Source: Olivibacter sp. SDN3
GTDB lineage: Bacteria > Bacteroidota > Bacteroidia > Sphingobacteriales > Sphingobacteriaceae
Assembly: GCF_014334135.1 (NCBI RefSeq)
Contig: NZ_CP060497.1
Location: 2,294,001 to 2,358,000, forward strand
Length of the DNA stretch: 64,000 nucleotides
Direction: 5' to 3'
Shown: positions 1-64,000 of the stretch, in pieces
Numbering within the stretch: position 1 is the first letter of the stretch
Layout: every line of letters begins with the position of its first letter
The notes under the pieces: model-generated
What the model saw: only the letters and a program-made list of their open reading frames with translations
What the model was told of the DNA's origin: nothing
Database searches by the model: none
Program-made: the position numbers and the translations under genes

Positions 1-230
1 TAGAATTGGCTTTTGAGAATGTACGTTTTTTCGATACTCGTAGATGGAAAATAGCTGAAGAAACCGATAATGGTCCGATCTACGGGCTCGATATCAACAG
101 CAACCTACCCGATTTTCTAAATGTGGTGCCTTTTGAAACCCGAGTGTTCAATAAGAGACATTATCTATTTCCGATACCTGCAAATGACATCAATGTTGAT
201 CGCTTACTGGTGCAGAACCCCGGCTGGTAA
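1..230 (+). CDS. RagB/SusD family outer-membrane lipoprotein, C-terminal end (partial)
   Basis: Only the last 75 or so codons are in the window; the reading frame is open to the left edge, so the gene is truncated by the window. The visible part has the typical SusD C-terminus: an ELAFEN..RFFDTRRWK segment, then HYLFPIPANDIN and a terminal QNPGW. SusD proteins are surface lipoproteins that bind glycans and sit on a SusC TonB-dependent channel. The next two genes on the same strand encode glycosidase-like proteins, so this is probably the tail of a polysaccharide-utilisation locus whose susC lies further left. Confidence 0.9.
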   Translation, partial: ELAFENVRFFDTRRWKIAEETDNGPIYGLDINSNLPDFLNVVPFETRVFNKRHYLFPIPANDINVDRLLVQNPGW

Positions 231-290
231 AATATACACAAGTACTTCATAAAAAATACGTTAAATAGGAAATACTAATTAATTATAAAA

Positions 291-1451
291 ATGAATAAGT
301 TGAATAGAATAGTAAAAAAATCGCTTATCAAATATAGCGTAGGAATAATACTGCTTTATATTACAGTTTGTAGCATTGCTTGTTCCGAAAAAATGGTCGA
401 TCCTATGGCGGCATCTCTTTCACTGACAGAAGAGCAATCGTATACAGCCGCAGATGCCACAGCCGCTTTTAATGCATTTAATACATACTATTATAATCCT
501 ACGGCAAAATTGTATTATAGCAATACCGATCAGGATGATATAGGTGCTATATGGACACAAGCTATTTATTGGGACATAGCTATGCATCGCTATATACGCA
601 CAGGTGATGAGGTAGATTTAAGTTTGGTGCATGACATTTATCAAGGAGGATACGATCAGTATGATGGATATAACTGGGAAAATACGACGGAATGGTTTAT
701 CTATGATGATATCATGTGGTGGGTGATTGCATTGGCCAGAGCGTATGAGTTGACAGAGAATCCCGTATACCTCGAAAAATCAATCAGTGGTTTCGCCCGT
801 GTTTGGCGTGATTCATACGATCCGGTGGACGGGGGGATGTATTGGTCTTTTGATCATACTGGAAAAAATGCCTGTATCAATTATCCTACAGTAATAGCGG
901 CGATGCGTTTGTACCATATTACCGGTGAAGTAGATTACTTAGATAAAGCAAAGGATATCTATGCTTGGTCTAAAGAAAACCTTTTCAATAACAGCAATGG
1001 GCAGGTAGCCGATCATAAGATTGGCGATAATCCTCCAGGCTATGAAGACTATACGTATAATCAGGGAACTTGCATCGGCGCTGCGGTAATGCTTTATCAG
1101 GCGACAGACAGTTCGGCTTACTTAGATGACGCTGTTAAGGCAGCAGACTACACAAAAAATGAAATGTCCGATGCTAGCGGCATCCTACCCGCGGAAGGCG
1201 ATTGGAATGAACAGGGTGTGCTTAAATCTATTTTTGCACATTATATCCACCTGCTGATTGAAGAAGCTGATCAGGATCAATACCGGGCATGGATATATGA
1301 TAATATTAACAGCGCTTGGCGGAATCGAGATACTGCACGAGGTATTATGCATCGTGATTATACAGCGCCCTGTCCTACAGGTGTAGTGCAGTCATATGAG
1401 TCTAGCAGTGGCGTCGCGTTTATGCAATTGTTCGATCCGTTAACAGAATAG
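291..1451 (+). CDS. GH76-family alpha-1,6-mannanase-like lipoprotein
   Basis: The 386-residue protein has an N-terminal hydrophobic stretch ending in a lipobox (SIAC, Cys31), so it is probably a lipoprotein exposed on the outer membrane. The body is an alpha/alpha-barrel rich in Trp, Tyr and Asp. It contains the GH76 hallmark double aspartate in FIYDDIMWW (Asp139-Asp140), the catalytic pair of endo-alpha-1,6-mannanases of yeast mannan. Length fits the family. The gene begins 60 bp after the SusD gene and is followed after 22 bp by a second enzyme, which suggests one mannan-directed operon. The family call is strong; the exact substrate is inferred from the family. Confidence 0.85.
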   Translation: MNKLNRIVKKSLIKYSVGIILLYITVCSIACSEKMVDPMAASLSLTEEQSYTAADATAAFNAFNTYYYNPTAKLYYSNTDQDDIGAIWTQAIYWDIAMHRYIRTGDEVDLSLVHDIYQGGYDQYDGYNWENTTEWFIYDDIMWWVIALARAYELTENPVYLEKSISGFARVWRDSYDPVDGGMYWSFDHTGKNACINYPTVIAAMRLYHITGEVDYLDKAKDIYAWSKENLFNNSNGQVADHKIGDNPPGYEDYTYNQGTCIGAAVMLYQATDSSAYLDDAVKAADYTKNEMSDASGILPAEGDWNEQGVLKSIFAHYIHLLIEEADQDQYRAWIYDNINSAWRNRDTARGIMHRDYTAPCPTGVVQSYESSSGVAFMQLFDPLTE

Positions 1452-1473
1452 TCAGCTACAAAAACAAATAATT

Positions 1474-3657
1474 ATGCAGCCTCTTAAAAAGCATCCATTA
1501 CTGCGATCATTGTGGTTATTGGGATTGATAGTCGCAGGGAATATGGCCTTTGCACAACTTCAGCAAAAAGAAAAAACGGCGTTTCAAGTTGCCGCTCCAT
1601 GGAAAGAAACCTATGATATACGAGCCGATGTGGCTATCGTTTATGGCATTAATGATGCAGGAGGAAATTTTGAAGAGCGGGTAAAAGGCTATCGGGATAA
1701 AGGTTATAATGTGCAGTTTATGACAGGTATTGCCTGGGGGCAATACCAAGATTTTTTCCTGGGGCAATTCGATGGAAAAACCCATTGGGAAGATGGGCAG
1801 GTAACCAGGGAGGGTGATACGATCTGGCATGGTCATCACGTACCCTATATCGTACCATCTAAGGACTACCTTACTTATATAAAAACGCATATTAAACGTG
1901 CCATTGATGCCGGCGTTTCTGCTATTTATCTGGAGGAACCTGAATTTTGGGCCAGGGCGGGTTATAGTGATTCGTTCAAAAAGGAGTGGCAAAAATACTA
2001 TGGCTCTCCATGGGTAGCACAACATACCTCACCCGAAGCTACTTATTTATCCTCCAAATTAAAATATCAGTTATATTTTGACGCACTTAAAGACGTATTC
2101 ACTTACGCCAAATCTTATAGCAAATCTCAAGGTAAACATGTTAAATGTTATGTGCCTACGCATTCCTTGATTAACTATTCTTCTTGGCAGATTGTAAGTC
2201 CTGAAGCAGCTTTGGCTAATTTACCCGGTATGGATGGGTATATCGCACAGGTATGGACGGGTACAGCTAGGGAACCTGTTTATTTTAATGGTGAGGCTAA
2301 AGAAAGGGTGTTTGAAAATGCCTTTTTAGAGTATGGATCAATGGTGTCTATGACAGCTCCTACTGGCAAGAAAATGTTTTTCTTGACCGATCCTATTGAA
2401 GATAGGGAGCGATCATGGGATGATTATAAAAGAAATTACCAAGCCACCTTTACGGCTAAGCTACTTTATCCTACGGTAAATAATTATGAGGTAATGCCTT
2501 GGCCAGACAGGATTTATGGGGGTAAATTTCAGGTAGAAGGAAGTGTCGATAAACAAGGTATAGCGCCTACATATGCCACACAGATGCAAATTATGATTAA
2601 CGCTCTGAATGAGATGCCTCTTGCTGAAAATAGTTTGAATGGTAGCAGGGGTATAGGCGTTTTATTAGCAAATTCTATGATGTTTCAGCGATTTTCCATA
2701 CATACAGGGTATGAAGATCCGCAGCTCAGTAATTTCTATGGCATGGCTATGCCGCTATTAAAGCGGGGCGTTCCGGTAGAAACTGTACATATGGAGAATT
2801 TGATGAATGAACATAGCTTGCAAGATATTAAGGTGTTGATTATGAGTTACGCAAATATGAAACCTTTATCTCCAACTTATCATGAAGCATTGGCAAAATG
2901 GGTGAACAACGGTGGCACATTAATATATTACGGCCGAGATGATGACCCTTTCCAGCAAGTAAAGGAGTGGTGGAATACCGGTGAAAATAATTTTAGTACG
3001 CCTTCCGAACATTTGTTTGAGATGTTGAATATAAGTAAAAATGAAACCAAACTGCAGCATATGGTAGGGAAAGGGAAGGTTCTTATTGTAAGGAAAGACC
3101 CAAAGGAATTGGTGATGGAAGTAGAAGGAGATAAGGATTTTATGGTGCATGTAAAAACCGCTTATAAAGATTTTGCTGGTGCCGGTAAACTTGAACTAAA
3201 GAATAACTTTCTTTTGGAACGGGGGCCTTATTTGATTGCTGCTGTACTTGATGAGCATGTTGACAAAAGTCCGTTAGTTATCAATGGGCCGGTTATTGAC
3301 CTTTTCGATCCTAATCTCCCCGTACGCGATAACGTCAGAATAAATCCTGGAGAACAAGGCTTTTTGTACGATCTTGGTAAGAACATTACGGATGAACCTA
3401 AGGTATTGGCGGCGGCGGCAAGGGTGTATGATGAGAAGGTTGGTGGCAACGGTTATTCCTTTACTGTTAAAAGTCCTTCAAATACGATAAATGTAATGCG
3501 GATATCGTTGCCTAGTGAACCGGAAAATGTTACAGCTACAGGTTCTACAGTCGATGAAATTCCGTTGATAAAGAATCAATGGGATGATCGTACTAAAACG
3601 CTCTTACTGGGCTTTGAAAATTATAGTGAAGGCGTAGACGTTGATATTCATTGGTGA
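1474..3657 (+). CDS. Putative secreted glycoside hydrolase, TIM barrel plus trimerisation-like domain (unassigned family)
   Basis: This 727-residue protein starts with a signal peptide (MQPLKKH to AFAQ, about residues 1-27). Residues 50-380 look like a (beta/alpha)8 barrel, with IYLEEPEFW at 151-159 giving Glu154, Glu155 and Glu157 as acid/base candidates. Residues about 390-500 resemble the beta-galactosidase trimerisation (GATase-like) domain: GIGVLLANS, LIMSYANM, WVNNGGTLIYYG. The C-terminus is beta-rich. The layout recalls GH42 and GH164-like enzymes, but I cannot fix the family. It lies 22 bp behind the GH76 gene in the same operon, so a role in degrading a mannose-containing glycan is likely. 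The nucleophile cannot be identified by eye. Confidence 0.6.
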   Translation: MQPLKKHPLLRSLWLLGLIVAGNMAFAQLQQKEKTAFQVAAPWKETYDIRADVAIVYGINDAGGNFEERVKGYRDKGYNVQFMTGIAWGQYQDFFLGQFDGKTHWEDGQVTREGDTIWHGHHVPYIVPSKDYLTYIKTHIKRAIDAGVSAIYLEEPEFWARAGYSDSFKKEWQKYYGSPWVAQHTSPEATYLSSKLKYQLYFDALKDVFTYAKSYSKSQGKHVKCYVPTHSLINYSSWQIVSPEAALANLPGMDGYIAQVWTGTAREPVYFNGEAKERVFENAFLEYGSMVSMTAPTGKKMFFLTDPIEDRERSWDDYKRNYQATFTAKLLYPTVNNYEVMPWPDRIYGGKFQVEGSVDKQGIAPTYATQMQIMINALNEMPLAENSLNGSRGIGVLLANSMMFQRFSIHTGYEDPQLSNFYGMAMPLLKRGVPVETVHMENLMNEHSLQDIKVLIMSYANMKPLSPTYHEALAKWVNNGGTLIYYGRDDDPFQQVKEWWNTGENNFSTPSEHLFEMLNISKNETKLQHMVGKGKVLIVRKDPKELVMEVEGDKDFMVHVKTAYKDFAGAGKLELKNNFLLERGPYLIAAVLDEHVDKSPLVINGPVIDLFDPNLPVRDNVRINPGEQGFLYDLGKNITDEPKVLAAAARVYDEKVGGNGYSFTVKSPSNTINVMRISLPSEPENVTATGSTVDEIPLIKNQWDDRTKTLLLGFENYSEGVDVDIHW

Positions 3658-3688
3658 AAAAAATCGGGGCAATATCTGCCCCGATTTT
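3658..3688. terminator. Bidirectional hairpin terminator between converging genes
   Basis: A perfect stem (AATCGGGGCA paired with TGCCCCGATT around a 5-base loop) sits 3 bp after the plus-strand glycosidase stop. It has A/T runs on both sides, longest in the minus-strand reading, so it can end both the upstream operon and the converging NTF2-like gene. Confidence 0.8.
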
Positions 3689-3727
3689 CCTAAACTGGTA
3701 TGATGGAATGCGCTGTTGGCGCATGTA

Positions 3728-4159
3728 CTATTTTTCATAGGTGGTGAGCACCTGGCTTACCTTCCAGCGGCCACCCTCATTGCTCAGGGTTACATATTCT
3801 ACCCTGGTGAAACCTTCATATTGCATTTCTACTTTGGCAATGGCGCTGTCGTTGCCCTGTTCGATCATGGTATAAGCGGTTTCGCAGTTCTGCTGTATAT
3901 TGGGTTGTTTTTTCAGGAAACCGATGACCTGTGCCCTGTTGTGCTGCACAACCTTTCCCTTGTTGGCAACCTGTTGGGTGAACTGGTTACTGAAGATGGC
4001 TTCCATATTTAGGGTGTTCCCTTTGGCAACTATTTCGATGTAGCGGTCCACAACACTTGCACTGGCCACTTTATTGATGGCTTTTGTTTCGGCATGCGCG
4101 AAAGCGGCGGTGGCACTGATGATGATGGCGGCGAAGAATAATCTGATGAGCGTTTTCAT
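3728..4159 (-). CDS. Secreted NTF2-like protein (putative lumazine-binding family)
   Basis: The 143-residue protein has a clear signal peptide (MKTLIRLFFAAIIISATAAF, cleaved near AHA). The rest has the cone-like NTF2/SnoaL pattern of small periplasmic Bacteroidetes proteins annotated as putative lumazine-binding: a helix with VVDRYIEIVAKGN, a central MEAIFSNQF segment, and terminal beta strands with VEYVTLSNEGGRWKVSQV. No catalytic residues are evident. It is transcribed alone and converges on the glycosidase operon. The function is unknown; only the fold assignment is offered. Confidence 0.7.
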   Translation of the reverse strand: MKTLIRLFFAAIIISATAAFAHAETKAINKVASASVVDRYIEIVAKGNTLNMEAIFSNQFTQQVANKGKVVQHNRAQVIGFLKKQPNIQQNCETAYTMIEQGNDSAIAKVEMQYEGFTRVEYVTLSNEGGRWKVSQVLTTYEK

Positions 4160-4825
4160 GACTTAAAGATTTAAAAGGGTGAATGAAGTGTGTTAATTTC
4201 TTTATGTTTATTTTGTTTGTTTATTAATGTTTGATTCAAAAGTAGGTTAAAAGAGGCTTTTGGGCGATAGTGATTAGGTGAGCCCTTGGAAGAACTCGGT
4301 AAACGATGGGATATTCCCGGTGGACCTATATCTTCCTGGAAAACCATGGTGTAAGAAGTCTCCGTTCTGCTGGGACATCCAGGGCAGATTCCTATGCTAT
4401 TCAGGTGATACTCGCCTCCTATCCGCATCGCTCCAGAAAATCTTATAGCGGATTATGGGTGAAGGACAGGTAAAGTATAGGTGAGAAATAGGAGAAGTAT
4501 CTCCGGAGTATAACTGAAGCATAGCCAAATGAGAACTAAAGAAATGGCGGACTTGAACGGACCTGAACGGAGTTTAGCGGACTTGAGCGGAGTTTTATAG
4601 ATTTTGTTAGGAAATATGAGAGAAGGGACTTAAATTAACAAAGCAGCCAAAAATAAGTTTTTATCATGAAAACCAAAAGAAAACCGGAATATGCACTAAG
4701 CGAAAATAGTAAAGGATAGCACTAAACGATCGGATTGTTATCTTTTATTTCAAAAAGTATCTAGATTACTTTACCTTATATTGAATAAAAAATTAAGTTT
4801 GTGCAGAATCAAAACCGTTGTTTCA
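4160..4825. other. Long intergenic region without a convincing gene
   Basis: About 660 bp separate the NTF2-like gene (leftward) from trkH (rightward). It should hold both promoters. I see no conserved protein-like frame; a minus-strand frame at 4171-4428 has odd composition and no recognisable family. The only structured element is the short 10-bp-period repeat at 4546-4596. Confidence 0.5.
4546..4596. repeat. Short imperfect tandem repeat, 10-bp period
   Basis: Four consecutive decamers (ACTTGAACGG, ACCTGAACGG, AGTTTAGCGG, ACTTGAGCGG) follow a GGCGG and are followed by AGTTTT. The period is close to one helical turn. It lies about 230 bp upstream of trkH. Function unknown. Confidence 0.6.
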
Positions 4826-6607
4826 ATGGATTTTCTTAACAGGGAGCACATAAGAAAAAGTTTGAGGTATACTGACCTTGGTATGTTGTACTTAAGCTTG
4901 CTTTGCTCCATACTTATTCTCGTCCATATTGGATATAACTGGAATATTGCTATTACACGTATTTTTGATACGCTGATCGTTAAGGTTTTTTATGGATTTG
5001 CAATTATGCTATTGCTGAAAACAATATTACGATTTCTTGTAAAAAGAAAAGATACTGCCTTTCAATATTCGGAACTCATACTGTGTTTTTACTTTTGGTT
5101 TGTTATTCTTGAACGTATCCTAGGACCTATAGCTATAGACGTCCACTTTCATCAGGCAGAGTGGCTTTACGTAGGTGTTTTTAGCGTTTTATTGGTCGAA
5201 ACGTCAAAGAACAGTTTGTTTTTTGACCGATTTTATTTTAACCCTACATTGCTGTTTGTTTTAAGTTTTCTTTTTTTGATTTTACTAGGTACCGTGCTAC
5301 TGCTATTTCCAAAGGTTACGGTTGGTGCTCCGCTAAGTTTTGTAGACGCTCTATTTATGGCAACCAGTGCTGTGTGTATTACGGGATTATCTGTGGTAGA
5401 TATTGCTTCACAGTTTACCTACTTTGGCCAAACCGTTCTGATCGTATTGGTACAGTTGGGCGGTTTAGGTATTATGACCTTCACCGGATTCTTTGGGTAC
5501 TTTTTTTCGGGAGGATTTTCCTATAAAAATCAGTTAATGTACACAGAGCTGCTCAGTGAAAAGAAACTTGGTTCTGTTATCAGCACGTTATTAAAAATTA
5601 TATCGATCACATTTTTTATCGAAGCTATCGGAACAATGCTAATTTATTTTAACACGCTAGATATTGCGAAAGATTTGGGGAGCGACCATTTGTTTTTTGC
5701 TGTTTTTCATTCAATTTCCTCATTTTGTAACGCTGGGTTTTCTATAGTGCCCAATGGGCTTTATATGGAATCTATCCGCTTCAATTATCCGCTAATCTTT
5801 ATTATATCCCTATTGTTCATCTTGGGCGGATTAGGCTTTGGAATTGTATTTAATACATTTACCTTTCTTAAACGTTGGGTTATCAATTTTTTCAGACGTG
5901 TTTTTTACGGTAAACCTTTTGTTCATAAAGCTTGGGTGATGAGCTTTAACTCTAGGTTAATTGCTTGGACAACCTTCATTTTACTCGTTTTCGGAACACT
6001 GGTCTTGTTTATATTGGAGTACCAGCACAGCCTTACCGAGCACGATAGTTTTATCGGAAAGCTGACAACATCTTTTTTTCTTGGTTCGAGTCCGCGCTCC
6101 GCTGGTTTCAACACTGTACAGGTAGGGGCACTTTCTACGCCTACAGTTATGGTTATTATGCTACTTATGTGGATAGGTGCTTCGCCGGCATCTACAGGGG
6201 GAGGTATTAAAACCACGACATTTGCCGTAACGGTATTGAATATGGTTAGCCTGATAAAGGGAAAAGATAAGGTAGAGATTTTTAAACGTGAGATTTCACC
6301 TGACTCGATACGGAGGGCCTCCGCGGTTATTCTTTTGTCTTTATTGGGACTGGGACTCTCTATTTTTGGGTTGTGCTTGACAGAGGGTGAAAAAGATATC
6401 AAATCACTTGCTTTTGAATGCTTCTCGGCTTACGGAACGGTTGGATTGAGTTTGGGTATTACACCTGAGATTAGTAACGCGGGGAGAGTCGTACTGGTTA
6501 TCAGTATGTTTGTTGGGAGGGTGGGGGCCTTAACCTTACTCGTGGCATTGATTAAAGATGTCCGCTTTAAAAATTATCATTATCCGCAGGAAAAAGTATT
6601 GTTTTAG
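4826..6607 (+). CDS. TrkH/KtrB-family potassium uptake channel subunit
   Basis: This is a polytopic inner-membrane protein of about 593 residues. It has the four pore-loop repeats that form the potassium filter of the TrkH/KtrB superfamily: SAVCITGLS, SSFCNAGFS, SSPRSAGFN and SAYGTVGLS. The N-terminal 140 residues carry extra membrane segments, as in long Bacteroidetes versions. A TTG start at 4781 would add 15 residues; I prefer the ATG at 4826, where a MDFLNREHIR start leads into the first membrane helices. The regulatory NAD-binding partner follows 217 bp downstream, beyond a terminator-like hairpin. Confidence 0.92.
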   Translation: MDFLNREHIRKSLRYTDLGMLYLSLLCSILILVHIGYNWNIAITRIFDTLIVKVFYGFAIMLLLKTILRFLVKRKDTAFQYSELILCFYFWFVILERILGPIAIDVHFHQAEWLYVGVFSVLLVETSKNSLFFDRFYFNPTLLFVLSFLFLILLGTVLLLFPKVTVGAPLSFVDALFMATSAVCITGLSVVDIASQFTYFGQTVLIVLVQLGGLGIMTFTGFFGYFFSGGFSYKNQLMYTELLSEKKLGSVISTLLKIISITFFIEAIGTMLIYFNTLDIAKDLGSDHLFFAVFHSISSFCNAGFSIVPNGLYMESIRFNYPLIFIISLLFILGGLGFGIVFNTFTFLKRWVINFFRRVFYGKPFVHKAWVMSFNSRLIAWTTFILLVFGTLVLFILEYQHSLTEHDSFIGKLTTSFFLGSSPRSAGFNTVQVGALSTPTVMVIMLLMWIGASPASTGGGIKTTTFAVTVLNMVSLIKGKDKVEIFKREISPDSIRRASAVILLSLLGLGLSIFGLCLTEGEKDIKSLAFECFSAYGTVGLSLGITPEISNAGRVVLVISMFVGRVGALTLLVALIKDVRFKNYHYPQEKVLF

Positions 6608-6679
6608 GGTGAGGTAACTACCTTCATTGTAAAGATAGGTTGACGTTTTAATCCGTAGATGAATTTGACAAGAAAAAAT

Positions 6680-6716
6680 AGCCATTAAAACATATTAGTT
6701 AATGACTTTTTTTTTG
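6680..6716 (+). terminator. Rho-independent terminator after trkH
   Basis: A short stem (AGCCATTAA paired with TTAATGACT) is followed by an unbroken run of nine T. It lies between trkH and the trkA-like gene, so the two K+ subunits are probably at least partly separately transcribed. Confidence 0.65.
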
Positions 6717-6824
6717 GTAAAGATTCCTTCTGATAATAAAACAGGTTTGGTGGCTCATCGAAGCGGCAGTGTGTGTCCATGAATGCCATTAGTAAAATAA
6801 AAACGACGAATAATTATTTATAGA

Positions 6825-7502
6825 ATGAAATATATTGTTTTAGGTTTAGGAAATTTTGGCAAAGCATTAAGCATTCGGTTAACAGAATTAGGCCATGAGG
6901 TGATAGGTGTAGACAATGCCATGTCTAAGGTGGATAATCTACGTGAAAAGATTACTCACACGGTTTGTATGGATTGTACAGACCAAGACGCCGTTAGCTC
7001 TCTGCCATTAAAAGATAGTGATGCGGTGATTGTAGCCATTGGAGAAGATGAAGGAGCATCCCTGTTAACAACAGCCTTGGTGAAGCAGTTAAACGTTAAG
7101 CGGATCATTGGACGAGTGGTTTCCGAATTGCAGCTAACGGTCTTGAAAGCTATGCAAATTGACGAATATATCCGTCCCGAAACGGAGTCTGCAGAACGGC
7201 TTGCGATGCGTCTGGATAATATTGATATTATTGACAGCTTCAAAATTTCTGATAAATACAGTATCGTTGAAGCGGTAGTTCCCGAAAGGTATGTCGGAAA
7301 AACTTTGCAAGAAGCTAATTTCACTAACGAATATAAGGTAATCGTGCTGACAACAATTAAACAACATACAGTAGAAATCAGCAATAAATTGGAGAAGAGA
7401 AAAGAGGTTACCGGCATTGCCAAATCAACCACGGTATTAGAAAAGGAAGATATTTTGGTTCTTTTCGGTGAGCTGAGCCATATCAATAAATTGATCAAAT
7501 AA
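6825..7502 (+). CDS. TrkA/KtrA-family potassium channel regulatory subunit (RCK domain)
   Basis: The 225-residue cytosolic protein opens with a Rossmann NAD(P)-binding motif (GLGNFG at about residues 6-11) and an acidic residue after beta2. It forms an RCK_N domain to about residue 135, followed by a TrkA_C domain (about 140-225; YVGKTLQEANF, LFGELSHINKLIK). Such proteins form octameric rings that gate KtrB/TrkH in response to nucleotides. Length fits KtrA. The preceding gene encodes the membrane partner, and NhaA follows, so this is a cation-homeostasis cluster. Confidence 0.92.
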   Translation: MKYIVLGLGNFGKALSIRLTELGHEVIGVDNAMSKVDNLREKITHTVCMDCTDQDAVSSLPLKDSDAVIVAIGEDEGASLLTTALVKQLNVKRIIGRVVSELQLTVLKAMQIDEYIRPETESAERLAMRLDNIDIIDSFKISDKYSIVEAVVPERYVGKTLQEANFTNEYKVIVLTTIKQHTVEISNKLEKRKEVTGIAKSTTVLEKEDILVLFGELSHINKLIK

Positions 7503-7611
7503 AATAAGATCCGTTGCATAGGGTGCTGCCATCTGCGCCGTTCGTTTTGTAGTGGTAGTATTTTAATGTTTATACTTGTCCTTCGCATGTAAATACCCTA
7601 TTTTTACGCCC

Positions 7612-8832
7612 ATGACGTCCAAGGCCTTTCATCGTTTCAAAGATTTTTTTTATTCGGGCACAGGGCCGGGCTTACTGTTAATAGCATGTGTGCTGGTGTC
7701 TCTCATCACTGCCAATTCACCTCTTGGGCCAACATTTGAAGACTTCCTAAACACAGAAATAGGCTACTACGCTGAAACTGTGCAGCTGAGATATCCCATA
7801 TTGCTTTGGGTCAATGACGGACTGATGGCTGTTTTTTTTCTCTTGGTAGGTCTTGAAATAAAAAGGGAACTTGTGGATGGTGAACTTTCCTCACCAAAAA
7901 AAGCAGCACTTCCGGTATTTGCAGCTCTTGGAGGGGTACTCGCTCCGGCGCTGATTTACACTTTACTCAATAGTGGTACAGAAACTGCCGGCGGGTGGGC
8001 AATTCCCATGGCTACAGATATTGCTTTTGCACTGGCTATCATCACGCTCTTAGGCAAGAAAGTACCCATCTCACTCAAGATTTTTTTGGCTGCACTGGCC
8101 ATTGTTGACGATCTGATGGCCATATTAGTGATTGCAGTTTTCTATTCTGGAGAACTCCATTATACCTATCTTTTTTATGCAGGAGGGATCTTTCTATTAC
8201 TGTTATTGTTTAATCGCTTTGGTGTTAAAAGTATTGCCGCTTATTTAATACCGGGCCTTTTTATTTGGTACTTCATTCACCATTCAGGTATCCATGCAAC
8301 AATAGCCGGAGTGTTAACTGCATTTGCATTACCTACTAAAAGCAAATCTGCAGGACAGGAAGCACCCCTGCTTAAATTAGAACATGCACTCACTCGGCCC
8401 GTAAATTTAGTAATCATGCCTATCTTTGCGTTGTCTAACACCAACATTGCTTTTGTTGATGGCATGGTAGAAGGGTTAGTCACACCGCTCGGCCTCGGTA
8501 TCATTCTAGGGCTATTCCTGGGTAAACCTATCGGCATTTTCTTATTTTCCTGGCTTTCGGTTAAACTTGGTGTCTGTTCCATGCCTAAACATGCAAACTG
8601 GAGGCATGTAATCGGGGTGGGTATGCTAGCAGGTATTGGTTTTACAATGTCTATCTTTATTGCGTTACTTTCGTTCTCAGGGAGGGAACTGTTGATGGCC
8701 GAAGCTAAGTTTTCTGTGTTGTCAGCATCGATCATTTCCGGTATATGTGGTTCATTGTTCCTGGTAGCAATAAATAAAAGGGAGAAACGGAAAACTATTT
8801 CTAATGTGGCTCAACAAGACAAAAGTGAATAA
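7612..8832 (+). CDS. nhaA: Na+/H+ antiporter NhaA
   Basis: The 406-residue membrane protein matches NhaA. It has the unwound-helix region with the essential aspartate pair in ALAIVDDLMA (Asp166-Asp167), an upstream TDIAFALAI with Asp136, the GLEIKREL segment near residue 80, and the C-terminal GIGFTMSIFI. I use the ATG at 7612, since the 12 codons upstream look like leader sequence and the family starts close to this Met. It expels Na+ in exchange for protons across the inner membrane. A universal stress protein gene starts 3 bp after the stop, so the two are co-transcribed. Confidence 0.95.
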   Translation: MTSKAFHRFKDFFYSGTGPGLLLIACVLVSLITANSPLGPTFEDFLNTEIGYYAETVQLRYPILLWVNDGLMAVFFLLVGLEIKRELVDGELSSPKKAALPVFAALGGVLAPALIYTLLNSGTETAGGWAIPMATDIAFALAIITLLGKKVPISLKIFLAALAIVDDLMAILVIAVFYSGELHYTYLFYAGGIFLLLLLFNRFGVKSIAAYLIPGLFIWYFIHHSGIHATIAGVLTAFALPTKSKSAGQEAPLLKLEHALTRPVNLVIMPIFALSNTNIAFVDGMVEGLVTPLGLGIILGLFLGKPIGIFLFSWLSVKLGVCSMPKHANWRHVIGVGMLAGIGFTMSIFIALLSFSGRELLMAEAKFSVLSASIISGICGSLFLVAINKREKRKTISNVAQQDKSE

Positions 8833-8835
8833 GAT

Positions 8836-9672
8836 ATGATTAAGTCAATATTAGTTCCTACCGATTTTTCTGAAAATGCACTTTCTGCGTTAAAGTATGC
8901 TGCTGTATTAGCAGAAAAGTTCGATTGTAAGATCCATATAGCACATGCCTACACATCTTTTCACTCTGCATTCCAGGGAGAAGAAGTTAATGAGCGCGAT
9001 AGGCAACAGGTAGAAAGTGAAGCCAAAGAAGAGATGGAGAATTTCATTCAGCGTAGTTTAGTGAACGATCAGCAAATCAACATTACGTCAAGCCTGTTTA
9101 AAGGAGATCTATTACAGGCGATTGAGCAATGGGTGCGGGAAGAACAGGCTGATCTTATTATTATGGGAACAAAGGGGGCATCGGGTTTAAGGGAAAAACT
9201 GCTCGGTAGTAATTCGTTTGATGTGGCAAAATCTTCTTCCGTCCCGGTCATTGTTGTACCTTTGGAAATAGAAAACTTCAAACTTGATCAAATTACTTTC
9301 TTTACTAATTATAGCGATTTAGACGTGCAAGTCTTAAAAAGGCTCAACACCTTATTTGGTTCAAAAGAAAGTTCATATAAACTTGTTCATATACATGAAG
9401 TAGATGATAAACCATCGAATACTGCGCTAAAAATGCTTCAGGAATGGGCTTCTTTGCTTGGTAGAAGGGTGGGGCTCGATCAGTTGTCATGGGAGTTGGT
9501 TCATGGTAAACAGAGCGTAACCTTAGTAAATGAAATTGCTGCTCGTTATCATACAGATTTAATTGCATTGAGCTTAGCTGAGAAAACATTTTTCGAACAA
9601 CTGTTCCATAAGAGCTTAACAAAGGCCGTTATTCATCAGCCTAAAACACCGGTATTGCTCGTACGATCATAA
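8836..9672 (+). CDS. Universal stress protein, tandem UspA domains
   Basis: The 278-residue protein consists of two Usp domains (about 1-145 and 146-278). The first begins MIKSILVPTDFSENALSAL and keeps the nucleotide-binding loop pattern G-x2-G-x9-G-S in GTKGASGLREKLLGSNS. The second begins ITFFTNYSDLDVQVLKRL and lacks that loop, so only the first half is likely to bind ATP. It starts 3 bp after nhaA, so translation is probably coupled and the product may act with the antiporter. The partner is inferred from position only. Confidence 0.9.
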   Translation: MIKSILVPTDFSENALSALKYAAVLAEKFDCKIHIAHAYTSFHSAFQGEEVNERDRQQVESEAKEEMENFIQRSLVNDQQINITSSLFKGDLLQAIEQWVREEQADLIIMGTKGASGLREKLLGSNSFDVAKSSSVPVIVVPLEIENFKLDQITFFTNYSDLDVQVLKRLNTLFGSKESSYKLVHIHEVDDKPSNTALKMLQEWASLLGRRVGLDQLSWELVHGKQSVTLVNEIAARYHTDLIALSLAEKTFFEQLFHKSLTKAVIHQPKTPVLLVRS

Positions 9673-9824
9673 GATTTGCCAGAACCAAGATCTTCTTCGG
9701 TGAGCCAAAAATAACGATCAAGGTGCTAGCTAACAACGCATTGATATATTTCTGGAAACACTTCATAAATCATTTGACGCTGGGAGGGGAATAATCCGGT
9801 GATATCTATATTCTTTCCGCTTTT

Positions 9825-11285
9825 TTATGCCTTTTGAAGCCCAGGTGCGGTAGCATAGAGGGCATCCTCATGGATTTGGTTGGTATCCATATCGTAAAAG
9901 ACATTCTTGGCCAATTCAAACAAATGGGCTTCCGATTCGTAAAAGTGCATCATATAACCAGCTGTATTGACGAAGATGAGGAGATCACCCACTTGTGGAA
10001 AGGTACGGAAACGCACTCGACGCTTGAGAATAAGCTCCTGCTCTAAACAATAGGAACCCACTAGGAATCCGAATGTAGGAGTATCTTTTTCTTCAGATTT
10101 TTTGGGCACGTGAATCGGGTCTAGTAGAAAATCGGCACTGGAGCTCTTTAGTTGCGTGTGGTTCATTTCCAGTCCAACAAGCAATTCGCCTCTGGTATCT
10201 TCACGCCTGAAAGCCACTCTAGCTATTGTGATGCCGCATTGGTCCAGCGCAGAGCGACCAGGCTCCATGCGCAATTCCAAGCCGCGGCGGCGGATACCTT
10301 CGGCAATAGGTCTTCCATCTGTACCCTGATGCTTGAGAATTTCCCTTAGAAAATGTTCCTTGTGAAGTGAATTATGGTACGGATATACAGTAGGCTCACC
10401 ATAGGCTTTCCCCTCAATTACGGCCATGCCAAGCGGATCGTTGAGATACGTAAGAGGAGACCGCCTGCCTTCTACGGCGTCTTTTAACGCAAGATGGAAG
10501 CTTCTCCATTCGGTTGATGATTGAAGGTAATTGACAAGGATACCACCTCCAATATCCAGAGAATTCGTATGGATGTCTTGTGTCTTTAACCTGTCAACTA
10601 ACGAAAGGCACTGCTTGATCGCCTCTACTCGCTGGGTTATCGAGTAGCCGTTTAGGTGGAAATGCAGACCATAGTAGCGGAGCCGATCGAAACGGTTTCC
10701 TGGTCCAAGCTGTGTGTGGATAAACTGTTCAGCTCCGGTTATTGGCCAGCCGAAACGGGTATGCAGGGGCTTACCTTGATCGTCAAACCCTCCGACACGC
10801 AAACAGACATGTACCTGCTTCTCCATGGCGGTGGCCAAAGATTGGAGCAGGCTACATTCATCGAGATTGTCAAGTACAACTGTCACTTCATTTGCTAATG
10901 CCAGCCTTAACAGCTGCTCGTTTTTCACTGCAGCTGTGCTAATCAAGGCATTGGGAGGGACACCGGTATCGAGGCATTGCTGCAATTCCCTGTAACTGGC
11001 CGTATCCACTCCTTCGCCGAGGCGACAGGCTTCTTTCGCAAAAGAAAGGCATTTGTTTGCCTTACGGGCAAAGTAAATTTTGTGCTGCATTCCGTATTCT
11101 TGAAATACCTCTCGGAAATACTTGAGATTTTCCTCAAATGGCCGTTTACAATGGATATTCAAGGGTGAGCCGTATCGCTCAAGCGTTTCAACTAGTATGG
11201 CGCTATTGGCTGTGAGTTGATCTATCCAGGGATGTATCCGTGGGGTGAGAGGAAAAAAACCTGTATTAGAGGTCTCAGGCTTCAT
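9825..11285 (-). CDS. PLP-dependent decarboxylase, Y4yA-like (ornithine/DAP decarboxylase superfamily)
   Basis: The 486-residue protein has the alanine-racemase-type barrel and beta domain of group III/IV decarboxylases. YFARKAN carries the PLP-binding Lys75, GLHFHLNGYS and LDIGGGI hold the phosphate, RMEPGRS is the EPGR loop, and GSYCLEQEL gives the C-terminal Cys (with Glu where Asp is usual). A long insert in the middle and the partner genes resemble Rhizobium NGR234 Y4yA, which sits beside siderophore-type genes. It is the last gene of a three-gene operon; its start overlaps the FAD gene by 11 bp. The likely role is decarboxylating an amino acid made by the SbnA-like enzyme; the substrate is not known. 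Confidence 0.75.
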   Translation of the reverse strand: MKPETSNTGFFPLTPRIHPWIDQLTANSAILVETLERYGSPLNIHCKRPFEENLKYFREVFQEYGMQHKIYFARKANKCLSFAKEACRLGEGVDTASYRELQQCLDTGVPPNALISTAAVKNEQLLRLALANEVTVVLDNLDECSLLQSLATAMEKQVHVCLRVGGFDDQGKPLHTRFGWPITGAEQFIHTQLGPGNRFDRLRYYGLHFHLNGYSITQRVEAIKQCLSLVDRLKTQDIHTNSLDIGGGILVNYLQSSTEWRSFHLALKDAVEGRRSPLTYLNDPLGMAVIEGKAYGEPTVYPYHNSLHKEHFLREILKHQGTDGRPIAEGIRRRGLELRMEPGRSALDQCGITIARVAFRREDTRGELLVGLEMNHTQLKSSSADFLLDPIHVPKKSEEKDTPTFGFLVGSYCLEQELILKRRVRFRTFPQVGDLLIFVNTAGYMMHFYESEAHLFELAKNVFYDMDTNQIHEDALYATAPGLQKA

Positions 11286-13149
11286 AATGTATGGCGTTTT
11301 GTTGTTTGATTAAATGTGTTGCAAACTGGGCCCATGGCGTTGCGAAATCGTTCCGGTCGGGTGAAAGTGAATCGTTGTCGAGGGTAAACCCTTCAGTAGG
11401 TGTGCCGTAAACGAATATCGCGGTTGCTTTGCCTGAAGAATCTACCAGTTGTCCATGAGGTGTTAATTGTACACAACCTGGACGGTATGAGCCGTTGACC
11501 ATTGGCATGGCAAACCCCTCTTTCACCAGATTTTGGTACAGCGCAGCGTGATGTGCAACGACGTTGGGTCGTGGCATGCGGGCATCGATCAACACTTTCG
11601 TGTCCAACTTTTGTCTATTGCTGCTGATCGTAAACATATTGTGTGTACGGTCGGTAGCTACATTAGGCGGTGAATCGAAGCGGAAACGAATATAGCCGGC
11701 TTTGGCCAGGCAAAGTATTTTCCGGACGTTTTCCATGGGCGGGCCGAATGCAGTGCGGCAAAATGCACCATAATACTTTTGATCAAAGAGTTCGTGTGAT
11801 TCAGCCGTGAGTTTCCCCTCCCTGTACAACTGGCCAATAATAGGGATAGCTTCTCGCCATACCGCCGCCGCCGCCATGAGTGGACTCTCTAGCTCGCCTT
11901 TCTCTGCCTCTTCCAGTGTGTGTCGCAGATAGGAGACTACGTTGGTGTGTTGATCTTCAGCATGTTGATCGATTAAACAAAACGGCTGGAAAAGTAATTT
12001 TTTAAGGGAGAATCGTTCTGTTTGTGGTATGTTGGCAATCTGTCTATCTATAAAGCTATCGGACGAAGAAAAATCCTTACTAAGCGTACGGTAGTAAGCA
12101 TGCTGGGCCTCTTTTTCCAAAACTGGCGATATAGCTTCCGGAAAATCGATACCAACGGTGCATTGTTGTAGTAGCGTGTCTGCCCATTCTTGGGTCACGA
12201 ATCGTAAATAATACCTCTGCTGTTTATTGGCAGGCCCTCTGGGTAACATAGGGAGATTGCTGCGGGAAAACGGATAGAGTGTGGCTGGTTCTTCGCCAGA
12301 AGGCATATAAGTCAATGCTCTTTCGTTTTCTTCAAACCTACCCCCACGTCCTTCTGTCAGAGCCAACACGGTGTCAACAAATGTCAGTCCCATACCCAGT
12401 ATACCTACCTTCACACCTGCTTTTATCCTGTCCAATTGCTGCACTGGATAGATGCTTGAAATGTAATGAACGTCAGAGGCATGGTCCGCAAATGTCTGCA
12501 AATCGCGGTTTTCGCTGTAATAGGAGTGACCAGTAGCGAGGAGTACACTCTGGTAGTTAAAAGGCAGTAACCACCGTGAATCTGATATACCAATACGGTA
12601 ATTTCGACCGTTTTCGGTAATCTGCGTGATCGTGGTAACCACCATGTTGACCTGTATATTGGTAGGAAGATTAGTTAAAAATAGCATTATGGTATTGGCC
12701 AAGTAATGCCCAACAAGTGCCCGAGAGGCAAAATCTAATGAGCGTACAGACTTGTTTTCTGTTTTATGGTATGCTATCCAATCTACCAGAGAAAGTGCTT
12801 GCTCCGGCTTTTCTTTGTGCAGGTTACTTTTAGAGAAGCAGTGGATCGTGCCGATGCAGTTGTTGATCAGGAGGTATTCCGGTTGGTCGGTATTGAAGTT
12901 TCTGGCAGCGCCGAAATTGTGGTCACTGTTGAACCAATGAATTTCTATTTGACGAGAGAGGTAGGTTTCCGCACGTAAGGAGTCTGCTAGCTTTTGAAGT
13001 GCGTAGAATCCCTTCGGTCCTCCACCCACTATAGCAAGGTGTATTCGGTCTGCACTGCTTTCCAACAATTGTGGAGAAATGCATCTTGTAGCGAGTTCTG
13101 TTGCCGATTCAAGGGCGCGTTGCTGTAAATGTGCGGTTTTCCAAATCAT
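11275..13149 (-). CDS. FAD/NAD(P)-binding oxidoreductase of the amino-acid biosynthetic operon
   Basis: The 624-residue protein contains a dinucleotide-binding motif near the N-terminus (AIVGGGPKGFYAL, Gly42-Gly47), an ATGHSYY flavin motif, and a second Rossmann loop (VGILGMGLTFVD). This fits the FAD-NAD(P)-binding group (PF13454-type) of proteins that accompany SbnA-like synthases and Y4yA-like decarboxylases. The start overlaps the SbnA-like stop by 4 bp (ATGA) and its end overlaps the decarboxylase start by 11 bp, so all three are translationally coupled. It may do the oxidative step that SbnB performs in staphyloferrin B synthesis; this is inference, as no SbnB homologue is present. It could instead hydroxylate an amine. 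Confidence 0.7.
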   Translation of the reverse strand: MIWKTAHLQQRALESATELATRCISPQLLESSADRIHLAIVGGGPKGFYALQKLADSLRAETYLSRQIEIHWFNSDHNFGAARNFNTDQPEYLLINNCIGTIHCFSKSNLHKEKPEQALSLVDWIAYHKTENKSVRSLDFASRALVGHYLANTIMLFLTNLPTNIQVNMVVTTITQITENGRNYRIGISDSRWLLPFNYQSVLLATGHSYYSENRDLQTFADHASDVHYISSIYPVQQLDRIKAGVKVGILGMGLTFVDTVLALTEGRGGRFEENERALTYMPSGEEPATLYPFSRSNLPMLPRGPANKQQRYYLRFVTQEWADTLLQQCTVGIDFPEAISPVLEKEAQHAYYRTLSKDFSSSDSFIDRQIANIPQTERFSLKKLLFQPFCLIDQHAEDQHTNVVSYLRHTLEEAEKGELESPLMAAAAVWREAIPIIGQLYREGKLTAESHELFDQKYYGAFCRTAFGPPMENVRKILCLAKAGYIRFRFDSPPNVATDRTHNMFTISSNRQKLDTKVLIDARMPRPNVVAHHAALYQNLVKEGFAMPMVNGSYRPGCVQLTPHGQLVDSSGKATAIFVYGTPTEGFTLDNDSLSPDRNDFATPWAQFATHLIKQQNAIHYEA

Positions 13150-14132
13150 ACGCTCACCTCCTCTGCATGCTTTAGATCACCCAAATTATTTTCCACCCAA
13201 TCGTCTGAATAAATAGTATCTAAATACCTCTCACCACGGTCGGGGAATATGCCTACCACTTGTATTTCAGGTGGAAAGCGGTGTGTCATTTCCGATATCG
13301 CGTGTACCACAGCACCGGAAGATCCTCCGGCAAGTACACTCTCTTTCTGGAGCAATAACCTACACCCTTCTACAGAGTCCCTGTCAGACACGTGTATAAC
13401 CCCATGGATGGCCGCCATATCAAGAAAATCGGATTGTCGACTGGAGCCGATACCGGGCAATTGTCTTTTACTTGGTTTATCGCCGAATATTACACTCCCT
13501 TTGGCGTCCACTGCCACAACCTTTGTCTTGCCTCCGCATTGGCGGATTTCATTGGCAAACCCCATTAGCGTTCCGCAGGTGCTCGTAGGAACGAACAGGT
13601 AATCAGGAGCTTTACCGAGATCTCGTATGATTTCTCGCCAAGTCTGTTGATGAGCTAAAGGATTTGCCGGATTATGATATTGATCAGGCCAGAAACTTCC
13701 GGGTATTTCCGCCAGCAATTCCCTTACTTTTAGGAGACGCGTATTGAGGTACCCGCCTTCTCCATCATGCGTCTCTACGAATACCAGTTTAGCCCCATAC
13801 GTATTCAGTAGTTGTACCACAGTGGCGTTCGTATGTGGGTCAACTACTAAGATGAGCTTGAGACCATGATAAAGGCACAGTTGGGCAAGACCAACACCCA
13901 TGTTCCCGGATGTAGACTCAATGATGGTGCTGCCTGTATTAATCAGGCCTTGCTTTAACGCATCGTCAATAATGTTCTCCGCAGTGCGGTCTTTTATGCT
14001 ACCCCCGGGATTAAACATTTCCATTTTTCCGTAAAAAGGGAAAGTCCAAGGGAAGAAAAGTCGCGAAAAACGTACCAGTGGGGTATTTCCGATGACGGAA
14101 AGTATCCCGGGTCTCTCGTGGTGTTTTTGCAT
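13146..14132 (-). CDS. SbnA-like PLP synthase (2,3-diaminopropionate precursor)
   Basis: The 328-residue fold-type II PLP enzyme is of the cysteine synthase family. NPGGSIKDR carries the PLP lysine (Lys47), ESTSGNMGV is the substrate loop, and FVPTSTCGTLMG is the phosphate loop with the TCGT variant seen in SbnA rather than CysK. SbnA joins O-phosphoserine and glutamate to make N-(2-amino-2-carboxyethyl)-glutamate, the precursor of 2,3-diaminopropionate. It is the first gene of the minus-strand operon; the start ATG is at 14132. Plain cysteine synthase activity is the main alternative, but the partners argue for a specialised amino-acid product. Confidence 0.78.
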   Translation of the reverse strand: MQKHHERPGILSVIGNTPLVRFSRLFFPWTFPFYGKMEMFNPGGSIKDRTAENIIDDALKQGLINTGSTIIESTSGNMGVGLAQLCLYHGLKLILVVDPHTNATVVQLLNTYGAKLVFVETHDGEGGYLNTRLLKVRELLAEIPGSFWPDQYHNPANPLAHQQTWREIIRDLGKAPDYLFVPTSTCGTLMGFANEIRQCGGKTKVVAVDAKGSVIFGDKPSKRQLPGIGSSRQSDFLDMAAIHGVIHVSDRDSVEGCRLLLQKESVLAGGSSGAVVHAISEMTHRFPPEIQVVGIFPDRGERYLDTIYSDDWVENNLGDLKHAEEVSV

Positions 14133-14376
14133 GTATGATTTTCTAGGTATTTGTATCTATTTTATATTGTCGTATCCCAAAACGTTAGCGAACTTTCCGT
14201 GTATGGATCGGCAATGCGAAAAATTTAACCGATTTTCCATCGACCTCAGCAGCCCCCGGTCTATATGCTTTCATAAAAATGAAAGGCATCTTATTTAAGA
14301 TCTTAGTATTAACAACAAGATGTATATAAATGTTTTCCTGCAGCTCAAATTGAAGCATTAGCAGTTTTTTAAAAGG

Positions 14377-14411
14377 AAAAAAGAGCGTCCATATCGGGAA
14401 AGACGCTCTTT
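14377..14411 (-). terminator. Orphan minus-strand terminator
   Basis: Stem AAAGAGCGTC/GACGCTCTTT with a 12-base loop; in the minus-strand reading it is followed by a run of six T. No intact minus-strand gene lies to its right, but a decayed gene end stops 28 bp upstream of it (see 14439-14572). Confidence 0.75.
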
Positions 14412-14438
14412 GACTTATTTTATTGCCTCGTTTTTTAT

Positions 14439-14572
14439 TCATTCTACCGGCTTCAGTTCGAGATCCTGAAAATTGAAGTTGAAATACGTAAGCGGCGATA
14501 TTGTCGGAATTGTAATGCCGACTGTTTTCCGTTTTTATTTATCACAGGTGGGAATATTATGGGCTGTGGCGT
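14439..14572 (-). pseudogene. C-terminal remnant of an unidentified protein, with frameshift
   Basis: On the minus strand a protein-like frame reads TPQPIIFPPVINKNGK. It then needs a one-base shift at the A-run at 14525-14528 to continue as TVGITIPTISPLTYFNF and QDLELKPVE, followed by a stop at 14439-14441. Upstream, the first frame is blocked by a stop at 14573-14575. No start codon is available. The properly placed terminator just behind the stop shows this was once a real gene end. I do not recognise the family; the beta-rich ending would suit a secreted carbohydrate-related protein. Confidence 0.55.
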
Positions 14573-14903
14573 TCAAGCTTCAGTCATTGCATTTGGAAAT
14601 CTATGTATTGTCTTTATAATATATTAGCAAACTCTTTAATGTCGATGAAAAAAATGACAATTAAGCTAATTTTTATAGGATAAAAAATGATTTCGATGTA
14701 GAAGCATCAGGTGAAATATTTAGTCTACTATTTTAGTAGTCTAAATGTTTGTGTGTATATTTACCTCATAAAAAATAATCTCATGATAACAGATGCTTTT
14801 CCGATTTGGCGGTTTAAATGTACAAATAGCTTGCTCGGATTGTTACCTGAACCATTAGTGAATGCGCACCGGAAAGTGCCTGATAAATCTAAAATAGAAC
14901 ATT
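14573..14903. other. AT-rich intergenic region upstream of the sulfatase
   Basis: About 330 bp of AT-rich DNA without a convincing gene. A frame running into the sulfatase start has no family-like content. The stretch probably holds the sulfatase promoter, but no clear TTTG/TAnnTTTG pair at the right spacing was found. Confidence 0.4.
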
Positions 14904-16544
14904 ATGAAACATCAATTACTGGTATTGTTAGCAGGGGCTTTGACCCTATTACCTATTAAAACGCCCTTCGCTCAGGAGAAACCCAATATCGTGGTCATTT
15001 TAGCCGATGATTTGGGCTATGCCGATCTGGGCTGTTACGGAGGTGAAATCCCCACTCCCAATCTCGATAATTTGGCAAAAAACGGGGTTCGATTCACTAA
15101 TTTTTATAATACCGCCCGTTGTTGTCCGTCCCGTGCGTCTCTTTTGACCGGGGTCTATTCACATCAGGCGGGAATTGGACATATGATGGAAGACCAAGGG
15201 GATGATCATCCCGCATATCGCGGACACTTGAATGAACAGACGGTAACGATTGCTGAAGTATTAAAAGAAGCTGGTTATTTTACTGCCATGACTGGAAAGT
15301 GGCATGTGGGACAGCCGCATGGAGTTGTACCCTGGAAGCGCGGGTTCGACCGTTCTTTGAATGCACCGGCTGGTGGATTTTATTATGGCGATTCAGAGAG
15401 AGCCGAGCTGTTTTTGAATGGTAGGCTGTTGGATAACTATTCGAAAGAACTGCCGGAAAACTGGTATTCAACCGATTTGTGGACGGATTACGGATTGCGT
15501 TTCATTGATGATGCGCTTGCCGAGGAAAAACCGTTTCTATTGTATTTAGCGCATAACGTCCCGCATTTTCCTTTGCAAGCTCCGGAAGAAGAAATTCAAA
15601 AATTTAAAGGAAAGTATTTGGAGGGATGGGAAAAGCTTCGTCAGGAGCGTTACGAAAGACAGCTGGAGTTAGGCTTGATAGACTCATCTTGGAAATTACC
15701 GCCCTTTAATCCAAATGTACCGAAATGGGATAGCCTGAGTGATCAGGAGAAAGAAAAATACGATCACATCATGGCTATTTATGCAGCCGTGATTGCCCAT
15801 CTAGACAAAAGTATAGGCGATTTAGTGGCAGGGCTAAAAGATCGTAGTGTGTTAGATAATACCGTGATTCTTTTCGTTTCGGATAACGGTGGTAATGCAG
15901 AACCCGGCGCAGAGGCGCGATATATCGGTGAAAATCCCGGTTCATCGCAATCGACGGTATTTTTAGGGCAGGGCTGGGCGGAGGCCGCCTGTACTCCCTT
16001 TTGGTCATATAAACACCATACACATGAAGGAGGGATTTCGTCTCCGGGTATTGTTTTCTGGCCTGCGGGAATCCCGGCAACCCGCAGAGGTACTTTTGAG
16101 CGACAATCTGCACATATTACCGATATTTTGGCGACATTGGTTGATTTGGGTGGTGCCAGTTATCCGGAGACATTTAAGGGTAATGCTATTCTACCTACAG
16201 AGGGCACCAGTTTAAAACCCGCTTTTTCCGGACAGCCAATCAACAGGAAAAATCCTATTTTCTGGGAACATGAAGGGAATAGGGCGGTGTTGGATGGCAG
16301 GTGGAAGTTGGTGGCTGAAAAGCCTGAAACATGGCAGCTCTATGATCTGGAAGCCGACCGTACCGAGCTTCATAACCTGATTGTAGAAGAGTCTGCAGTG
16401 GCTGCCCGTTTAAAGAAAGTCTATGAAGAATGGTCTCGGCGTGTAGAAGCTGAACCGTGGGATAAAGATGTGAAATGGTTTTACGATTATGAGAAGGCCA
16501 AAAAGGAAGCACACTCAAATCAAGTAGTAGAAAAGCTAGAATAG
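14904..16544 (+). CDS. Secreted arylsulfatase-type sulfatase (formylglycine enzyme)
   Basis: The 546-residue protein has a signal peptide (MKHQLLVLLAG to PFAQ). The sulfatase metal site ILADDLGYADLGCYG is at residues 32-46. The maturation motif CCPSRASLLTG starts at Cys73, which would be converted to formylglycine by an anaerobic or FGE-type maturase. SDNGGNAEPG supplies further metal ligands. Length and the C-terminal WELYDL-like segment (WQLYDLEADRTELHNL) fit family S1 arylsulfatases. It acts in the periplasm on sulfate esters; the substrate is not predictable. It stands alone, with a hairpin after it. Confidence 0.92.
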   Translation: MKHQLLVLLAGALTLLPIKTPFAQEKPNIVVILADDLGYADLGCYGGEIPTPNLDNLAKNGVRFTNFYNTARCCPSRASLLTGVYSHQAGIGHMMEDQGDDHPAYRGHLNEQTVTIAEVLKEAGYFTAMTGKWHVGQPHGVVPWKRGFDRSLNAPAGGFYYGDSERAELFLNGRLLDNYSKELPENWYSTDLWTDYGLRFIDDALAEEKPFLLYLAHNVPHFPLQAPEEEIQKFKGKYLEGWEKLRQERYERQLELGLIDSSWKLPPFNPNVPKWDSLSDQEKEKYDHIMAIYAAVIAHLDKSIGDLVAGLKDRSVLDNTVILFVSDNGGNAEPGAEARYIGENPGSSQSTVFLGQGWAEAACTPFWSYKHHTHEGGISSPGIVFWPAGIPATRRGTFERQSAHITDILATLVDLGGASYPETFKGNAILPTEGTSLKPAFSGQPINRKNPIFWEHEGNRAVLDGRWKLVAEKPETWQLYDLEADRTELHNLIVEESAVAARLKKVYEEWSRRVEAEPWDKDVKWFYDYEKAKKEAHSNQVVEKLE

Positions 16545-16574
16545 CGTAGCGAGATATAATATTAGATGAAATTG

Positions 16575-16601
16575 ATGGAGCCACCGAGGAGGTGGCTTCA
16601 T
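16575..16601 (+). terminator. Hairpin downstream of the sulfatase
   Basis: Stem ATGGAGCCACC/GGTGGCTTCAT with one G-T pair and a 5-base loop, 30 bp after the sulfatase stop. There is no clean T-run, so termination is probable but not certain. Confidence 0.5.
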
Positions 16602-16739
16602 TGTTCATGTGGTGTAGCAGCTGCCGGGATCAGCAGGTCTAATAGAACCTTCCATTAGAAATATCATTAGGCTTTCGGTGAGTTGCAATGGCGGTAACTG
16701 AATTATCCTTATATTAGGCCGGTCTGAAAGGTTTTTTAT

Positions 16740-17468
16740 ATGCTACTACCTATAGGAGATGATAATCGCGATCGGAAATCGTTTCCCCTCGTAAATTATA
16801 TGCTGATTATCCTGAATATTTTTGTTTTTGTATACCTTCAAGGTTTAGGTACCAATGTTCATTTCACTTTTTCTTACGCAACAATACCTGCAGAGATATT
16901 AACAGGGAAAGATGTTGTTACCGAAGACCAGTCGATCGTAGACCCCGTTTCGGGAGAAACCTTTGACATGCCTGGATTACAGCACACGGACATCCCCGTG
17001 TTTTTGACACTTATCACCGCTATCTTTATGCACGGTGGATTAGCACATCTTGGAGGTAATATGCTCTACCTCTGGATTTTTGGCGATAACCTAGAGGATA
17101 AGCTAGGGCATCTGAATTACCTCTTTTTTTATTTATTATGTGGTGTGTTGGCTGGATTAAGTCATGTTTTCAGTACTCTTTTTTTAGGTCAGGATCTATT
17201 AACACCATGTTTAGGCGCTTCCGGAGCCATTTCTGCAGTTTTAGCGGGATATGTCGTACTTTTTCCACGTAAACGGATATTTGTTTGGATATTAATCACG
17301 GTTATTGCGGTGCCTGCCTTTTTGGTAGTTGGTTTATGGTTTCTCTTTCAGTTAAGCAACGGACTTGGTGCGCTAGGTGGTGAGCAGGCAGGCGGAGTGG
17401 CTTATGCAGCGCATATTGGAGGTTTTATATTTGGTTTGTTGATAGTCAATCGCCTCAGAAAACGTTAA
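16740..17468 (+). CDS. Rhomboid-family intramembrane serine protease
   Basis: The 242-residue six-helix membrane protein has GGLAHLGGNMLYLWIFG (oxyanion His/Asn), the catalytic serine in GASGAISAVLAGY, and the catalytic histidine in AAHIGGFIFG. The N-terminus MLLPIGDDNRDRKSFPLVNY is typical of bacterial rhomboids of the YdcA type, with a roughly 70-residue first periplasmic loop. It cleaves membrane proteins within the bilayer. It is a single gene, starting 195 bp after the sulfatase. Confidence 0.92.
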   Translation: MLLPIGDDNRDRKSFPLVNYMLIILNIFVFVYLQGLGTNVHFTFSYATIPAEILTGKDVVTEDQSIVDPVSGETFDMPGLQHTDIPVFLTLITAIFMHGGLAHLGGNMLYLWIFGDNLEDKLGHLNYLFFYLLCGVLAGLSHVFSTLFLGQDLLTPCLGASGAISAVLAGYVVLFPRKRIFVWILITVIAVPAFLVVGLWFLFQLSNGLGALGGEQAGGVAYAAHIGGFIFGLLIVNRLRKR

Positions 17469-17676
17469 TAGAAAGCTAGCAAACTTCGCTGATATTAACC
17501 TTTTTTGGAATTGCGATTATAAAACCTTTATTATTATAGTATAAATTATTTTACATGGAATAACCACTTGTATTTTTATGATGTATCCGATTGATCCCCT
17601 CAAACATTTATCAAACAATAGTTGACCAGCCGATGCAGCTCCGATAGTCATTGCCGATCAACAAGATTTTGGACGG

Positions 17677-18426
17677 ATGGGCGCAAAATCTTTCCGAAGC
17701 TATTATTACAGTGTTTTCTTCTTCCACCAAGGTGATGCGGAATTTTCGGTAGGCACTAATCAGTACACGATAAAAAAGGGTAGTATAGCTACAATAGGTG
17801 CCGGCCTGCCATATAAATGGATTAACCAGCGCGAACTGATATTTGACGTTGTCATATTCAGTGAAGATATTTTTAAGCATACATTCGATAATTTTTTTTA
17901 CTCACTGGATTATTTTTGTCCTGATATATTTAACGTTTTTGATACGGAGCAGGCAAAATACGATGAACTAACTGTGCTGCTTGACACATTGAAGTTTTTC
18001 AGGTTGAAACCAACGCCAATACCGGGTGTATTACAAGCCTTATTAATGCTTTTACATGAAGCATTTGTTCACAGGTATAAAAACTACACACGTGCACTTA
18101 CGGGCAAGGAATCATTTGTTGCCACCTTTCGAGCGCTCTTGGCCAAACATTTCATGAACCATAAAAATGTCTCATTCTACGCTTCTGAAATGAACATTAC
18201 GCCGAAATATTTGAGCGAAATCTTATTGTCCGAAACGGGGTGGACAGCTAAAAAGTGGATCGGATATCACCTGGGCGTTGAAGCAAAAACATTACTCAGT
18301 TATTCCAAAAAGCCTATTAAAGAGGTCGCTTATCAACTGGGATATGAAGATATCTCCCATTTCACCAAGGCCTTTAAGAATTGGACAGGGGAGACGCCCG
18401 GCGAATTCCGCATACAAGTGTACTGA
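17677..18426 (+). CDS. AraC-family transcriptional regulator, possibly N-terminally interrupted
   Basis: From the ATG at 17677 the product is 249 residues: an N-terminal cupin-like sensor (FRSYYYSVFFFHQGDAEFSV, IKKGSIATIGAGLPYKW) and a C-terminal double helix-turn-helix (about 155-249; KEVAYQLGYEDISHFTKAFK, TPGEFR). The same frame is protein-like for 32 codons upstream (from the ATG at 17581, MYPIDPLKHLSNNS, then stop, then PADAAPIVIADQQDFGR), where regulators of this type normally begin. A TGA at 17623-17625 interrupts it. Either translation starts at 17677, giving a shortened sensor domain, or the gene is inactive. It probably regulates the MBL-fold gene 153 bp downstream. Confidence 0.78.
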   Translation: MGAKSFRSYYYSVFFFHQGDAEFSVGTNQYTIKKGSIATIGAGLPYKWINQRELIFDVVIFSEDIFKHTFDNFFYSLDYFCPDIFNVFDTEQAKYDELTVLLDTLKFFRLKPTPIPGVLQALLMLLHEAFVHRYKNYTRALTGKESFVATFRALLAKHFMNHKNVSFYASEMNITPKYLSEILLSETGWTAKKWIGYHLGVEAKTLLSYSKKPIKEVAYQLGYEDISHFTKAFKNWTGETPGEFRIQVY

Positions 18427-18579
18427 ACAGAAAAAACTACCAAAGACACAGACTTCTTTACTATATCATACTGCCGTTTGCTATATACCTTTGTTAACAA
18501 GGATGGCTGCTGCTTGTATAGACAGGTATTCATGCTAGTGGCAGCCTGTATATTTCGAACTATAAAATAGGAGCTTGAT

Positions 18580-19266
18580 ATGAAACAGCAACAGTTAAAG
18601 ATGCAACAGGTATATCCAGACCTCTGGTTGAGCCAACCTGTGTTTCCAGAGCCGAAGGATTGGCCGGATTTGAAATTTCATGCTTTCCTGCTTAAGCGTG
18701 ACGAAGGTAATATCTTGTTTTACACGGGTGATATCACGGAAAATTATGATGACCTTGAGGCTCTTGGTGGGGTTAAGCGGCACTATCTTTCGCATGATCA
18801 CGAAGTTGGACCGGGTCTGGCGACCATCAAGGCTCGTTTTGGTAATACCTTACACACCCATAGCGCTGCCGAACCACTTGCAAAAACCTTTACACAAGTT
18901 GACGAGACTTTCCATGCCCGTGGGCATCACCCAGATGGCATTGAGGTTATTCCGTGTCCGGGGCATACGGCGGGTAGCGCCTGTTACCTAACGCGCGCTT
19001 CGGATGGACGCAGCTACCTGTTCATTGGCGATACGATCTATCCCAGTGGAGGAAAGTGGGAGGCTCTTGTGGATGAGTCTGATCGGGAGCAGTTCTTACA
19101 AAGTATAGAACTTCTTGCCAAGCTAGAACCAGATGTCGTGCTGTTCGGTGCGACGATGCCCGACAAAGCTTTCCATGAGTTTACACCGCAGACTTGGCGT
19201 AATGCACTTAAAGAGGCGGTGCAATCGCTAGACAATATTCCAGTTAGGAATGGCTACGATCAATAA
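18580..19266 (+). CDS. MBL-fold hydrolase-like protein with altered metal motif
   Basis: The 228-residue protein has the metallo-beta-lactamase fold: strand-rich start, FYTGDITENYDDL, then YLSHDHEVGPG (His72, His74), CPGHTAGS (His129) and FIGDTIYPSGG (Asp151). The canonical H-x-H-x-D-H is reduced here to H-x-H, since the Asp and third His positions hold Val and Gly. The second metal site is therefore probably incomplete. Base composition looks somewhat richer in G+C than its neighbours. It follows an AraC gene on the same strand, its probable regulator. The substrate is unknown. Confidence 0.8.
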   Translation: MKQQQLKMQQVYPDLWLSQPVFPEPKDWPDLKFHAFLLKRDEGNILFYTGDITENYDDLEALGGVKRHYLSHDHEVGPGLATIKARFGNTLHTHSAAEPLAKTFTQVDETFHARGHHPDGIEVIPCPGHTAGSACYLTRASDGRSYLFIGDTIYPSGGKWEALVDESDREQFLQSIELLAKLEPDVVLFGATMPDKAFHEFTPQTWRNALKEAVQSLDNIPVRNGYDQ

Positions 19267-19271
19267 TACAG

Positions 19272-19311
19272 AATCTCAGCATCACGTCATATTCAAGGTG
19301 ATGCTGAGATT
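19272..19311. terminator. Bidirectional terminator between MBL gene and wrbA
   Basis: A perfect 14-bp stem (AATCTCAGCATCAC/GTGATGCTGAGATT) with a 12-base loop sits between the stops of two converging genes, serving both. Confidence 0.85.
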
Positions 19312-19324
19312 ATTTCATCGCAGA

Positions 19325-19930
19325 CTAGCCTGCAAGACCTTTTAATGCTCCTGCGATGTCCGCTGTTCGTTTTGCCTGATGTTTGACGGCCAGTTCAGTA
19401 TCTCCTGTAATTGCTGCTTCAGCATTTACACTTACTCCATAGGGATTACCACCTGCCTTGAACAATACCTTAGCGGTATAGCCTGGAGCGGCAATAATTG
19501 AGCCCCAATGCATGACTGATATGTAAAATGAAAGTAGAGTTGTTTCTTGTCCTCCATGTGTATTTACTGCGCTGGTCATTGCACTCACAGCTTTGTTTGC
19601 CAATTTTCCTTTAGACCACAATCCCCCGGTGGTATCAAGAAACTGCTGGACTTGTGAAGGCGTACCTCCGTATCGTGTGGGAAAAGCGAAAATCAGACCG
19701 TCAGCCCATTCCAAGTCATCAAGACTAACCTCCGGTACATCCTTCGTCTGATCAATATGTTTTTTCCAATCCGGATTTGAGTCTATAGCATCATCGGGAG
19801 CAGTTTCCTTTATTTTTAATAGTTTTACATCATTTCCAGCCTCATCGGCAGCATCGGCAGCCCATTTCGCAAGCTTATAATTTGTGCCCGTAGAGCTGTA
19901 ATAAATAACGGCTATTTTCGTTGTTGGCAT
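19325..19930 (-). CDS. wrbA: NAD(P)H:quinone oxidoreductase, WrbA type
   Basis: The 201-residue flavodoxin-like protein has the FMN phosphate loop at the start (AVIYYSSTGTNYKLAKWA), the WrbA-specific FAFPTRYGGTPSQVQQFLD and TGGLWSKGKLANKAVSAMTS, and a C-terminal AKHQAKRTADI-like helix. WrbA reduces quinones by two electrons and protects against redox stress. Length matches the family. It is transcribed leftward and converges on the MBL-fold gene. Confidence 0.93.
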   Translation of the reverse strand: MPTTKIAVIYYSSTGTNYKLAKWAADAADEAGNDVKLLKIKETAPDDAIDSNPDWKKHIDQTKDVPEVSLDDLEWADGLIFAFPTRYGGTPSQVQQFLDTTGGLWSKGKLANKAVSAMTSAVNTHGGQETTLLSFYISVMHWGSIIAAPGYTAKVLFKAGGNPYGVSVNAEAAITGDTELAVKHQAKRTADIAGALKGLAG

Positions 19931-20307
19931 CTTGTAAAAAATTAATTAGAAAAATACTACATCTTTTATTACAAGGATCAACATGACCTAATTGTTTGCG
20001 TAAATGTTTAAACATATAAAAAGTCGACATGCCAAAAGCGCTATCTTAATGATGACTAACGATAAACCAGAACACGTGATTTAGTGAAAAGTGAACTGTA
20101 AAGGCAAAAAAAGAGGATGATCTGCTTAAACTGGCTGATGAGTAGTTGAAATAAAAATAAGGCATTAATTGTTGTAATACAGCGGCTAGGCTCAGGAATT
20201 TCCCGAGTCTAGCCGTTGTGTCCTAGGGCTGGCTTATAATGCAATGTACATTTGCGTTTACAGAAGATATTCCTTTGCTGCCCAGGCTGGAAGTTATGCG
20301 GCGCGTA
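19931..20307. other. Intergenic region with a hairpin at 20183-20215
   Basis: About 375 bp between the wrbA start and the end of the TolC-like gene. A stem of 11 pairs (CGGCTAGGCTC/GAGTCTAGCCG, one G-T) at 20183-20215 may end the export operon, though no T-run follows. A few short coding-like scraps on the plus strand (for example MMTNDKPEHVI at 20049) do not add up to a gene. Confidence 0.45.
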
Positions 20308-21750
20308 TTATTCGCCTAACAGCCTAGTCCCTGCTTTATAATATAATTCTGCGAGGGCTTTGTTAAAGTTTGCAATGAGATTCTCCCTTTTTATTTTCAT
20401 TTCGATAAGCTTGCTTTCCCTGCTGTTTATAATAAAAAGTGTACTTTCACCAAGGCCGAACTTTTGCTGTTCACCATTAAGCAATACTTGCTGATTAGTA
20501 ATACTTAATACTTGCAGTTCCAATTGATCACTATATGCAGTAAGGTCGTTGTATTTGGTCGTAATATCATTGGAGATGTTACGACCTATGACCAATTGAT
20601 CATACTGGAGTTGTTCTTGCTTGAGTTTGACCTCCTTTAATTTTCCACGTTCTGTTCGCAAGAATAGCGGAAAAGCAAAATCAACACCTAACTTGTAATT
20701 GCTCCAGTTGAAATCATAATGATGAGGGATGGTCTCGTTAAAGTTTCGACGATTTGATATCAGGGTTCCAGAAACATTCAGCTTGGGCTTCAATAGTTCT
20801 TTACGGAATCTTTCTTCGATATATAGCTGTTCGCTTTTACTTTCCAGTTTCAACAATTCAGGATGCTGATCTTGCGCAAGATTAAGCAAATCATGGAGAA
20901 TAGTAGGGTCGGGTTTTAGTCCAGTCGTGTCAACGTCAGATGGAATGGCGTGATCGGGTAGCTCCACTGGTTGCTGGTTTTCATTCCATAAATGGTTTGA
21001 AAGAGCCAATCGGCTATTCTTTAGTTCGACGATATATTTGGCCAACTCGATCTGCCTTTCTTGCACGGTTATCGCGGCTTCCACAGAATCAATGGGGGGT
21101 GCGTCCCCCAATACGGTTTGCATACTGATCGCTCTAAACCTTGTTTCAGCTAGCTGCACACCCTCCACTAGCAGCTCATACTGACGAAAAGCGAAATACC
21201 AATCCCAGTAGTCATGCACGGCTTCGAACCAAATACTGTTTATCTGTTTTACCTGTTCTGCCTCGGCATAGTTGAGCATTGCTTGGGCTTGTTTTAAAGT
21301 ACTGCGGCGATTATCAATGATCAGCCCTTGGCCTAAAGGAATGCTTATTCCTACACCAGATAACCCAGCCGTGGAAGTGGTTGTTTCAGGATTGGTATAA
21401 CGGCCGATATTCCGATCATATGCAACTTTAAGATCTGCTCCTGCTAACCATACCGGTACCTTTAATTCGCTGTTCCAGTGATTATAATAATCAGTGTTGC
21501 CAAAATATTTATTATTGAACGTAGCTTTCAATGCCGGATCAAAGTTGCCCCGTGCCTGTGCTACCTGTGCTTTTGCAGCTTCACTCAACAGCAGTGCCTG
21601 TTTCACAACCGGATGATGGGCCATCAACAGCTCTTCCAGATCGTTCAGTGTAAACTCCTTTAATTCGGTATTATTTTCATTCTCTTGTGCCCAAACTGCT
21701 GGTATGAGCCACAACGCGAGTATAAGGCTAAACAACTTTTCTCTTGTCAT
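20308..21750 (-). CDS. TolC-family outer-membrane efflux protein
   Basis: The 480-residue protein has a signal peptide (MTREKLFSLILALWLIPAVWAQ). It carries two TolC repeats of long amphipathic helices, with ELEELLMAHHPVVKQALLL opening the first and a NITT-like ISNDITTKYNDLTAYSDQLE helix in the second. It would form the outer-membrane channel of a tripartite exporter. It lies 6 bp after the HlyD-like gene and is the last gene of the operon. Confidence 0.9.
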   Translation of the reverse strand: MTREKLFSLILALWLIPAVWAQENENNTELKEFTLNDLEELLMAHHPVVKQALLLSEAAKAQVAQARGNFDPALKATFNNKYFGNTDYYNHWNSELKVPVWLAGADLKVAYDRNIGRYTNPETTTSTAGLSGVGISIPLGQGLIIDNRRSTLKQAQAMLNYAEAEQVKQINSIWFEAVHDYWDWYFAFRQYELLVEGVQLAETRFRAISMQTVLGDAPPIDSVEAAITVQERQIELAKYIVELKNSRLALSNHLWNENQQPVELPDHAIPSDVDTTGLKPDPTILHDLLNLAQDQHPELLKLESKSEQLYIEERFRKELLKPKLNVSGTLISNRRNFNETIPHHYDFNWSNYKLGVDFAFPLFLRTERGKLKEVKLKQEQLQYDQLVIGRNISNDITTKYNDLTAYSDQLELQVLSITNQQVLLNGEQQKFGLGESTLFIINSRESKLIEMKIKRENLIANFNKALAELYYKAGTRLLGE

Positions 21751-21756
21751 ATGCTG

Positions 21757-23115
21757 CTATTTCCCTGTTTCTTCCTTTGGTTCCTTTTCTAGGCTTGGTG
21801 GGAAGCCATTCAGTTGTCGCCATATCTCATACCAAAGGGGAACACCCTCTAGAATTACCCGACCGAATACGCCTGAACCCAATCGTAATTGTTCTGGCCA
21901 AGGCTCGTCTTTATCGGGGACTGGAAGTGTAGGGCGTACTAATATGCGATATTTGCCATTTGGGCTACTTACTTTATCAATTACCGTTACTTTTCCGGCA
22001 AAAGTACCTACAGCAACAGCAGGCCAACCGGAAAATTGTACCGAAGGCCACCCTTCAAATTGGAGCCGAGCATCGCTTTCGTGCAGAATCAAGGGTACAT
22101 CTATGGCGTCCACGTACAATTCTGCTGCCATTAGGGGCGTTTTAGGCTGCAAAGTGGCAATGGACTCACCTTCCTTTATGTTTTCTCCAATCCCAGCTTT
22201 TAATGTTTTTACGACGTAACCACTTTGCGGGGCCCGGACTACATAAAGCCCTCGGCGCACATCAAAATTGGCAATTTCGTTCCGGAGCTTGGCAATATCT
22301 CCTTGAACGCTTGCCTTACTGGAAAACGCCGAACTGAGGTCTGATTGTGCCTTCGCAAGGGACTCATTATACTTTGCCCTAATGTTGTCGAGATCAATAA
22401 TTGCATTGACCAGGTTCTGGCGTGAATTGGTAAGCTTATTTTGTGCGCTTACTACTTTTGCCTGATCGTTTTGCAGATTAAGTCGGCGGGTTTCAATGTC
22501 AGTAAGGGAAAAGAGACCATTTTCATAACCTTGCTCATAACGTTCTACACGAACCTTACTTGTTTCGTAAAAACTTTCAATGGCCACTAAATCGGCGCTG
22601 TCAATTTTTACAAGATTGCGAGACTGCGTAACCTTATTTTTGGCGGCTTCCAACTGATAACGTAAACCCGCTGTAAGGGCATCGATCTGTGCTTTTGTAG
22701 CCGTCATTTTTTGATCGGCAGCTTCTTCACTGTTTCTTTTGGCAAACAATTGCTCTTCCAATCGTTGTGGTAGTTCCGGGTCAAAATAAGACTGGGTAGT
22801 CTCGGAAATAACCAGTATGGTGTCTCCCTTTTGAACCTCTTCTCCCTCTTGGACAGCCCAGCGTTCTATACGGCCGCCAATCTGGTTTTGGACGGTTTGT
22901 GGACGATCCTGAGGCCGCAATGCTGTCACCGTTCCACGACCGGGAATAGTCTGTCGCCACGGTAAAAAAAGTATGCTTACAAAAACGATGGTTGCTCCAA
23001 GGAGAATGCGGCCAAGCATGATCGCACCTTTATTCCGTAGCAATTGTTTACGCCCTTCGGCCGATAGGTTTTCCCAGCTGATGGTTTTAGGTAAAATAAG
23101 TTTCTTATTACCCAT
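21757..23115 (-). CDS. HlyD-family periplasmic adaptor (membrane fusion protein)
   Basis: The 452-residue protein has one N-terminal membrane anchor (about residues 33-52, IMLGRILLGATIVFVSILFL) after a cytoplasmic tail. A split lipoyl domain (TVQNQIGGRIERWAVQEGEEVQKGD and VVRAPQSGYVVKTL) follows, with a long coiled-coil hairpin (about 120-280) and a C-terminal beta-barrel. It bridges the inner-membrane ABC protein and the TolC-like channel. It overlaps the upstream ABC gene by 8 bp, so the two are translationally coupled. Confidence 0.9.
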   Translation of the reverse strand: MGNKKLILPKTISWENLSAEGRKQLLRNKGAIMLGRILLGATIVFVSILFLPWRQTIPGRGTVTALRPQDRPQTVQNQIGGRIERWAVQEGEEVQKGDTILVISETTQSYFDPELPQRLEEQLFAKRNSEEAADQKMTATKAQIDALTAGLRYQLEAAKNKVTQSRNLVKIDSADLVAIESFYETSKVRVERYEQGYENGLFSLTDIETRRLNLQNDQAKVVSAQNKLTNSRQNLVNAIIDLDNIRAKYNESLAKAQSDLSSAFSSKASVQGDIAKLRNEIANFDVRRGLYVVRAPQSGYVVKTLKAGIGENIKEGESIATLQPKTPLMAAELYVDAIDVPLILHESDARLQFEGWPSVQFSGWPAVAVGTFAGKVTVIDKVSSPNGKYRILVRPTLPVPDKDEPWPEQLRLGSGVFGRVILEGVPLWYEIWRQLNGFPPSLEKEPKEETGK

Positions 23116-24106
23116 GATTAGCTACCTCCTCTTCAAGCTCAAGATCAGTAACAACAGCTAGTTTAACTGTCCCAGTTAACATATCAAAAATAGTGTCCAA
23201 GTTGGTGAGCAATTTTTCAATAGCATAACCTATCTGGACAATAACGACCTCTGCGGCTACAAATTGGCCAAAGGTCATTTCCCGCTCGATAACAAAGTGA
23301 GATCCCAAAAGCAGCATCGCTCCAAATAACAGTGTACGTATAAAGACGGAACCAGCGAAGAAGCGCTTTAAAATCTTGAAATGCTCGTTTCTGGCGGTCA
23401 GATATTTGCCGGTGATAAGATCGGTGTTTGCTATAACGTCTTTCATCTTTTCATGATCTCCGCGATATTTATCGATATTCGAAGCTACTTCTTCCAAATA
23501 AGCGACAGTTTCATATTTGTGTTCGGATTCTTCTATGCTGGTACTCAAGCCACGCTTATAGTAAACCAATAAAATAATAGCAACTATTCCTATGATTACT
23601 ACGCCAAAAGTTAAGAAAACGGGATGGTAAAAGGAGAGGAGTAAAACACTGAAGAAAATAGTGACAACCGCCGCAATGATATCTATCAATAATTTGATAA
23701 TTCCTTTTTGTATCACGATCACATCGAAGAAGCGGTTCACAAGTTCGATGAGGTTTTCACCTTCCAGTTCTGATGGTTTGATGCGCGGGAGCCGATAAGC
23801 GAACTCAAGAGCAGATTTTAGGAACATCTTCTGTTCTAGATATTCAACTAAACTCAACTGACCGATTAGTAAAGTGCCTCCAATAATTACTGCTGCTATT
23901 ACGCTGATAATCAGTATATAGGTGGAGCTGTACATGGCGCCATTTATCAATAAGTTGAAAACGGCTGTTATCCCTACCGGAATACTCAGACTAAAGATAC
24001 CAATGATTATTGCGTATAAAAAAATATAGTTGATCGTTTTGCGCTCAGGGTGTAGTAGCCCTATAAGTCTTTGTAGGGGCGTAGGCGCCCCAGGTTTTGC
24101 GTTCAT
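23108..24106 (-). CDS. ABC exporter transmembrane domain lacking the ATPase domain
   Basis: The 332-residue protein is a type I exporter membrane domain. It has six predicted helices (IFLYAIIIGIFSLSIPVG, ILIISVIAAVIIGGTLLIG, two central helices, two near the C-terminus) and the intracellular loops with AYLEEVASNIDKYRGDHE. It ends right after the sixth helix (TDLELEEEVANHG), where a nucleotide-binding domain would begin. No Walker A, signature or Walker B is present. The stop overlaps the HlyD start by 8 bp, so the short form appears to be native. An ATPase supplied from elsewhere, or another energy source, would be needed. Confidence 0.8.
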   Translation of the reverse strand: MNAKPGAPTPLQRLIGLLHPERKTINYIFLYAIIIGIFSLSIPVGITAVFNLLINGAMYSSTYILIISVIAAVIIGGTLLIGQLSLVEYLEQKMFLKSALEFAYRLPRIKPSELEGENLIELVNRFFDVIVIQKGIIKLLIDIIAAVVTIFFSVLLLSFYHPVFLTFGVVIIGIVAIILLVYYKRGLSTSIEESEHKYETVAYLEEVASNIDKYRGDHEKMKDVIANTDLITGKYLTARNEHFKILKRFFAGSVFIRTLLFGAMLLLGSHFVIEREMTFGQFVAAEVVIVQIGYAIEKLLTNLDTIFDMLTGTVKLAVVTDLELEEEVANHG

Positions 24107-24138
24107 AAAAAATAAATGTAAAAAATTAAGTTGCGGTG

Positions 24139-24156
24139 ATAGTAACCTGTTACTAT
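24139..24156. promoter_or_regulatory. 18-bp palindrome ahead of the ABC gene
   Basis: ATAGTAAC and GTTACTAT flank a CT centre, giving a perfect inverted repeat 33 bp upstream of the ABC membrane gene, in the gap after a small gene of the same operon. It could be an operator or an RNA hairpin. Confidence 0.45.
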
Positions 24157-24168
24157 TGTTGTATGCGA

Positions 24169-24507
24169 TTAAGCAGACAGGTCTGGTGGGGGGGAGGGAA
24201 CCGAATTAAAGTGGTCTATGCTATAAAAGCAATTGTATCGGCGAATGCATTTTTTTAGCTTCTTTCCGGCCGTCTCAAGAGTTTGTCTGTTATCCGAGGT
24301 TAGGTACTCATAGGTTTTATGCTGCTTTTCGGTATCCTTTTTTTCTCCTTTTTCAGACTTTTCGGCATCTGTGTAGATCTTAACAATATTAACAGATTTG
24401 TCGTTCTTTAAAGTGGAAATGGTTAAACCTACCTTTAAGGCTAATAAGCTGATCAGCAGCAAGCTGAATAGATTATGTATAAGGGCGCTTCTAAAAATCT
24501 GCGTCAT
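24169..24507 (-). CDS. Small membrane-anchored hypothetical protein, first gene of the export operon
   Basis: The ATG at 24507 gives 112 residues. One hydrophobic segment (NLFSLLLISLLALKVGL) is followed by a charged stretch rich in Lys and Glu, then a C-terminal YSIDHFNSVPSPPPD. An upstream start at 24567 would add 20 residues without a clear function. Small Bacteroidetes proteins with a similar anchor and terminal motif exist, but I cannot name a family. It is 62 bp ahead of the ABC membrane protein on the same strand and may be part of the same export system. Confidence 0.5.
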   Translation of the reverse strand: MTQIFRSALIHNLFSLLLISLLALKVGLTISTLKNDKSVNIVKIYTDAEKSEKGEKKDTEKQHKTYEYLTSDNRQTLETAGKKLKKCIRRYNCFYSIDHFNSVPSPPPDLSA

Positions 24508-24915
24508 TTCACAAATATAACGGGCGCAATAATACAAAAATGTCACCGAAATGTTAATCTTATGCAAAAAATATGTTGTTTTTTAATCTTATTCCAATCT
24601 CACAACGAGAAAAAACGATTACTTGGTGTTTTTTTTGATTATTGGTGGATTGATTTTGATAATTAACGTTTGTTCGATGGTTTGGTAGGTTCACTGTTTA
24701 TGGTTTTGATGGCTTTTTCGTGTCAGTAATTAGCTTTTAGTCTTTAATGTTATTTTAATGAGCAAAAAAAGATGATTTTTGAGTTAGTTTAAGCTGATCC
24801 TGTATATTTTTTGTTATTCAATTCCTCTTTGTGCGTCAGATCATACGGAGGGGAAGTCGAGGTTGAATAAAAATAAACATTTATATTTTGTTCTAAGGGT
24901 TCATCTTCTCGTGAA
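24508..24915. other. AT-rich intergenic region upstream of the export operon
   Basis: About 400 bp between the small operon-leading gene and the end of the PqiA-like gene. Very AT-rich; I see no coding frame or strong hairpin. It probably contains the promoter of the export operon. Confidence 0.4.
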
Positions 24916-26226
24916 TTATTTGTTATGACCATTATGACATTCAGTGATGCCTTTTTCTGTTATTTTCTTTAAAATTTCCGAAAGGATTAGCCCATATAGA
25001 ACAAATGTTAAAAATATGACAAAACCGGGCTGTAGCGACGTATTGTTTGTAGCGATACTCGTGAATGTGTCGTCATCTATATTTAGGGCAGAAAGTTGGC
25101 TGTTCAATATGCTGTTTAAACCGATATAGCTCATCATTATCGCAACAACCATAACATCTGCCATGCTCCATTTGCCGGATTTAAAGGCAAAGAAAGAGAT
25201 TATTTTATTTGCCCGTATTTTATCTTTGAGTAGGTAAATACCCGAACAGATTAGTTTGCCTGAAGGAAACAGCACACTGAAAGTAAAGATAAGAAAGCCA
25301 ATTACTATAGAGTCGATCTCCCCATTTTTGACAAGAATCCACACCACATCCAGGATGCTTTTACTTTGAAAGAAAAGTATCTGATTATCAAATACGAGAT
25401 GCTCGCCCAATAAATGGAAGTCTACTGTTTCGAGTCGGGCTTCCAGTTCGATCATTACTGAAGAAACACCTACAATTAATATAATACAGGCTGCCAATAA
25501 TGAAAAAATGAACAATGATTGATGGACCTCCTTTTTATTTCTGAAAAGCCTCCAAAGTATTAAAAATAAGAGTACTGCAACAATTAAGGCAGCAGCATAA
25601 GTATAGCTCTGAAATCTTATGTTTTCAAAAAGCGTGTTCGCTTTTTTCTCAAATGCCTGTACGCTGTCGACCTCATATTTTTTAAATATGGTTTGCGTTA
25701 GCTTACGTTGAGCGGTCATAGAGCTGTCGAAGGTAGATTCCGTAAAATCCTCTAGTTTTCCTTCTGCCAAATTTTTAAGCGTTTTTTTAGTGGATGGTTT
25801 GGTTATTTCATTTACAATTGTTTCAGCAAAGGTTGGAACCTGCTCATGTAACTTCTCCTCATTCACAAAAAGATTCACGGCAGCTTTTCTGATTTTCCCT
25901 CCAATACTTTTCTGTTTCTCATTGATAACCTCTATGGCTTTATCAATCATCGAATGGAGGATTTTTTCAATTTCCTTCTGTAAATCAGCCTTTTCCTTTT
26001 CAGTGAAGGTAAAGTTCTCTATCTGCTTGTCTACTATTTTTGTAATTTTATCTTCCCATTCGTCGATGGAGAGTAAGCCGAAGGCGATGCTGTTGACCGT
26101 ACTGTAATCTTCCATGATTTCTTGCTGATCGCGAGACAAATGGATTTCCCGATAACCGCAATACACCATTGCTAACAAGACTATGCTTAAGACAGCGTTG
26201 AGCAATTGCTTAGCTTTTTTTGACAT
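24916..26226 (-). CDS. PqiA-domain membrane protein with long soluble insert
   Basis: The 436-residue protein has a first membrane helix (about 8-24), a long charged helical region (about 40-200; KITKIVDKQIENFTFTEKEK and others) and then four or more membrane segments. The C-terminal half carries the paraquat-inducible protein A pattern: IGFLIFTFSVLFPSGKLICSG and GKWSMADVMVVAIMMSYIG. PqiA proteins work with MCE-type lipid-trafficking partners, but no MCE gene is adjacent. The large helical insert is not typical of E. coli PqiA. It is transcribed alone, divergently from a DoxX gene. Confidence 0.75.
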   Translation of the reverse strand: MSKKAKQLLNAVLSIVLLAMVYCGYREIHLSRDQQEIMEDYSTVNSIAFGLLSIDEWEDKITKIVDKQIENFTFTEKEKADLQKEIEKILHSMIDKAIEVINEKQKSIGGKIRKAAVNLFVNEEKLHEQVPTFAETIVNEITKPSTKKTLKNLAEGKLEDFTESTFDSSMTAQRKLTQTIFKKYEVDSVQAFEKKANTLFENIRFQSYTYAAALIVAVLLFLILWRLFRNKKEVHQSLFIFSLLAACIILIVGVSSVMIELEARLETVDFHLLGEHLVFDNQILFFQSKSILDVVWILVKNGEIDSIVIGFLIFTFSVLFPSGKLICSGIYLLKDKIRANKIISFFAFKSGKWSMADVMVVAIMMSYIGLNSILNSQLSALNIDDDTFTSIATNNTSLQPGFVIFLTFVLYGLILSEILKKITEKGITECHNGHNK

Positions 26227-26581
26227 AAAATGTATATATAGAAGGTTAGTGCCGCGTGTTTGTGTTTCTTAGTTGGTTTTCTCCTCAGATTAGCCTGGTT
26301 TTTTATGTTAACTATGGTTTATAACGATTGATCGCTTCAATAATTGCGAATAAAAAGTATGCCAATATCTATATTTGTCCTCTCGAGTGCAGACGCTTTC
26401 GTTCTTTTTGTCGCATAACGCCCCTTTATTTGCCGGATTTTATCCGTGTTTTGGCAGGTTTAATTTGCTAATTTTGTTATAGCTTAATGATTTTAAAGTT
26501 AACGGGCAAAAATTCGTAGCCATTTAAATGGCTGGGTTTGCTATAAAACAAAAACAGTAAACAATTTTAAAACAATAAATT
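26227..26581. other. Divergent promoter region
   Basis: About 355 bp between the divergently transcribed PqiA-like and DoxX genes. No coding frame stands out. A perfect 16-bp palindrome lies at 26518-26533, 49 bp ahead of the DoxX start. Confidence 0.5.
26518..26533. promoter_or_regulatory. 16-bp perfect palindrome upstream of DoxX gene
   Basis: AGCCATTTAAATGGCT reads the same on both strands. Its place in the DoxX promoter region suits a dimeric repressor or activator site. The binding protein is unknown. Confidence 0.5.
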
Positions 26582-26953
26582 ATGAAAACGGTAAAAACTA
26601 TTCTCTGCGTGTTATTTGGTTTGATGTTTATCAATGCCGGATTAGATAAATTCTTGCATTACATGCCTGTGCCTCCCCTGGAAGGAGAGATGCTAACGGT
26701 GAGCGAAGCTATCGAACAGGTTAAATGGATGATGCCTTTAGTAGGTGCAATTGAAATTATAGGAGGGCTATTATTTATTCTACCTAAAACCAGAGCGTTG
26801 GGCGCAATTGTTATCTTACCTGTTATGGTAGGTGTTATTGTACATAATACTATCTATATGCCCTCTGGGCTTGCTATAGCAGGCATCATGTTCTTGATTA
26901 ACCTTTGGGTAATTATCGATAATTGGAGGAAATATCAGGTGCTTATAAGTTAG
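26582..26953 (+). CDS. DoxX-family membrane protein
   Basis: The 123-residue protein has four predicted membrane helices. It shows the DoxX pattern: TILCVLFGLMFINAGLDKFLH, then KWMMPLVGAIEIIGGLLFIL, PKTRALGAIVILPVMVGVI and a final LINLWVIID. DoxX-like proteins are small quinone- or redox-linked membrane proteins of mostly unknown function. It is the first of three DoxX-like genes in this window. It appears monocistronic. Confidence 0.85.
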   Translation: MKTVKTILCVLFGLMFINAGLDKFLHYMPVPPLEGEMLTVSEAIEQVKWMMPLVGAIEIIGGLLFILPKTRALGAIVILPVMVGVIVHNTIYMPSGLAIAGIMFLINLWVIIDNWRKYQVLIS

Positions 26954-26961
26954 CAGAAAAG

Positions 26962-27105
26962 CTATGGTGCAACAGGAGTTATTAGTGGCCGTACTAAGTC
27001 CAGATTAAACAGCCGTTCATCAGGGCGCAAATTAACGATTCTGTACACTTCATTACGGATAGAACCTGAAGTCAGTAAGAATATATATCGTTTTGCGATT
27101 AATTT
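26962..27105 (-). pseudogene. Coding-like 47-codon remnant without a start codon
   Basis: On the minus strand, between the DoxX and MaoC genes, an open frame reads KLIAKRYIFLLTSGSIRNEV then YRIVNLRPDERLFNLDLVRP then LITPVAP and a stop. A stop codon directly precedes it and it contains no usable ATG near its front. The composition is protein-like, so it looks like the end of a lost gene. The family is not recognised. Confidence 0.4.
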
Positions 27106-27255
27106 TTATAGGTCTTTTTAGTTTTTTTCAATACTTTTATAACCTTCAGGACATCAATATTGATTAGAAGGCAAACACTACACGATTATTTATTGTGGTT
27201 CGGAAATTTTGTATCTGAAGAGGTTTTGAAACATTTGTTGACCAATAAAAAATAT

Positions 27256-27714
27256 ATGCTTGTAATCAATAATTTTGAGGAGTTTAAATCATACGAAGGT
27301 AAACAACTAGGTGCATCTAAATGGCATAAAATAGATCAGGAACAGGTTAATAAATTTGCTGATGCCACACTAGATCATCAATGGATACATGTGGATAGAA
27401 AAAAAGCGGAAAGTGAAGGGCCGTTTAATACCACCATCGCACATGGTTATTTAACGCTTTCGCTAATCCCGTATCTGTGGAAGCAGATAGCGGACGTTCG
27501 CAATCTTAAAATGGAAATAAACTACGGGATAGAACGTCTTAAGTTTGGGCAGGCTGTTTTGGTAGACAGTGAGGTTCAGCTGAAAGCTAAACTAAATTCG
27601 GTAGTTAATTTAAGAGGAATTACAAAAGTTGTTATTGAAGCTACGCTTACTATCAAAGATCAAGCAAAGCCAGCTTACGTTGGTGACGTCGTGTTTCTAT
27701 ATCATTTTATATAA
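27256..27714 (+). CDS. MaoC-family (R)-enoyl-CoA hydratase-like protein
   Basis: From the ATG at 27256 the product is 152 residues, the normal size of a single hot-dog MaoC dehydratase. The hydratase motif is visible: FADATLDHQWIHVD with the catalytic Asp and His, followed by GPFNTTIAHGYLTLSLIPYL. Such enzymes hydrate trans-2-enoyl-CoA in fatty-acid or polyhydroxyalkanoate metabolism. The longer frame from 27160 begins with unrelated-looking sequence and is not preferred. No metabolic partner is adjacent. Confidence 0.88.
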   Translation: MLVINNFEEFKSYEGKQLGASKWHKIDQEQVNKFADATLDHQWIHVDRKKAESEGPFNTTIAHGYLTLSLIPYLWKQIADVRNLKMEINYGIERLKFGQAVLVDSEVQLKAKLNSVVNLRGITKVVIEATLTIKDQAKPAYVGDVVFLYHFI

Positions 27715-27720
27715 AGGTTG

Positions 27721-28737
27721 TCAACTATGATGTTCTGTAGAGCCTCTATATACCAGTTCGGGAGCTAAAACAATTGTTCTGCTAGCTACAGAGCCACCCT
27801 GAATTTTTTCCAATACCAGTTCGGCAGCAGCTTCTCCCATTTTTTCGAGAGGTTGCTCAACTGTGGTTAATGCCGGATAAACAATGGTCGATAATTCGGT
27901 TCCGGAAAAACTGGCAATGGCAACCTCATCGGGAATTTTAACGTTATTTTCAAGGAGAAAGTTCATTGCTCCAATCGCTAAGGTATCGGTAAATGCAAAA
28001 ATAGCATCGAATTGAACCTTTTTATGCATCAGATGTCGTACAGCATTTCGTCCATATTCAAAACCTATACCTTCCGTTTTTACGATTAAATCTTGATCAA
28101 AAAGCTGATGTTTTGTAAGGATACGTTGGTATCCCATTGCCCTTTCAGTTGCGTTCCGAATGGAAGAAGGACCCATGATATGGGCGATTCTTTTCCGGCC
28201 AATCCCAATGAGATGTTCCACCATTAGAGAGGCTTTAATATGATCGTTTACAATAACTTTCGAAACGTTCAGAGAAGTACTTGGTATTCTGTCAAAGAAG
28301 ATCAATGGTGTTCCTCTTTCCAGAATTTCCTGATATAAATCCTGATTGTATGTCTCGTGGCACAAGTTAATAATGATAGCTTCTACATTAAATTCTTCCA
28401 GAAACAAGAGATGCTGTCTTTCTATTGCAGGGCTCTCGTCCGACTGTAAAATAATAATTCTGTAACCTTGCGGATTGAGGGTTTTTTGGATTCCGCGTAA
28501 TACAGCAGTAGAAAACGGCGTTACCATTTCGGGTACTACAAATCCAATGTTTTTAGACTGCCCATATTTTAAGTTCAGCGCAGCCGGATTAGGCTTATAA
28601 CCCAATTTTTCTGCTGCTTGTAATACTCTTTTCTTGGTCTCTGGATGTATACTTTTATCATTAACAAATGCCCTGGAAATTGTCGATGTTGATAATGATA
28701 AGTGTTTCGAAAGGTCTTTTATGGTTATGCGTTTCAT
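27721..28737 (-). CDS. LacI-family transcriptional regulator
   Basis: From the ATG at 28737 the product is 338 residues. The N-terminal helix-turn-helix reads ITIKDLSKHLSLSTSTISRA, with a hinge helix NPAALNLKYGQSKNIG and then a periplasmic-binding-like ligand domain (IGFVVPEMVTPFSTAVL, FAFTDTLAIGAMNFL). It is transcribed divergently from the dehydrogenase/permease pair. Two operator-like sites lie in the shared promoter region, so it probably represses that catabolic pair and itself until its sugar-derived ligand is bound. Confidence 0.93.
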   Translation of the reverse strand: MKRITIKDLSKHLSLSTSTISRAFVNDKSIHPETKKRVLQAAEKLGYKPNPAALNLKYGQSKNIGFVVPEMVTPFSTAVLRGIQKTLNPQGYRIIILQSDESPAIERQHLLFLEEFNVEAIIINLCHETYNQDLYQEILERGTPLIFFDRIPSTSLNVSKVIVNDHIKASLMVEHLIGIGRKRIAHIMGPSSIRNATERAMGYQRILTKHQLFDQDLIVKTEGIGFEYGRNAVRHLMHKKVQFDAIFAFTDTLAIGAMNFLLENNVKIPDEVAIASFSGTELSTIVYPALTTVEQPLEKMGEAAAELVLEKIQGGSVASRTIVLAPELVYRGSTEHHS

Positions 28738-28804
28738 GATTTTGCCCAATTAAGGTAGTAAAATTTGCCATTAAGTGCTAGCAAAAGTTAAAAGACTTTT
28801 ACAT

Positions 28805-28840
28805 TTGGTAACGATCCCACAAGATTGGTAACGATCCCAA
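28805..28840. promoter_or_regulatory. Twin LacI-type operators
   Basis: The 15-base TTGGTAACGATCCCA occurs twice, at 28805-28819 and 28825-28839, exactly 20 bp apart (two helical turns). Each is an imperfect palindrome centred on CG, the usual form of LacI-family operators. The position, between the divergent regulator and dehydrogenase genes, supports control by the adjacent LacI protein. Confidence 0.7.
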
Positions 28841-28924
28841 ATCGTTTTTCTTTGGGATTATGCTTACTAATTTACAATTATTGATTTAATTTACCATCGT
28901 AAGCCAATTAAACATAACAATAAA

Positions 28925-30361
28925 ATGAATATCATACCTTATAATTATGATCCCAATACGATCGAATCTGGCATATTGCATATTGGTGTTGGCAACTTCC
29001 ATAGAGCACATCAGCAGTTTTATATCAATAGACTATTAGCAGATAAAGATCAACATGGGTGGGGAATATGTGGCGTATGCTTATTACCTTCAGATCAAAA
29101 AATAGTTGAAAATCTAAGGTCGCAGCATCTTGATTACACACTAACTGTTTTTGGTAGAGACGGCAACGATGAAATCTATAAAGTAGGTTCATTGCGAGAA
29201 TTGCTCTGGGGTATAGAACAGCCGGCAGCAGTAACAAAGAAAATAGCGGAAAGGTCGATTAAAATCGTCACGCTTACTATTACAGAAGGGGGGTACAATC
29301 TAGATAAAGAGACCAATAAGTTTAACCTCGATGATGAAAAAATAAAGCATGATATAGAAAACCCAAGCCAACCTACAACTGTATTCGGTTTTATTGCAGA
29401 AGGACTTCGCAAACGTAAGGAAAATCGTGGTGGAGGTCTTACCATCTTATCGTGCGACAACTTACAGCATAACGGAAGTACAGCTAAAAAAGCCTTCCTA
29501 TCCTTTATGGAAGCACAGGATAAAGAATTAGCCTCTTGGGTCGCAACGAATGTAACGTTCCCTAACAGTATGGTAGATCGTATAACACCTGCCACTACTC
29601 TTGAAGATATTAAAAGGCTTGATCAAATTAGTGGTTTCAATGATAAAGCTCCTGTTTATTGTGAGGACTTTTGTCAGTGGGTAATAGAAGACAACTTTAT
29701 CGCTGGCAGACCTGCTTTAGAGAGGGTGGGTGTCGAGTTTACCAATGATGTAGCTGCCTACGAAAACATGAAACTAAGTCTTTTAAACGCGTCGCATATT
29801 TTATTATCTTATCCATCTTTCATTAAAGGATACCGTAAAGTAGATGAAGCGATGCAGGATGATACGATCTGCCGATACATTCGTGATTTTATGGATATTG
29901 ATATAACGCCGTATGTACCGGCACCTGGCAACACAGACTTGGATCAGTATAAACAAACGCTTATGGAAAGATTTGGCAATCGGTCTGTAAGTGACCAAGT
30001 CAGTAGATTGTGTTTTGACGGTGTTTCAAAGTTTCCTGTATATATTATGCCAAACCTATCTAAAATGATTGACGATCAGAAAGACCTTAGCCGTGTTGCT
30101 TTTCTAATAGCTTCCTATAGACATTACCTAAAATATAAAGTAGATGAAAAGGGATTGTCCTATGAAATTGCAGAACCTTGGTTAACTGTAGACGATAAAA
30201 AATGCATTGCCAGTGACGAACCGATTGATTTCTTGGATTTATCTGCCTTCAAAAGTATTCATTTAAAAAGGGTTGAACCTTTCGTGCTTTTATATAGCAC
30301 ATTTGTAAATCGCATTAAAGATCAAGGTATAACATCAGTATTGATATCTGCTGTTCATTAA
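28925..30361 (+). CDS. Mannitol dehydrogenase family oxidoreductase (mannitol 2-dehydrogenase or fructuronate reductase)
   Basis: The 478-residue protein begins with the long-chain polyol dehydrogenase NAD site (ILHIGVGNFHRAHQQFYINR, residues 17-36). In the C-terminal domain it carries the catalytic-lysine helix KLSLLNASHILLSYPSF (Lys about 283). Length matches mannitol 2-dehydrogenase and UxuB/UxaB. These enzymes interconvert ketoses and polyols or hexuronates using NAD(P)H in the cytosol. The partner MFS permease 33 bp downstream and the divergent LacI regulator define a small sugar-utilisation locus. The substrate cannot be chosen by eye. Confidence 0.88.
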   Translation: MNIIPYNYDPNTIESGILHIGVGNFHRAHQQFYINRLLADKDQHGWGICGVCLLPSDQKIVENLRSQHLDYTLTVFGRDGNDEIYKVGSLRELLWGIEQPAAVTKKIAERSIKIVTLTITEGGYNLDKETNKFNLDDEKIKHDIENPSQPTTVFGFIAEGLRKRKENRGGGLTILSCDNLQHNGSTAKKAFLSFMEAQDKELASWVATNVTFPNSMVDRITPATTLEDIKRLDQISGFNDKAPVYCEDFCQWVIEDNFIAGRPALERVGVEFTNDVAAYENMKLSLLNASHILLSYPSFIKGYRKVDEAMQDDTICRYIRDFMDIDITPYVPAPGNTDLDQYKQTLMERFGNRSVSDQVSRLCFDGVSKFPVYIMPNLSKMIDDQKDLSRVAFLIASYRHYLKYKVDEKGLSYEIAEPWLTVDDKKCIASDEPIDFLDLSAFKSIHLKRVEPFVLLYSTFVNRIKDQGITSVLISAVH

Positions 30362-30394
30362 AACAGCTGTATACTTAAATTATTTGGTAAAATA

Positions 30395-31717
30395 ATGGAA
30401 TCAACATCACAAAAGGCGACCATATTACCCTTCCTTATCGTAACCTTTATATATTTTCTCGTAGGTTTCTTGACTACGGTGAACGAACAGTTACAGGCAC
30501 CTCTACAGTTTACTTTTCTCGAGAACTCAGGCAGGCTCAAAAATACCTTCACCACATTAATTTCTTTCTTTTTCTTTTTAGGTTACTTAATAAATGGAAC
30601 ATTGGGAAGTAAATGGGTAAATGCCTTTGGTTATAAAAAGACCATATTACGGGGTTTGTTATTCATGATTTTTGGCTTGTGTACGTATTTGTTATCTTCC
30701 CTTGTGGGATATAAGTACCCAAATGTGAGTTTACAGTATGGCGATGCTACTATTCCTTCTGGGTTTTTTATTTTCCTATTGGGGTCTTATTTAATGGGAA
30801 CATCTGCAGCTATTATTCAGGTGGTTGTTAATCCTTATGTGGCGTCTTACCATCTGCCCGGAACCCAGCCTGTGCAGCGCTTAAATATTACAACTGCTGT
30901 TAACTCTGTAGGAACAACATCTGCTCCTTTTTTTGTTACGGCGATCATATTTAGTGGTATATCCATAGAACAAATACAGGTTCGGCAACTGATTATTCCT
31001 TTTATTTTTATTATCGGCTGTATAGGTATCGTATTTCTGATGACCAAGAGGGTTCATTTACCTGATATCGCCCATACCCGGGCGGCTGTAGGGGAGAAGT
31101 TGGAAAGAAGTATCTGGTCTTTTCGGCATTTCGCACTGGGAGTTCTTGCCATATTCTTTTATGTGGGGACTGAAGTGGCCATAGGGGCCAATATTAATCT
31201 GCATGCTTTCGAACTTATGCGTTCCGGTCATCCGATAACGTTTTTTGGGAGAACGGACATGGTATTTGGCGGGTTGGATTTGGGAATACATGCGTTGCTT
31301 TCCACCTTATATTGGGGTGGGTTTCTTGTGGGGCGGTCTATATCCAGTTTTTTCAGTAATATTTCAGCAAGAACACAACTCACTACCACAACGGTATTGG
31401 CAACCATACTCGCCCTTGTGAGTATGATAACACAAAATTTATGGTTTTTGGTCGCTATCGGTCTTTTACATTCATCGATGTGGAGCTGCATTTATTCGCT
31501 GGCAATTAAAGGGCTTAATAAATACACCTCAAAAGCCTCTGGTGTGTTTATATCGGCTGTTTTCGGAGGAGCAGTGTTCACCCTAGTACAAGGAGGGTTA
31601 GCCGATATACTGGGGTCTTGGCGATGGACTTGGACTTTAACTGTTGTATGTGAACTTTTGATGCTTTATTACGCTCGAATAGGGTCTCGTGTAAAAGAAA
31701 AAGATATTGTGAATTAG
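30395..31717 (+). CDS. Sugar MFS transporter, FucP/GluP-like
   Basis: The 440-residue inner-membrane protein has 12 predicted helices. Features of the fucose/glucose:H+ symporter (FHS) branch are visible: FLVGFLTTVNEQLQAPLQ in helix 1, LGYLINGTLGSKWVNAFGYKK after helix 2, and FFYVGTEVAIGANI at the start of the second half. It starts 33 bp after the dehydrogenase and is probably co-transcribed under the same LacI operators. It would import the sugar or sugar alcohol that the dehydrogenase uses. Confidence 0.9.
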   Translation: MESTSQKATILPFLIVTFIYFLVGFLTTVNEQLQAPLQFTFLENSGRLKNTFTTLISFFFFLGYLINGTLGSKWVNAFGYKKTILRGLLFMIFGLCTYLLSSLVGYKYPNVSLQYGDATIPSGFFIFLLGSYLMGTSAAIIQVVVNPYVASYHLPGTQPVQRLNITTAVNSVGTTSAPFFVTAIIFSGISIEQIQVRQLIIPFIFIIGCIGIVFLMTKRVHLPDIAHTRAAVGEKLERSIWSFRHFALGVLAIFFYVGTEVAIGANINLHAFELMRSGHPITFFGRTDMVFGGLDLGIHALLSTLYWGGFLVGRSISSFFSNISARTQLTTTTVLATILALVSMITQNLWFLVAIGLLHSSMWSCIYSLAIKGLNKYTSKASGVFISAVFGGAVFTLVQGGLADILGSWRWTWTLTVVCELLMLYYARIGSRVKEKDIVN

Positions 31718-31755
31718 CGTTTAAAAAATGGGAGCCGGCCGCCAGCCGTTATTAG

Positions 31756-31804
31756 TCGCGATAAGACTATAGGATTATGAAATAGGGAGGAAGTATCGCG
31801 ATAA
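31756..31804. repeat. Direct repeat of TCGCGATAA upstream of cstA
   Basis: The nonamer TCGCGATAA occurs at 31756-31764 and 31796-31804, 40 bp apart (about four helical turns), 52 to 100 bp ahead of the cstA start. It contains the palindromic TCGCGA. A regulator-binding pair is possible. Confidence 0.4.
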
Positions 31805-31856
31805 ATTTTATATTTGTGAAATACCAAGTATTGTAAACACTTACTATGATAGTTCA

Positions 31857-33698
31857 ATGGAATTTTTAAACGGTATCAACGCCCTCACTTTAGTCTTTAC
31901 GTCTATATTGATTTTTGCGATAGCCTATCGTTTCTACGGTATTTATCTTGCAAATAAAACCTTGAGATTAAGCAATAATCACGTTACTCCAGCGGTGGAG
32001 TTCGCAGATGGGAAGGACTATGTGGCTACAAATAGGAATGTGCTTTTTGGGCACCACTTTGCCGCCATTGCGGCTGCTGGCCCCTTGGTTGGCCCTGTAC
32101 TTGCTGCACAGTTCGGTTATCTGCCAGGAACCTTGTGGATACTAATCGGTTGCGTGCTGGGAGGTGGGGTACACGATATGGTTGTGCTTTTTGCATCGGT
32201 ACGGCACAAAGGGCAAAGTTTGGCTACTATTGCTTCAAAGGAAATTGGCACTTTGACGGGAACGGTGGCCGGTTTTGCCATCTTGTTTATTCTGATCTTA
32301 ACACTCGCAGGCCTTTCCTTGGCTTGTATCAACGCTATGCATGAAGCGTCCTGGTCGCTCTTTACTGTGCTAATTACTATGCCAATCGCTATCTTGATGG
32401 GTTTGATTATGAGGTATCGGGCCAATAGTGTGCTTTTTGCCAGCATCCTAGGCGGGGTGCTGCTCATTGCCGGAATCATTGGAGGTCACAGTCTGATGCA
32501 GTACGAGGTGATCGATAAGTTGTTCAGTTGGGATATCAAAACCATCTCCGTAGCTATACCACTTTACGGGTTTCTGGCCTCTGTACTTCCGGTATGGCTG
32601 CTGCTTGTTCCGCGCGATTACCTTTCTACCTACCTCAAAATAGGTACGATCGTGATGCTGGCCATTGGTGTTGTTTTCATTCATCCCACGCTGCAGATGC
32701 CTGCAATGACTTCTTTTATCCACGGTGGAGGACCGGTAATAGGCGGACCTGTGCTGCCGTTTATCTTTATCGTCATTGCTTGCGGGGCTATTTCTGGGTT
32801 CCATGCGGTGATTGCCACAGGGACGACACCAAAAATGATCGCCAATGAGCGTGAGATTCTCTTTGTAGGTTATGGCGCTATGTTGGTGGAAGGCTTCGTG
32901 GCCTTGATGGCATTGATTGCTGCCTGTACCTTAATGCCGGGTGACTATTTTGCCATCAATACGCCTAAGGAAGGTTACGATGCTTTTTTGGCCGCTCACC
33001 CGTCTCTACATGCAGTTGAAATTGATTATTTCTCAGAGAAGGTGGGGATTGATCTTCACGGTCGGACGGGCGGAGCAGTTTCCCTTGCTGTAGGGATGGC
33101 ACATATCTTTAATAAAATTCCTGGCATGGATACGCTCATGGCATATTGGTACAATTTTGCGATTATGTTTGAAGCAGTTTTTATCCTCACCGCTATCGAT
33201 GCTGGTACCCGTGTTGGTCGTTTCTTCCTACAGGAGATGCTCGGAACCGTGTTACCTAAATTCAATGATCAAAAGTGGACACCGGGAGTTATTATCAGCA
33301 GCTTGCTCTTTACTTTCGCCTGGGGTTATTTGGTCTTTACTGGAAATGTAAGTAGCATCTGGCCACTTTTTGGTATCAGTAACCAACTACTTGCAGCATG
33401 TGGATTAATCGTTTGTACCACAATGTTGATCCGTTTAAATCGAGGGAAGCACGCCTTATGTGCCGCAATACCAGGTGTATTCATGGCCTTTATAACCTTT
33501 TGGGCCGGGTATATTCAAGTAACAACCATGTATCTTCCGGAGGGCGAATTTTTGCTGGCCATTCTGGCTATAGTTGCAATGATATTGATGTTAATCGTAT
33601 TTGTTGGCGCATTCCGGAAATGGTATCAATTGCTCAAAATGAACAGCCAAGAGGTCGATTTTTACGGAGAAAACGTAAAGGAGCTTGTAGAACGATAA
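31857..33698 (+). CDS. cstA: Carbon starvation protein A (CstA), pyruvate/peptide transporter family
   Basis: The 613-residue multi-helix membrane protein has the CstA core: DYVATNRNVLFGHHFAAIAA, GPLVGPVLAAQFGYLPGTLW, GCVLGGGVHDMVVLFASVRH, and SGFHAVIATGTTPKMIANE later on. The C-terminal domain (LTAIDAGTRVGRFFLQEM, WPLFGISNQLLA) fits the family. CstA and its relatives are starvation-induced transporters; pyruvate uptake is documented for E. coli homologues. It is a single gene converging on the DUF4256 gene. Confidence 0.94.
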   Translation: MEFLNGINALTLVFTSILIFAIAYRFYGIYLANKTLRLSNNHVTPAVEFADGKDYVATNRNVLFGHHFAAIAAAGPLVGPVLAAQFGYLPGTLWILIGCVLGGGVHDMVVLFASVRHKGQSLATIASKEIGTLTGTVAGFAILFILILTLAGLSLACINAMHEASWSLFTVLITMPIAILMGLIMRYRANSVLFASILGGVLLIAGIIGGHSLMQYEVIDKLFSWDIKTISVAIPLYGFLASVLPVWLLLVPRDYLSTYLKIGTIVMLAIGVVFIHPTLQMPAMTSFIHGGGPVIGGPVLPFIFIVIACGAISGFHAVIATGTTPKMIANEREILFVGYGAMLVEGFVALMALIAACTLMPGDYFAINTPKEGYDAFLAAHPSLHAVEIDYFSEKVGIDLHGRTGGAVSLAVGMAHIFNKIPGMDTLMAYWYNFAIMFEAVFILTAIDAGTRVGRFFLQEMLGTVLPKFNDQKWTPGVIISSLLFTFAWGYLVFTGNVSSIWPLFGISNQLLAACGLIVCTTMLIRLNRGKHALCAAIPGVFMAFITFWAGYIQVTTMYLPEGEFLLAILAIVAMILMLIVFVGAFRKWYQLLKMNSQEVDFYGENVKELVER

Positions 33699-33761
33699 AC
33701 AGTTTTTTGTCTTACGTTCTACGTCACATCTACCTAGATTTTATGGCTTTTGGTGTGGAGT

Positions 33762-34328
33762 TTAAACTCTTAGCGAACCACGGAATCCTCTAGCGCCATA
33801 ATAAGAGTCCGCGCCATTGTGGTATACAAAGACGCGGCCGAAGCGCGAATCACCAAAGATAGCACCCCCAAGTTTTCTTACATCATCAGGCGTTTCTATC
33901 CAGCTAGATGTTTTCGTATCAAATTCCCCTAGTTGCTGCAACTCCTGATATTGCTCTTCCGTTAACAGCTCAATACCCATTTCCGCTGCCATATCCTTAG
34001 CGGTATTAGCCGGTTTATGCGTTTTCCTTGCTTCTAGCGCCTTGCGGTCGTAACAAATGCTTCTACGGCCTTTAGGGCTTTCTGCTGCACAATCATAAAA
34101 CAGGTATTCATCCGTCTTTTTATCATAACTAACAACATCTGGTTCACCACCAGTTCTCTCCATGAAATGGAGAGAACATAGCTTGTCAGTATTAGTTTCT
34201 AGCTTTGCTTGCACGTTAGTCCATTCAATATTTTTATGACGATCCCTGTTTTTTTCAAAACGTTCTTTCAATGTGCTGAGTAATTCTTCGGCTTGTTCCG
34301 ATGACAATTCCTTTTTTTTGCTATTCAT
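33762..34328 (-). CDS. DUF4256 domain protein
   Basis: The 188-residue cytosolic protein matches the DUF4256 pattern: LSTLKERFEKNRDRHKNIEW, LHFMERTGGEPDVVSYDKKT, CAAESPKGRRSICYDRKALE and the C-terminal FVYHNGADSYYGARGFRG. No catalytic role is established for the family. It is the last gene of the minus-strand set led by the YCII and ECF sigma genes, starting 4 bp downstream of the DoxX stop. Its expression is therefore probably under the same control. Confidence 0.85.
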   Translation of the reverse strand: MNSKKKELSSEQAEELLSTLKERFEKNRDRHKNIEWTNVQAKLETNTDKLCSLHFMERTGGEPDVVSYDKKTDEYLFYDCAAESPKGRRSICYDRKALEARKTHKPANTAKDMAAEMGIELLTEEQYQELQQLGEFDTKTSSWIETPDDVRKLGGAIFGDSRFGRVFVYHNGADSYYGARGFRGSLRV

Positions 34329-34332
34329 TTAT

Positions 34333-34719
34333 CTATTTATTGATTAAAGAGACGATTTTTCTATTTGCAGGTCTGAAATACCATGATACTATCGTCAGGA
34401 TTAGTAATAACAACGGTGGAAATAGTTCATTCACCGAATCACCCGATGCGATATGTGAAAATATCGCTCCAGACATGGCAAAGAAAAAGCCTGCATAAGC
34501 CCATTCTTTTAGTAAAGCAAAGTTAGGAATAAGTACGGTTACGACTCCCAACAGTTTCCAGATACCGAGTATGGTTAAGAAATAGATGGGGTAGCCTAAT
34601 TTTGTTGTAACCTCTACCTCTTCTTCCATTTTAATTAATTGCACGATTCCAGTTGAAAGCATTCCCAATGCAAGCCAAATGGTAGCAATCCAATAGATAA
34701 TTTTATCCCGTTTTTTCAT
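34333..34719 (-). CDS. DoxX-like membrane protein
   Basis: The 128-residue protein has four predicted membrane helices: IIYWIATIWLALGMLSTGIV, YPIYFLTILGIWKLLGVVTV, WAYAGFFFAMSGAIFSHIAS and FPPLLLLILTIVSWYF. This is the arrangement of the DoxX-like_4 group often found beside ECF42 sigma genes. It lies 24 bp after the sigma factor gene and 4 bp before DUF4256. Confidence 0.85.
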   Translation of the reverse strand: MKKRDKIIYWIATIWLALGMLSTGIVQLIKMEEEVEVTTKLGYPIYFLTILGIWKLLGVVTVLIPNFALLKEWAYAGFFFAMSGAIFSHIASGDSVNELFPPLLLLILTIVSWYFRPANRKIVSLINK

Positions 34720-34743
34720 AATGTGTTATTTTTATACGCAGCT

Positions 34744-35991
34744 CTATTTCTCCGTATCAATTACCTGCATTCGTCTTGTAATGATTTTCCTTTCCGTATC
34801 GGTTTTTGCAAGTGCAAATGCCCGTCGAAAACTTTCGGTTGCTTTGTTATCGTCTATCTCTTTGTATAATTCGCCGAGCAAAACAAAGTAGAAATGATTA
34901 TTTGTCAGTTTTAATTTCTCTGCTTCCTTCAATGCCTTCTCTTTTCCATCGGCTTTATATAAAGCATAAGTACGGTTGAGCGCAACAGCAGGAGAGTAGT
35001 TTACCAAAAGCAACTGATTATATAATTGCAAAATTTCTTCCCATTTTTCTTTTGTATCAGCTTTGGAACAGTGGCTATGGGCAATTTTAGCTTCAAGGTG
35101 GTAAGAAGTGATTTCATTCCCTGTTGCCGATCGGCTAAGGAAATACATCCCTTGATTGATAAGCTCCTTATTCCAGCTATTTTCATCTTGATTTTCATAT
35201 AGCACAAAATCATCTTCACTGCTTTGCCGTGCATCGAACCTCGACGCATGAAAGCACATCAATGCCATGAGCGCATTTGTTTTAGGGTTATTTGTACTTT
35301 CGTTTTCGATAAGCATAACGCCCAATCGCATAGCTTCACGGCATAATTCTTTCTGTAATAGCTGATTTTGAGTTTTGGAATAGTATCCTTCGTTGAAAAG
35401 CAGGTAAATAATGTGCAGAGCATTATCAAGGCGATTGCTGACTTCACTATCGGCGGGAAATTCCATTTTAATTTTTTCCGTCCGCAATCTTTCTTTTGCT
35501 CTGAACAACCTTTTATTGATCGTTTCTTTATTGGTGAGAAACGCTTCCGCAATTTCTTCAATACCAAAACCGCATAGTACACGCAACGCCAAACCTATTT
35601 GTGCTTCACTTGCAATGGCCGGATTACAAATGGCAAAGAGCATTTGCAGCTGGCTGTCTTTTATATGCTGCGTTGAAAAATTTACTTCGGCAATTTCTTC
35701 TGCTATTTCCTGACCGGTTTGTAATTGTGGAATCACTTTATCGTTTAAGATTCTGTTTCTGCGGAAATGGTAATTTGTTTTTTGCTTGGCAACGGTATAG
35801 AGCCATGCGGCAGGGTTGGGTGGTATTCCTTTCTGCTTCCATGATTCTGTTGCCACTAAAAATGTCTCACTTACGATATCTTCGGCTAATTCGATGTACT
35901 GTAGGCCGTAGCCCTTACTGATAACAGCAACCATTTTAGAAAATTCCTGTCGGAACAAGTTGGAAATAATTCCGGTTTCTTTGTTCATCAT
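34744..35991 (-). CDS. ECF RNA polymerase sigma factor, ECF42 type with C-terminal TPR-like domain
   Basis: The 415-residue protein has sigma region 2 (YIELAEDIVSETFLVATESW, NPAAWLYTVAKQKTNYHFRR) and region 4 (VLCGFGIEEIAEAFLTNKET, then INKRLFRAKERLR). A 220-residue C-terminal helical extension with TPR-like repeats follows (ALNRTYALYKADGKEKALKE). This long form, together with an adjacent YCII/DGPF gene, is characteristic of group ECF42, which has no membrane anti-sigma and is regulated through its extension. Start codons ATGATG lie at 35986-35991. The regulon probably includes its own operon. Confidence 0.9.
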   Translation of the reverse strand: MMNKETGIISNLFRQEFSKMVAVISKGYGLQYIELAEDIVSETFLVATESWKQKGIPPNPAAWLYTVAKQKTNYHFRRNRILNDKVIPQLQTGQEIAEEIAEVNFSTQHIKDSQLQMLFAICNPAIASEAQIGLALRVLCGFGIEEIAEAFLTNKETINKRLFRAKERLRTEKIKMEFPADSEVSNRLDNALHIIYLLFNEGYYSKTQNQLLQKELCREAMRLGVMLIENESTNNPKTNALMALMCFHASRFDARQSSEDDFVLYENQDENSWNKELINQGMYFLSRSATGNEITSYHLEAKIAHSHCSKADTKEKWEEILQLYNQLLLVNYSPAVALNRTYALYKADGKEKALKEAEKLKLTNNHFYFVLLGELYKEIDDNKATESFRRAFALAKTDTERKIITRRMQVIDTEK

Positions 35992-36000
35992 TAATTACGG

Positions 36001-36030
36001 AAACCCACGGTCTTGCTAGACGGTGGGTTT
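36001..36030. terminator. Hairpin between the YCII and sigma genes
   Basis: Outer stem AAACCCAC/GTGGGTTT and inner stem GTCT/AGAC, separated by a single G-G mismatch, with a TGCT loop. It sits between two co-directional minus-strand genes. The T-run (5) is on the plus-strand side, so on the minus strand it may attenuate or process the message rather than end it. Confidence 0.5.
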
Positions 36031-36045
36031 TTGATTGATATTTAA

Positions 36046-36393
36046 TTAGGGCTGCACATAAACTGGTCTGATTTCAACACTGCCTCCCTGATCAATGGCT
36101 GGGCAGCCGTGAGCTAGTGTTGTGGCTTCATCCAAACTATCAGCTTTAATTCTTAAAAAGCCACCAAGAATCTCACGGACTTCCACAAAAGGACCGTCAG
36201 TAACGACGCCGCTCTTCTTCAGTACTTTGCCTGTGGGCTCCAGCCTTGGTCCTGTGCTTACTACTTTTCCCTGTGCTGCAATACCGCCGACCCAATCTCC
36301 CCATTTTTTACCGAGTTTCTCCCATTCTTCAGGAGTAACCTCACTATCATCAACATCGTTGGGCATGCGAAAAAGTAACATGAATTCTTTCAT
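36046..36393 (-). CDS. YCII-related (DGPF) protein
   Basis: The 115-residue protein has the YCII fold: MKEFMLLFRMPNDVD at the start, TPEEWEKLGKKWGDWVGGIA, the diagnostic GVVTDGPFVEVREILGGF, and a SVEIRPVYV end. DGPF proteins are constant neighbours of ECF42 sigma factors. It precedes the sigma gene by 54 bp with a hairpin in between. Biochemical function is not known. Confidence 0.9.
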   Translation of the reverse strand: MKEFMLLFRMPNDVDDSEVTPEEWEKLGKKWGDWVGGIAAQGKVVSTGPRLEPTGKVLKKSGVVTDGPFVEVREILGGFLRIKADSLDEATTLAHGCPAIDQGGSVEIRPVYVQP

Positions 36394-36489
36394 TGTTTTT
36401 GATTTTAATTATTGAATCTATGAGTGATACTATAATAATGATTGAATAATACATAATTGGACAGGTTTGGAGAAATATTTTTTTCAATG

Positions 36490-36519
36490 AAAAAGGCGAT
36501 GGGAAACCAGCGCCTTTTT
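36490..36519. terminator. Terminator of katG
   Basis: Stem AAAAAGGCG/CGCCTTTTT with a 12-base loop; T-runs occur in both readings. It lies 28 bp beyond the katG stop and ends that transcript on the minus strand. Confidence 0.8.
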
Positions 36520-36546
36520 ATTATCTATGGTTAATATTAACAACTA

Positions 36547-38850
<2,304 letters not shown>

Positions 38851-38895
38851 CTAAACGCCGCTTGACAAAACAAGCAGGCTAGAGGTACTGTTTTA

Positions 38896-38931
38896 ATACT
38901 GACTAATTTATGTTTATACTGACTAATTTAT
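38896..38931. repeat. Direct repeat in the katG promoter region
   Basis: The 16-base ATACTGACTAATTTAT occurs at 38896-38911 and again at 38916-38931, a 20-bp spacing (two helical turns), 79-114 bp upstream of the katG start. It could be a binding site for an oxidative-stress regulator or a short tandem duplication. Confidence 0.55.
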
Positions 38932-38971
38932 AAAATTTGGTTAAACAATCAAAATCTAATAGGTTGATATT

Positions 38972-39400
38972 TCAATAGAGTAGACCCTCGCTGCTGATAG
39001 CACATTCAGCATCATTCGTTTTTTTGAGCTTATACCATTCCTTATAATAGAAACACCTTTTTGCTTCAAAATACCGGATATACAGACCGTCATGTACTAG
39101 ATACAGTCTTTCTATCTATCTGATTTCAATAGGCCATGTTATTCCACTGATGTCTATATAGGTTTCGTCTTTTCTAAGAGAATGTCTCCCATTCGCATGA
39201 TTAAGTCTGCTTTGGCTCCCAAGGGTATCACTAAACTGTGTTTTCCCGGTTTTATTTTAGCAACGTAATGGTTATAAATATGCTCCTTTGAAAATTTTGA
39301 AAGGTCAGCTCCATTTAGCATTTTTAAAATTACGCCCTTTTCGTTCAAAATTTGTATTCCGATAAGAAATGAACCGTAGACATCAACATCTTCTGTTCTG
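38972..39400 (-). pseudogene. Decayed gene of unknown family, with frameshift and in-frame stop
   Basis: The minus strand directly behind the cupin gene is protein-like for about 140 codons but broken. One frame reads DRTEDVDVYGSFLIGIQI, then HYVAKIKPGKHSLVIPLG and ADLIMRMGDILLE, up to a stop at about 39154. A shifted frame continues from about 39175 as RKDETYIDISGITWPIEIR, then a TAG (39116-39118). In the same frame IERLYLVHDGLYIRYFEAKR, CFYYKEWYKLKK and a final stop (38972-38974) follow. No ATG opens the first frame. This is best explained as one inactivated gene; the family is not recognised. Confidence 0.5.
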
Positions 39401-39736
39401 TCATTGTTCTTCTTCCATATAGTGCGTTTCTATGTTAGCACGCTCTACAGTGAGGTTGACGCTTCGATCGCCTTTTGGCTTCGTGCGATGTGGAACATTC
39501 CGAGGGATGGTGATCGAACTGCCAGGCGTTAGTTCGTATCTCTCTTGGTAAGTTTCAATAATTACTATTCCTTCCATGCCAATGAAGGTTTCGTCGGAGT
39601 TAGGATGCAGATGCCATGGGTATGCACTTGTCATAACACTCATCCTGACGACATGGTCGTTAACCTGACTGATGATCGTATTAAAATAAGGCTTCCTGTT
39701 CGACTCAGCCAGTAATTTAAAGTTAATTTTTTCCAT
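39401..39736 (-). CDS. Small cupin-domain protein
   Basis: The 111-residue single-domain cupin carries the first motif AYPWHLHPNSDETFIGMEG (His, His, Glu metal ligands), a middle YELTPGSSITIPRNVPHRT (second-motif His) and a short C-terminal strand. Such proteins bind a metal and often act as sensors or small isomerases or dioxygenases. The substrate is unknown. It lies between an intact hypothetical gene upstream and a decayed gene downstream. Confidence 0.85.
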   Translation of the reverse strand: MEKINFKLLAESNRKPYFNTIISQVNDHVVRMSVMTSAYPWHLHPNSDETFIGMEGIVIIETYQERYELTPGSSITIPRNVPHRTKPKGDRSVNLTVERANIETHYMEEEQ

Positions 39737-39830
39737 ACTTTTTTGTTAATGCAACGGCTCGCTATTATGCGTGTGGTTTTAAGAAATCTAAAAATAAACG
39801 GTTCTGATGACATAATGAATAGATAATTTT

Positions 39831-40277
39831 TCATAGTTTCTCCATTATCCTGATGTAGTGACAGTATGCATTCCAACTGGTGCTATAGTGTTCTTCTAAG
39901 TACCACTCCAATCGTATTTTCGTAATGGTTTGATTGTCGAACTTTTCACCGTACAAAGCCATGCTTTGATCACTTTGTTCGGCCAACCATTGCGAAAAGT
40001 CTTTCTCCGATTCGAATGTTGCCACAATCGGGAAAGGCCCTCGACCGTCATATACGGTGCCTAGGGTAAATTGCCCGTCGTTGAGATACAGTCCCATACC
40101 ACAATAATCCCTATGTGCGAAATAAAGTCCTCCGCTTTCGTTAGGGCTTCGTGTTAATTTTGCGGCTACCCGATAGGCTAGACCTTTACCAAATGCCCGG
40201 CTGTCTAACATATGATACCTTTCCAATTCTTTTTCAGAGAGGGTTTTTAGCGATATTTTAGGAATATATAGTTTCAT
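39831..40277 (-). CDS. Hypothetical protein (unrecognised family)
   Basis: From the ATG at 40277 the product is 148 residues and soluble. It contains GKGLAYRVAAKLTRS, then GGLYFAHRDYCGMGLYLNDG, FESEKDFSQWLAEQSDQS and a C-terminal TKIRLEWYLEEHYS. The pattern resembles small cytosolic proteins of Bacteroidetes without known role. An in-frame ATG at 40382 would add 35 residues of unlike composition. The stop codon overlaps an ATG (ATGA) that begins a short YCII-like scrap, so a lost gene may once have followed it. Confidence 0.6.
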   Translation of the reverse strand: MKLYIPKISLKTLSEKELERYHMLDSRAFGKGLAYRVAAKLTRSPNESGGLYFAHRDYCGMGLYLNDGQFTLGTVYDGRGPFPIVATFESEKDFSQWLAEQSDQSMALYGEKFDNQTITKIRLEWYLEEHYSTSWNAYCHYIRIMEKL

Positions 40278-40496
40278 TGTGTCGATTATGAAAAAATCAC
40301 ATTTGCTATTCTTAGGATCAGACAAATTTATAGTGTTTTCTTCAGTATTGTTGATTATTGCGATATTTAAAAGACTCGTCAAGTAAGATCATTTGGCGAT
40401 TACTTGCACGATATAACTACAACAATCTCCGATATAGCTACATTCATCTTGTTTGGAGTAGCCACCTTTGTATTAGTATTTACATAATAAAAATTT

Positions 40497-41339
40497 ATGA
40501 CTATGAACACAAAAAAAGTATGGTTTGTAACCGGTGCATCCAAAGGTTTAGGATTGACATTGGTTAAAGCATTATTGGCCCGGGATTATCAAGTCGTCGC
40601 CACGTCTAGGAAACGGCAATCGCTTATCGATGCCATCGGCAATAGTGGTAATTTTTTAGCCCTTGAAATGGATCTCACTAACAATGATGATGTTGTAAAA
40701 AAGATAGAAACAGCAGTTAACCATTTTGGACGAATAGATGTTGTAGTGAACAATGCAGGGTACAGCCAGATTGGTACATTAGAAGAACTTTCTGATGCAG
40801 AAGTAAAAAGAAACTTCGAAGTGAATGTATTTGGGGCTTTAAATGTGATTCGAAATGCTGCTAAATATCTCCGTAAGCAACAATCAGGACACATTTTTAA
40901 CATCGCGTCTATTGGTGGCTTTGCGGGGAATTTCCCAGGGTTCGGAATCTATTGTTCCACAAAATTTGCTGTAGCCGGTTTTACGGAAGCGCTTGCTGTA
41001 GAAATAAAACCCTTCGGAGTAAATACGACCTTGGTTTACCCGGGATATTTTAGAACGGATTTTTTGTCGAAAGGTTCAGTACAGACGCCCGCAACTCCAA
41101 TTGAAGCGTATGCCACAGCCCGGGAAGTAGAAGCTGCGCACCTGAATGAGATCGATGGTAATCAACCGAATGATCCGGAAAAAGCAGCGGAAGTGCTGAT
41201 TGCGGTCACTGAAGAAAATAATCCACCGGTACACTTATTCCTGGGTGAAGACGCCTATGATATGGTGTTTAACAAGATAAAAATCATCACTGATACGGTC
41301 GAATTATGGAAAAAATACACGTTATCAACAGCCTATTGA
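40497..41339 (+). CDS. SDR-family oxidoreductase
   Basis: The 280-residue classical short-chain dehydrogenase has the NAD(P) loop TGASKGLG (12-19), NNAG (85-88), catalytic Ser138 in NIASIGG, and Tyr152/Lys156 in YCSTK. The basic residues after beta2 (TSRKRQS) suggest NADP preference. The stretch after PGYFRTDF is the substrate cap. The next gene overlaps its end by 34 bp. An AraC regulator closes the group. The substrate is unknown. An alternative ATG lies at 40503. Confidence 0.93.
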   Translation: MTMNTKKVWFVTGASKGLGLTLVKALLARDYQVVATSRKRQSLIDAIGNSGNFLALEMDLTNNDDVVKKIETAVNHFGRIDVVVNNAGYSQIGTLEELSDAEVKRNFEVNVFGALNVIRNAAKYLRKQQSGHIFNIASIGGFAGNFPGFGIYCSTKFAVAGFTEALAVEIKPFGVNTTLVYPGYFRTDFLSKGSVQTPATPIEAYATAREVEAAHLNEIDGNQPNDPEKAAEVLIAVTEENNPPVHLFLGEDAYDMVFNKIKIITDTVELWKKYTLSTAY

Positions 41340-41872
41340 TTCTATTAATAAGCGTAGGGCATACGAGTAGCTATGCGCAGTCTTCAAGTATGGATGCTTC
41401 CAAAAAAGCACTGATAGCCCATCAGTTTGAACAATGGCAACAAGGTAGTGCTAACTTCTTTGATATTTTGGCAGAGGATGTTGTTTGGATCGTTGCCGGA
41501 CATTCGCCCGTATCCGGCGTTTATCATGGAAAAAAAGCGTTTATGGAACAATCGGTTTTGCCTATCACATCGCAATTAAAAACTCGAATAGAACCCACTT
41601 TAGTCAGTTTAACGGCAGACGAAAGTTACGTATGGTTACATTGGAAAGGAACTGCTACCGCAGTAGATGGACGTGATTATAGGAACAATTATTGCTGGAA
41701 ACTAGAAGTAAAAGATGGGCTTATCACTAGTGCGATAGCGTTTTTAGATACCTATGAGTTAACCCTCTTAATGAATAAGAAACAAAATGCAATGAACAGC
41801 GCAATTGAAGAAACCAAAGAATATATGGGTAACCGAAAACGGGTATATCGGCCACGAGCTACGGTCAAATAA
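41306..41872 (+). CDS. Secreted SnoaL/NTF2-like protein, possibly frameshifted from an Atu4866 domain
   Basis: The 188-residue product has a signal peptide (MEKIHVINSLLILLISVGHT, ending near SYAQ) and a SnoaL-like domain: FEQWQQGSANFFDILAEDVV, GHSPVSGVYHGKKAFMEQ, YVWLHWKGTATAVDGRDYRN, and LEVKDGLITSAIAFLDTYE. After about residue 165 the sequence (NRKRVYRPRATVK) loses family character. The overlapping +1 frame becomes an Atu4866 domain there. A SnoaL-Atu4866 fusion broken by a small indel near 41825-41835 is likely; two overlapping genes is the alternative. The start overlaps the SDR by 34 bp. Confidence 0.7.
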   Translation: MEKIHVINSLLILLISVGHTSSYAQSSSMDASKKALIAHQFEQWQQGSANFFDILAEDVVWIVAGHSPVSGVYHGKKAFMEQSVLPITSQLKTRIEPTLVSLTADESYVWLHWKGTATAVDGRDYRNNYCWKLEVKDGLITSAIAFLDTYELTLLMNKKQNAMNSAIEETKEYMGNRKRVYRPRATVK

Positions 41873-42038
41873 TCGTTACGATGAAACCAGAGGTGAACGT
41901 GAGCAAGTCTACCAAGGCAGCTATAAAACTACAGGAAACCATATTGACTATAGAGACGACACAGGATTTATCGCTGACGGTGAATTTAAAGATGGTATTT
42001 TCCATCACGCTGGTATAATTTTGTATAAAGAAAAGTAA
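41805..42038 (+). CDS. Atu4866-domain protein (separate or frameshifted second half)
   Basis: The frame encodes a nearly complete Atu4866 (PF11512-type) domain: NIWVTENGYIGHELRSNNRY, DETRGEREQVYQGSYKTTGN, HIDYRDDTGFIADGEFKDGI and FHHAGIILYKEK. The only start is a TTG at 41805, inside the SnoaL-like gene and in another frame. In Agrobacterium the domain is a small free-standing beta protein; in many relatives it follows a SnoaL-like domain. Its lack of a good start favours a frameshift from the preceding gene. Confidence 0.6.
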   Translation: MKKPKNIWVTENGYIGHELRSNNRYDETRGEREQVYQGSYKTTGNHIDYRDDTGFIADGEFKDGIFHHAGIILYKEK

Positions 42039-42056
42039 TACCCTAAATTGCTAAAC

Positions 42057-42971
42057 ATGAATCAAACATTCCGCTTTAATTCGATTAATGAATTCCATGC
42101 TTTCTGTAATCTATCTAAGCCAGAACACCCATTAATCAGTTTGATAGATTACAGTAAGGTATGTTATCCTGTAGACGATAGCGAAATTAAATGGATACAA
42201 AACTTTTATTCCATTGGATTAAAGCGGAATGTTAACGCAAAGTTCAATTACGGGCAGCAACAATATGATTTTGATTCTGGTGTACTCTGCTTTGTTTCTC
42301 CGCAACAGTTTTTGCGGCTCGAAATCAATCAAGATGTAATAGTAGAACCAACGGGCTGGCTATTGCTTATCCATCCCGATTTTATTTGGAACACACCGCT
42401 GGCTACAAAAATCAAAAACTATGACTTTTTTCAATATGCTGTGAACGAAGCATTATTTCTCTCAGAAAAAGAGGAGGAGATTATAGTTGAAATTCTTCAG
42501 AAAATAGTACGCGAATACCAATCGAATATGGATAAATTTAGCCAAGATCTCATTGTTGCCCAGCTTGAAACATTGCTGATTTATGCAGAACGTTTTTATG
42601 AGCGTCAATTTTTGACCAGAAGAAAGTCTAACCATAGCATTTTAACGCGTTTTGAACAAGTACTGTCAGACTATTTTCAGAAAGAAAAACCGATGATAGA
42701 CGGGATGCCGACAGTTGGAAAAATCGCCGGAGAATTGAATATTTCTCCAAACTATCTAGGTACTTTATTACGTGTATCAACCGGGCTTAACACACAACAA
42801 CACATTCAGAACAAGATGATTGAAAAAGCGAAAGAAAAACTAAGTACTACCGACCTATCGGTTAGTGAAATTGCTTACGACCTAGGATTTGAACACGCAC
42901 AATCTTTCAGCAAGTTATTCAAAAACAAAACGGATCTATCTCCCATCGCATTTCGCAAATTATTTAACTAA
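42057..42971 (+). CDS. AraC-family transcriptional regulator
   Basis: From the ATG at 42057 the product is 304 residues. An N-terminal cupin-like sensor (about 1-170) is followed by the AraC double helix-turn-helix (about 210-304): VGKIAGELNISPNYLGTLLR, VSEIAYDLGFEHAQSFSKLF and KTDLSPIAFRKLF. The start MNQTFRFNSINEFHAF is typical of Bacteroidetes regulators that control adjacent SDR or aldo/keto reductase genes. It lies 18 bp after the Atu4866 frame on the same strand and probably regulates this group. Confidence 0.92.
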   Translation: MNQTFRFNSINEFHAFCNLSKPEHPLISLIDYSKVCYPVDDSEIKWIQNFYSIGLKRNVNAKFNYGQQQYDFDSGVLCFVSPQQFLRLEINQDVIVEPTGWLLLIHPDFIWNTPLATKIKNYDFFQYAVNEALFLSEKEEEIIVEILQKIVREYQSNMDKFSQDLIVAQLETLLIYAERFYERQFLTRRKSNHSILTRFEQVLSDYFQKEKPMIDGMPTVGKIAGELNISPNYLGTLLRVSTGLNTQQHIQNKMIEKAKEKLSTTDLSVSEIAYDLGFEHAQSFSKLFKNKTDLSPIAFRKLFN

Positions 42972-43122
42972 AAAATTTTAATTGCTATGCTTGTAAAATG
43001 TTAATTACCATATACTTTAGGTGTTAATAAGAATAGGTGTATTCCGAAAACACCCTATTAATGTAGGTGATTTTAGTGTTAATATCCGCTGGCATGTGGT
43101 TTAATTTTTATTTTATCGATAA

Positions 43123-44694
43123 TTATTCGTAGCCATGATAGAGGTATAGAGCACCGTAGGTCCAATTTGGCTCTTGCATTTCAGGATAATTGACGCGATC
43201 CATCATTAAAGCGATGTATTTGAATGGGTATCCGTTGGGCATCTGGACGACATTTGGCCAAACCCTAGTGCCTGCCTGCTCATCCCATGGCGGTAAATCC
43301 ATTTTCAGTGTTCCCGCTTCCTTAAGATCAGGATAAGTATAGATATAAATTTGTTTGTCAGAGCTGCCCGAGAAACAGTAGCGTTTATCTCCTATCATTT
43401 GCAATGAAGTCCCTGTTGAATTATGTGTTACCGGACCGGCAATTTGCCTGTAATTTTTATTCCAATAACGAGATTCCAACATGATGGCCTTGTATCCATT
43501 TTGATTTTTGCAGGCAACCATTCGCCATTTTTTATCATGAGCATCATACAAAATATGTGGATCTTCAATATCCCCAGTTATATTAAACGGCTTTGCATTC
43601 ATAATAGAGAACCCAAACCTGGGATCGGTTTCGCTTTCTACAAGAAGTAATTGCTTTTCTTCCTTTTCGGGATTTGCAAACGCGCTGAACCCGGTTGTTA
43701 CACCTCGCCAAACTTTGTCATTTCTATCAAAAAAAATATGAGATGCGATTTCATTTCGCAGTAGACTGTCTTGGCGATCAAACACAATAATTCCTTCCAA
43801 TTTGATGTCAAAAACACTTGGATTCATACTGAAAACCCCCTGAAGATGGTGAGGTAGCGCCCGCCCGCGAATCGACATCGTGTACCAAATCTTCCCGTTA
43901 TCGAGTAGAGGTTCTCCATTTTCATAGGTTATTGGTCTGATGTCTGCCAACCCGACACCTGTGGTGAGCGATATTTCAGCACGTTTAACTTTGATTGCTC
44001 CCCCTTTCAACTTGGCATATAAACGGGATTGGAATGAATGAATGTATTTTTTTTTTCTCAGGTCAATATATTTATTAAAATCCGCTTGGCCAATTACTTT
44101 TGGCAAGCCCTCATGCTTCGCGTATAATACCAGCCCGCTACCCAGCATTTGTAAGATGATGTTCCCTTTGGAAACTTTCTGTTCTTTAAGATTAGCCGTC
44201 GCAATTGACTCGTCGGTGATCAGATTCCCCTCCGCGTCAAAAACGCTCAATTGTAAACCAATGATCAGGCTATCCTTAAATTGTTCAACTATGACCATTC
44301 GTTCGGCATTAATGGGGCTGGTAAATTCAAAGCCAACTTCACCGTCCCCGACACCTGAATCTAAATTAAGGGTGTACGTTGCAAACGGATTGAAACCACC
44401 TAACCAAATTGCTGTTTGGCTTTCTCTTTCGGATTCAATAAGGAGTAATTCATTCTTTTCAAGGGTTATTTTTGCATGTTCTGAGGTATAGTGGGTAACC
44501 GGATGCATAACCGATAGTCCCACTATTGTTTTCGGATCTAAGGTCGATAGTTGAATCGACTGGTCATCGTCAAAAACCATCCGTTTTGTAGCCTGCCTGA
44601 CAAACTTGATGGAATCGGGTGTAATTTGTGCCTGTGCGAACTGATTTAGCATGATTAATGCCAAACTAATTGCCGCATAATTGATGAATTTCAT
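43123..44694 (-). CDS. Secreted beta-propeller-like protein, possible glycosidase relative
   Basis: From the ATG at 44694 the 523-residue product has a signal peptide (MKFINYAAISLALIMLNQFA, cut near AQAQ). The C-terminal half has repeated blades resembling the five-bladed propeller of GH43/GH32/GH130 proteins: HIFFDRNDKVWRGVTTGFS, DPHILYDAHDKKWRMVACKN, WPNVVQMPNGYPFKYIALMM. The N-terminal half is beta-sandwich-like. I cannot place the catalytic acids, so enzyme activity is unproven. It is followed, in transcription order, by no obvious partner; an ABC transporter lies upstream on the same strand. Confidence 0.55.
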   Translation of the reverse strand: MKFINYAAISLALIMLNQFAQAQITPDSIKFVRQATKRMVFDDDQSIQLSTLDPKTIVGLSVMHPVTHYTSEHAKITLEKNELLLIESERESQTAIWLGGFNPFATYTLNLDSGVGDGEVGFEFTSPINAERMVIVEQFKDSLIIGLQLSVFDAEGNLITDESIATANLKEQKVSKGNIILQMLGSGLVLYAKHEGLPKVIGQADFNKYIDLRKKKYIHSFQSRLYAKLKGGAIKVKRAEISLTTGVGLADIRPITYENGEPLLDNGKIWYTMSIRGRALPHHLQGVFSMNPSVFDIKLEGIIVFDRQDSLLRNEIASHIFFDRNDKVWRGVTTGFSAFANPEKEEKQLLLVESETDPRFGFSIMNAKPFNITGDIEDPHILYDAHDKKWRMVACKNQNGYKAIMLESRYWNKNYRQIAGPVTHNSTGTSLQMIGDKRYCFSGSSDKQIYIYTYPDLKEAGTLKMDLPPWDEQAGTRVWPNVVQMPNGYPFKYIALMMDRVNYPEMQEPNWTYGALYLYHGYE

Positions 44695-44781
44695 CTGGTA
44701 TGATCTCATGACGAATGCTAATATAGCCGTTAATTTCCGGAAGTTAAAAAATAGTGGGTATCTCAACGGATGTATAAATAA

Positions 44782-45912
44782 TTATTTGATCGCTAGGTGA
44801 GAACGTTTGTAGAACATCAAATAGAAACAGGCAAAGGAAGAAGCCAGGTTTATTAAAATCAGTGCCCATGCCAAGTCGAATAGAATTAACGTCAAAGTCA
44901 TGCTGAACCATATAAAAGTCATTTTTAAAAATGGCCTCATTGCAGCCGATTTAAAATAAAGTATAGATCGAATAAGTAACATACCAGTTAAACTAAGCGG
45001 TGCAAATAACAGCACAACAGATATGGGGAACATTAAATATATCCATAGATACTCTGGAAGTAGTAGTACGAAATAGGAAAGCATTAGCTGGGCATATACC
45101 CTTATCCTGCTATAGGGCAATTGCTGAATGAAATACAAATGGTTTAGGGAGAATTTATATTCCAAGTAAATCAAGATGCAGTGACTGGCAACCAGCGTAA
45201 TGGCGATTATTGCAGTTAACCGTAGAGGTTCATCGATTTCGGAAATTGACGATAGCAAAATAAACAATGCAGTAAAAGAAAGTATTTTAGTAATGAAAAA
45301 AGGTGTTTTCTGTTTTAAAAAGATTTCATAAAAAAAAGCGTTAAAGGGAGTTTTAGGAAGTTCTCTTACCAGATCCATCAAGTTAAAACGATACTCTTTC
45401 TTGAATTTCGAAAAATTAAAACGATATAGGTATATCAATGCGCTAAAAATAACTAAAACTACCAGATAGAGACAAGTGAGTAAAGGTATCATCAGATTAC
45501 CTACTATTAAACCGTAAATTGTAGCAAGCAGCCAATAAATAACTAGCGGAACAAAGAGATAAAGTTGGAATAAACACCAAGCGGTAAACTGTTTCGATAT
45601 TGGAAGAGCGTTTGTACTATATCGCCAAAAGGTGTGTTCTTCCAAGCAGCTCGCCTTCCATACATATGACCAGCATTTTAACGTGTATATCAGCCATAGT
45701 GAACTTGCCATCAAAGTGATGATGGGTGACTGAACAAAGCTGAGCAATAAGATGAGGTAAATTGTTCGTTCCTGTCCAGTCGGGATGTGTCCAGCCGTTT
45801 TTATAAAGAGGCCATAACCGATTATTAAAATAAAAGAAACTATTAAAAACCCAGCGTTGATTTTATAGAATTCCTGTCCAAAAGATTTTATAAGATACTT
45901 GGCTAAAGACAT
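44782..45912 (-). CDS. ABC transporter membrane protein
   Basis: The 376-residue protein has about ten predicted membrane segments (for example FLIVSFILIIGYGLFI, LFQLYLFVPLVIYWLL, FTALFILLSSISEI, LMLSYFVLLLPEYLWIYLMF). It has no domain name that I can assign by eye. Its start overlaps the ATPase gene by 10 bp, so it is the membrane half of a two-gene ABC transporter. The pairing of a short ATPase with a large membrane subunit is like small exporters of the bacteriocin or antibiotic type. The substrate is unknown. Confidence 0.75.
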   Translation of the reverse strand: MSLAKYLIKSFGQEFYKINAGFLIVSFILIIGYGLFIKTAGHIPTGQERTIYLILLLSFVQSPIITLMASSLWLIYTLKCWSYVWKASCLEEHTFWRYSTNALPISKQFTAWCLFQLYLFVPLVIYWLLATIYGLIVGNLMIPLLTCLYLVVLVIFSALIYLYRFNFSKFKKEYRFNLMDLVRELPKTPFNAFFYEIFLKQKTPFFITKILSFTALFILLSSISEIDEPLRLTAIIAITLVASHCILIYLEYKFSLNHLYFIQQLPYSRIRVYAQLMLSYFVLLLPEYLWIYLMFPISVVLLFAPLSLTGMLLIRSILYFKSAAMRPFLKMTFIWFSMTLTLILFDLAWALILINLASSFACFYLMFYKRSHLAIK

Positions 45913-46544
45913 TGTGCTGTTTCTATTTCAATTTTTCTGTCTCGAAGAATAACAATACTGCTGGTAGGTACGATGGAAGGGATACTTTGATGAGACGTAA
46001 TAATGAAATTTGTTCCTGCTGCGGTAGTTTTTGTTATCCAGCTAGCAAGTTTATCAATAGCATCGTTATCCAATGTAATAAAGGGTTCGTCCAATAGAAT
46101 AAGTTCCGGTGTACCGGTAAAAGCCATAACAAGCGATAGCTTTTTTAACATTCCAGCTGAATAACTTTCTATTTCGTAGTTCAAATAGCCGTCCATATTA
46201 AAATCGTTCAAAAGTGGTGATAACGCTTGGAGAGAGCCGTTTTTTGCCTTAATAAAAAGATTAATCATATCCCATCCGGTAAAAAACGGAGGGAATAACG
46301 GCTCGCTTTCAGCAAAGTTGACCAACTTTCGGTAAGTAATGGGATGTTTTCTTAGGTTAACCTTTTCGTTAAAAATTACTATACCTTTAAAGTCAATCAA
46401 TCCTGCAAGAATTTTAAGCAAGGTACTCTTTCCAGAGCCATTGCTGCCTTTTATCCAAATAACTCCAGAGTTAAATTTTTGCTGAGAAATTGCTAATACT
46501 GTGTTAGCTCCGTATTTTTTTGATAAATTTTTTACTTCCAGCAT
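45903..46544 (-). CDS. ABC transporter ATP-binding protein
   Basis: The 213-residue nucleotide-binding protein has Walker A GSNGSGKST (about 34-42), a signature-like SYSAGMLKKLS, Walker B ELILLDEPF and the switch histidine in IITSHQS. The signature is YSAGM rather than LSGGQ. It is at the short end for this family. It is translationally coupled to the membrane subunit that follows. It energises export or uptake of an unknown substrate. Confidence 0.93.
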   Translation of the reverse strand: MLEVKNLSKKYGANTVLAISQQKFNSGVIWIKGSNGSGKSTLLKILAGLIDFKGIVIFNEKVNLRKHPITYRKLVNFAESEPLFPPFFTGWDMINLFIKAKNGSLQALSPLLNDFNMDGYLNYEIESYSAGMLKKLSLVMAFTGTPELILLDEPFITLDNDAIDKLASWITKTTAAGTNFIITSHQSIPSIVPTSSIVILRDRKIEIETAQCL

Positions 46545-46825
46545 GTAATTGAGATTTATACAGACGGACTTTGTTACAAATGCTGCCTTTTCAAGTCTTT
46601 GAGGATAAATTGGTGAAACTGTTATGCAAGTCCTTCGCCTGGCATTTTCAGTCTTGGGAATTTTGAAAGAAAGATTATTGTTTCCTATGAGTGAGGTGGA
46701 CCTGAAATAGCTGTAGGTTGAAAAAAACGACAGCTTGAGAGCTAATAGCGTTTAGTAGATCATAAAAATAAATGTGCTGCATACTTTCCAGCCTAGTTTC
46801 CTACGGTCGTTTTGAGTGCTAACAT

Positions 46826-46984
46826 CTAATAACCCGATTCTATACTTCTCCGCGTGTTTTCCTTTTCTATATCGGCTAGCTTATTATTAGTCCTCCTCAG
46901 TCCAAAAAAAGTCAAAATTAGTACTGTTACAACAAACAGTATGATGAATATTATTGATTTGGTTGTTTCTGATGATGACTTCAT
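46826..46984 (-). CDS. 52-residue single-span membrane peptide
   Basis: An ATG at 46984 preceded by GGAAAGAG at a suitable distance opens a 52-codon frame. It reads MKSSSETTKS, a hydrophobic helix IIFIILFVVTVLILTFFG, then a basic and charged tail LRRTNNKLADIEKENTRR and SIESGY. The layout (short polar start, one helix, RR after it) is that of a small integral membrane protein. It lies about 280 bp upstream of the ABC ATPase on the same strand. No family is recognised. Confidence 0.5.
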   Translation of the reverse strand: MKSSSETTKSIIFIILFVVTVLILTFFGLRRTNNKLADIEKENTRRSIESGY

Positions 46985-47529
46985 ATAACTCTTTCCGGTA
47001 TAACGATTATGCTATTGTAATGTTTGTAACGAACGATTGAACGACAAGCACATGTTTTTCGAAAGTTCTTCGGGTTAATTTGCAAATGTAAAAACTTTGC
47101 TTTGGATTAGCCACTTGGAAATTGCTTGTTCAAATTAGATCTATGACTTCGGGCAAACAATCGTACCTTATCACTGTTTATTAGTTGATAACTAAATGCT
47201 ACCAAGCCAAGGATATACAGCAATCTAGGCGAGAGATCAATGACCTGCCATTGAGAACAGATGAGCCGTAAATAACTTTATTGTGATGAAATCTAAAAGG
47301 ATCAAAACAATCATTATTCACCAATTGGTTGTTTTTAGAAGTCTCATGAATGCTTCCGTTTTAAACATACGGAGCAATGATTATTTTGATGGGCTATCTA
47401 ACAAATGAACCGAGCTTGCAGGCACCGTTGACGCATAAAAAACAGAAGAAAACATCGATAAAATAAAACCTGCAAAACAGATCCATAAGTACATTGGCAT
47501 ACAGACTAAAACGAATAAACAATAGACGA
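46985..47529. other. Intergenic region without a convincing gene
   Basis: About 545 bp of moderately AT-rich DNA between the small membrane peptide (leftward) and a small plus-strand gene. I see no protein-like frame, strong hairpin or repeat. It should contain the promoters for both directions. Confidence 0.4.
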
Positions 47530-47859
47530 ATGAAAACAACGATCAATCTGGTTATCGAAATCCTTAAAAAAGCAAATGGTATAAATTCCGGTTATGGTGA
47601 GCCCCTGCTGATAGCTGGCTATCAAAACGAAGAAGTGGCTACCGTTGCAAGCTTTCTGAAGCAGAAAGGATTTATTAAACTGTTCGATGATACTACATTG
47701 TTTGAGCGTAAGGACGAACGCTATCACGATGAGAACCAGCTGCTAGTGACAGGTATTACCGATGAAGGTGCAGAATTACTCGCCCATATGTTACGGAGCA
47801 GAGTTGATGATAAGGATATTAAAAGTATAGAGGAATATATCAATCACTTAATGAAATAG
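47530..47859 (+). CDS. Small winged-helix-like protein (DUF2513-like)
   Basis: From the ATG at 47530 the product is 109 residues and soluble: MKTTINLVIEILKKANG, then GEPLLIAGYQNEEVATVASF, LKQKGFIKLFDDTTLFERKD and GITDEGAELLAHMLRS. The pattern of helix, helix, strand wing and ITDEGAELL resembles DUF2513-type DNA-binding-like proteins. A TTG-initiated longer form from 47494 is possible. No partner gene is evident. Confidence 0.5.
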   Translation: MKTTINLVIEILKKANGINSGYGEPLLIAGYQNEEVATVASFLKQKGFIKLFDDTTLFERKDERYHDENQLLVTGITDEGAELLAHMLRSRVDDKDIKSIEEYINHLMK

Positions 47860-47919
47860 ATGAACACCTAAATCCATCTCGGAAAAAGTATAGGTGCGTT
47901 TACGGTAGCAAGCTTATTT

Positions 47920-49239
47920 TTATATCAGTTCACTTTTCATCAACGATTTATGGTTTTGCTGCTGCTTCTTAACTTTTTCTTCTTTTTTTCGCCAGTAATT
48001 TGCCAAGATAGAACCAGAGATATTCATCCAGGGACTAAAAATAGCTGCAGCGAGACCTACTGTTTCCAGTTTGCCCATCGTTCCCGCTAATCCAGTAGCC
48101 ATGCCACCATTTTGCAATCCTACTTCAAAGGCTAGCGTACGGGCATCGGCTTTGTTCAATCCTAAGAGCCTGCTGAAGGTATAACCAAAAAAATAACCGG
48201 CCCCATTGTGTATAACAGCAGCTAAAAATAATAGGAATCCAACCTGTAGAAGATTATCTCTTCCTGCTGCGGTAGTAACCATTGTAAAATACACGATACC
48301 TGCCATGGATAAATAAGGCATAAAATCACCTATCTTAGGTGTTCTTTTAGCGAGTAAATGATAAAGTACGCCGATTACAATAGCGCCCGCAAAAAAATTG
48401 CAGACTTCAAGAGTTTCTAAAAGCGGCAACGAAAGATTGGGATAGAACACCTTGTTCCATATCAGTAGATTCACCAATAACCATAGCAGGGCAAACAGCA
48501 TGATATTATTTACCCTTTTGGCTTGATGGAGGGAAGCGGTTTTCAGAAAATCATGAATTAATGCAGCACTTAGCGGTACAATAACGATCTTAATGATTTC
48601 CATCATCATATAGATAAATTTCACTTCGATTAAGGTTCCTGCCAACAATTTCATTAAGAAGGGAGTCATGATTGGTGCAGCGATGGTGGTTATGGCAGTT
48701 ACGGTTACAGAAAGTACGAGGTTACCTCTCGCGATATAGGTCATTACATTAGATGCCAAGCCGCTGGAACAGCATCCTATTAAGATGATACCTGCGGCTA
48801 TTTCCATGTCGAAATGAAAGATCTTGGTCAATAGAAAGCCCATCAGAGGCATAACGGTAAAGTGGCTCAGTAGACCTACAACTACTCCCTTACCGGATTT
48901 AGCAATTCCCGTAAAATCTTTAATGCTCATCTTCATACCCATTCCAAACATCACCAGTTGAATGATAAACAAAATAAGCCATTTGTTGCGCATATCAACA
49001 GATCCGATATGAAGCAATTGTTCCGGATAAATCATTCCACATACAACTGCCGATATAACCCATGCCGTATATTGATAGCCCTGGAGTACAGGGATAGCGC
49101 CTAGCCCAATGCTCCCCGCTATACTGCTAGTTACGGCCATTGCCTGCCATAATTGCTGATGGCCCATAAGTACGGCAGGGAGGAAGATCACAAAGGAAAC
49201 CCCAGCTGTTAGCAAAGCTACTTTTCGGATTGTATTCAT
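47920..49239 (-). CDS. BASS-family (bile acid:Na+ symporter-like) transporter
   Basis: The 439-residue membrane protein has the BASS core in its second part: FIIQLVMFGMGMKMSIKDF, GVVVGLLSHFTVMPLMGFLL, IILIGCCSSGLASNVMTYIA and LAFEVGLQNGGMATGLAG. An N-terminal extension of about 80 residues adds two or three helices over the usual size. BASS proteins move organic anions with Na+. It is the last gene of the operon with the RuBisCO-like protein, acid-sugar kinase and racemase-like enzyme, and is probably the importer of their substrate. Confidence 0.85.
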   Translation of the reverse strand: MNTIRKVALLTAGVSFVIFLPAVLMGHQQLWQAMAVTSSIAGSIGLGAIPVLQGYQYTAWVISAVVCGMIYPEQLLHIGSVDMRNKWLILFIIQLVMFGMGMKMSIKDFTGIAKSGKGVVVGLLSHFTVMPLMGFLLTKIFHFDMEIAAGIILIGCCSSGLASNVMTYIARGNLVLSVTVTAITTIAAPIMTPFLMKLLAGTLIEVKFIYMMMEIIKIVIVPLSAALIHDFLKTASLHQAKRVNNIMLFALLWLLVNLLIWNKVFYPNLSLPLLETLEVCNFFAGAIVIGVLYHLLAKRTPKIGDFMPYLSMAGIVYFTMVTTAAGRDNLLQVGFLLFLAAVIHNGAGYFFGYTFSRLLGLNKADARTLAFEVGLQNGGMATGLAGTMGKLETVGLAAAIFSPWMNISGSILANYWRKKEEKVKKQQQNHKSLMKSELI

Positions 49240-49333
49240 CTTAGAAACGGGTTTAGATAGTTATATAGATAAGTTTACAAGCTTCGTGTGGATCATTCTG
49301 CAACTTAAGTTTCCCTGGTTTTGCGTACAAAAT

Positions 49334-49996
49334 TTAATAAATAGTGGTTGCTAAGTATTTTATAGCCATCGCTGGACTCGACAATATTGGCACCTTTTTG
49401 TCTTCTTCGGGGAGTGTATCAACGACCTTGGCCATGGATGCCTGGGCGAGTAAAATGACATCAACTTCATGATTTAACTCTTTTAAAGCGCTGCTTACCA
49501 TTTTATTATGTCGTTCTGAATCTCCACTCATTAATGCCTCAAAAGCTCCTTCACATAACCTGCAGATCAATGTGATGTCTGTATCAGCAAGCGCAGCTCT
49601 CCTTAACACCAGGTCTGCTGTAGGTTCCAGTGTAGTGGGCAATGTTGCGATAATACCTATTCTTTTTCCAATCTTTACCGCTTCATTCGCCATGGCCAAG
49701 TCTACTCGAATAACCGGCACATTACTTAAGGTATCAGCCGTTTCCACGGCTTTGCCAATGGAAGAGCAAGTAACCAAGATGAAATCGGCGCCTGCTTGCT
49801 CTGCAGAAGTTATCTGATTGACCACTCTTTTCGCAGTAGCTGGCGTTAGCTCGCCTTTAGCTATAACATCTTTGATCAGGCTATCATCCACCATGTTGAA
49901 TACGCTTACATCAGGTAAGTGTTCTTGACAAAGCTGTTGAAATACGGGAACTAATGTTGCTGACGTATGTACTAATCCTAATGTTTTATTTTTCAT
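49334..49996 (-). CDS. Asp/Glu racemase-superfamily protein with a single catalytic cysteine
   Basis: The 220-residue protein has the two-lobed fold of aspartate/glutamate/hydantoin racemases, with the first-lobe cysteine in LVTCSSIGKA (Cys77) and GKRIGIIATLPTTLEPT starting the second lobe. At the usual second cysteine the sequence is DVILLAQASMAKV, that is Gln-Ala instead of Cys. Two-base racemisation is therefore unlikely; a lyase, decarboxylase or isomerase role is more probable. It lies in an operon with a DUF1537 kinase and a RuBisCO-like protein, so an acid-sugar substrate is likely. Confidence 0.8.
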   Translation of the reverse strand: MKNKTLGLVHTSATLVPVFQQLCQEHLPDVSVFNMVDDSLIKDVIAKGELTPATAKRVVNQITSAEQAGADFILVTCSSIGKAVETADTLSNVPVIRVDLAMANEAVKIGKRIGIIATLPTTLEPTADLVLRRAALADTDITLICRLCEGAFEALMSGDSERHNKMVSSALKELNHEVDVILLAQASMAKVVDTLPEEDKKVPILSSPAMAIKYLATTIY

Positions 49997-50160
49997 CTGT
50001 CTACATTATTAATATTGGTATGCCTTAGAAGGCATGATTCATAAATGTTTGTTCTCAAAAGATATTGATGGGCCCGTTACACTGGGTTAATGAGCTCATT
50101 TTCGTTAGTGGTACCTTTTAAAGGTGATGAAGCTTGCATAAATTTTCTAACTCATACTGT

Positions 50161-51531
50161 TCACCTATTCATTACGGCCTTAATGAAATAATCTTTTGCA
50201 CCCACTTGTCCGCCTTTAAAATTTATTTCAATACCATTTGCGGGATATCCGATAACGGTATGAGCTTTGCACATCGGTGCTCCGACGGCAAAAGGGCATA
50301 ACATTTCAATAGCTTCTATCCCCATGGTTTTAGCAACAAAACCAGAAGTGTCACCACCAGCAATTACTAACCTTTTTAATTGAATCCGGGACAATATACC
50401 ATTAACGATTAATCCCAACGCCGTTCCAAAAACATTAGCCGAGCTTTTATTTGAAGACATTAAGAGTTTGGATGCCGAATGTAGTCTGTCATCATCCGGC
50501 CCTTTACTCGAATGGATAATCAGGTGCTGCCCCTGATGTAGTAACGCTACTGCTTGTTGCACATAACGGTCAACCAGTTTGCTATGGTTTTCGTTGGAGG
50601 CTAACTGATCTGTGTTTAGCTCAATCTCAGCAAAATTATTAGCTAAGGCATGGCTTATTTGTTCAGCTGTTATTGGAGAACAACTTCCAGAAACAACTAA
50701 CAGGGGAGAGGCTGGCTCAGGCTGTGGCCAATCTTGTTTGCTTTTAATGGTTTTTTGGGTATTCAGATAGCTACCCAATGCCATTTCTACTCCAGATGAA
50801 CCAACCGAGAAGAGTGCTTTACCTTTTTTTCTCCTCTTTTCTATTAAAGCGCCCACCAATGTCAAGTGAGATTCATTCAAAGAATCAAATAAAATAATTG
50901 CCGAATCTTTTACTAGACTTTCAAGTTTTTTTAAACAGTGTTCTTCACCTTTTTCCAGATCAAGGACGTCGACAAGTCCAATGGATTTGGAAGTCTGTTT
51001 GGATAGATGCAGTTGCAGGTCACTTTCATCTGAAGGGGTAATAGGGTGTTTGCGCATAGCGGGGTGCCTGTCTAAACGATAGATCTTCCCACCGCCTCCT
51101 ATACCCATCCTTGCGAACAGGTTTCCGAATGCACAATATCTTCCCAACGCCGGCGCAGCCACTAACAGTGGCAAGGGTTGGTTTCCAAATATTTCTAGTC
51201 CGGTATCTATTGCTCTTCCAATACTCCCTATATGAGGTGCTGAATCAAAAGTCGAACAAACTTTGTAGTGCACATGTATTGGGTTGATTTCCCGTAAAGC
51301 GGTAAAAGATTTATTTAACTCTTTTTCCATTGCTTCGGGAGTCATGCTCCGGCTTGTTCCTGCAATACCGATGGCCTTTATACCTTCAAATTTTTTCAGC
51401 CTTTCTTCACTTGGGGTGTCTATGAATAAAACAGTTTCTATACCTGCTTTACAAAGAAAATCGAGTGCATCAGTAGATCCGGTAAAATCATCACCGTAAA
51501 AAGCCAGGAATAGTCTGTTTTCATTTGTCAT
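50161..51531 (-). CDS. Four-carbon acid sugar kinase family protein (DUF1537; OiaK-like candidate)
   Basis: The 456-residue kinase has the N-terminal substrate-domain motif FYGDDFTGSTDALDFL (residues 11-26) and the C-terminal nucleotide-domain motif AGGDTSGFVAKTMG. It fits the DUF1537 kinases (OtnK, DtnK, LtnK, OiaK), which phosphorylate acid sugars such as threonate, erythronate or 3-oxo-isoapionate. Its start overlaps the stop of the RuBisCO-like gene by 4 bp. In characterised apiose/apionate pathways a DUF1537 kinase (OiaK) feeds a RuBisCO-like enzyme (OiaX or OiaT). The same pairing here makes 3-oxo-isoapionate the leading candidate substrate. Confidence 0.85.
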   Translation of the reverse strand: MTNENRLFLAFYGDDFTGSTDALDFLCKAGIETVLFIDTPSEERLKKFEGIKAIGIAGTSRSMTPEAMEKELNKSFTALREINPIHVHYKVCSTFDSAPHIGSIGRAIDTGLEIFGNQPLPLLVAAPALGRYCAFGNLFARMGIGGGGKIYRLDRHPAMRKHPITPSDESDLQLHLSKQTSKSIGLVDVLDLEKGEEHCLKKLESLVKDSAIILFDSLNESHLTLVGALIEKRRKKGKALFSVGSSGVEMALGSYLNTQKTIKSKQDWPQPEPASPLLVVSGSCSPITAEQISHALANNFAEIELNTDQLASNENHSKLVDRYVQQAVALLHQGQHLIIHSSKGPDDDRLHSASKLLMSSNKSSANVFGTALGLIVNGILSRIQLKRLVIAGGDTSGFVAKTMGIEAIEMLCPFAVGAPMCKAHTVIGYPANGIEINFKGGQVGAKDYFIKAVMNR

Positions 51532-52775
51532 TGCTTTCTTCCAAATTTGGCCACAGATTGCGCAAATGCTGGATGACGTTTAGCCGCTTCCTCGATAGAG
51601 AGTCCAGCTATCGCCGCTTCCCAGGCCTGCTGCAGTGCTTTTACACCACCGGCAGCTCCAGCGGGATGTCCCAGAATACCGCCGCCAGCCATGTATAGTA
51701 GGTCTGTGGTTTTTGTTCTGCGATAAGTTTCTGGTGCCTGCCCACCCCATTGTCCTGACGAAACAACAGGTAAAATGGTTTTTGTTCCTACAATAGGCGC
51801 TAGACAGGATTGGATAGACCTGACGACGGAGTCATCCGATTCCCAGAATTTATTTTGTAAGCCATTCACATGAATTTGGTCCACACCGACCAATCTCCAT
51901 AATTTTTGGTACGCGGGGAATGCTATCCCCAGAAGAGGATGTCGATTGAGCATTCCCCAGCCATTACGATGGCCGTGAATGGCAAGTTGTCTGTTATCAC
52001 AAAGCTTTTTGACACCCGAAATGCCTATGCTATTGAGGCTGATCATGGCACAAGTGCCACCAGAGGCTACAATCTTATCGTAATTCCGTTGCATGGTGTC
52101 GATTTCATCGCTGATGTTAAAGGCATACATAACCTTTTTTCCTGTTTTATCTGCATGATCGTTAATGATTTTCATGACCGCATCTACCCGTTTATCAAAA
52201 GGAGAGTTTGCAGCTGATGAAAGAAGTTCGTCATCTTTGATGAAATCTATTTCCGCATCTATCAATAACTGTACAATGTCTGCGGTTTGTTCTGGTGTGA
52301 GCCCTATACTAGGTTTGACTATGGTTCCAATTAATGGTCTGTGGTATACATCCGTGAGTTTTCTCGTTCCTTCTATACCGAATTCCGGACCTTTAAAATG
52401 TTGGGTAAGGGATAAGGGAAGCTCTATGTCCATCAATTTTAAGCCAGTAAATTGCGTCAGTTCATAAAGGTTTCCCTGTAAAGTAGAGATCATTACAGGA
52501 AGGTTCTTGCCAAAGTTCTCCACGGACCACGAAACTTTAATATGGGCTCTTTGATATAGTTTTCCGTTGTTTGCTATTCCAGGCATTGCCGGTTCTTTAA
52601 CGGCATCCAATAAGTCAATGGCCTCGACTTTTGCAGCGAACCTTTGCTTTAGTTCATCGGTTTCGCCAGGTATAGGCACAAAAGTGCCCGAGGATTGTTC
52701 GCCAGCTAAGACCGCTGCTGCGTGCTCAGGGGCCAAAGGGGTTTCTATGTAATAATGAGCTACCACTCTTTCCAT
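51528..52775 (-). CDS. RuBisCO-like protein (form IV; OiaX/OiaT-like candidate)
   Basis: The 415-residue protein is a RuBisCO large-subunit homologue. The carbamylated-lysine motif is kept as FIKDDEL (Lys180, Asp182, Glu183), and IHGHRNGWG keeps the active-site His-x-His-Arg. GTIVKPSIGL keeps Lys154 but has Ser where true RuBisCO has the second Lys of KPK. The loop-6 region VNGLQNKFWE lacks the canonical GKLEG. GGGILGHPAG binds phosphate. It is therefore a RuBisCO-like enzyme, not a CO2 fixer. It heads an operon with a DUF1537 kinase, supporting decarboxylation or hydrolysis of a phosphorylated branched acid sugar. Confidence 0.9.
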   Translation of the reverse strand: MERVVAHYYIETPLAPEHAAAVLAGEQSSGTFVPIPGETDELKQRFAAKVEAIDLLDAVKEPAMPGIANNGKLYQRAHIKVSWSVENFGKNLPVMISTLQGNLYELTQFTGLKLMDIELPLSLTQHFKGPEFGIEGTRKLTDVYHRPLIGTIVKPSIGLTPEQTADIVQLLIDAEIDFIKDDELLSSAANSPFDKRVDAVMKIINDHADKTGKKVMYAFNISDEIDTMQRNYDKIVASGGTCAMISLNSIGISGVKKLCDNRQLAIHGHRNGWGMLNRHPLLGIAFPAYQKLWRLVGVDQIHVNGLQNKFWESDDSVVRSIQSCLAPIVGTKTILPVVSSGQWGGQAPETYRRTKTTDLLYMAGGGILGHPAGAAGGVKALQQAWEAAIAGLSIEEAAKRHPAFAQSVAKFGRKQ

Positions 52776-53005
52776 TTTTAATTATTTTGTCCCGAAATTG
52801 GGTAAATCAGTTTTTCTGTTATTGTGTATATAGGTCTACTAAAGCTGAAATTACATAAGAAAAATTGGAGTAAAAAGCTTTTGATAATATCCTACAAAAT
52901 GTTGTAAAGATGATATAGAGGTAATCGAGCGATTTGGATCATACGCTACTTACTTGGTAAGGTAAGGTGTTAAAAAATGTGAAGGTATTGAATTCGGGCT
53001 GTTAA

Positions 53006-53218
53006 AGACAGAAGGGGTCGAAGAAAATTATTGCATTATTCTATCTGTCGGATATTTGTGTGGACAAGAGTCACAGGAATAGTAAAATCGGAAAAGAGCT
53101 AGTCAGACTCACGAAAGAGAAAGCGGGAAATGAATGCAAATTAATTCTTCAGTTGTCAGAAAGCGCAACCGGTTTTTACGAAAGCATAGGCATGGAAATG
53201 ATCGATAGGTTTTTATAA
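53006..53218 (+). pseudogene. GNAT acetyltransferase C-terminal remnant
   Basis: An open plus-strand frame after a stop at 53003-53005 reads RQKGSKKIIALFYLSDICVD, then KSHRNSKIGKELVRLTKEKA, then SESATGFYESIGMEMIDRFL and stop. The central V-D-x-x-x-R-x-x-x-I-G-K-x-L is the GNAT acetyl-CoA site and the FYESIGM end is typical. No start codon and no N-terminal half are present, so it is a truncated gene. Confidence 0.65.
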
Positions 53219-53384
53219 TCCAACGAACATACTAGCAATATAAAGTGAGTCATTGTAGTTTTAGTTATATGATAGAAACTCCCAGGATTAAAAAAATGGT
53301 GAAAAATGCCAAATTTATTATATAGGTATTATGCTTTTTCCAGTGTTCTTTTCTGATGCGCAACAGCTTCTGCTATGTTTTTAC

Positions 53385-53855
53385 TCAAGTCTTTTTTTTA
53401 CCTTCAACGGGTTTTATGGAGGAAAAATAAACCCATGCAATAAAAAACGCTTGCAGTGGAATCCTGTACCAAAGGTAGTTAGGGCCATCCCCCTCAAATG
53501 TTGCATTTTCCATATCTACATGTTTTAAGGTAGCGTATATATTTGCCGGAATAACCAATACAAAAAAGACGATCAATAACAATCCCGTAAGCTTTTGGTA
53601 TTTTGATATTAATATTCCAACTGCTGCCATAGCTTCTATAATCCCTGTCAAGTAAACCAGCTCTGTTTTGTAAGGTATAAAATCAGGAAGCATCATGGAC
53701 ATTCCCTTTGTGAAAACAAAATGGGCAATAGCAGTAATTATCAACATAGCCGCCATCGCAATCCTTGCTGATAAGGCGAATTGATAGGTTTTGTGTTTGA
53801 TTTTCAGTATAAGCAGCGCGACACAAAAAACGATTGGTAAAATAATCTCTGGCAT
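53385..53855 (-). CDS. DoxX-family membrane protein
   Basis: The 156-residue protein has four to five predicted membrane helices: PEIILPIVFCVALLILKI, ARIAMAAMLIITAIAHFVF, LVYLTGIIEAMAAVGILIS and TGLLLIVFFVLVIPANIYA, with a C-terminal YLWYRIPLQAFFIAWVYF. The pattern TAIAHF..G..MMLPDFIP is common in the DoxX-like group of Bacteroidetes. It appears monocistronic. Confidence 0.82.
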   Translation of the reverse strand: MPEIILPIVFCVALLILKIKHKTYQFALSARIAMAAMLIITAIAHFVFTKGMSMMLPDFIPYKTELVYLTGIIEAMAAVGILISKYQKLTGLLLIVFFVLVIPANIYATLKHVDMENATFEGDGPNYLWYRIPLQAFFIAWVYFSSIKPVEGKKKT

Positions 53856-53968
53856 CTTCTTTTTTTTACAAAGATCAAGAGTTCAGGCGTAGCAAACAAT
53901 GAACCCAGGTTAATAAATTCGGTAGAGTTTCCCGCTTCGTCGTGTGAGGGAACACACACCTTCGATTA

Positions 53969-54406
53969 TTATTTCGTTTCGTTTTCCTCCGTTAAACTAT
54001 CGACGGTGAAAGAAAAGTTTTTGGTGCTCAATTTCTGGATGTTCGGATCCCCTTTGTGATCAGGTTTATAAGCAGCGCCTGTTCCCAAATCAACAGCAAT
54101 ACCTACTACCCATGAAGTTACCACGGATAAAATGAAATTGCCGGTTCTCAACCTGTTGTCGAAATTTTTGACTACAGACTCATGACCCTCTTCTTTGAGC
54201 TCTATCTTTAGGGGGCGATTTCTTTTGTATAAGCTCGTAACTTGCCCTACACCTGCTTTTTCATCGTTCACAAAAATGGTAGCCTTCGGTCGGTCTTTTG
54301 CGATAATCAATCCTTGATATTTGCTTCCACCAAATATAACCCCGCAGCTGTTCATAAGGGGCATTGCAGCCACGAGGCCGATAACGAGTGTGATTTTATT
54401 TTTCAT
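53969..54406 (-). CDS. Small lipoprotein with PEGA-like domain
   Basis: The 145-residue protein has a lipobox (MNSC, Cys21) after a hydrophobic leader. Residues 37-80 (KATIFVNDEKAGVGQVTSLY, KRNRPLKIELKEEGHES) resemble a PEGA domain, a small beta fold common in surface lipoproteins. A short hydrophobic hairpin (ILSVVTSWVVGIAVDLGTGA) follows, as in Bacteroidetes lipoproteins that hold two short helices. It is 52 bp beyond the DUF4249 gene on the same strand. Function unknown. Confidence 0.65.
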   Translation of the reverse strand: MKNKITLVIGLVAAMPLMNSCGVIFGGSKYQGLIIAKDRPKATIFVNDEKAGVGQVTSLYKRNRPLKIELKEEGHESVVKNFDNRLRTGNFILSVVTSWVVGIAVDLGTGAAYKPDHKGDPNIQKLSTKNFSFTVDSLTEENETK

Positions 54407-54458
54407 AGATGAAGATTTTTGTTTGGAGTTGATCTGTGTTAATTATTTTATTTAGCCC

Positions 54459-55271
54459 TTATTCTGCGCGAATTTCTTTAAAAGAATGGCTACAGGCATT
54501 GAACACACCCAAAGCACCACCTTTGATATTTCCCACCGGATTTGCAGGGCTATGCCAACCGCCACCATCTCCGCCACCCGCATTTTCCAGGGTGCGGTAG
54601 TAGTCATAAACGGCTTTATCGATACACTGCATTTCTACTCGGATGTGATCGCCCGTTTGGATCGGTGGACGTCCACTGTCCTCTTCGATGTTATAGTCCA
54701 GGATAAGTGTATTTAATCGACCGTCATTAAAATCGTCATTGGTGACAATGGAGAGACCCATCAGCCGTCCATTGATCCACTGGCGAAAACGGTAATGATT
54801 TCCTCTGCCCTCCGGATCTACATAATTGGCAGTGGCAAAAAATTCGTTGGCATCCCATTCTGAACTTCTGATGTAAAGACTGTCTATTCCGATTACTTGC
54901 TCGGGAATGGTTGAACTGGCCGTGAATACTTGGTCGGCTGTTCTTACTTCCAAATGATAGGTATGGCCAGGTTCACCGCTCAGCGAAGAGGTCCGGTACA
55001 CACCATCAACGAATTGTAGTCTCTCCGTGATATCTTCCTCCACGTCGGTCACCGTCACAATGGCATCACCCACAACCGGGAAATTATTATCTTCATCAAA
55101 GTTTTTGCTTCGCGTAATGTGTACATAATAGGGTCCAGCGCTATCATTTATTTCGCCTTCGATAACATATCTGGGGTTTGAGGAGTTGAGGTCGACATCA
55201 ATAACGTCCTGGCAGGAAGCTAATGTCAGCAGGCTGAAGCCCACAAATAACCGTTTAACCGATAGGTGCAT
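54459..55271 (-). CDS. DUF4249 family outer-membrane lipoprotein
   Basis: From the ATG at 55271 the product is 270 residues, with a lipobox at LASC. The body fits DUF4249: VDLNSSNPRYVIEGEINDSA, TRSKNFDEDNNFPVVGDAIV, and SGEPGHTYHLEVRTADQVF. The C-terminal HSPANPVGNIKGGALGVFNA is characteristic. DUF4249 lipoproteins nearly always accompany a TonB-dependent receptor and probably form a lid or capture subunit for it. The receptor gene ends 4 bp upstream, so the two are co-transcribed. Confidence 0.88.
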   Translation of the reverse strand: MHLSVKRLFVGFSLLTLASCQDVIDVDLNSSNPRYVIEGEINDSAGPYYVHITRSKNFDEDNNFPVVGDAIVTVTDVEEDITERLQFVDGVYRTSSLSGEPGHTYHLEVRTADQVFTASSTIPEQVIGIDSLYIRSSEWDANEFFATANYVDPEGRGNHYRFRQWINGRLMGLSIVTNDDFNDGRLNTLILDYNIEEDSGRPPIQTGDHIRVEMQCIDKAVYDYYRTLENAGGGDGGGWHSPANPVGNIKGGALGVFNACSHSFKEIRAE

Positions 55272-55275
55272 GATC

Positions 55276-57591
55276 TTAAAATTTAAAGTTATAGGAAATA
55301 GATGGTACAAACCTGAAGAGTGCTGTCCGAAGCGCTTCGGTACGATCAGGGTCGTCAGGGCTTTCGCGGAAGCTAATGGCTAAAGCATTTGCTCGTCCGT
55401 AGGCATTGTACAGCCCAAAGTTTAGCTCGGAGCTGTAGCGTTTTTTAGACTGTAGCGTATAAGTGGCACTAAGGTCCAAGCGATGGTAGGCCGGCATGCG
55501 GTAACCGTTTCTTTCCGTGTAATAGTATACAACCTGCCCATCAGAGCGGTATTTTCCGCTAGGAAAGGTGACAGCATTGCCCGTGTTATATACCCATACG
55601 GCAGACAGATTCCACTTTTTGCTCAGTTGGTACATGGCCACAACTGAAATATCGTGGGTGCGGTCTTGACGTGCGTTGTACCAGTTGCCGCCATTAATGC
55701 CGTCGATCTGCAACTCCGTTCTAGACAGTGTATAACCCAACCACCCGGTTAGTTTACCCGTGTTCTTTCGAAGCAGTAGTTCCACTCCGTAAGCTCTTCC
55801 GCGGCCATAAAGTAGTTGGGGGTCAATAGGTTCATTACTGAGTATATTTGCACCGTCTTTATAGTCTATTTGTCGGTGCATGTTTTTGTAATAGCTCTCG
55901 GCGCTGAATGTGTAGTTGGCTTGGTCAAACTGCCGTACATAGCCGGCAGCGAACATATCTGCTGTTCCAGGCCGGATGTTATTGTTTACCGGCACCCATT
56001 TATCGGTAGGATTCCCGGCACCGGTATTGGAAATCAGGTGCAGGTATTGGGCATTACGGGTGTAGGAAGCTTTTATCGATGAGATCTCATTAAGAGTGAA
56101 TGCAGCCGATAACCGAGGCTCAGGGTTGATGTAGGTTTGCACGATCCGTCCGCTACTGTAGGTGTTGATGCCAATGATCTGATCGTTCTCATTGAGGGTA
56201 TAAAATTCTTGCTCGCCGCCAAGCACCGAGAAGGCGCTTACCCGAAGACCGTAGTCAACGGAAAGCCGATCAGAAGCTTTCCAGGAATTACTGGCATATA
56301 CCGCGTTTTCGAGGGAGTAATTCGAAGGAATATTTTCTAGTGTGATGGCGCCCGAGTAGTGACCGGGATTAATGTGATGGTACATCGTGTTAAAGCCCAC
56401 AGTGATCGTATTATTTCCATTGGCGTAAATACTCAGTTCTTCTTTAAGGTTCATGTCGCGTATTCGCGATTTGATACTCCCATCAACGGATGCCGTGTTC
56501 AGGTCAATGTCGTAACGGTAGTCACTATATATAAGGCTCGCGTTGGAGAATACTTTCGGACTGACCTGTCTGTTCCACCGTAGCGTTGCTGAGCTATTTC
56601 CCCAGTTGAGACCAAATAAGTCGCGCAACCCTAACCTATCTCTTCCCAGATATCCGGAGACATACAGTTTGTCTTTACTGCTCAATGTGTAGTTAGCTTT
56701 CAGGTTGAGATCATAGAAGTAGAGCTGGTTGTTGTTCACGTTTGGATCGGAGCTTGCCCGCAAAAATAAGTCTGCATAGGTTCGTCTGCCACTCATAAGA
56801 AAAGAACCTTTGTTTTTCACGATCGGACCTTCTACATTCAAACGTGATGAAATCAAACCGATACCGCCGTTTACTTTGTAATTTTGGTTGTCACCTTCTT
56901 TCATACGTACGTCGAGTACCGAGGATAGTCTTCCGCCATATGTTGCAGGCATGCTACCCTTGTATAGCGTAACGTCCTTGATTGCGTCGGTATTGAACGT
57001 AGAGAAGAAGCCCATCAAATGGTCTGGGTTGTATACCAAGGCCTCATCAAGAAGCACGAGGTTTTGGTCGGCACCACCACCACGTACAAACATGGCGCCA
57101 TTTCCTTCGCCCCCATCTTTTACACCGGGCATGAGCTGTAGCGCCTTCACTAAGTCGCGTTCACCAAATAGCACAGGCATGCGGTTGATCTCTGTGGCAC
57201 TGATCTTATTTACACCCATTTGGGGGCTGGCAATGGGGTCTACCTCTCTGGTGGATACCACTTCAATTTCATCGAGCTGCTGGTCCTGAAGCCGCAACTG
57301 AAAGTTAAGCAGGGTGTCGGCCTGCAGATTGACGGTTAGCTGTTGTTCTATAAAACCTACAAAGCGCGCTACCAGGTCGTTACTTCCTACAGGTACGGTG
57401 AGGGAATAAAAACCGTAGGCATTACTCAGAGTGCTGACTTTTTTTCCTTGCATCTGCACCTGTATGGTGGCTCCGATTAAGGCTTCGCCTGTTGCGTGGT
57501 CTTTAATGTGCCCACTTATGGTGATTTTCTGCTGGCTTGCAGCTGGGAGGCTTATCAACGCGAGGAAGAGCAGAGTGATGTACCGCTTCAT
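55276..57591 (-). CDS. TonB-dependent outer-membrane receptor with carboxypeptidase-like N-terminal domain
   Basis: From the ATG at 57591 the product is 771 residues with a signal peptide (MKRYITLLFLALISLPAAS). A CarboxypepD_reg-like domain follows (ISGHIKDHATGEALIGATIQ), then a plug (VLFGERDLVKALQLMPGVKD, FVRGGGADQNLVLLDEALVY) and a 22-strand barrel ending in SISYNFKF. The family is the receptor type that pairs with DUF4249 lipoproteins. It imports a ligand across the outer membrane with TonB energy. An AraC gene lies 130 bp upstream on the same strand and may regulate it. Confidence 0.93.
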   Translation of the reverse strand: MKRYITLLFLALISLPAASQQKITISGHIKDHATGEALIGATIQVQMQGKKVSTLSNAYGFYSLTVPVGSNDLVARFVGFIEQQLTVNLQADTLLNFQLRLQDQQLDEIEVVSTREVDPIASPQMGVNKISATEINRMPVLFGERDLVKALQLMPGVKDGGEGNGAMFVRGGGADQNLVLLDEALVYNPDHLMGFFSTFNTDAIKDVTLYKGSMPATYGGRLSSVLDVRMKEGDNQNYKVNGGIGLISSRLNVEGPIVKNKGSFLMSGRRTYADLFLRASSDPNVNNNQLYFYDLNLKANYTLSSKDKLYVSGYLGRDRLGLRDLFGLNWGNSSATLRWNRQVSPKVFSNASLIYSDYRYDIDLNTASVDGSIKSRIRDMNLKEELSIYANGNNTITVGFNTMYHHINPGHYSGAITLENIPSNYSLENAVYASNSWKASDRLSVDYGLRVSAFSVLGGEQEFYTLNENDQIIGINTYSSGRIVQTYINPEPRLSAAFTLNEISSIKASYTRNAQYLHLISNTGAGNPTDKWVPVNNNIRPGTADMFAAGYVRQFDQANYTFSAESYYKNMHRQIDYKDGANILSNEPIDPQLLYGRGRAYGVELLLRKNTGKLTGWLGYTLSRTELQIDGINGGNWYNARQDRTHDISVVAMYQLSKKWNLSAVWVYNTGNAVTFPSGKYRSDGQVVYYYTERNGYRMPAYHRLDLSATYTLQSKKRYSSELNFGLYNAYGRANALAISFRESPDDPDRTEALRTALFRFVPSISYNFKF

Positions 57592-57720
57592 GGAAGGCGG
57601 CTTTAGCATAAAAGTGAAAATTTTTAATTGTTGTAGCATCGTAAAATCTTTAAAACGATGCAAAACTACCGGGGTGGTAAAAGCTAAAATTGTAAAAAAA
57701 CGAAATGGTGCCGTAGCTAA

Positions 57721-58554
57721 CTATGGATGGTTCATGCAAAAATTATCTCCTTTGCATACTTTTAAGAATTGTCGGGGTGATAAACCCGTGTAGTACTTAA
57801 AGTCTTTGATAAGATGGCTCTGGTCATGATACTCAAACTTGACGATGATATCAAACCAATCAATCGGTAATGCCTGTTCTCTGATAAACACCACAACCAG
57901 TTTAAACCGTAAAAAACGGATAAGTTCCTTTGGTGAATAACCTACATATTTCTGGAAACGTAATTGTACCGTTCTATCGGATAGCGAAGCTTTATTTGCC
58001 ATGGATTTTACCGGATTGATGCTGCGCACATGCACGTCTGCTTCTGCGGCCATAAGGGGTTTTAATTCTATATCGCGTTTGGCAAGCCCTCCATTCAATA
58101 GAAAATCGGTAAGTAGGGCAATACGGTCTACAGTTGAGGATTCCTTGGTAAGCTTTTCCCAAATAGGTTCAAGCCCGTTGATATAAGCCTCTAACACGGT
58201 CTTGTCGATCTTGGCAACATGTTTATTTACCTGAAGATCCGGTAGAAGTCGGTAGACGCCATCGTACATGAATGGTAAAGCAAGTACGTCCACCTTTCCA
58301 CTGAGTTCATAATTTAGTGTTTTCCGAATGGGGCCGAGAATAGTTATACGATCAATCACCTGTCGCTTTTCTTTTGAATGGCCGAAAGAAGCCGAAATGG
58401 GCGATCCGAAGTTGAATACTACCATCAATTCCAGCGTCGGTGAAAGGTGAAAAAGCTGTTTTTCTTCATCCTTTTCAGATTGAATAGTAATAAAATGAAG
58501 TAAAACGTCTAATAATCTATCATCAACAGGAACTCTCTTACTAATAATTGCCAT
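57721..58554 (-). CDS. AraC-family transcriptional regulator (DUF6597-like N-terminus)
   Basis: The 277-residue protein has an N-terminal sensor with LELMVVFNFGSPISASFG and DVLALPFMYDGVYRLLPDL, typical of the DUF6597 group. It has a C-terminal AraC domain with SDRTVQLRFQKYVGYSPKEL and YHDQSHLIKDFKYYTGLSPR. It is divergent from the epimerase gene (134 bp gap) and lies just upstream of the TonB receptor on the same strand, so either could be a target. Confidence 0.88.
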   Translation of the reverse strand: MAIISKRVPVDDRLLDVLLHFITIQSEKDEEKQLFHLSPTLELMVVFNFGSPISASFGHSKEKRQVIDRITILGPIRKTLNYELSGKVDVLALPFMYDGVYRLLPDLQVNKHVAKIDKTVLEAYINGLEPIWEKLTKESSTVDRIALLTDFLLNGGLAKRDIELKPLMAAEADVHVRSINPVKSMANKASLSDRTVQLRFQKYVGYSPKELIRFLRFKLVVVFIREQALPIDWFDIIVKFEYHDQSHLIKDFKYYTGLSPRQFLKVCKGDNFCMNHP

Positions 58555-58688
58555 GGGTTATTATTTGTTTCTTGATAGCTGCTATTCGTTTTTTCCAAAA
58601 TTATGTAGAATAATTTCGTTTTCCTACAATTTTACGAGGTTGTTAATGGACAACTTTGTGTTATTAAAAATTTACAAAAGGCAATAAG

Positions 58689-59639
58689 ATGAATATCCAT
58701 ACCATTCTAGGCGCAAATGGCACAATCGCCAAAGCATTGGTGCCGGTTTTACTGAAAAATGGGGAAACCGTTAGGTTAGTCTCCAGAAATCCAAATCCTG
58801 TTAACGGAACAAGCTGTTTGGCAGCTGATTTATTACACCCCGAACAGGTTCATCACGCGGTAAAAGGATCGTCTATAGTATATTTGACGGTCGGCTTGCA
58901 GTATAAGGCTAGTATTTGGGAAGAACAATGGCCGATTATTATGTGTAATGTTATCGAAGCCTGCCAGGAACACGGAGCTAAGCTGATTTTCTTTGATGAC
59001 GCCTATATGTACGGGAAACAGAATGGCATAATCACCGAGAACACATCATACAATCCATGCAGTAAAAAAGGCGAGATTAGAGCAGAAATTGCCAATATAT
59101 TGGAATCAGCAATATGCAAAGGTACGATAAAAGCAACTATTGCCCGAGCAGTTGATTTTTACGGCCCTAGCGTAACCGATAAAAGTGCGCCGGGAGTGTA
59201 CGTCTTTGCCAACCTATTGAAAGGCAAAAAAGCGCAATGGCCTATAAATGCCCACGTACCTCGATCATTCAATTACGTTCCGGATGCCGCTCGGGCATTG
59301 TACATGCTTGCAAAAGATGAGCAATCATTCGGGCAGATATGGCATTTGCCTACTGCTAAGCCGCTTACCGGCGAAGAGTTCGTACGTTTAGCCGGCGGTC
59401 ATTTTGGTGCAAAACCGGATATCATCGTCGTCCCAAAATGGCTTCTGCGTGTAATAGGATGGTTTAATGCTTTTATGCGCGAGGCATACGAAATGAACTA
59501 TCAGGATGAATTCCCATTTGTATTTAATTCTTCAAAATTTGAAAGAGCGTTTAATTTTGTCCCTACATCTTATGAAGAGGGCATAAAGGAAACCGCACGC
59601 TGGTTTAGTTCAAATATGTCGGATAGCCAGAACAAATGA
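58689..59639 (+). CDS. NAD-dependent epimerase/dehydratase-like protein
   Basis: The 316-residue extended-SDR protein has a Rossmann loop GANGTIA (8-14, with Ala in place of the final Gly), a basic pair in LVSRNPNP, and YMYGK as the Y-x3-K active site. SFNYVPDAARALYMLAKD and GQIWHLPTAKPLTGEEFV are typical of NAD-dependent epimerases that modify nucleotide sugars or act as NmrA-type reductases. It is divergent from an AraC regulator, its probable controller. The substrate is unknown. Confidence 0.85.
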   Translation: MNIHTILGANGTIAKALVPVLLKNGETVRLVSRNPNPVNGTSCLAADLLHPEQVHHAVKGSSIVYLTVGLQYKASIWEEQWPIIMCNVIEACQEHGAKLIFFDDAYMYGKQNGIITENTSYNPCSKKGEIRAEIANILESAICKGTIKATIARAVDFYGPSVTDKSAPGVYVFANLLKGKKAQWPINAHVPRSFNYVPDAARALYMLAKDEQSFGQIWHLPTAKPLTGEEFVRLAGGHFGAKPDIIVVPKWLLRVIGWFNAFMREAYEMNYQDEFPFVFNSSKFERAFNFVPTSYEEGIKETARWFSSNMSDSQNK

Positions 59640-59742
59640 TTCACCACAATTGAAATCTTTTATTAAAAAATAAAGGCTTTCCATATTGTCTGTCGGGCAT
59701 TTTTATCCGGACGATAATAAAAAGGGCAAAAAACTTTTTTAT

Positions 59743-59759
59743 TTACGAAATATTCGTAA
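59743..59759. promoter_or_regulatory. Inverted repeat, candidate BlaI-type operator
   Basis: TTACGAA and TTCGTAA flank ATA, a perfect 17-bp dyad 44 bp ahead of the M56 gene start. The compact TTAC..GTAA dyad resembles the sites bound by BlaI/MecI repressors, and a BlaI gene is in the operon it precedes. It is probably an autoregulatory operator. Confidence 0.65.
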
Positions 59760-59803
59760 CTTTACGATATAAACGTATTTAAGTTGTGTTAATTGTCTTT
59801 ATT

Positions 59804-61471
59804 ATGAATGAATGGATTCATTATTTGGTGCAAGTGAACGGAGCACTTACCCTATTCTACGTCTTTTACATTGTTTTTTTTCGAAGACTGACCTTCTATC
59901 AACTCAACCGCTTTTATTTTATTTTTGCTGTGCTCTTTTCTTTTACATTTCCAACAATCGATTGGCAACAACTGTTCACAGCGCCCCGCCATGTAGAAGT
60001 CGCTATTGATGGTACCATTAGATGGTCGCAGATCTTTCGAGCCGAAGAAACCCCTGATAACAATTGGATGTGGTTGACCTGGCTAATTACAGGTGTTGGC
60101 AGCATGCTTTTGGGGTTGCTTTTTGTACGTCTTTTCTCTCTTGCGCGCATCCATCGCTACGCTCATCTTACGCAATACCATGCATACGAATTCCTTGAGA
60201 TCCTAGATTATGTGAATCCCTTTTCCTTCTGGAAATCCATCTATATCAATCCACGGCTTCATTCGGAAGAAGAATTAGAAAATATCCTGGTACATGAAAC
60301 TGTGCATGTCAAAGAGCTTCATACAGTTGATGTATTGCTCATCGAGTTGACCAGCATTGCACTATGGTATAATCCCGTGGTCTGGTTGTTAAGATATGCT
60401 GTTAAAGAGAATCTTGAATACCTGACTGATCGCCGCGTGCTCGCCAATGGCGCAGATAAAAGGCGTTATCAACATAGTTTAGTTAATCTATTGGGCCAGC
60501 CCAACCCAGTTTTAGCAAACAATTACTTCAAGCTAAAATCACTTAAAAATAGAATCGCTATGATGAATAAAAAAAAATCTTCGAAATTGCTCCTTAGCAA
60601 ATATATTCTTTCGGCCCCGCTTCTGCTAGCGGTTGTTTTAACCATTAATAAATCACTTGCTTTCCAGGATGCGTTACACGTGGTCGGCTACGGTGCTGAA
60701 CCTCAGCAATCGTTGATGGATACCTTAAAACTGGATACGCTGGAAGGGCAAAAACCGCTCTACGTTATAGATGGCATTCCCAAAAAAGAGAGTGAAAAAA
60801 TGCCGAAGCCTGAAGATACTGAATCGATCTCTGTCGTGAAATCAGTAGAAGCCAAAGCCATCTATGGAGAAAAAGCTGCCTATGGTGTGGCATTTGTTAC
60901 CACGAGGGCGAAAGAACAAAAATTAAAAGATTCTGCTGAAATGGAAAGTAAAACGCACGCGGATACGACGAAAAGATCTCAAAAAGCCAGCACCATTCGA
61001 ATAAAAGGTGGTGGGGCTGATCCCTTATATATTTTGGATGGAAAAGAATATGAGGGAGACATAAACAGCATAGATCCAAACGAGATAAGCTCAATAGAGG
61101 TACTTAAAAATACTTCTGCCATCGAGCGCTATGGTAAGAAAGGAAAGCATGGCGTAATTCTGGTAAGCACAAAAAAAGCCGCTCAGGAAATAAAAAGTGA
61201 GTCCATTGAACAGCGCCGTCCAGAAGAAGGAAAAGTTCCGACTTCGCCAACACGAGAAAAAGATAAGCAAGTAGAGGTGGATGTCGATGTTAAAAAACAG
61301 ATTGATGAAAAGAAGATTGATTTATATATTGATGGTAAAAAAGCAACATGGGAAGAAAAGGGCGCGCTTGATCCGAAAGCTATTGCGAGCATTGACGTGA
61401 TAAAAGATGTAAAACAACAACGTGACCGTATCAACATTAGTACAAAAAAACATGACAAAAAAAAGCAATAA
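59804..61471 (+). CDS. M56 (BlaR1-like) membrane metallopeptidase with TonB-plug-like repeats
   Basis: From the ATG at 59804 the product is 555 residues. Four N-terminal membrane helices carry the M56 zinc motif HETVH (His164, Glu165, His168) followed by ENLEYLTDRRVL. A further helix lies at about 270-290. The C-terminal 240 residues are outside the membrane and hold three similar segments at about 318-369, 407-458 and 506-549, each of the form LYVIDG..., E.ISSIEVLK, YG..GVILVSTK. These resemble TonB-receptor plug pieces. BlaR1-type proteins sense an external signal and cleave the cognate repressor; the BlaI gene overlaps its end by 20 bp. Confidence 0.85.
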   Translation: MNEWIHYLVQVNGALTLFYVFYIVFFRRLTFYQLNRFYFIFAVLFSFTFPTIDWQQLFTAPRHVEVAIDGTIRWSQIFRAEETPDNNWMWLTWLITGVGSMLLGLLFVRLFSLARIHRYAHLTQYHAYEFLEILDYVNPFSFWKSIYINPRLHSEEELENILVHETVHVKELHTVDVLLIELTSIALWYNPVVWLLRYAVKENLEYLTDRRVLANGADKRRYQHSLVNLLGQPNPVLANNYFKLKSLKNRIAMMNKKKSSKLLLSKYILSAPLLLAVVLTINKSLAFQDALHVVGYGAEPQQSLMDTLKLDTLEGQKPLYVIDGIPKKESEKMPKPEDTESISVVKSVEAKAIYGEKAAYGVAFVTTRAKEQKLKDSAEMESKTHADTTKRSQKASTIRIKGGGADPLYILDGKEYEGDINSIDPNEISSIEVLKNTSAIERYGKKGKHGVILVSTKKAAQEIKSESIEQRRPEEGKVPTSPTREKDKQVEVDVDVKKQIDEKKIDLYIDGKKATWEEKGALDPKAIASIDVIKDVKQQRDRINISTKKHDKKKQ

Positions 61472-61838
61472 AATATTTTTAGAAAAGTTAAGTTTTGCAG
61501 AGGAGCAAGCTATGCAGGCTATATGGCAGTTAAATGGCGGTTTCGTCAAGGAATTACTCAACCATTTAGATGATTCCAAATTACCTTATACAACCTTAGC
61601 TTCTACCGTCAAGAATCTGGAGAAGAAAGGGTATATTAAAGGGGTAAAATATGCAAATGCCTATCGGTATGAGTCAGTTGTTCCTGAAGAACAATACAAA
61701 ACGCTATTCATGAAAAATTTCGTGAGCGACTATTTTAAAAACTCCTATAAAGAACTTGTGAGTTTCTTTGCAAAAGAAGAAAAAATCACTGCGGAAGATT
61801 TAAAAGATATTGTACGGATGATTGAAAAAGAAGAGTAG
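61452..61838 (+). CDS. BlaI/MecI/CopY-family transcriptional repressor
   Basis: From the ATG at 61452 the product is 128 residues. The winged-helix domain is visible: LSFAEEQAMQAIWQLNGGFV, then LLNHLDDSKLPYTTLASTVK, NLEKKGYIKGVKYANAYRYE. A C-terminal helical part mediates dimer formation and holds the BlaR1-type cleavage region. It lies inside an operon with the M56 peptidase, overlapping its 3' end by 20 bp. Usually the repressor gene precedes the peptidase; here it follows. The dyad at 59743 is its probable operator. Confidence 0.9.
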   Translation: MTKKSNKIFLEKLSFAEEQAMQAIWQLNGGFVKELLNHLDDSKLPYTTLASTVKNLEKKGYIKGVKYANAYRYESVVPEEQYKTLFMKNFVSDYFKNSYKELVSFFAKEEKITAEDLKDIVRMIEKEE

Positions 61839-62246
<408 letters not shown>

Positions 62247-64000
62247 TTATTCATCGCGTAAGGAATCTACTGGATTTACTATCGCCGCCTTTATTGCTTG
62301 CCAGCTTACTGTCAGCAACGTAATCACCAGCGCAGCTAATCCGGCTACGGTAAACATCCACCATTCTACCTCAATGCGGTAGGCGAAGCTATTCAACCAA
62401 CTGCTTGCTGCCCACCAAGCTATGGGCACTGCAACTAAAACAGCAGCAAGCACCAGTTTAACAAAGTCTTTTGACAGCAACGCCACCATTCCCGCCACCG
62501 ATGCACCCAGTACCTTCCGGATACCAATTTCTTTTATTCGTCTTGTCGTCATCAAGGCCACCAAGCCATATAAACCAAGGGAGGAAATTAGTATGGCCAG
62601 TAAAGTGAAATAGCTAAATAGATACATGGTTATGGTATCTTTTCGATATTGTGCCGCGTACGCATCGTCCAAAAAAATATAGTCAAAAACTTTATCTGGA
62701 AAGAGACGATGCCATAATGTCTTTACCTTAACTAAATCTTTTGGTTGTATTTTTATAGAAATAAACCAAGGTGCGTCCGTCCGATAGATCATAACCAAGG
62801 GTTCTACCAGGTTATGCATGGATTGGTAGTAGAAATTCTTTACGACGCCCACTACCTCTCCTTTACGGTCAAATCCCGTCTCCAAAGGCTGGCCTATCGG
62901 GTCAGACCATCCCATAACACGAACAAAAGCCTCATTTACCAAAAATGCTTGCTGCTTATCCGTAAGAAGGCTATCGGATAGGTTTCTGCCTTCCAATAAT
63001 TGGATCTGAAAAAAGGGTACAAAATCAGTATCAACGAAAAAATAATTGCAAAACAAATGGCGTTGTTCACCATTGCTCATACCTAAAGTGGTCGCTAGTG
63101 CGACGTCTTCTCCTTGCACGCCATTCCCCATGGTTATTGACCGTACTTCGGGTAGTTGTTGTAAGGCTTCGTAGAGACCATTCACCTTACTTCGATTTAC
63201 TTCATCTGTGGGAAGCCTTATGCTCACGGCCTGATGGACATTAAATGCCTGATCTGCATTTGTGACGTATTTCATTTGCCTGTATACCACTAATGTGCTT
63301 GTTATCAGTACGATGGTGATAACAAACTGCACCACAACGATACTTTTTCGCAAAGAAATGCCCTTCAAGCCTGTATCCCGCTTCCCTTTCAATACATCAA
63401 TAGGGCTGTAGCCTGATAGCACTAATGCCGGGTAAAGTGACGTCAGAACGGTCGTGAGCACAAATGTGCCGATCAAAAACAACATATAGTCCTGCAAACG
63501 GAATGAAAGTTTTGTATCGAGCAGATGATTGAAATAAGGAATTAGCAGCAGCACGAGTCCAAAGGCAACAGTCCAAGCCAATCCGATAAGTAGAAATGAT
63601 TCGATAACAAATTGACTTATCAATTGTAACCATCGGGCACCGCTTACTTTTCGAACACCCACTTCTTTCCCTCGTTCTGCCGCTTTGGCGGTAGATAGGT
63701 TGATATAGTTAAGTAGCGCAATAACTAAGATGAATAATGCCAATAAAAAGAAGACATAGTTGAATAGCTTGTTGCCCTTAGGTGTATCCATCTGCTTTCC
63801 TTGGCTGAAATGTACATCTGCAAGTGCCTCAACCAAGAAGCGTGCACGGTAACCCGTTGCGCCCCATTCATCCAGCTCAGGTTGTACATATTGCTTGGCC
63901 AGACGTTCCAATGATTGCTCGAAGAGCCGCAAATTCACCTGTTCTCTAAAAAGGACGAAGGTATATACCGGGAAATCGTCTTCCATCCAAGAAGTTGTTT
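62247..64000 (-). CDS. FtsX/MacB-family ABC transporter permease (5' end outside window)
   Basis: The frame is open across the right edge (TTSW precedes the first Met), so the gene is truncated by the window. The visible 584 residues hold part of a MacB-like periplasmic domain, a first FtsX domain (FFLLALFILVIALLNYINLS, TAKAAERGKEVGVRKVSGAR), a second periplasmic core, and a final FtsX domain (SSLGLYGLVALMTTRRIKEI, GIRKVLGASVAGMVALLSKD). This is the Bacteroidetes type of 780-800 residue permease, usually one of many paralogues. The ATPase partner is not in the window. Confidence 0.9.
   Translation of the reverse strand, partial: TTSWMEDDFPVYTFVLFREQVNLRLFEQSLERLAKQYVQPELDEWGATGYRARFLVEALADVHFSQGKQMDTPKGNKLFNYVFFLLALFILVIALLNYINLSTAKAAERGKEVGVRKVSGARWLQLISQFVIESFLLIGLAWTVAFGLVLLLIPYFNHLLDTKLSFRLQDYMLFLIGTFVLTTVLTSLYPALVLSGYSPIDVLKGKRDTGLKGISLRKSIVVVQFVITIVLITSTLVVYRQMKYVTNADQAFNVHQAVSIRLPTDEVNRSKVNGLYEALQQLPEVRSITMGNGVQGEDVALATTLGMSNGEQRHLFCNYFFVDTDFVPFFQIQLLEGRNLSDSLLTDKQQAFLVNEAFVRVMGWSDPIGQPLETGFDRKGEVVGVVKNFYYQSMHNLVEPLVMIYRTDAPWFISIKIQPKDLVKVKTLWHRLFPDKVFDYIFLDDAYAAQYRKDTITMYLFSYFTLLAILISSLGLYGLVALMTTRRIKEIGIRKVLGASVAGMVALLSKDFVKLVLAAVLVAVPIAWWAASSWLNSFAYRIEVEWWMFTVAGLAALVITLLTVSWQAIKAAIVNPVDSLRDE

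What the first reader, a model, noticed from the sequence alone, without database searches (positions are those of the whole stretch)
47920..52775. RuBisCO-like protein operon with DUF1537 kinase, single-cysteine racemase-like enzyme and BASS transporter
Four minus-strand genes form one catabolic operon. The RuBisCO-like gene overlaps the kinase by 4 bp. Seen: the RLP keeps the carbamylation lysine motif FIKDDE but lacks the KPK and GKLEG residues of true RuBisCO. Known: in apionate catabolism OiaK (DUF1537) and OiaX or OiaT (RLP) act in series. Inference: the operon degrades 3-oxo-isoapionate or a related branched acid sugar, with the racemase-like enzyme and the BASS carrier as new components not found in the described pathways.
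Basis: partly seen in the sequence, partly recalled or inferred. Interest (0 to 1): 0.78.

Follow-up and report, generated by a model that had tools for sequence, protein, structure and literature searches.

The report
Probable aceric acid degradation gene cassette
A four-gene set found in many Bacteroidota, built around a RuBisCO relative, probably digests aceric acid, a rare plant pectin sugar for which I found no described breakdown route.

Summary
The four genes are real and correctly placed. RLP-kinase-racemase-BASS is a conserved cassette: contiguous and on one strand in 67 of 80 related loci. The RLP is OiaX-like, not MtnW or RuBisCO, but fails the OiaX cut-off and keeps a more RuBisCO-like active site than the two named OiaX compared.

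The apionate reading is not supported: the apionate-pathway lactonase ApnL passes its cut-off in 0 of 57 cassette-genome handles. Cassette genomes instead carry the RG-II aceric acid hydrolase (GH127, BT1003 type): 7 of 7 in a 325-genome sample in which 18 have it, and 50 of 50 genomes reached from loci. That hydrolase is the gene directly upstream of the RLP, same strand, in 23 of 80 loci; an apiosidase homologue is in 1 of 80.

Best reading: the cassette imports L-aceric acid, isomerises it to its ketose (a methyl homologue of 3-oxo-isoapionate), phosphorylates it, and lets the RLP cleave or decarboxylate it. The substrate rests on genomics; each enzyme step is inferred. I found no published pathway.

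The parts
51528..52775 (-). RuBisCO-like protein (415 aa), OiaX-like; proposed to act on the phosphorylated beta-keto acid made from aceric acid
   Evidence: NF042437 OiaX 509.6 bits (cut-off 700), PF00016 223.8 bits; active-site table; tree
50161..51531 (-). DUF1537 (SBD_N + NBD_C) acid-sugar kinase (456 aa), OiaK-like; proposed aceric-ketose 1-kinase
   Evidence: NF042436 OiaK 428.7 bits (cut-off 700), Pfam PF07005/PF17042
51528..51531 (-). ATGA overlap of RLP stop and kinase start
   Evidence: sequence; an ATGA or GTGA at the RLP stop in 15 of 67 contiguous loci
49334..49996 (-). Asp/Glu racemase-superfamily enzyme (220 aa) with one of the two catalytic Cys (C77); proposed aldose-ketose isomerase of aceric acid
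   Evidence: PF01177 87.8 bits; C77 in 76 of 76; model pLDDT 95.1, VIA Z 21.1 to 1jfl; present in exactly the same 7 of 325 genomes as the RLP
47920..49239 (-). BASS (SBF) family transporter (439 aa), PanS (pantoate carrier) among its nearest named families; proposed aceric acid importer
   Evidence: PF01758 114.6 bits (over cut-off); TIGR00841 209 bits and NF047939 PanS 203.2 bits, both below cut-off; fourth gene of the cassette in 67 of 80 loci

Best explanation
The four genes form a mobile catabolic cassette for L-aceric acid (3-C-carboxy-5-deoxy-L-xylose), a sugar of rhamnogalacturonan-II side chain B.

Shown by genomics: every cassette genome searched for it (7 of 7 and 50 of 50) also has the GH127 aceric acid hydrolase, often as the gene directly upstream of the RLP, and none of 57 handles has the known apionate lactonase over its cut-off.

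Inferred steps: GH127 frees aceric acid in the periplasm; BASS imports the anion; an aldose-ketose isomerase, most likely the racemase-fold protein using its single catalytic Cys77 as a one-base proton shuttle, makes CH2OH-CO-C(OH)(COOH)-CHOH-CH3, the methyl homologue of 3-oxo-isoapionate; the DUF1537 kinase phosphorylates its C1-OH; the RLP, through a Mg-enediolate on its carbamylated Lys180, breaks down this beta-keto acid. I slightly favour C-C cleavage of the OiaT kind, giving 3-phosphoglycerate + lactate, over simple decarboxylation to a 5-deoxypentulose 1-phosphate.

Likelihoods: aceric acid as substrate about 0.7; kinase then RLP on the ketose phosphate about 0.55; racemase as isomerase about 0.4; cleavage versus decarboxylation about 0.5 : 0.4.
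For: (1) Co-occurrence: cassette RLP (68-100% id, over 640 bits; next best 30%, 209.6 bits) in 7 of 325 sampled genomes of the phylum; aceric acid hydrolase NF049879 over cut-off in 18 of 325, including all 7; 4.5e-10 by hypergeometric count, not tree-corrected. All 50 genomes reached from 50 of the 80 loci hold exactly one over cut-off (at least one genome, G017/G375, is in both sets). Own genome: 1165.2 bits at C1:3001720-3003684.

(2) Adjacency: that GH127 cluster is in 33 of 80 loci (67 of the 80 have both 10-kb flanks) and is immediately upstream of the RLP, same strand, in 23 of 80; 50 and 36 bases separate the matched ranges in G017 and G321. The representative scores 1174.7 against a cut-off of 950.

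(3) Against apiose: a homologue of four PF13204 proteins lies in 1 of 80 loci. Given PF13204, the cassette is in 7 of 18 genomes with the aceric acid hydrolase and 0 of 17 without (p 0.0047). ApnL over cut-off in 0 of 57 handles, positive control 899 bits; ApnO-like protein without a credible match in 26 of 26, positives 3 of 3.

(4) Cassette unity: racemase found in exactly the RLP genomes. In the window's genome the GH106-GH127-DUF5703 cluster lacks the cassette (and the SASA gene) that sits at that spot in Pedobacter; G173 shows GH106-GH127-SASA-DUF5703 with no cassette.

(5) Chemistry (own reasoning; name of aceric acid from PMC5698469, passage): DUF1537 kinases known to me phosphorylate a primary OH; aceric acid gains one only as its ketose. 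The four genes then match import, isomerisation, kinase and RLP.

(6) The RLP keeps E60, T65, N123, K175, K201, D203, E204, H294, R295, H327 and K334 equivalents in 79 of 79; two named OiaX have D, G and Q at 60, 123 and 327.
Against: In the window itself no RG-II gene of the common clusters is beside the cassette; the hydrolase is 655 kb away. 11 of 18 sampled genomes with the hydrolase lack the cassette, and the control Bacteroides ihuae has the hydrolase but no RuBisCO-family match, so the cassette is not required to release the sugar. Apiosidase-family genes also occur in all 7 cassette genomes, so co-occurrence alone marks RG-II degraders; adjacency and the conditional test carry the substrate claim.

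ApnL-like fragments below cut-off exist in 2 of 57 handles (G381 and G402, about 180 bits), about as strong as the one beside an RLP in Shinella (182.8 bits), so a divergent lactonase is not excluded there. The GH127 next to an RLP in the alphaproteobacterium L116 is not an aceric acid hydrolase (87.4 bits), so there is no cross-phylum confirmation. RhaD, which I expected to split a decarboxylation product, has no match in 57 of 57 handles. The quick tree places the RLP next to OiaX, a decarboxylase, which argues for decarboxylation rather than cleavage. No racemase-fold enzyme is known to me to isomerise aldoses.
Confidence: 0.62

Rival explanations
1. Apionate route: the kinase and RLP degrade 3-oxo-isoapionate from D-apiose of RG-II, as OiaK with OiaX or OiaT do; apionate is made by unknown or divergent enzymes.
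For: Nearest named families are OiaK and OiaX; RLP clade is sister to OiaX; an apiosidase-family gene is in all 7 sampled cassette genomes; ApnL-like fragments near 180 bits in 2 of 57 handles.
Against: ApnL over cut-off in 0 of 57 handles, no credible ApnO-like match in 26 of 26; apiosidase homologue in 1 of 80 loci versus aceric acid hydrolase in 33 of 80; cassette in 0 of 17 genomes with PF13204 but no aceric acid hydrolase; neither equivalog cut-off is met.
Confidence: 0.17
2. Aceric acid cassette in which the RLP only decarboxylates the ketose 1-phosphate, giving 5-deoxy-L-xylulose (or ribulose) 1-phosphate, split by an aldolase to dihydroxyacetone phosphate + acetaldehyde.
For: RLP clade is sister to the decarboxylase OiaX; a 5-deoxyribulose-1-phosphate aldolase step to acetaldehyde + DHAP is proposed in print (PMC6302742, passages).
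Against: No aldolase in the cassette; no RhaD (TIGR02624) match in 57 of 57 handles (bifunctional RhaD fusions and FucA not tested); the active site lacks the changes seen in the two named OiaX.
Confidence: 0.27
3. Another branched acid of RG-II or plant matter, for example hamamelonate (from D-hamamelose), or an oxidised derivative of aceric acid, with the GFO/IDH dehydrogenases of neighbouring clusters as first enzymes.
For: An RLP in Ochrobactrum is reported in hamamelose breakdown (PMC8914248 passages; PMC10176493 reference list); GFO/IDH genes of two clusters lie in 17 and 13 of 80 loci.
Against: Hamamelose is not an RG-II sugar (recalled), while the cassette tracks the aceric acid hydrolase; the dehydrogenases are not constant.
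Confidence: 0.1
4. The cassette is a general acid-sugar scavenging operon that rides with RG-II clusters by ecology and not by substrate.
For: In the window's genome it stands alone, 655 kb from the hydrolase; several loci (for example L009, L010, L032) show no gene of the common clusters beside it.
Against: 50 of 50 and 7 of 7 co-occurrence and direct adjacency in several different gene arrangements.
Confidence: 0.1

Closest known systems
OiaK/OiaX (3-oxo-isoapionate kinase / 3-oxo-isoapionate-4-phosphate decarboxylase, D-apiose pathway, Carter et al. 2018, not read)
   Same: Same two protein families in the same order, RLP then DUF1537 kinase (for example L113); RLP clade is sister to two named OiaX
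   Different: Both below the NCBIfam equivalog cut-offs; no ApnL over cut-off, no credible ApnO-like match; RLP keeps E60/N123/H327 where two named OiaX have D/G/Q; racemase and BASS genes in the cassette
OiaT (3-oxo-isoapionate-4-phosphate transcarboxylase/hydrolase, Xanthobacter autotrophicus)
   Same: An RLP of the apiose pathways (PMC6302742, passages); a plasmid RLP beside ApnL (L117) shares the Glu/Asn/His pattern of the window RLP
   Different: No OiaT sequence could be obtained, so no direct comparison was made; predicted substrate larger by one methyl group
RG-II degradation clusters of Bacteroides thetaiotaomicron (BT1003 GH127 aceric acid hydrolase)
   Same: The hydrolase that frees aceric acid is in every cassette genome searched for it; BT1003 activity cited in PMC5698469 and PMC10850190 (passages)
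   Different: Those passages concern release of the sugar; the cassette would use it. The control Bacteroides (B. ihuae) has the hydrolase but no RuBisCO-family match
Asp/Glu racemases and arylmalonate decarboxylase
   Same: Same fold: VIA Z 21.1 to 1jfl, rmsd 2.6 over 209 residues; arylmalonate decarboxylase among Foldseek hits
   Different: First catalytic Cys kept (C77), second replaced (Gln185 or Ala186 by alignment); arylmalonate decarboxylase has the opposite arrangement (recalled; the PDB title 'Gly74Cys mutant' agrees)
MtnW (methionine salvage RLP)
   Same: RuBisCO superfamily
   Different: Scores 180.9 and 138.6 bits against cut-offs of 409 and 513.6

Membership tests
OiaX, 3-oxo-isoapionate-4-phosphate decarboxylase | NCBIfam equivalog cut-off NF042437 (700 bits) | tested here: not met
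   509.6 bits; a named Rhizobium OiaX scores 786.7
OiaX, 3-oxo-isoapionate-4-phosphate decarboxylase | Clustering inside the OiaX clade | tested here: inconclusive
   Sister to the two OiaX rows (SH-aLRT 98), not inside; quick tree of 50 rows, only two OiaX
OiaX, 3-oxo-isoapionate-4-phosphate decarboxylase | Active-site pattern of two named OiaX (D60, G123, Q327) | tested here: not met
   E, N, H in 79 of 79 Bacteroidota RLPs
OiaX, 3-oxo-isoapionate-4-phosphate decarboxylase | Decarboxylation of 3-oxo-isoapionate 4-phosphate | not testable with these tools
   needs enzyme assay
OiaT, 3-oxo-isoapionate-4-phosphate transcarboxylase/hydrolase | Clustering with the Xanthobacter OiaT | not tested
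   no OiaT sequence was at hand
OiaK, 3-oxo-isoapionate kinase | NCBIfam equivalog cut-off NF042436 (700 bits) | tested here: not met
   428.7 bits; the kinase beside a named OiaX also scores only 480.1, so the cut-off is not decisive
D-apionate pathway | D-apionate lactonase ApnL (NF049900) in the genome | tested here: not met
   over cut-off in 0 of 57 cassette-genome handles (at least one genome listed twice, G017/G375); partial matches near 180 bits in G381 and G402; control L117 899 bits
D-apionate pathway | ApnO-like oxidoisomerase (identity of the query as ApnO is recalled, not named by NCBIfam) | tested here: not met
   0 of 26 credible (one 21.4-bit match, G361), 3 of 3 plasmid positives
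MtnW (DK-MTP-1-P enolase) | equivalog cut-offs NF007095 (409) or TIGR03332 (513.6) | tested here: not met
   180.9 and 138.6 bits
RuBisCO (forms I-III) | family cut-offs and the Lys175/Lys177/Lys334 set | tested here: not met
   TIGR03326 240 of 497.45 bits, NF003252 219.1 of 438; Lys177 is Ser156, Lys175 and Lys334 kept
Asp/Glu racemase superfamily | fold | tested here: met
   PF01177 over cut-off; Z 21.1 to 1jfl
Asp/Glu racemase (two-base racemase) | two catalytic cysteines | tested here: not met
   second position falls on Ala186 (1jfl) or Gln185 (2eq5, 3qvj), both conserved
RG-II aceric acid utilisation (proposed) | aceric acid hydrolase NF049879 over cut-off in the same genome | tested here: met
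   7 of 7 sampled and 50 of 50 reached from loci, at least one genome in both sets
RG-II aceric acid utilisation (proposed) | growth on, or enzymatic conversion of, aceric acid | not testable with these tools
   needs bench work

The most novel reading that the evidence does not exclude
A complete, self-contained pathway for L-aceric acid in four proteins: BASS import; a racemase-fold, single-catalytic-cysteine aldose-ketose isomerase (a new activity for that superfamily); a 1-kinase; and an RLP that cleaves the branched beta-keto acid phosphate into 3-phosphoglycerate + L-lactate by RuBisCO-type transcarboxylation and hydrolysis (a new RLP reaction), moving between genomes as a cassette.
Probability: 0.22. 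Interest if true: 0.86.

Novelty: new variant of a known kind. Interest (0 to 1): 0.72.

Why it matters
How bacteria use aceric acid once it is cut out of rhamnogalacturonan-II is, as far as my searches of the held library show, not described. The cassette gives four expressible proteins and a substrate prediction that explains why each is needed. It would add a new physiological role for the RuBisCO superfamily, a new substrate for DUF1537 kinases and possibly a new chemistry for the Asp/Glu racemase fold. The one annotated cassette orthologue I saw (Rufibacter, L110) is named 'ribulose-bisphosphate carboxylase large subunit family protein', so it would also correct a misleading annotation.

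Tried and rejected
Considered and rejected or demoted: (a) 3-oxo-isoapionate as substrate, see rivals. (b) MtnW-type methionine salvage. (c) Cross-phylum support from the Croceibacterium plasmid L116, where a GH127-like gene abuts RLP and kinase: it scores 87.4 of 950 bits as aceric acid hydrolase, so I dropped it. (d) RhaD as the downstream aldolase: no match in 57 of 57 handles. (e) A replacement kinase beside the RLP in L018/L055/L059: the ORFs there look like secreted proteins by eye (not scanned), and an OiaK-like gene lies elsewhere in those genomes; of 6 genomes searched only MAG G411 (L023) had none. For L018 I did not look for racemase and BASS elsewhere. (f) Promoter and terminator scans: no richer than shuffles. 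(g) Viral-contig and metagenome scans were not run.

Limits: the 325-genome co-occurrence is not corrected for shared descent (cassette in 4 families, 6 genera of the sample). One search was given 50 of 80 loci; MAGs, short contigs and some Hymenobacter, Dyadobacter and other loci were left out. G017 and G375 appear to be the same genome (same coordinates). The tree used 18 of 78 Bacteroidota locus RLPs plus the window, quick method, with no row named MtnW or OiaT. Locus ORFs come from a mechanical caller, so start codons are approximate, and the RLP of L082 and L086 was missed by it. SusC/D labels are judged by eye. Carter 2018 and Ndeh 2017 could not be read; their content is recalled or taken from papers citing them. 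Arylmalonate decarboxylase architecture, RG-II linkage details, which genes are ApnO, and DUF1537 and OiaT product chemistry are recalled.

Full report
What is there. Four minus-strand genes lie at 47920-52775: RLP (51528-52775), DUF1537 kinase (50161-51531, overlapping the RLP by 4 bp), an Asp/Glu-racemase-superfamily protein (49334-49996) and a BASS transporter (47920-49239). NCBIfam's best models are OiaX (509.6 bits, cut-off 700) and OiaK (428.7 bits, cut-off 700); both are below cut-off. The window lies in a single-contig 6.1-Mb genome; the closest cassette relatives found are Sphingobacterium alkalisoli and S. olei (RLP 86% and 80% identical).

The cassette is a unit. One scan of genome contigs kept the best 80 of 314 related loci; going by record titles all 80 are Bacteroidota (two, L030 and L066, are MAGs named only to phylum; phylum of the genera recalled), with RLPs of 70-86% identity. 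With a mechanical ORF caller, RLP-kinase-racemase-BASS is contiguous and on one strand in 67 of 80. The 13 exceptions are contig ends (L023, L031, L048), an inserted ORF (L042), an inverted racemase-BASS pair (L074, L083), no kinase beside the RLP but an OiaK-like gene elsewhere (L018, L055, L059), one or two genes not called in Hymenobacter (L069, L082, L086), and L022, a second RLP copy with an incomplete kinase in a genome that also has L021. In a sample of 325 genomes of the phylum, RLP orthologues (68-100% identity, over 640 bits; the next match is 209.6 bits at 30%) occur in 7, and the racemase (E <= 1e-20) in exactly the same 7.

The company it keeps. Clustering of neighbouring ORFs showed a recurrent 677-aa GH127 (33 of 80 loci), GH106 (24), GH78-like (20), SASA esterase (19), GH141 (13), GH88 (10) and GH2 (8). 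The GH127 representative scores 1174.7 bits on NCBIfam's aceric acid hydrolase model (cut-off 950). [quoted passage not shown]). It is the gene immediately upstream of the RLP, same strand, in 23 of 80 loci. Arrangements differ (Pedobacter, Chitinophagaceae, Niastella, Fibrella and Flectobacillus types), so the link has been kept or made in several settings.

Co-occurrence. The hydrolase is over cut-off in 18 of 325 sampled genomes, including all 7 with the cassette (hypergeometric 4.5e-10, not corrected for descent). All 50 cassette genomes searched through their loci (50 of the 80 loci were given) have one. The window's genome has one too, at C1:3001720-3003684, 655 kb from the cassette, in a cluster with SusC/D-like genes (judged by eye), GH2, two CoA-transferases, GFO/IDH, MaoC, a FucP-like carrier, GH106 and DUF5703. 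That cluster resembles the Pedobacter one, but the four-gene cassette and the SASA gene are missing between GH127 and DUF5703; genome G173 shows GH106-GH127-SASA-DUF5703 without cassette. I infer that the cassette moves or is lost as a block.

Aceric acid rather than apiose. RG-II also contains apiose, so a control was needed. The apiosidase family PF13204 (E <= 1e-30) is in 35 of 325 genomes and includes all 18 hydrolase genomes and all 7 cassette genomes, so co-occurrence alone cannot separate the two sugars. But the cassette is in 7 of 18 genomes having both families and 0 of 17 having PF13204 alone (p 0.0047), and a homologue of four PF13204 proteins lies in 1 of 80 cassette loci against 33 of 80 for the hydrolase. 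The D-apionate lactonase ApnL (NF049900) passes its cut-off in 0 of 57 handles, while the Microvirga control scores 899; partial matches near 180 bits in G381 and G402 are about as strong as the sub-threshold one beside an RLP in Shinella (182.8), so a divergent lactonase is not excluded there. An ApnO-like protein has no credible match in 26 of 26 and is found in 3 of 3 controls (its identity as ApnO is recalled). Against: 11 of 18 hydrolase genomes lack the cassette.

The RLP. In a 110-row alignment, of the RuBisCO positions examined, Lys177 (Ser156), Trp66 (Phe32), His298 (Trp273) and Leu335 (Phe310) are changed, and the Ser379 column could not be judged because of an offset; the rest keep the RuBisCO residue in 79 of 79 Bacteroidota RLPs (Thr173 in 78), including the equivalents of Lys175, Lys201, Asp203, Glu204, His294, Arg295, His327 and loop-6 Lys334 (the form II row looks out of register at some of these columns, loop 6 included). 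The two named OiaX instead carry Asp60, Gly123 and Gln327; the 14 other plasmid RLPs keep Glu, Asn and His, and one of them (L117) sits beside an ApnL over cut-off. In a quick tree of 50 rows the Bacteroidota RLPs are one clade (SH-aLRT 100), sister to OiaX (98), within a group that also holds the plasmid RLPs and PDB 3nwr (99), apart from RuBisCO and more distant unnamed RLPs; no row named MtnW or OiaT was included. [quoted passage not shown] The retained Glu60/Asn123/His327 pattern makes me lean to cleavage; the sister relation to OiaX leans to decarboxylation.

The racemase-like protein. C77 is invariant (76 of 76). The second catalytic Cys falls on Ala186 in the alignment to 1jfl and on Gln185 in those to 2eq5 and 3qvj; both residues are conserved and neither is Cys. 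The AlphaFold model (29 sequences, pLDDT 95.1, pTM 0.89) matches aspartate racemase 1jfl at Z 21.1, rmsd 2.6 over 209 residues. A two-base racemisation is therefore unlikely. A one-base proton shuttle, as in cis-enediol aldose-ketose isomerisation, is my inference.

Mechanism. Inference from structure: aceric acid has an aldehyde at C1, OH at C2, OH and COOH at C3, OH at C4 and a methyl at C5. A DUF1537 kinase needs a primary hydroxyl (recalled), which exists only after isomerisation to CH2OH-CO-C(OH)(COOH)-CHOH-CH3, a beta-keto, alpha-hydroxy branched acid that differs from 3-oxo-isoapionate by one methyl in place of a hydrogen. Phosphorylation at C1 then gives an RLP substrate. Decarboxylation would give a 5-deoxypentulose 1-phosphate; OiaT-type carboxyl transfer and hydrolysis would give 3-phosphoglycerate + lactate. 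A canonical RhaD that could split the former has no match in 57 of 57 handles, while the latter needs no further dedicated enzyme. BASS relatives include the pantoate carrier PanS, pantoate being a small branched hydroxy acid, so uptake of the aceric acid anion is plausible. None of these steps is shown.

Literature. Searches for 'aceric acid' with 'rhamnogalacturonan II' (40 papers, 30 listed), with 'catabolism' (6 papers), with RG-II and GH127 (32 papers, 20 listed) and with 'Rubisco' (2 papers), and for 'apionate' with 'RuBisCO-like protein' (0), showed no paper on aceric acid catabolism or an RLP in it, judged from listings, abstract starts and the passages read. Subscription papers are mostly not held.

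Verdict. A real, conserved and interesting cassette. L-aceric acid is the best-supported substrate.

Noticed in passing
L116:5175-9528 (Croceibacterium plasmid NZ_CP156083.1): A GH127-like gene (not an aceric acid hydrolase, 87.4 bits) directly abuts an OiaX-like RLP and a DUF1537 kinase in an alphaproteobacterium from a sponge: possibly a parallel pathway for another branched acid sugar.
   Followed up: partly
L095:5844-10828 (window genome C1:2991844-2996828): In the RG-II cluster, a solute-binding-like protein that starts without an obvious signal peptide (by eye), two family III CoA-transferases, a GFO/IDH and a MaoC dehydratase form a conserved block beside GH106-GH127; related blocks are in other loci. 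Its role is unknown.
   Followed up: partly
L113, L122 (named OiaX) against the other RLPs: The two named OiaX carry Asp60, Gly123 and Gln327 where the 14 other plasmid RLPs keep Glu, Asn and His; this may mark the switch from C-C cleavage to decarboxylation.
   Followed up: no
L110:12001-16692 (Rufibacter tibetensis plasmid NZ_CP012644.1): The whole four-gene cassette sits on a plasmid typed as mobilizable, next to a pectinesterase-family gene.
   Followed up: no
L022:10001-11523 (Pontibacter qinzhouensis): A second RLP copy stands beside an incomplete kinase gene, without racemase or BASS in the locus, in a genome that also has the L021 cassette.
   Followed up: no
window 27724-31714: A polyol dehydrogenase/fructuronate reductase-like gene and an MFS sugar transporter (both below NCBIfam cut-offs) with a LacI-looking gene upstream (by eye); unrelated to the finding.
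   Followed up: no
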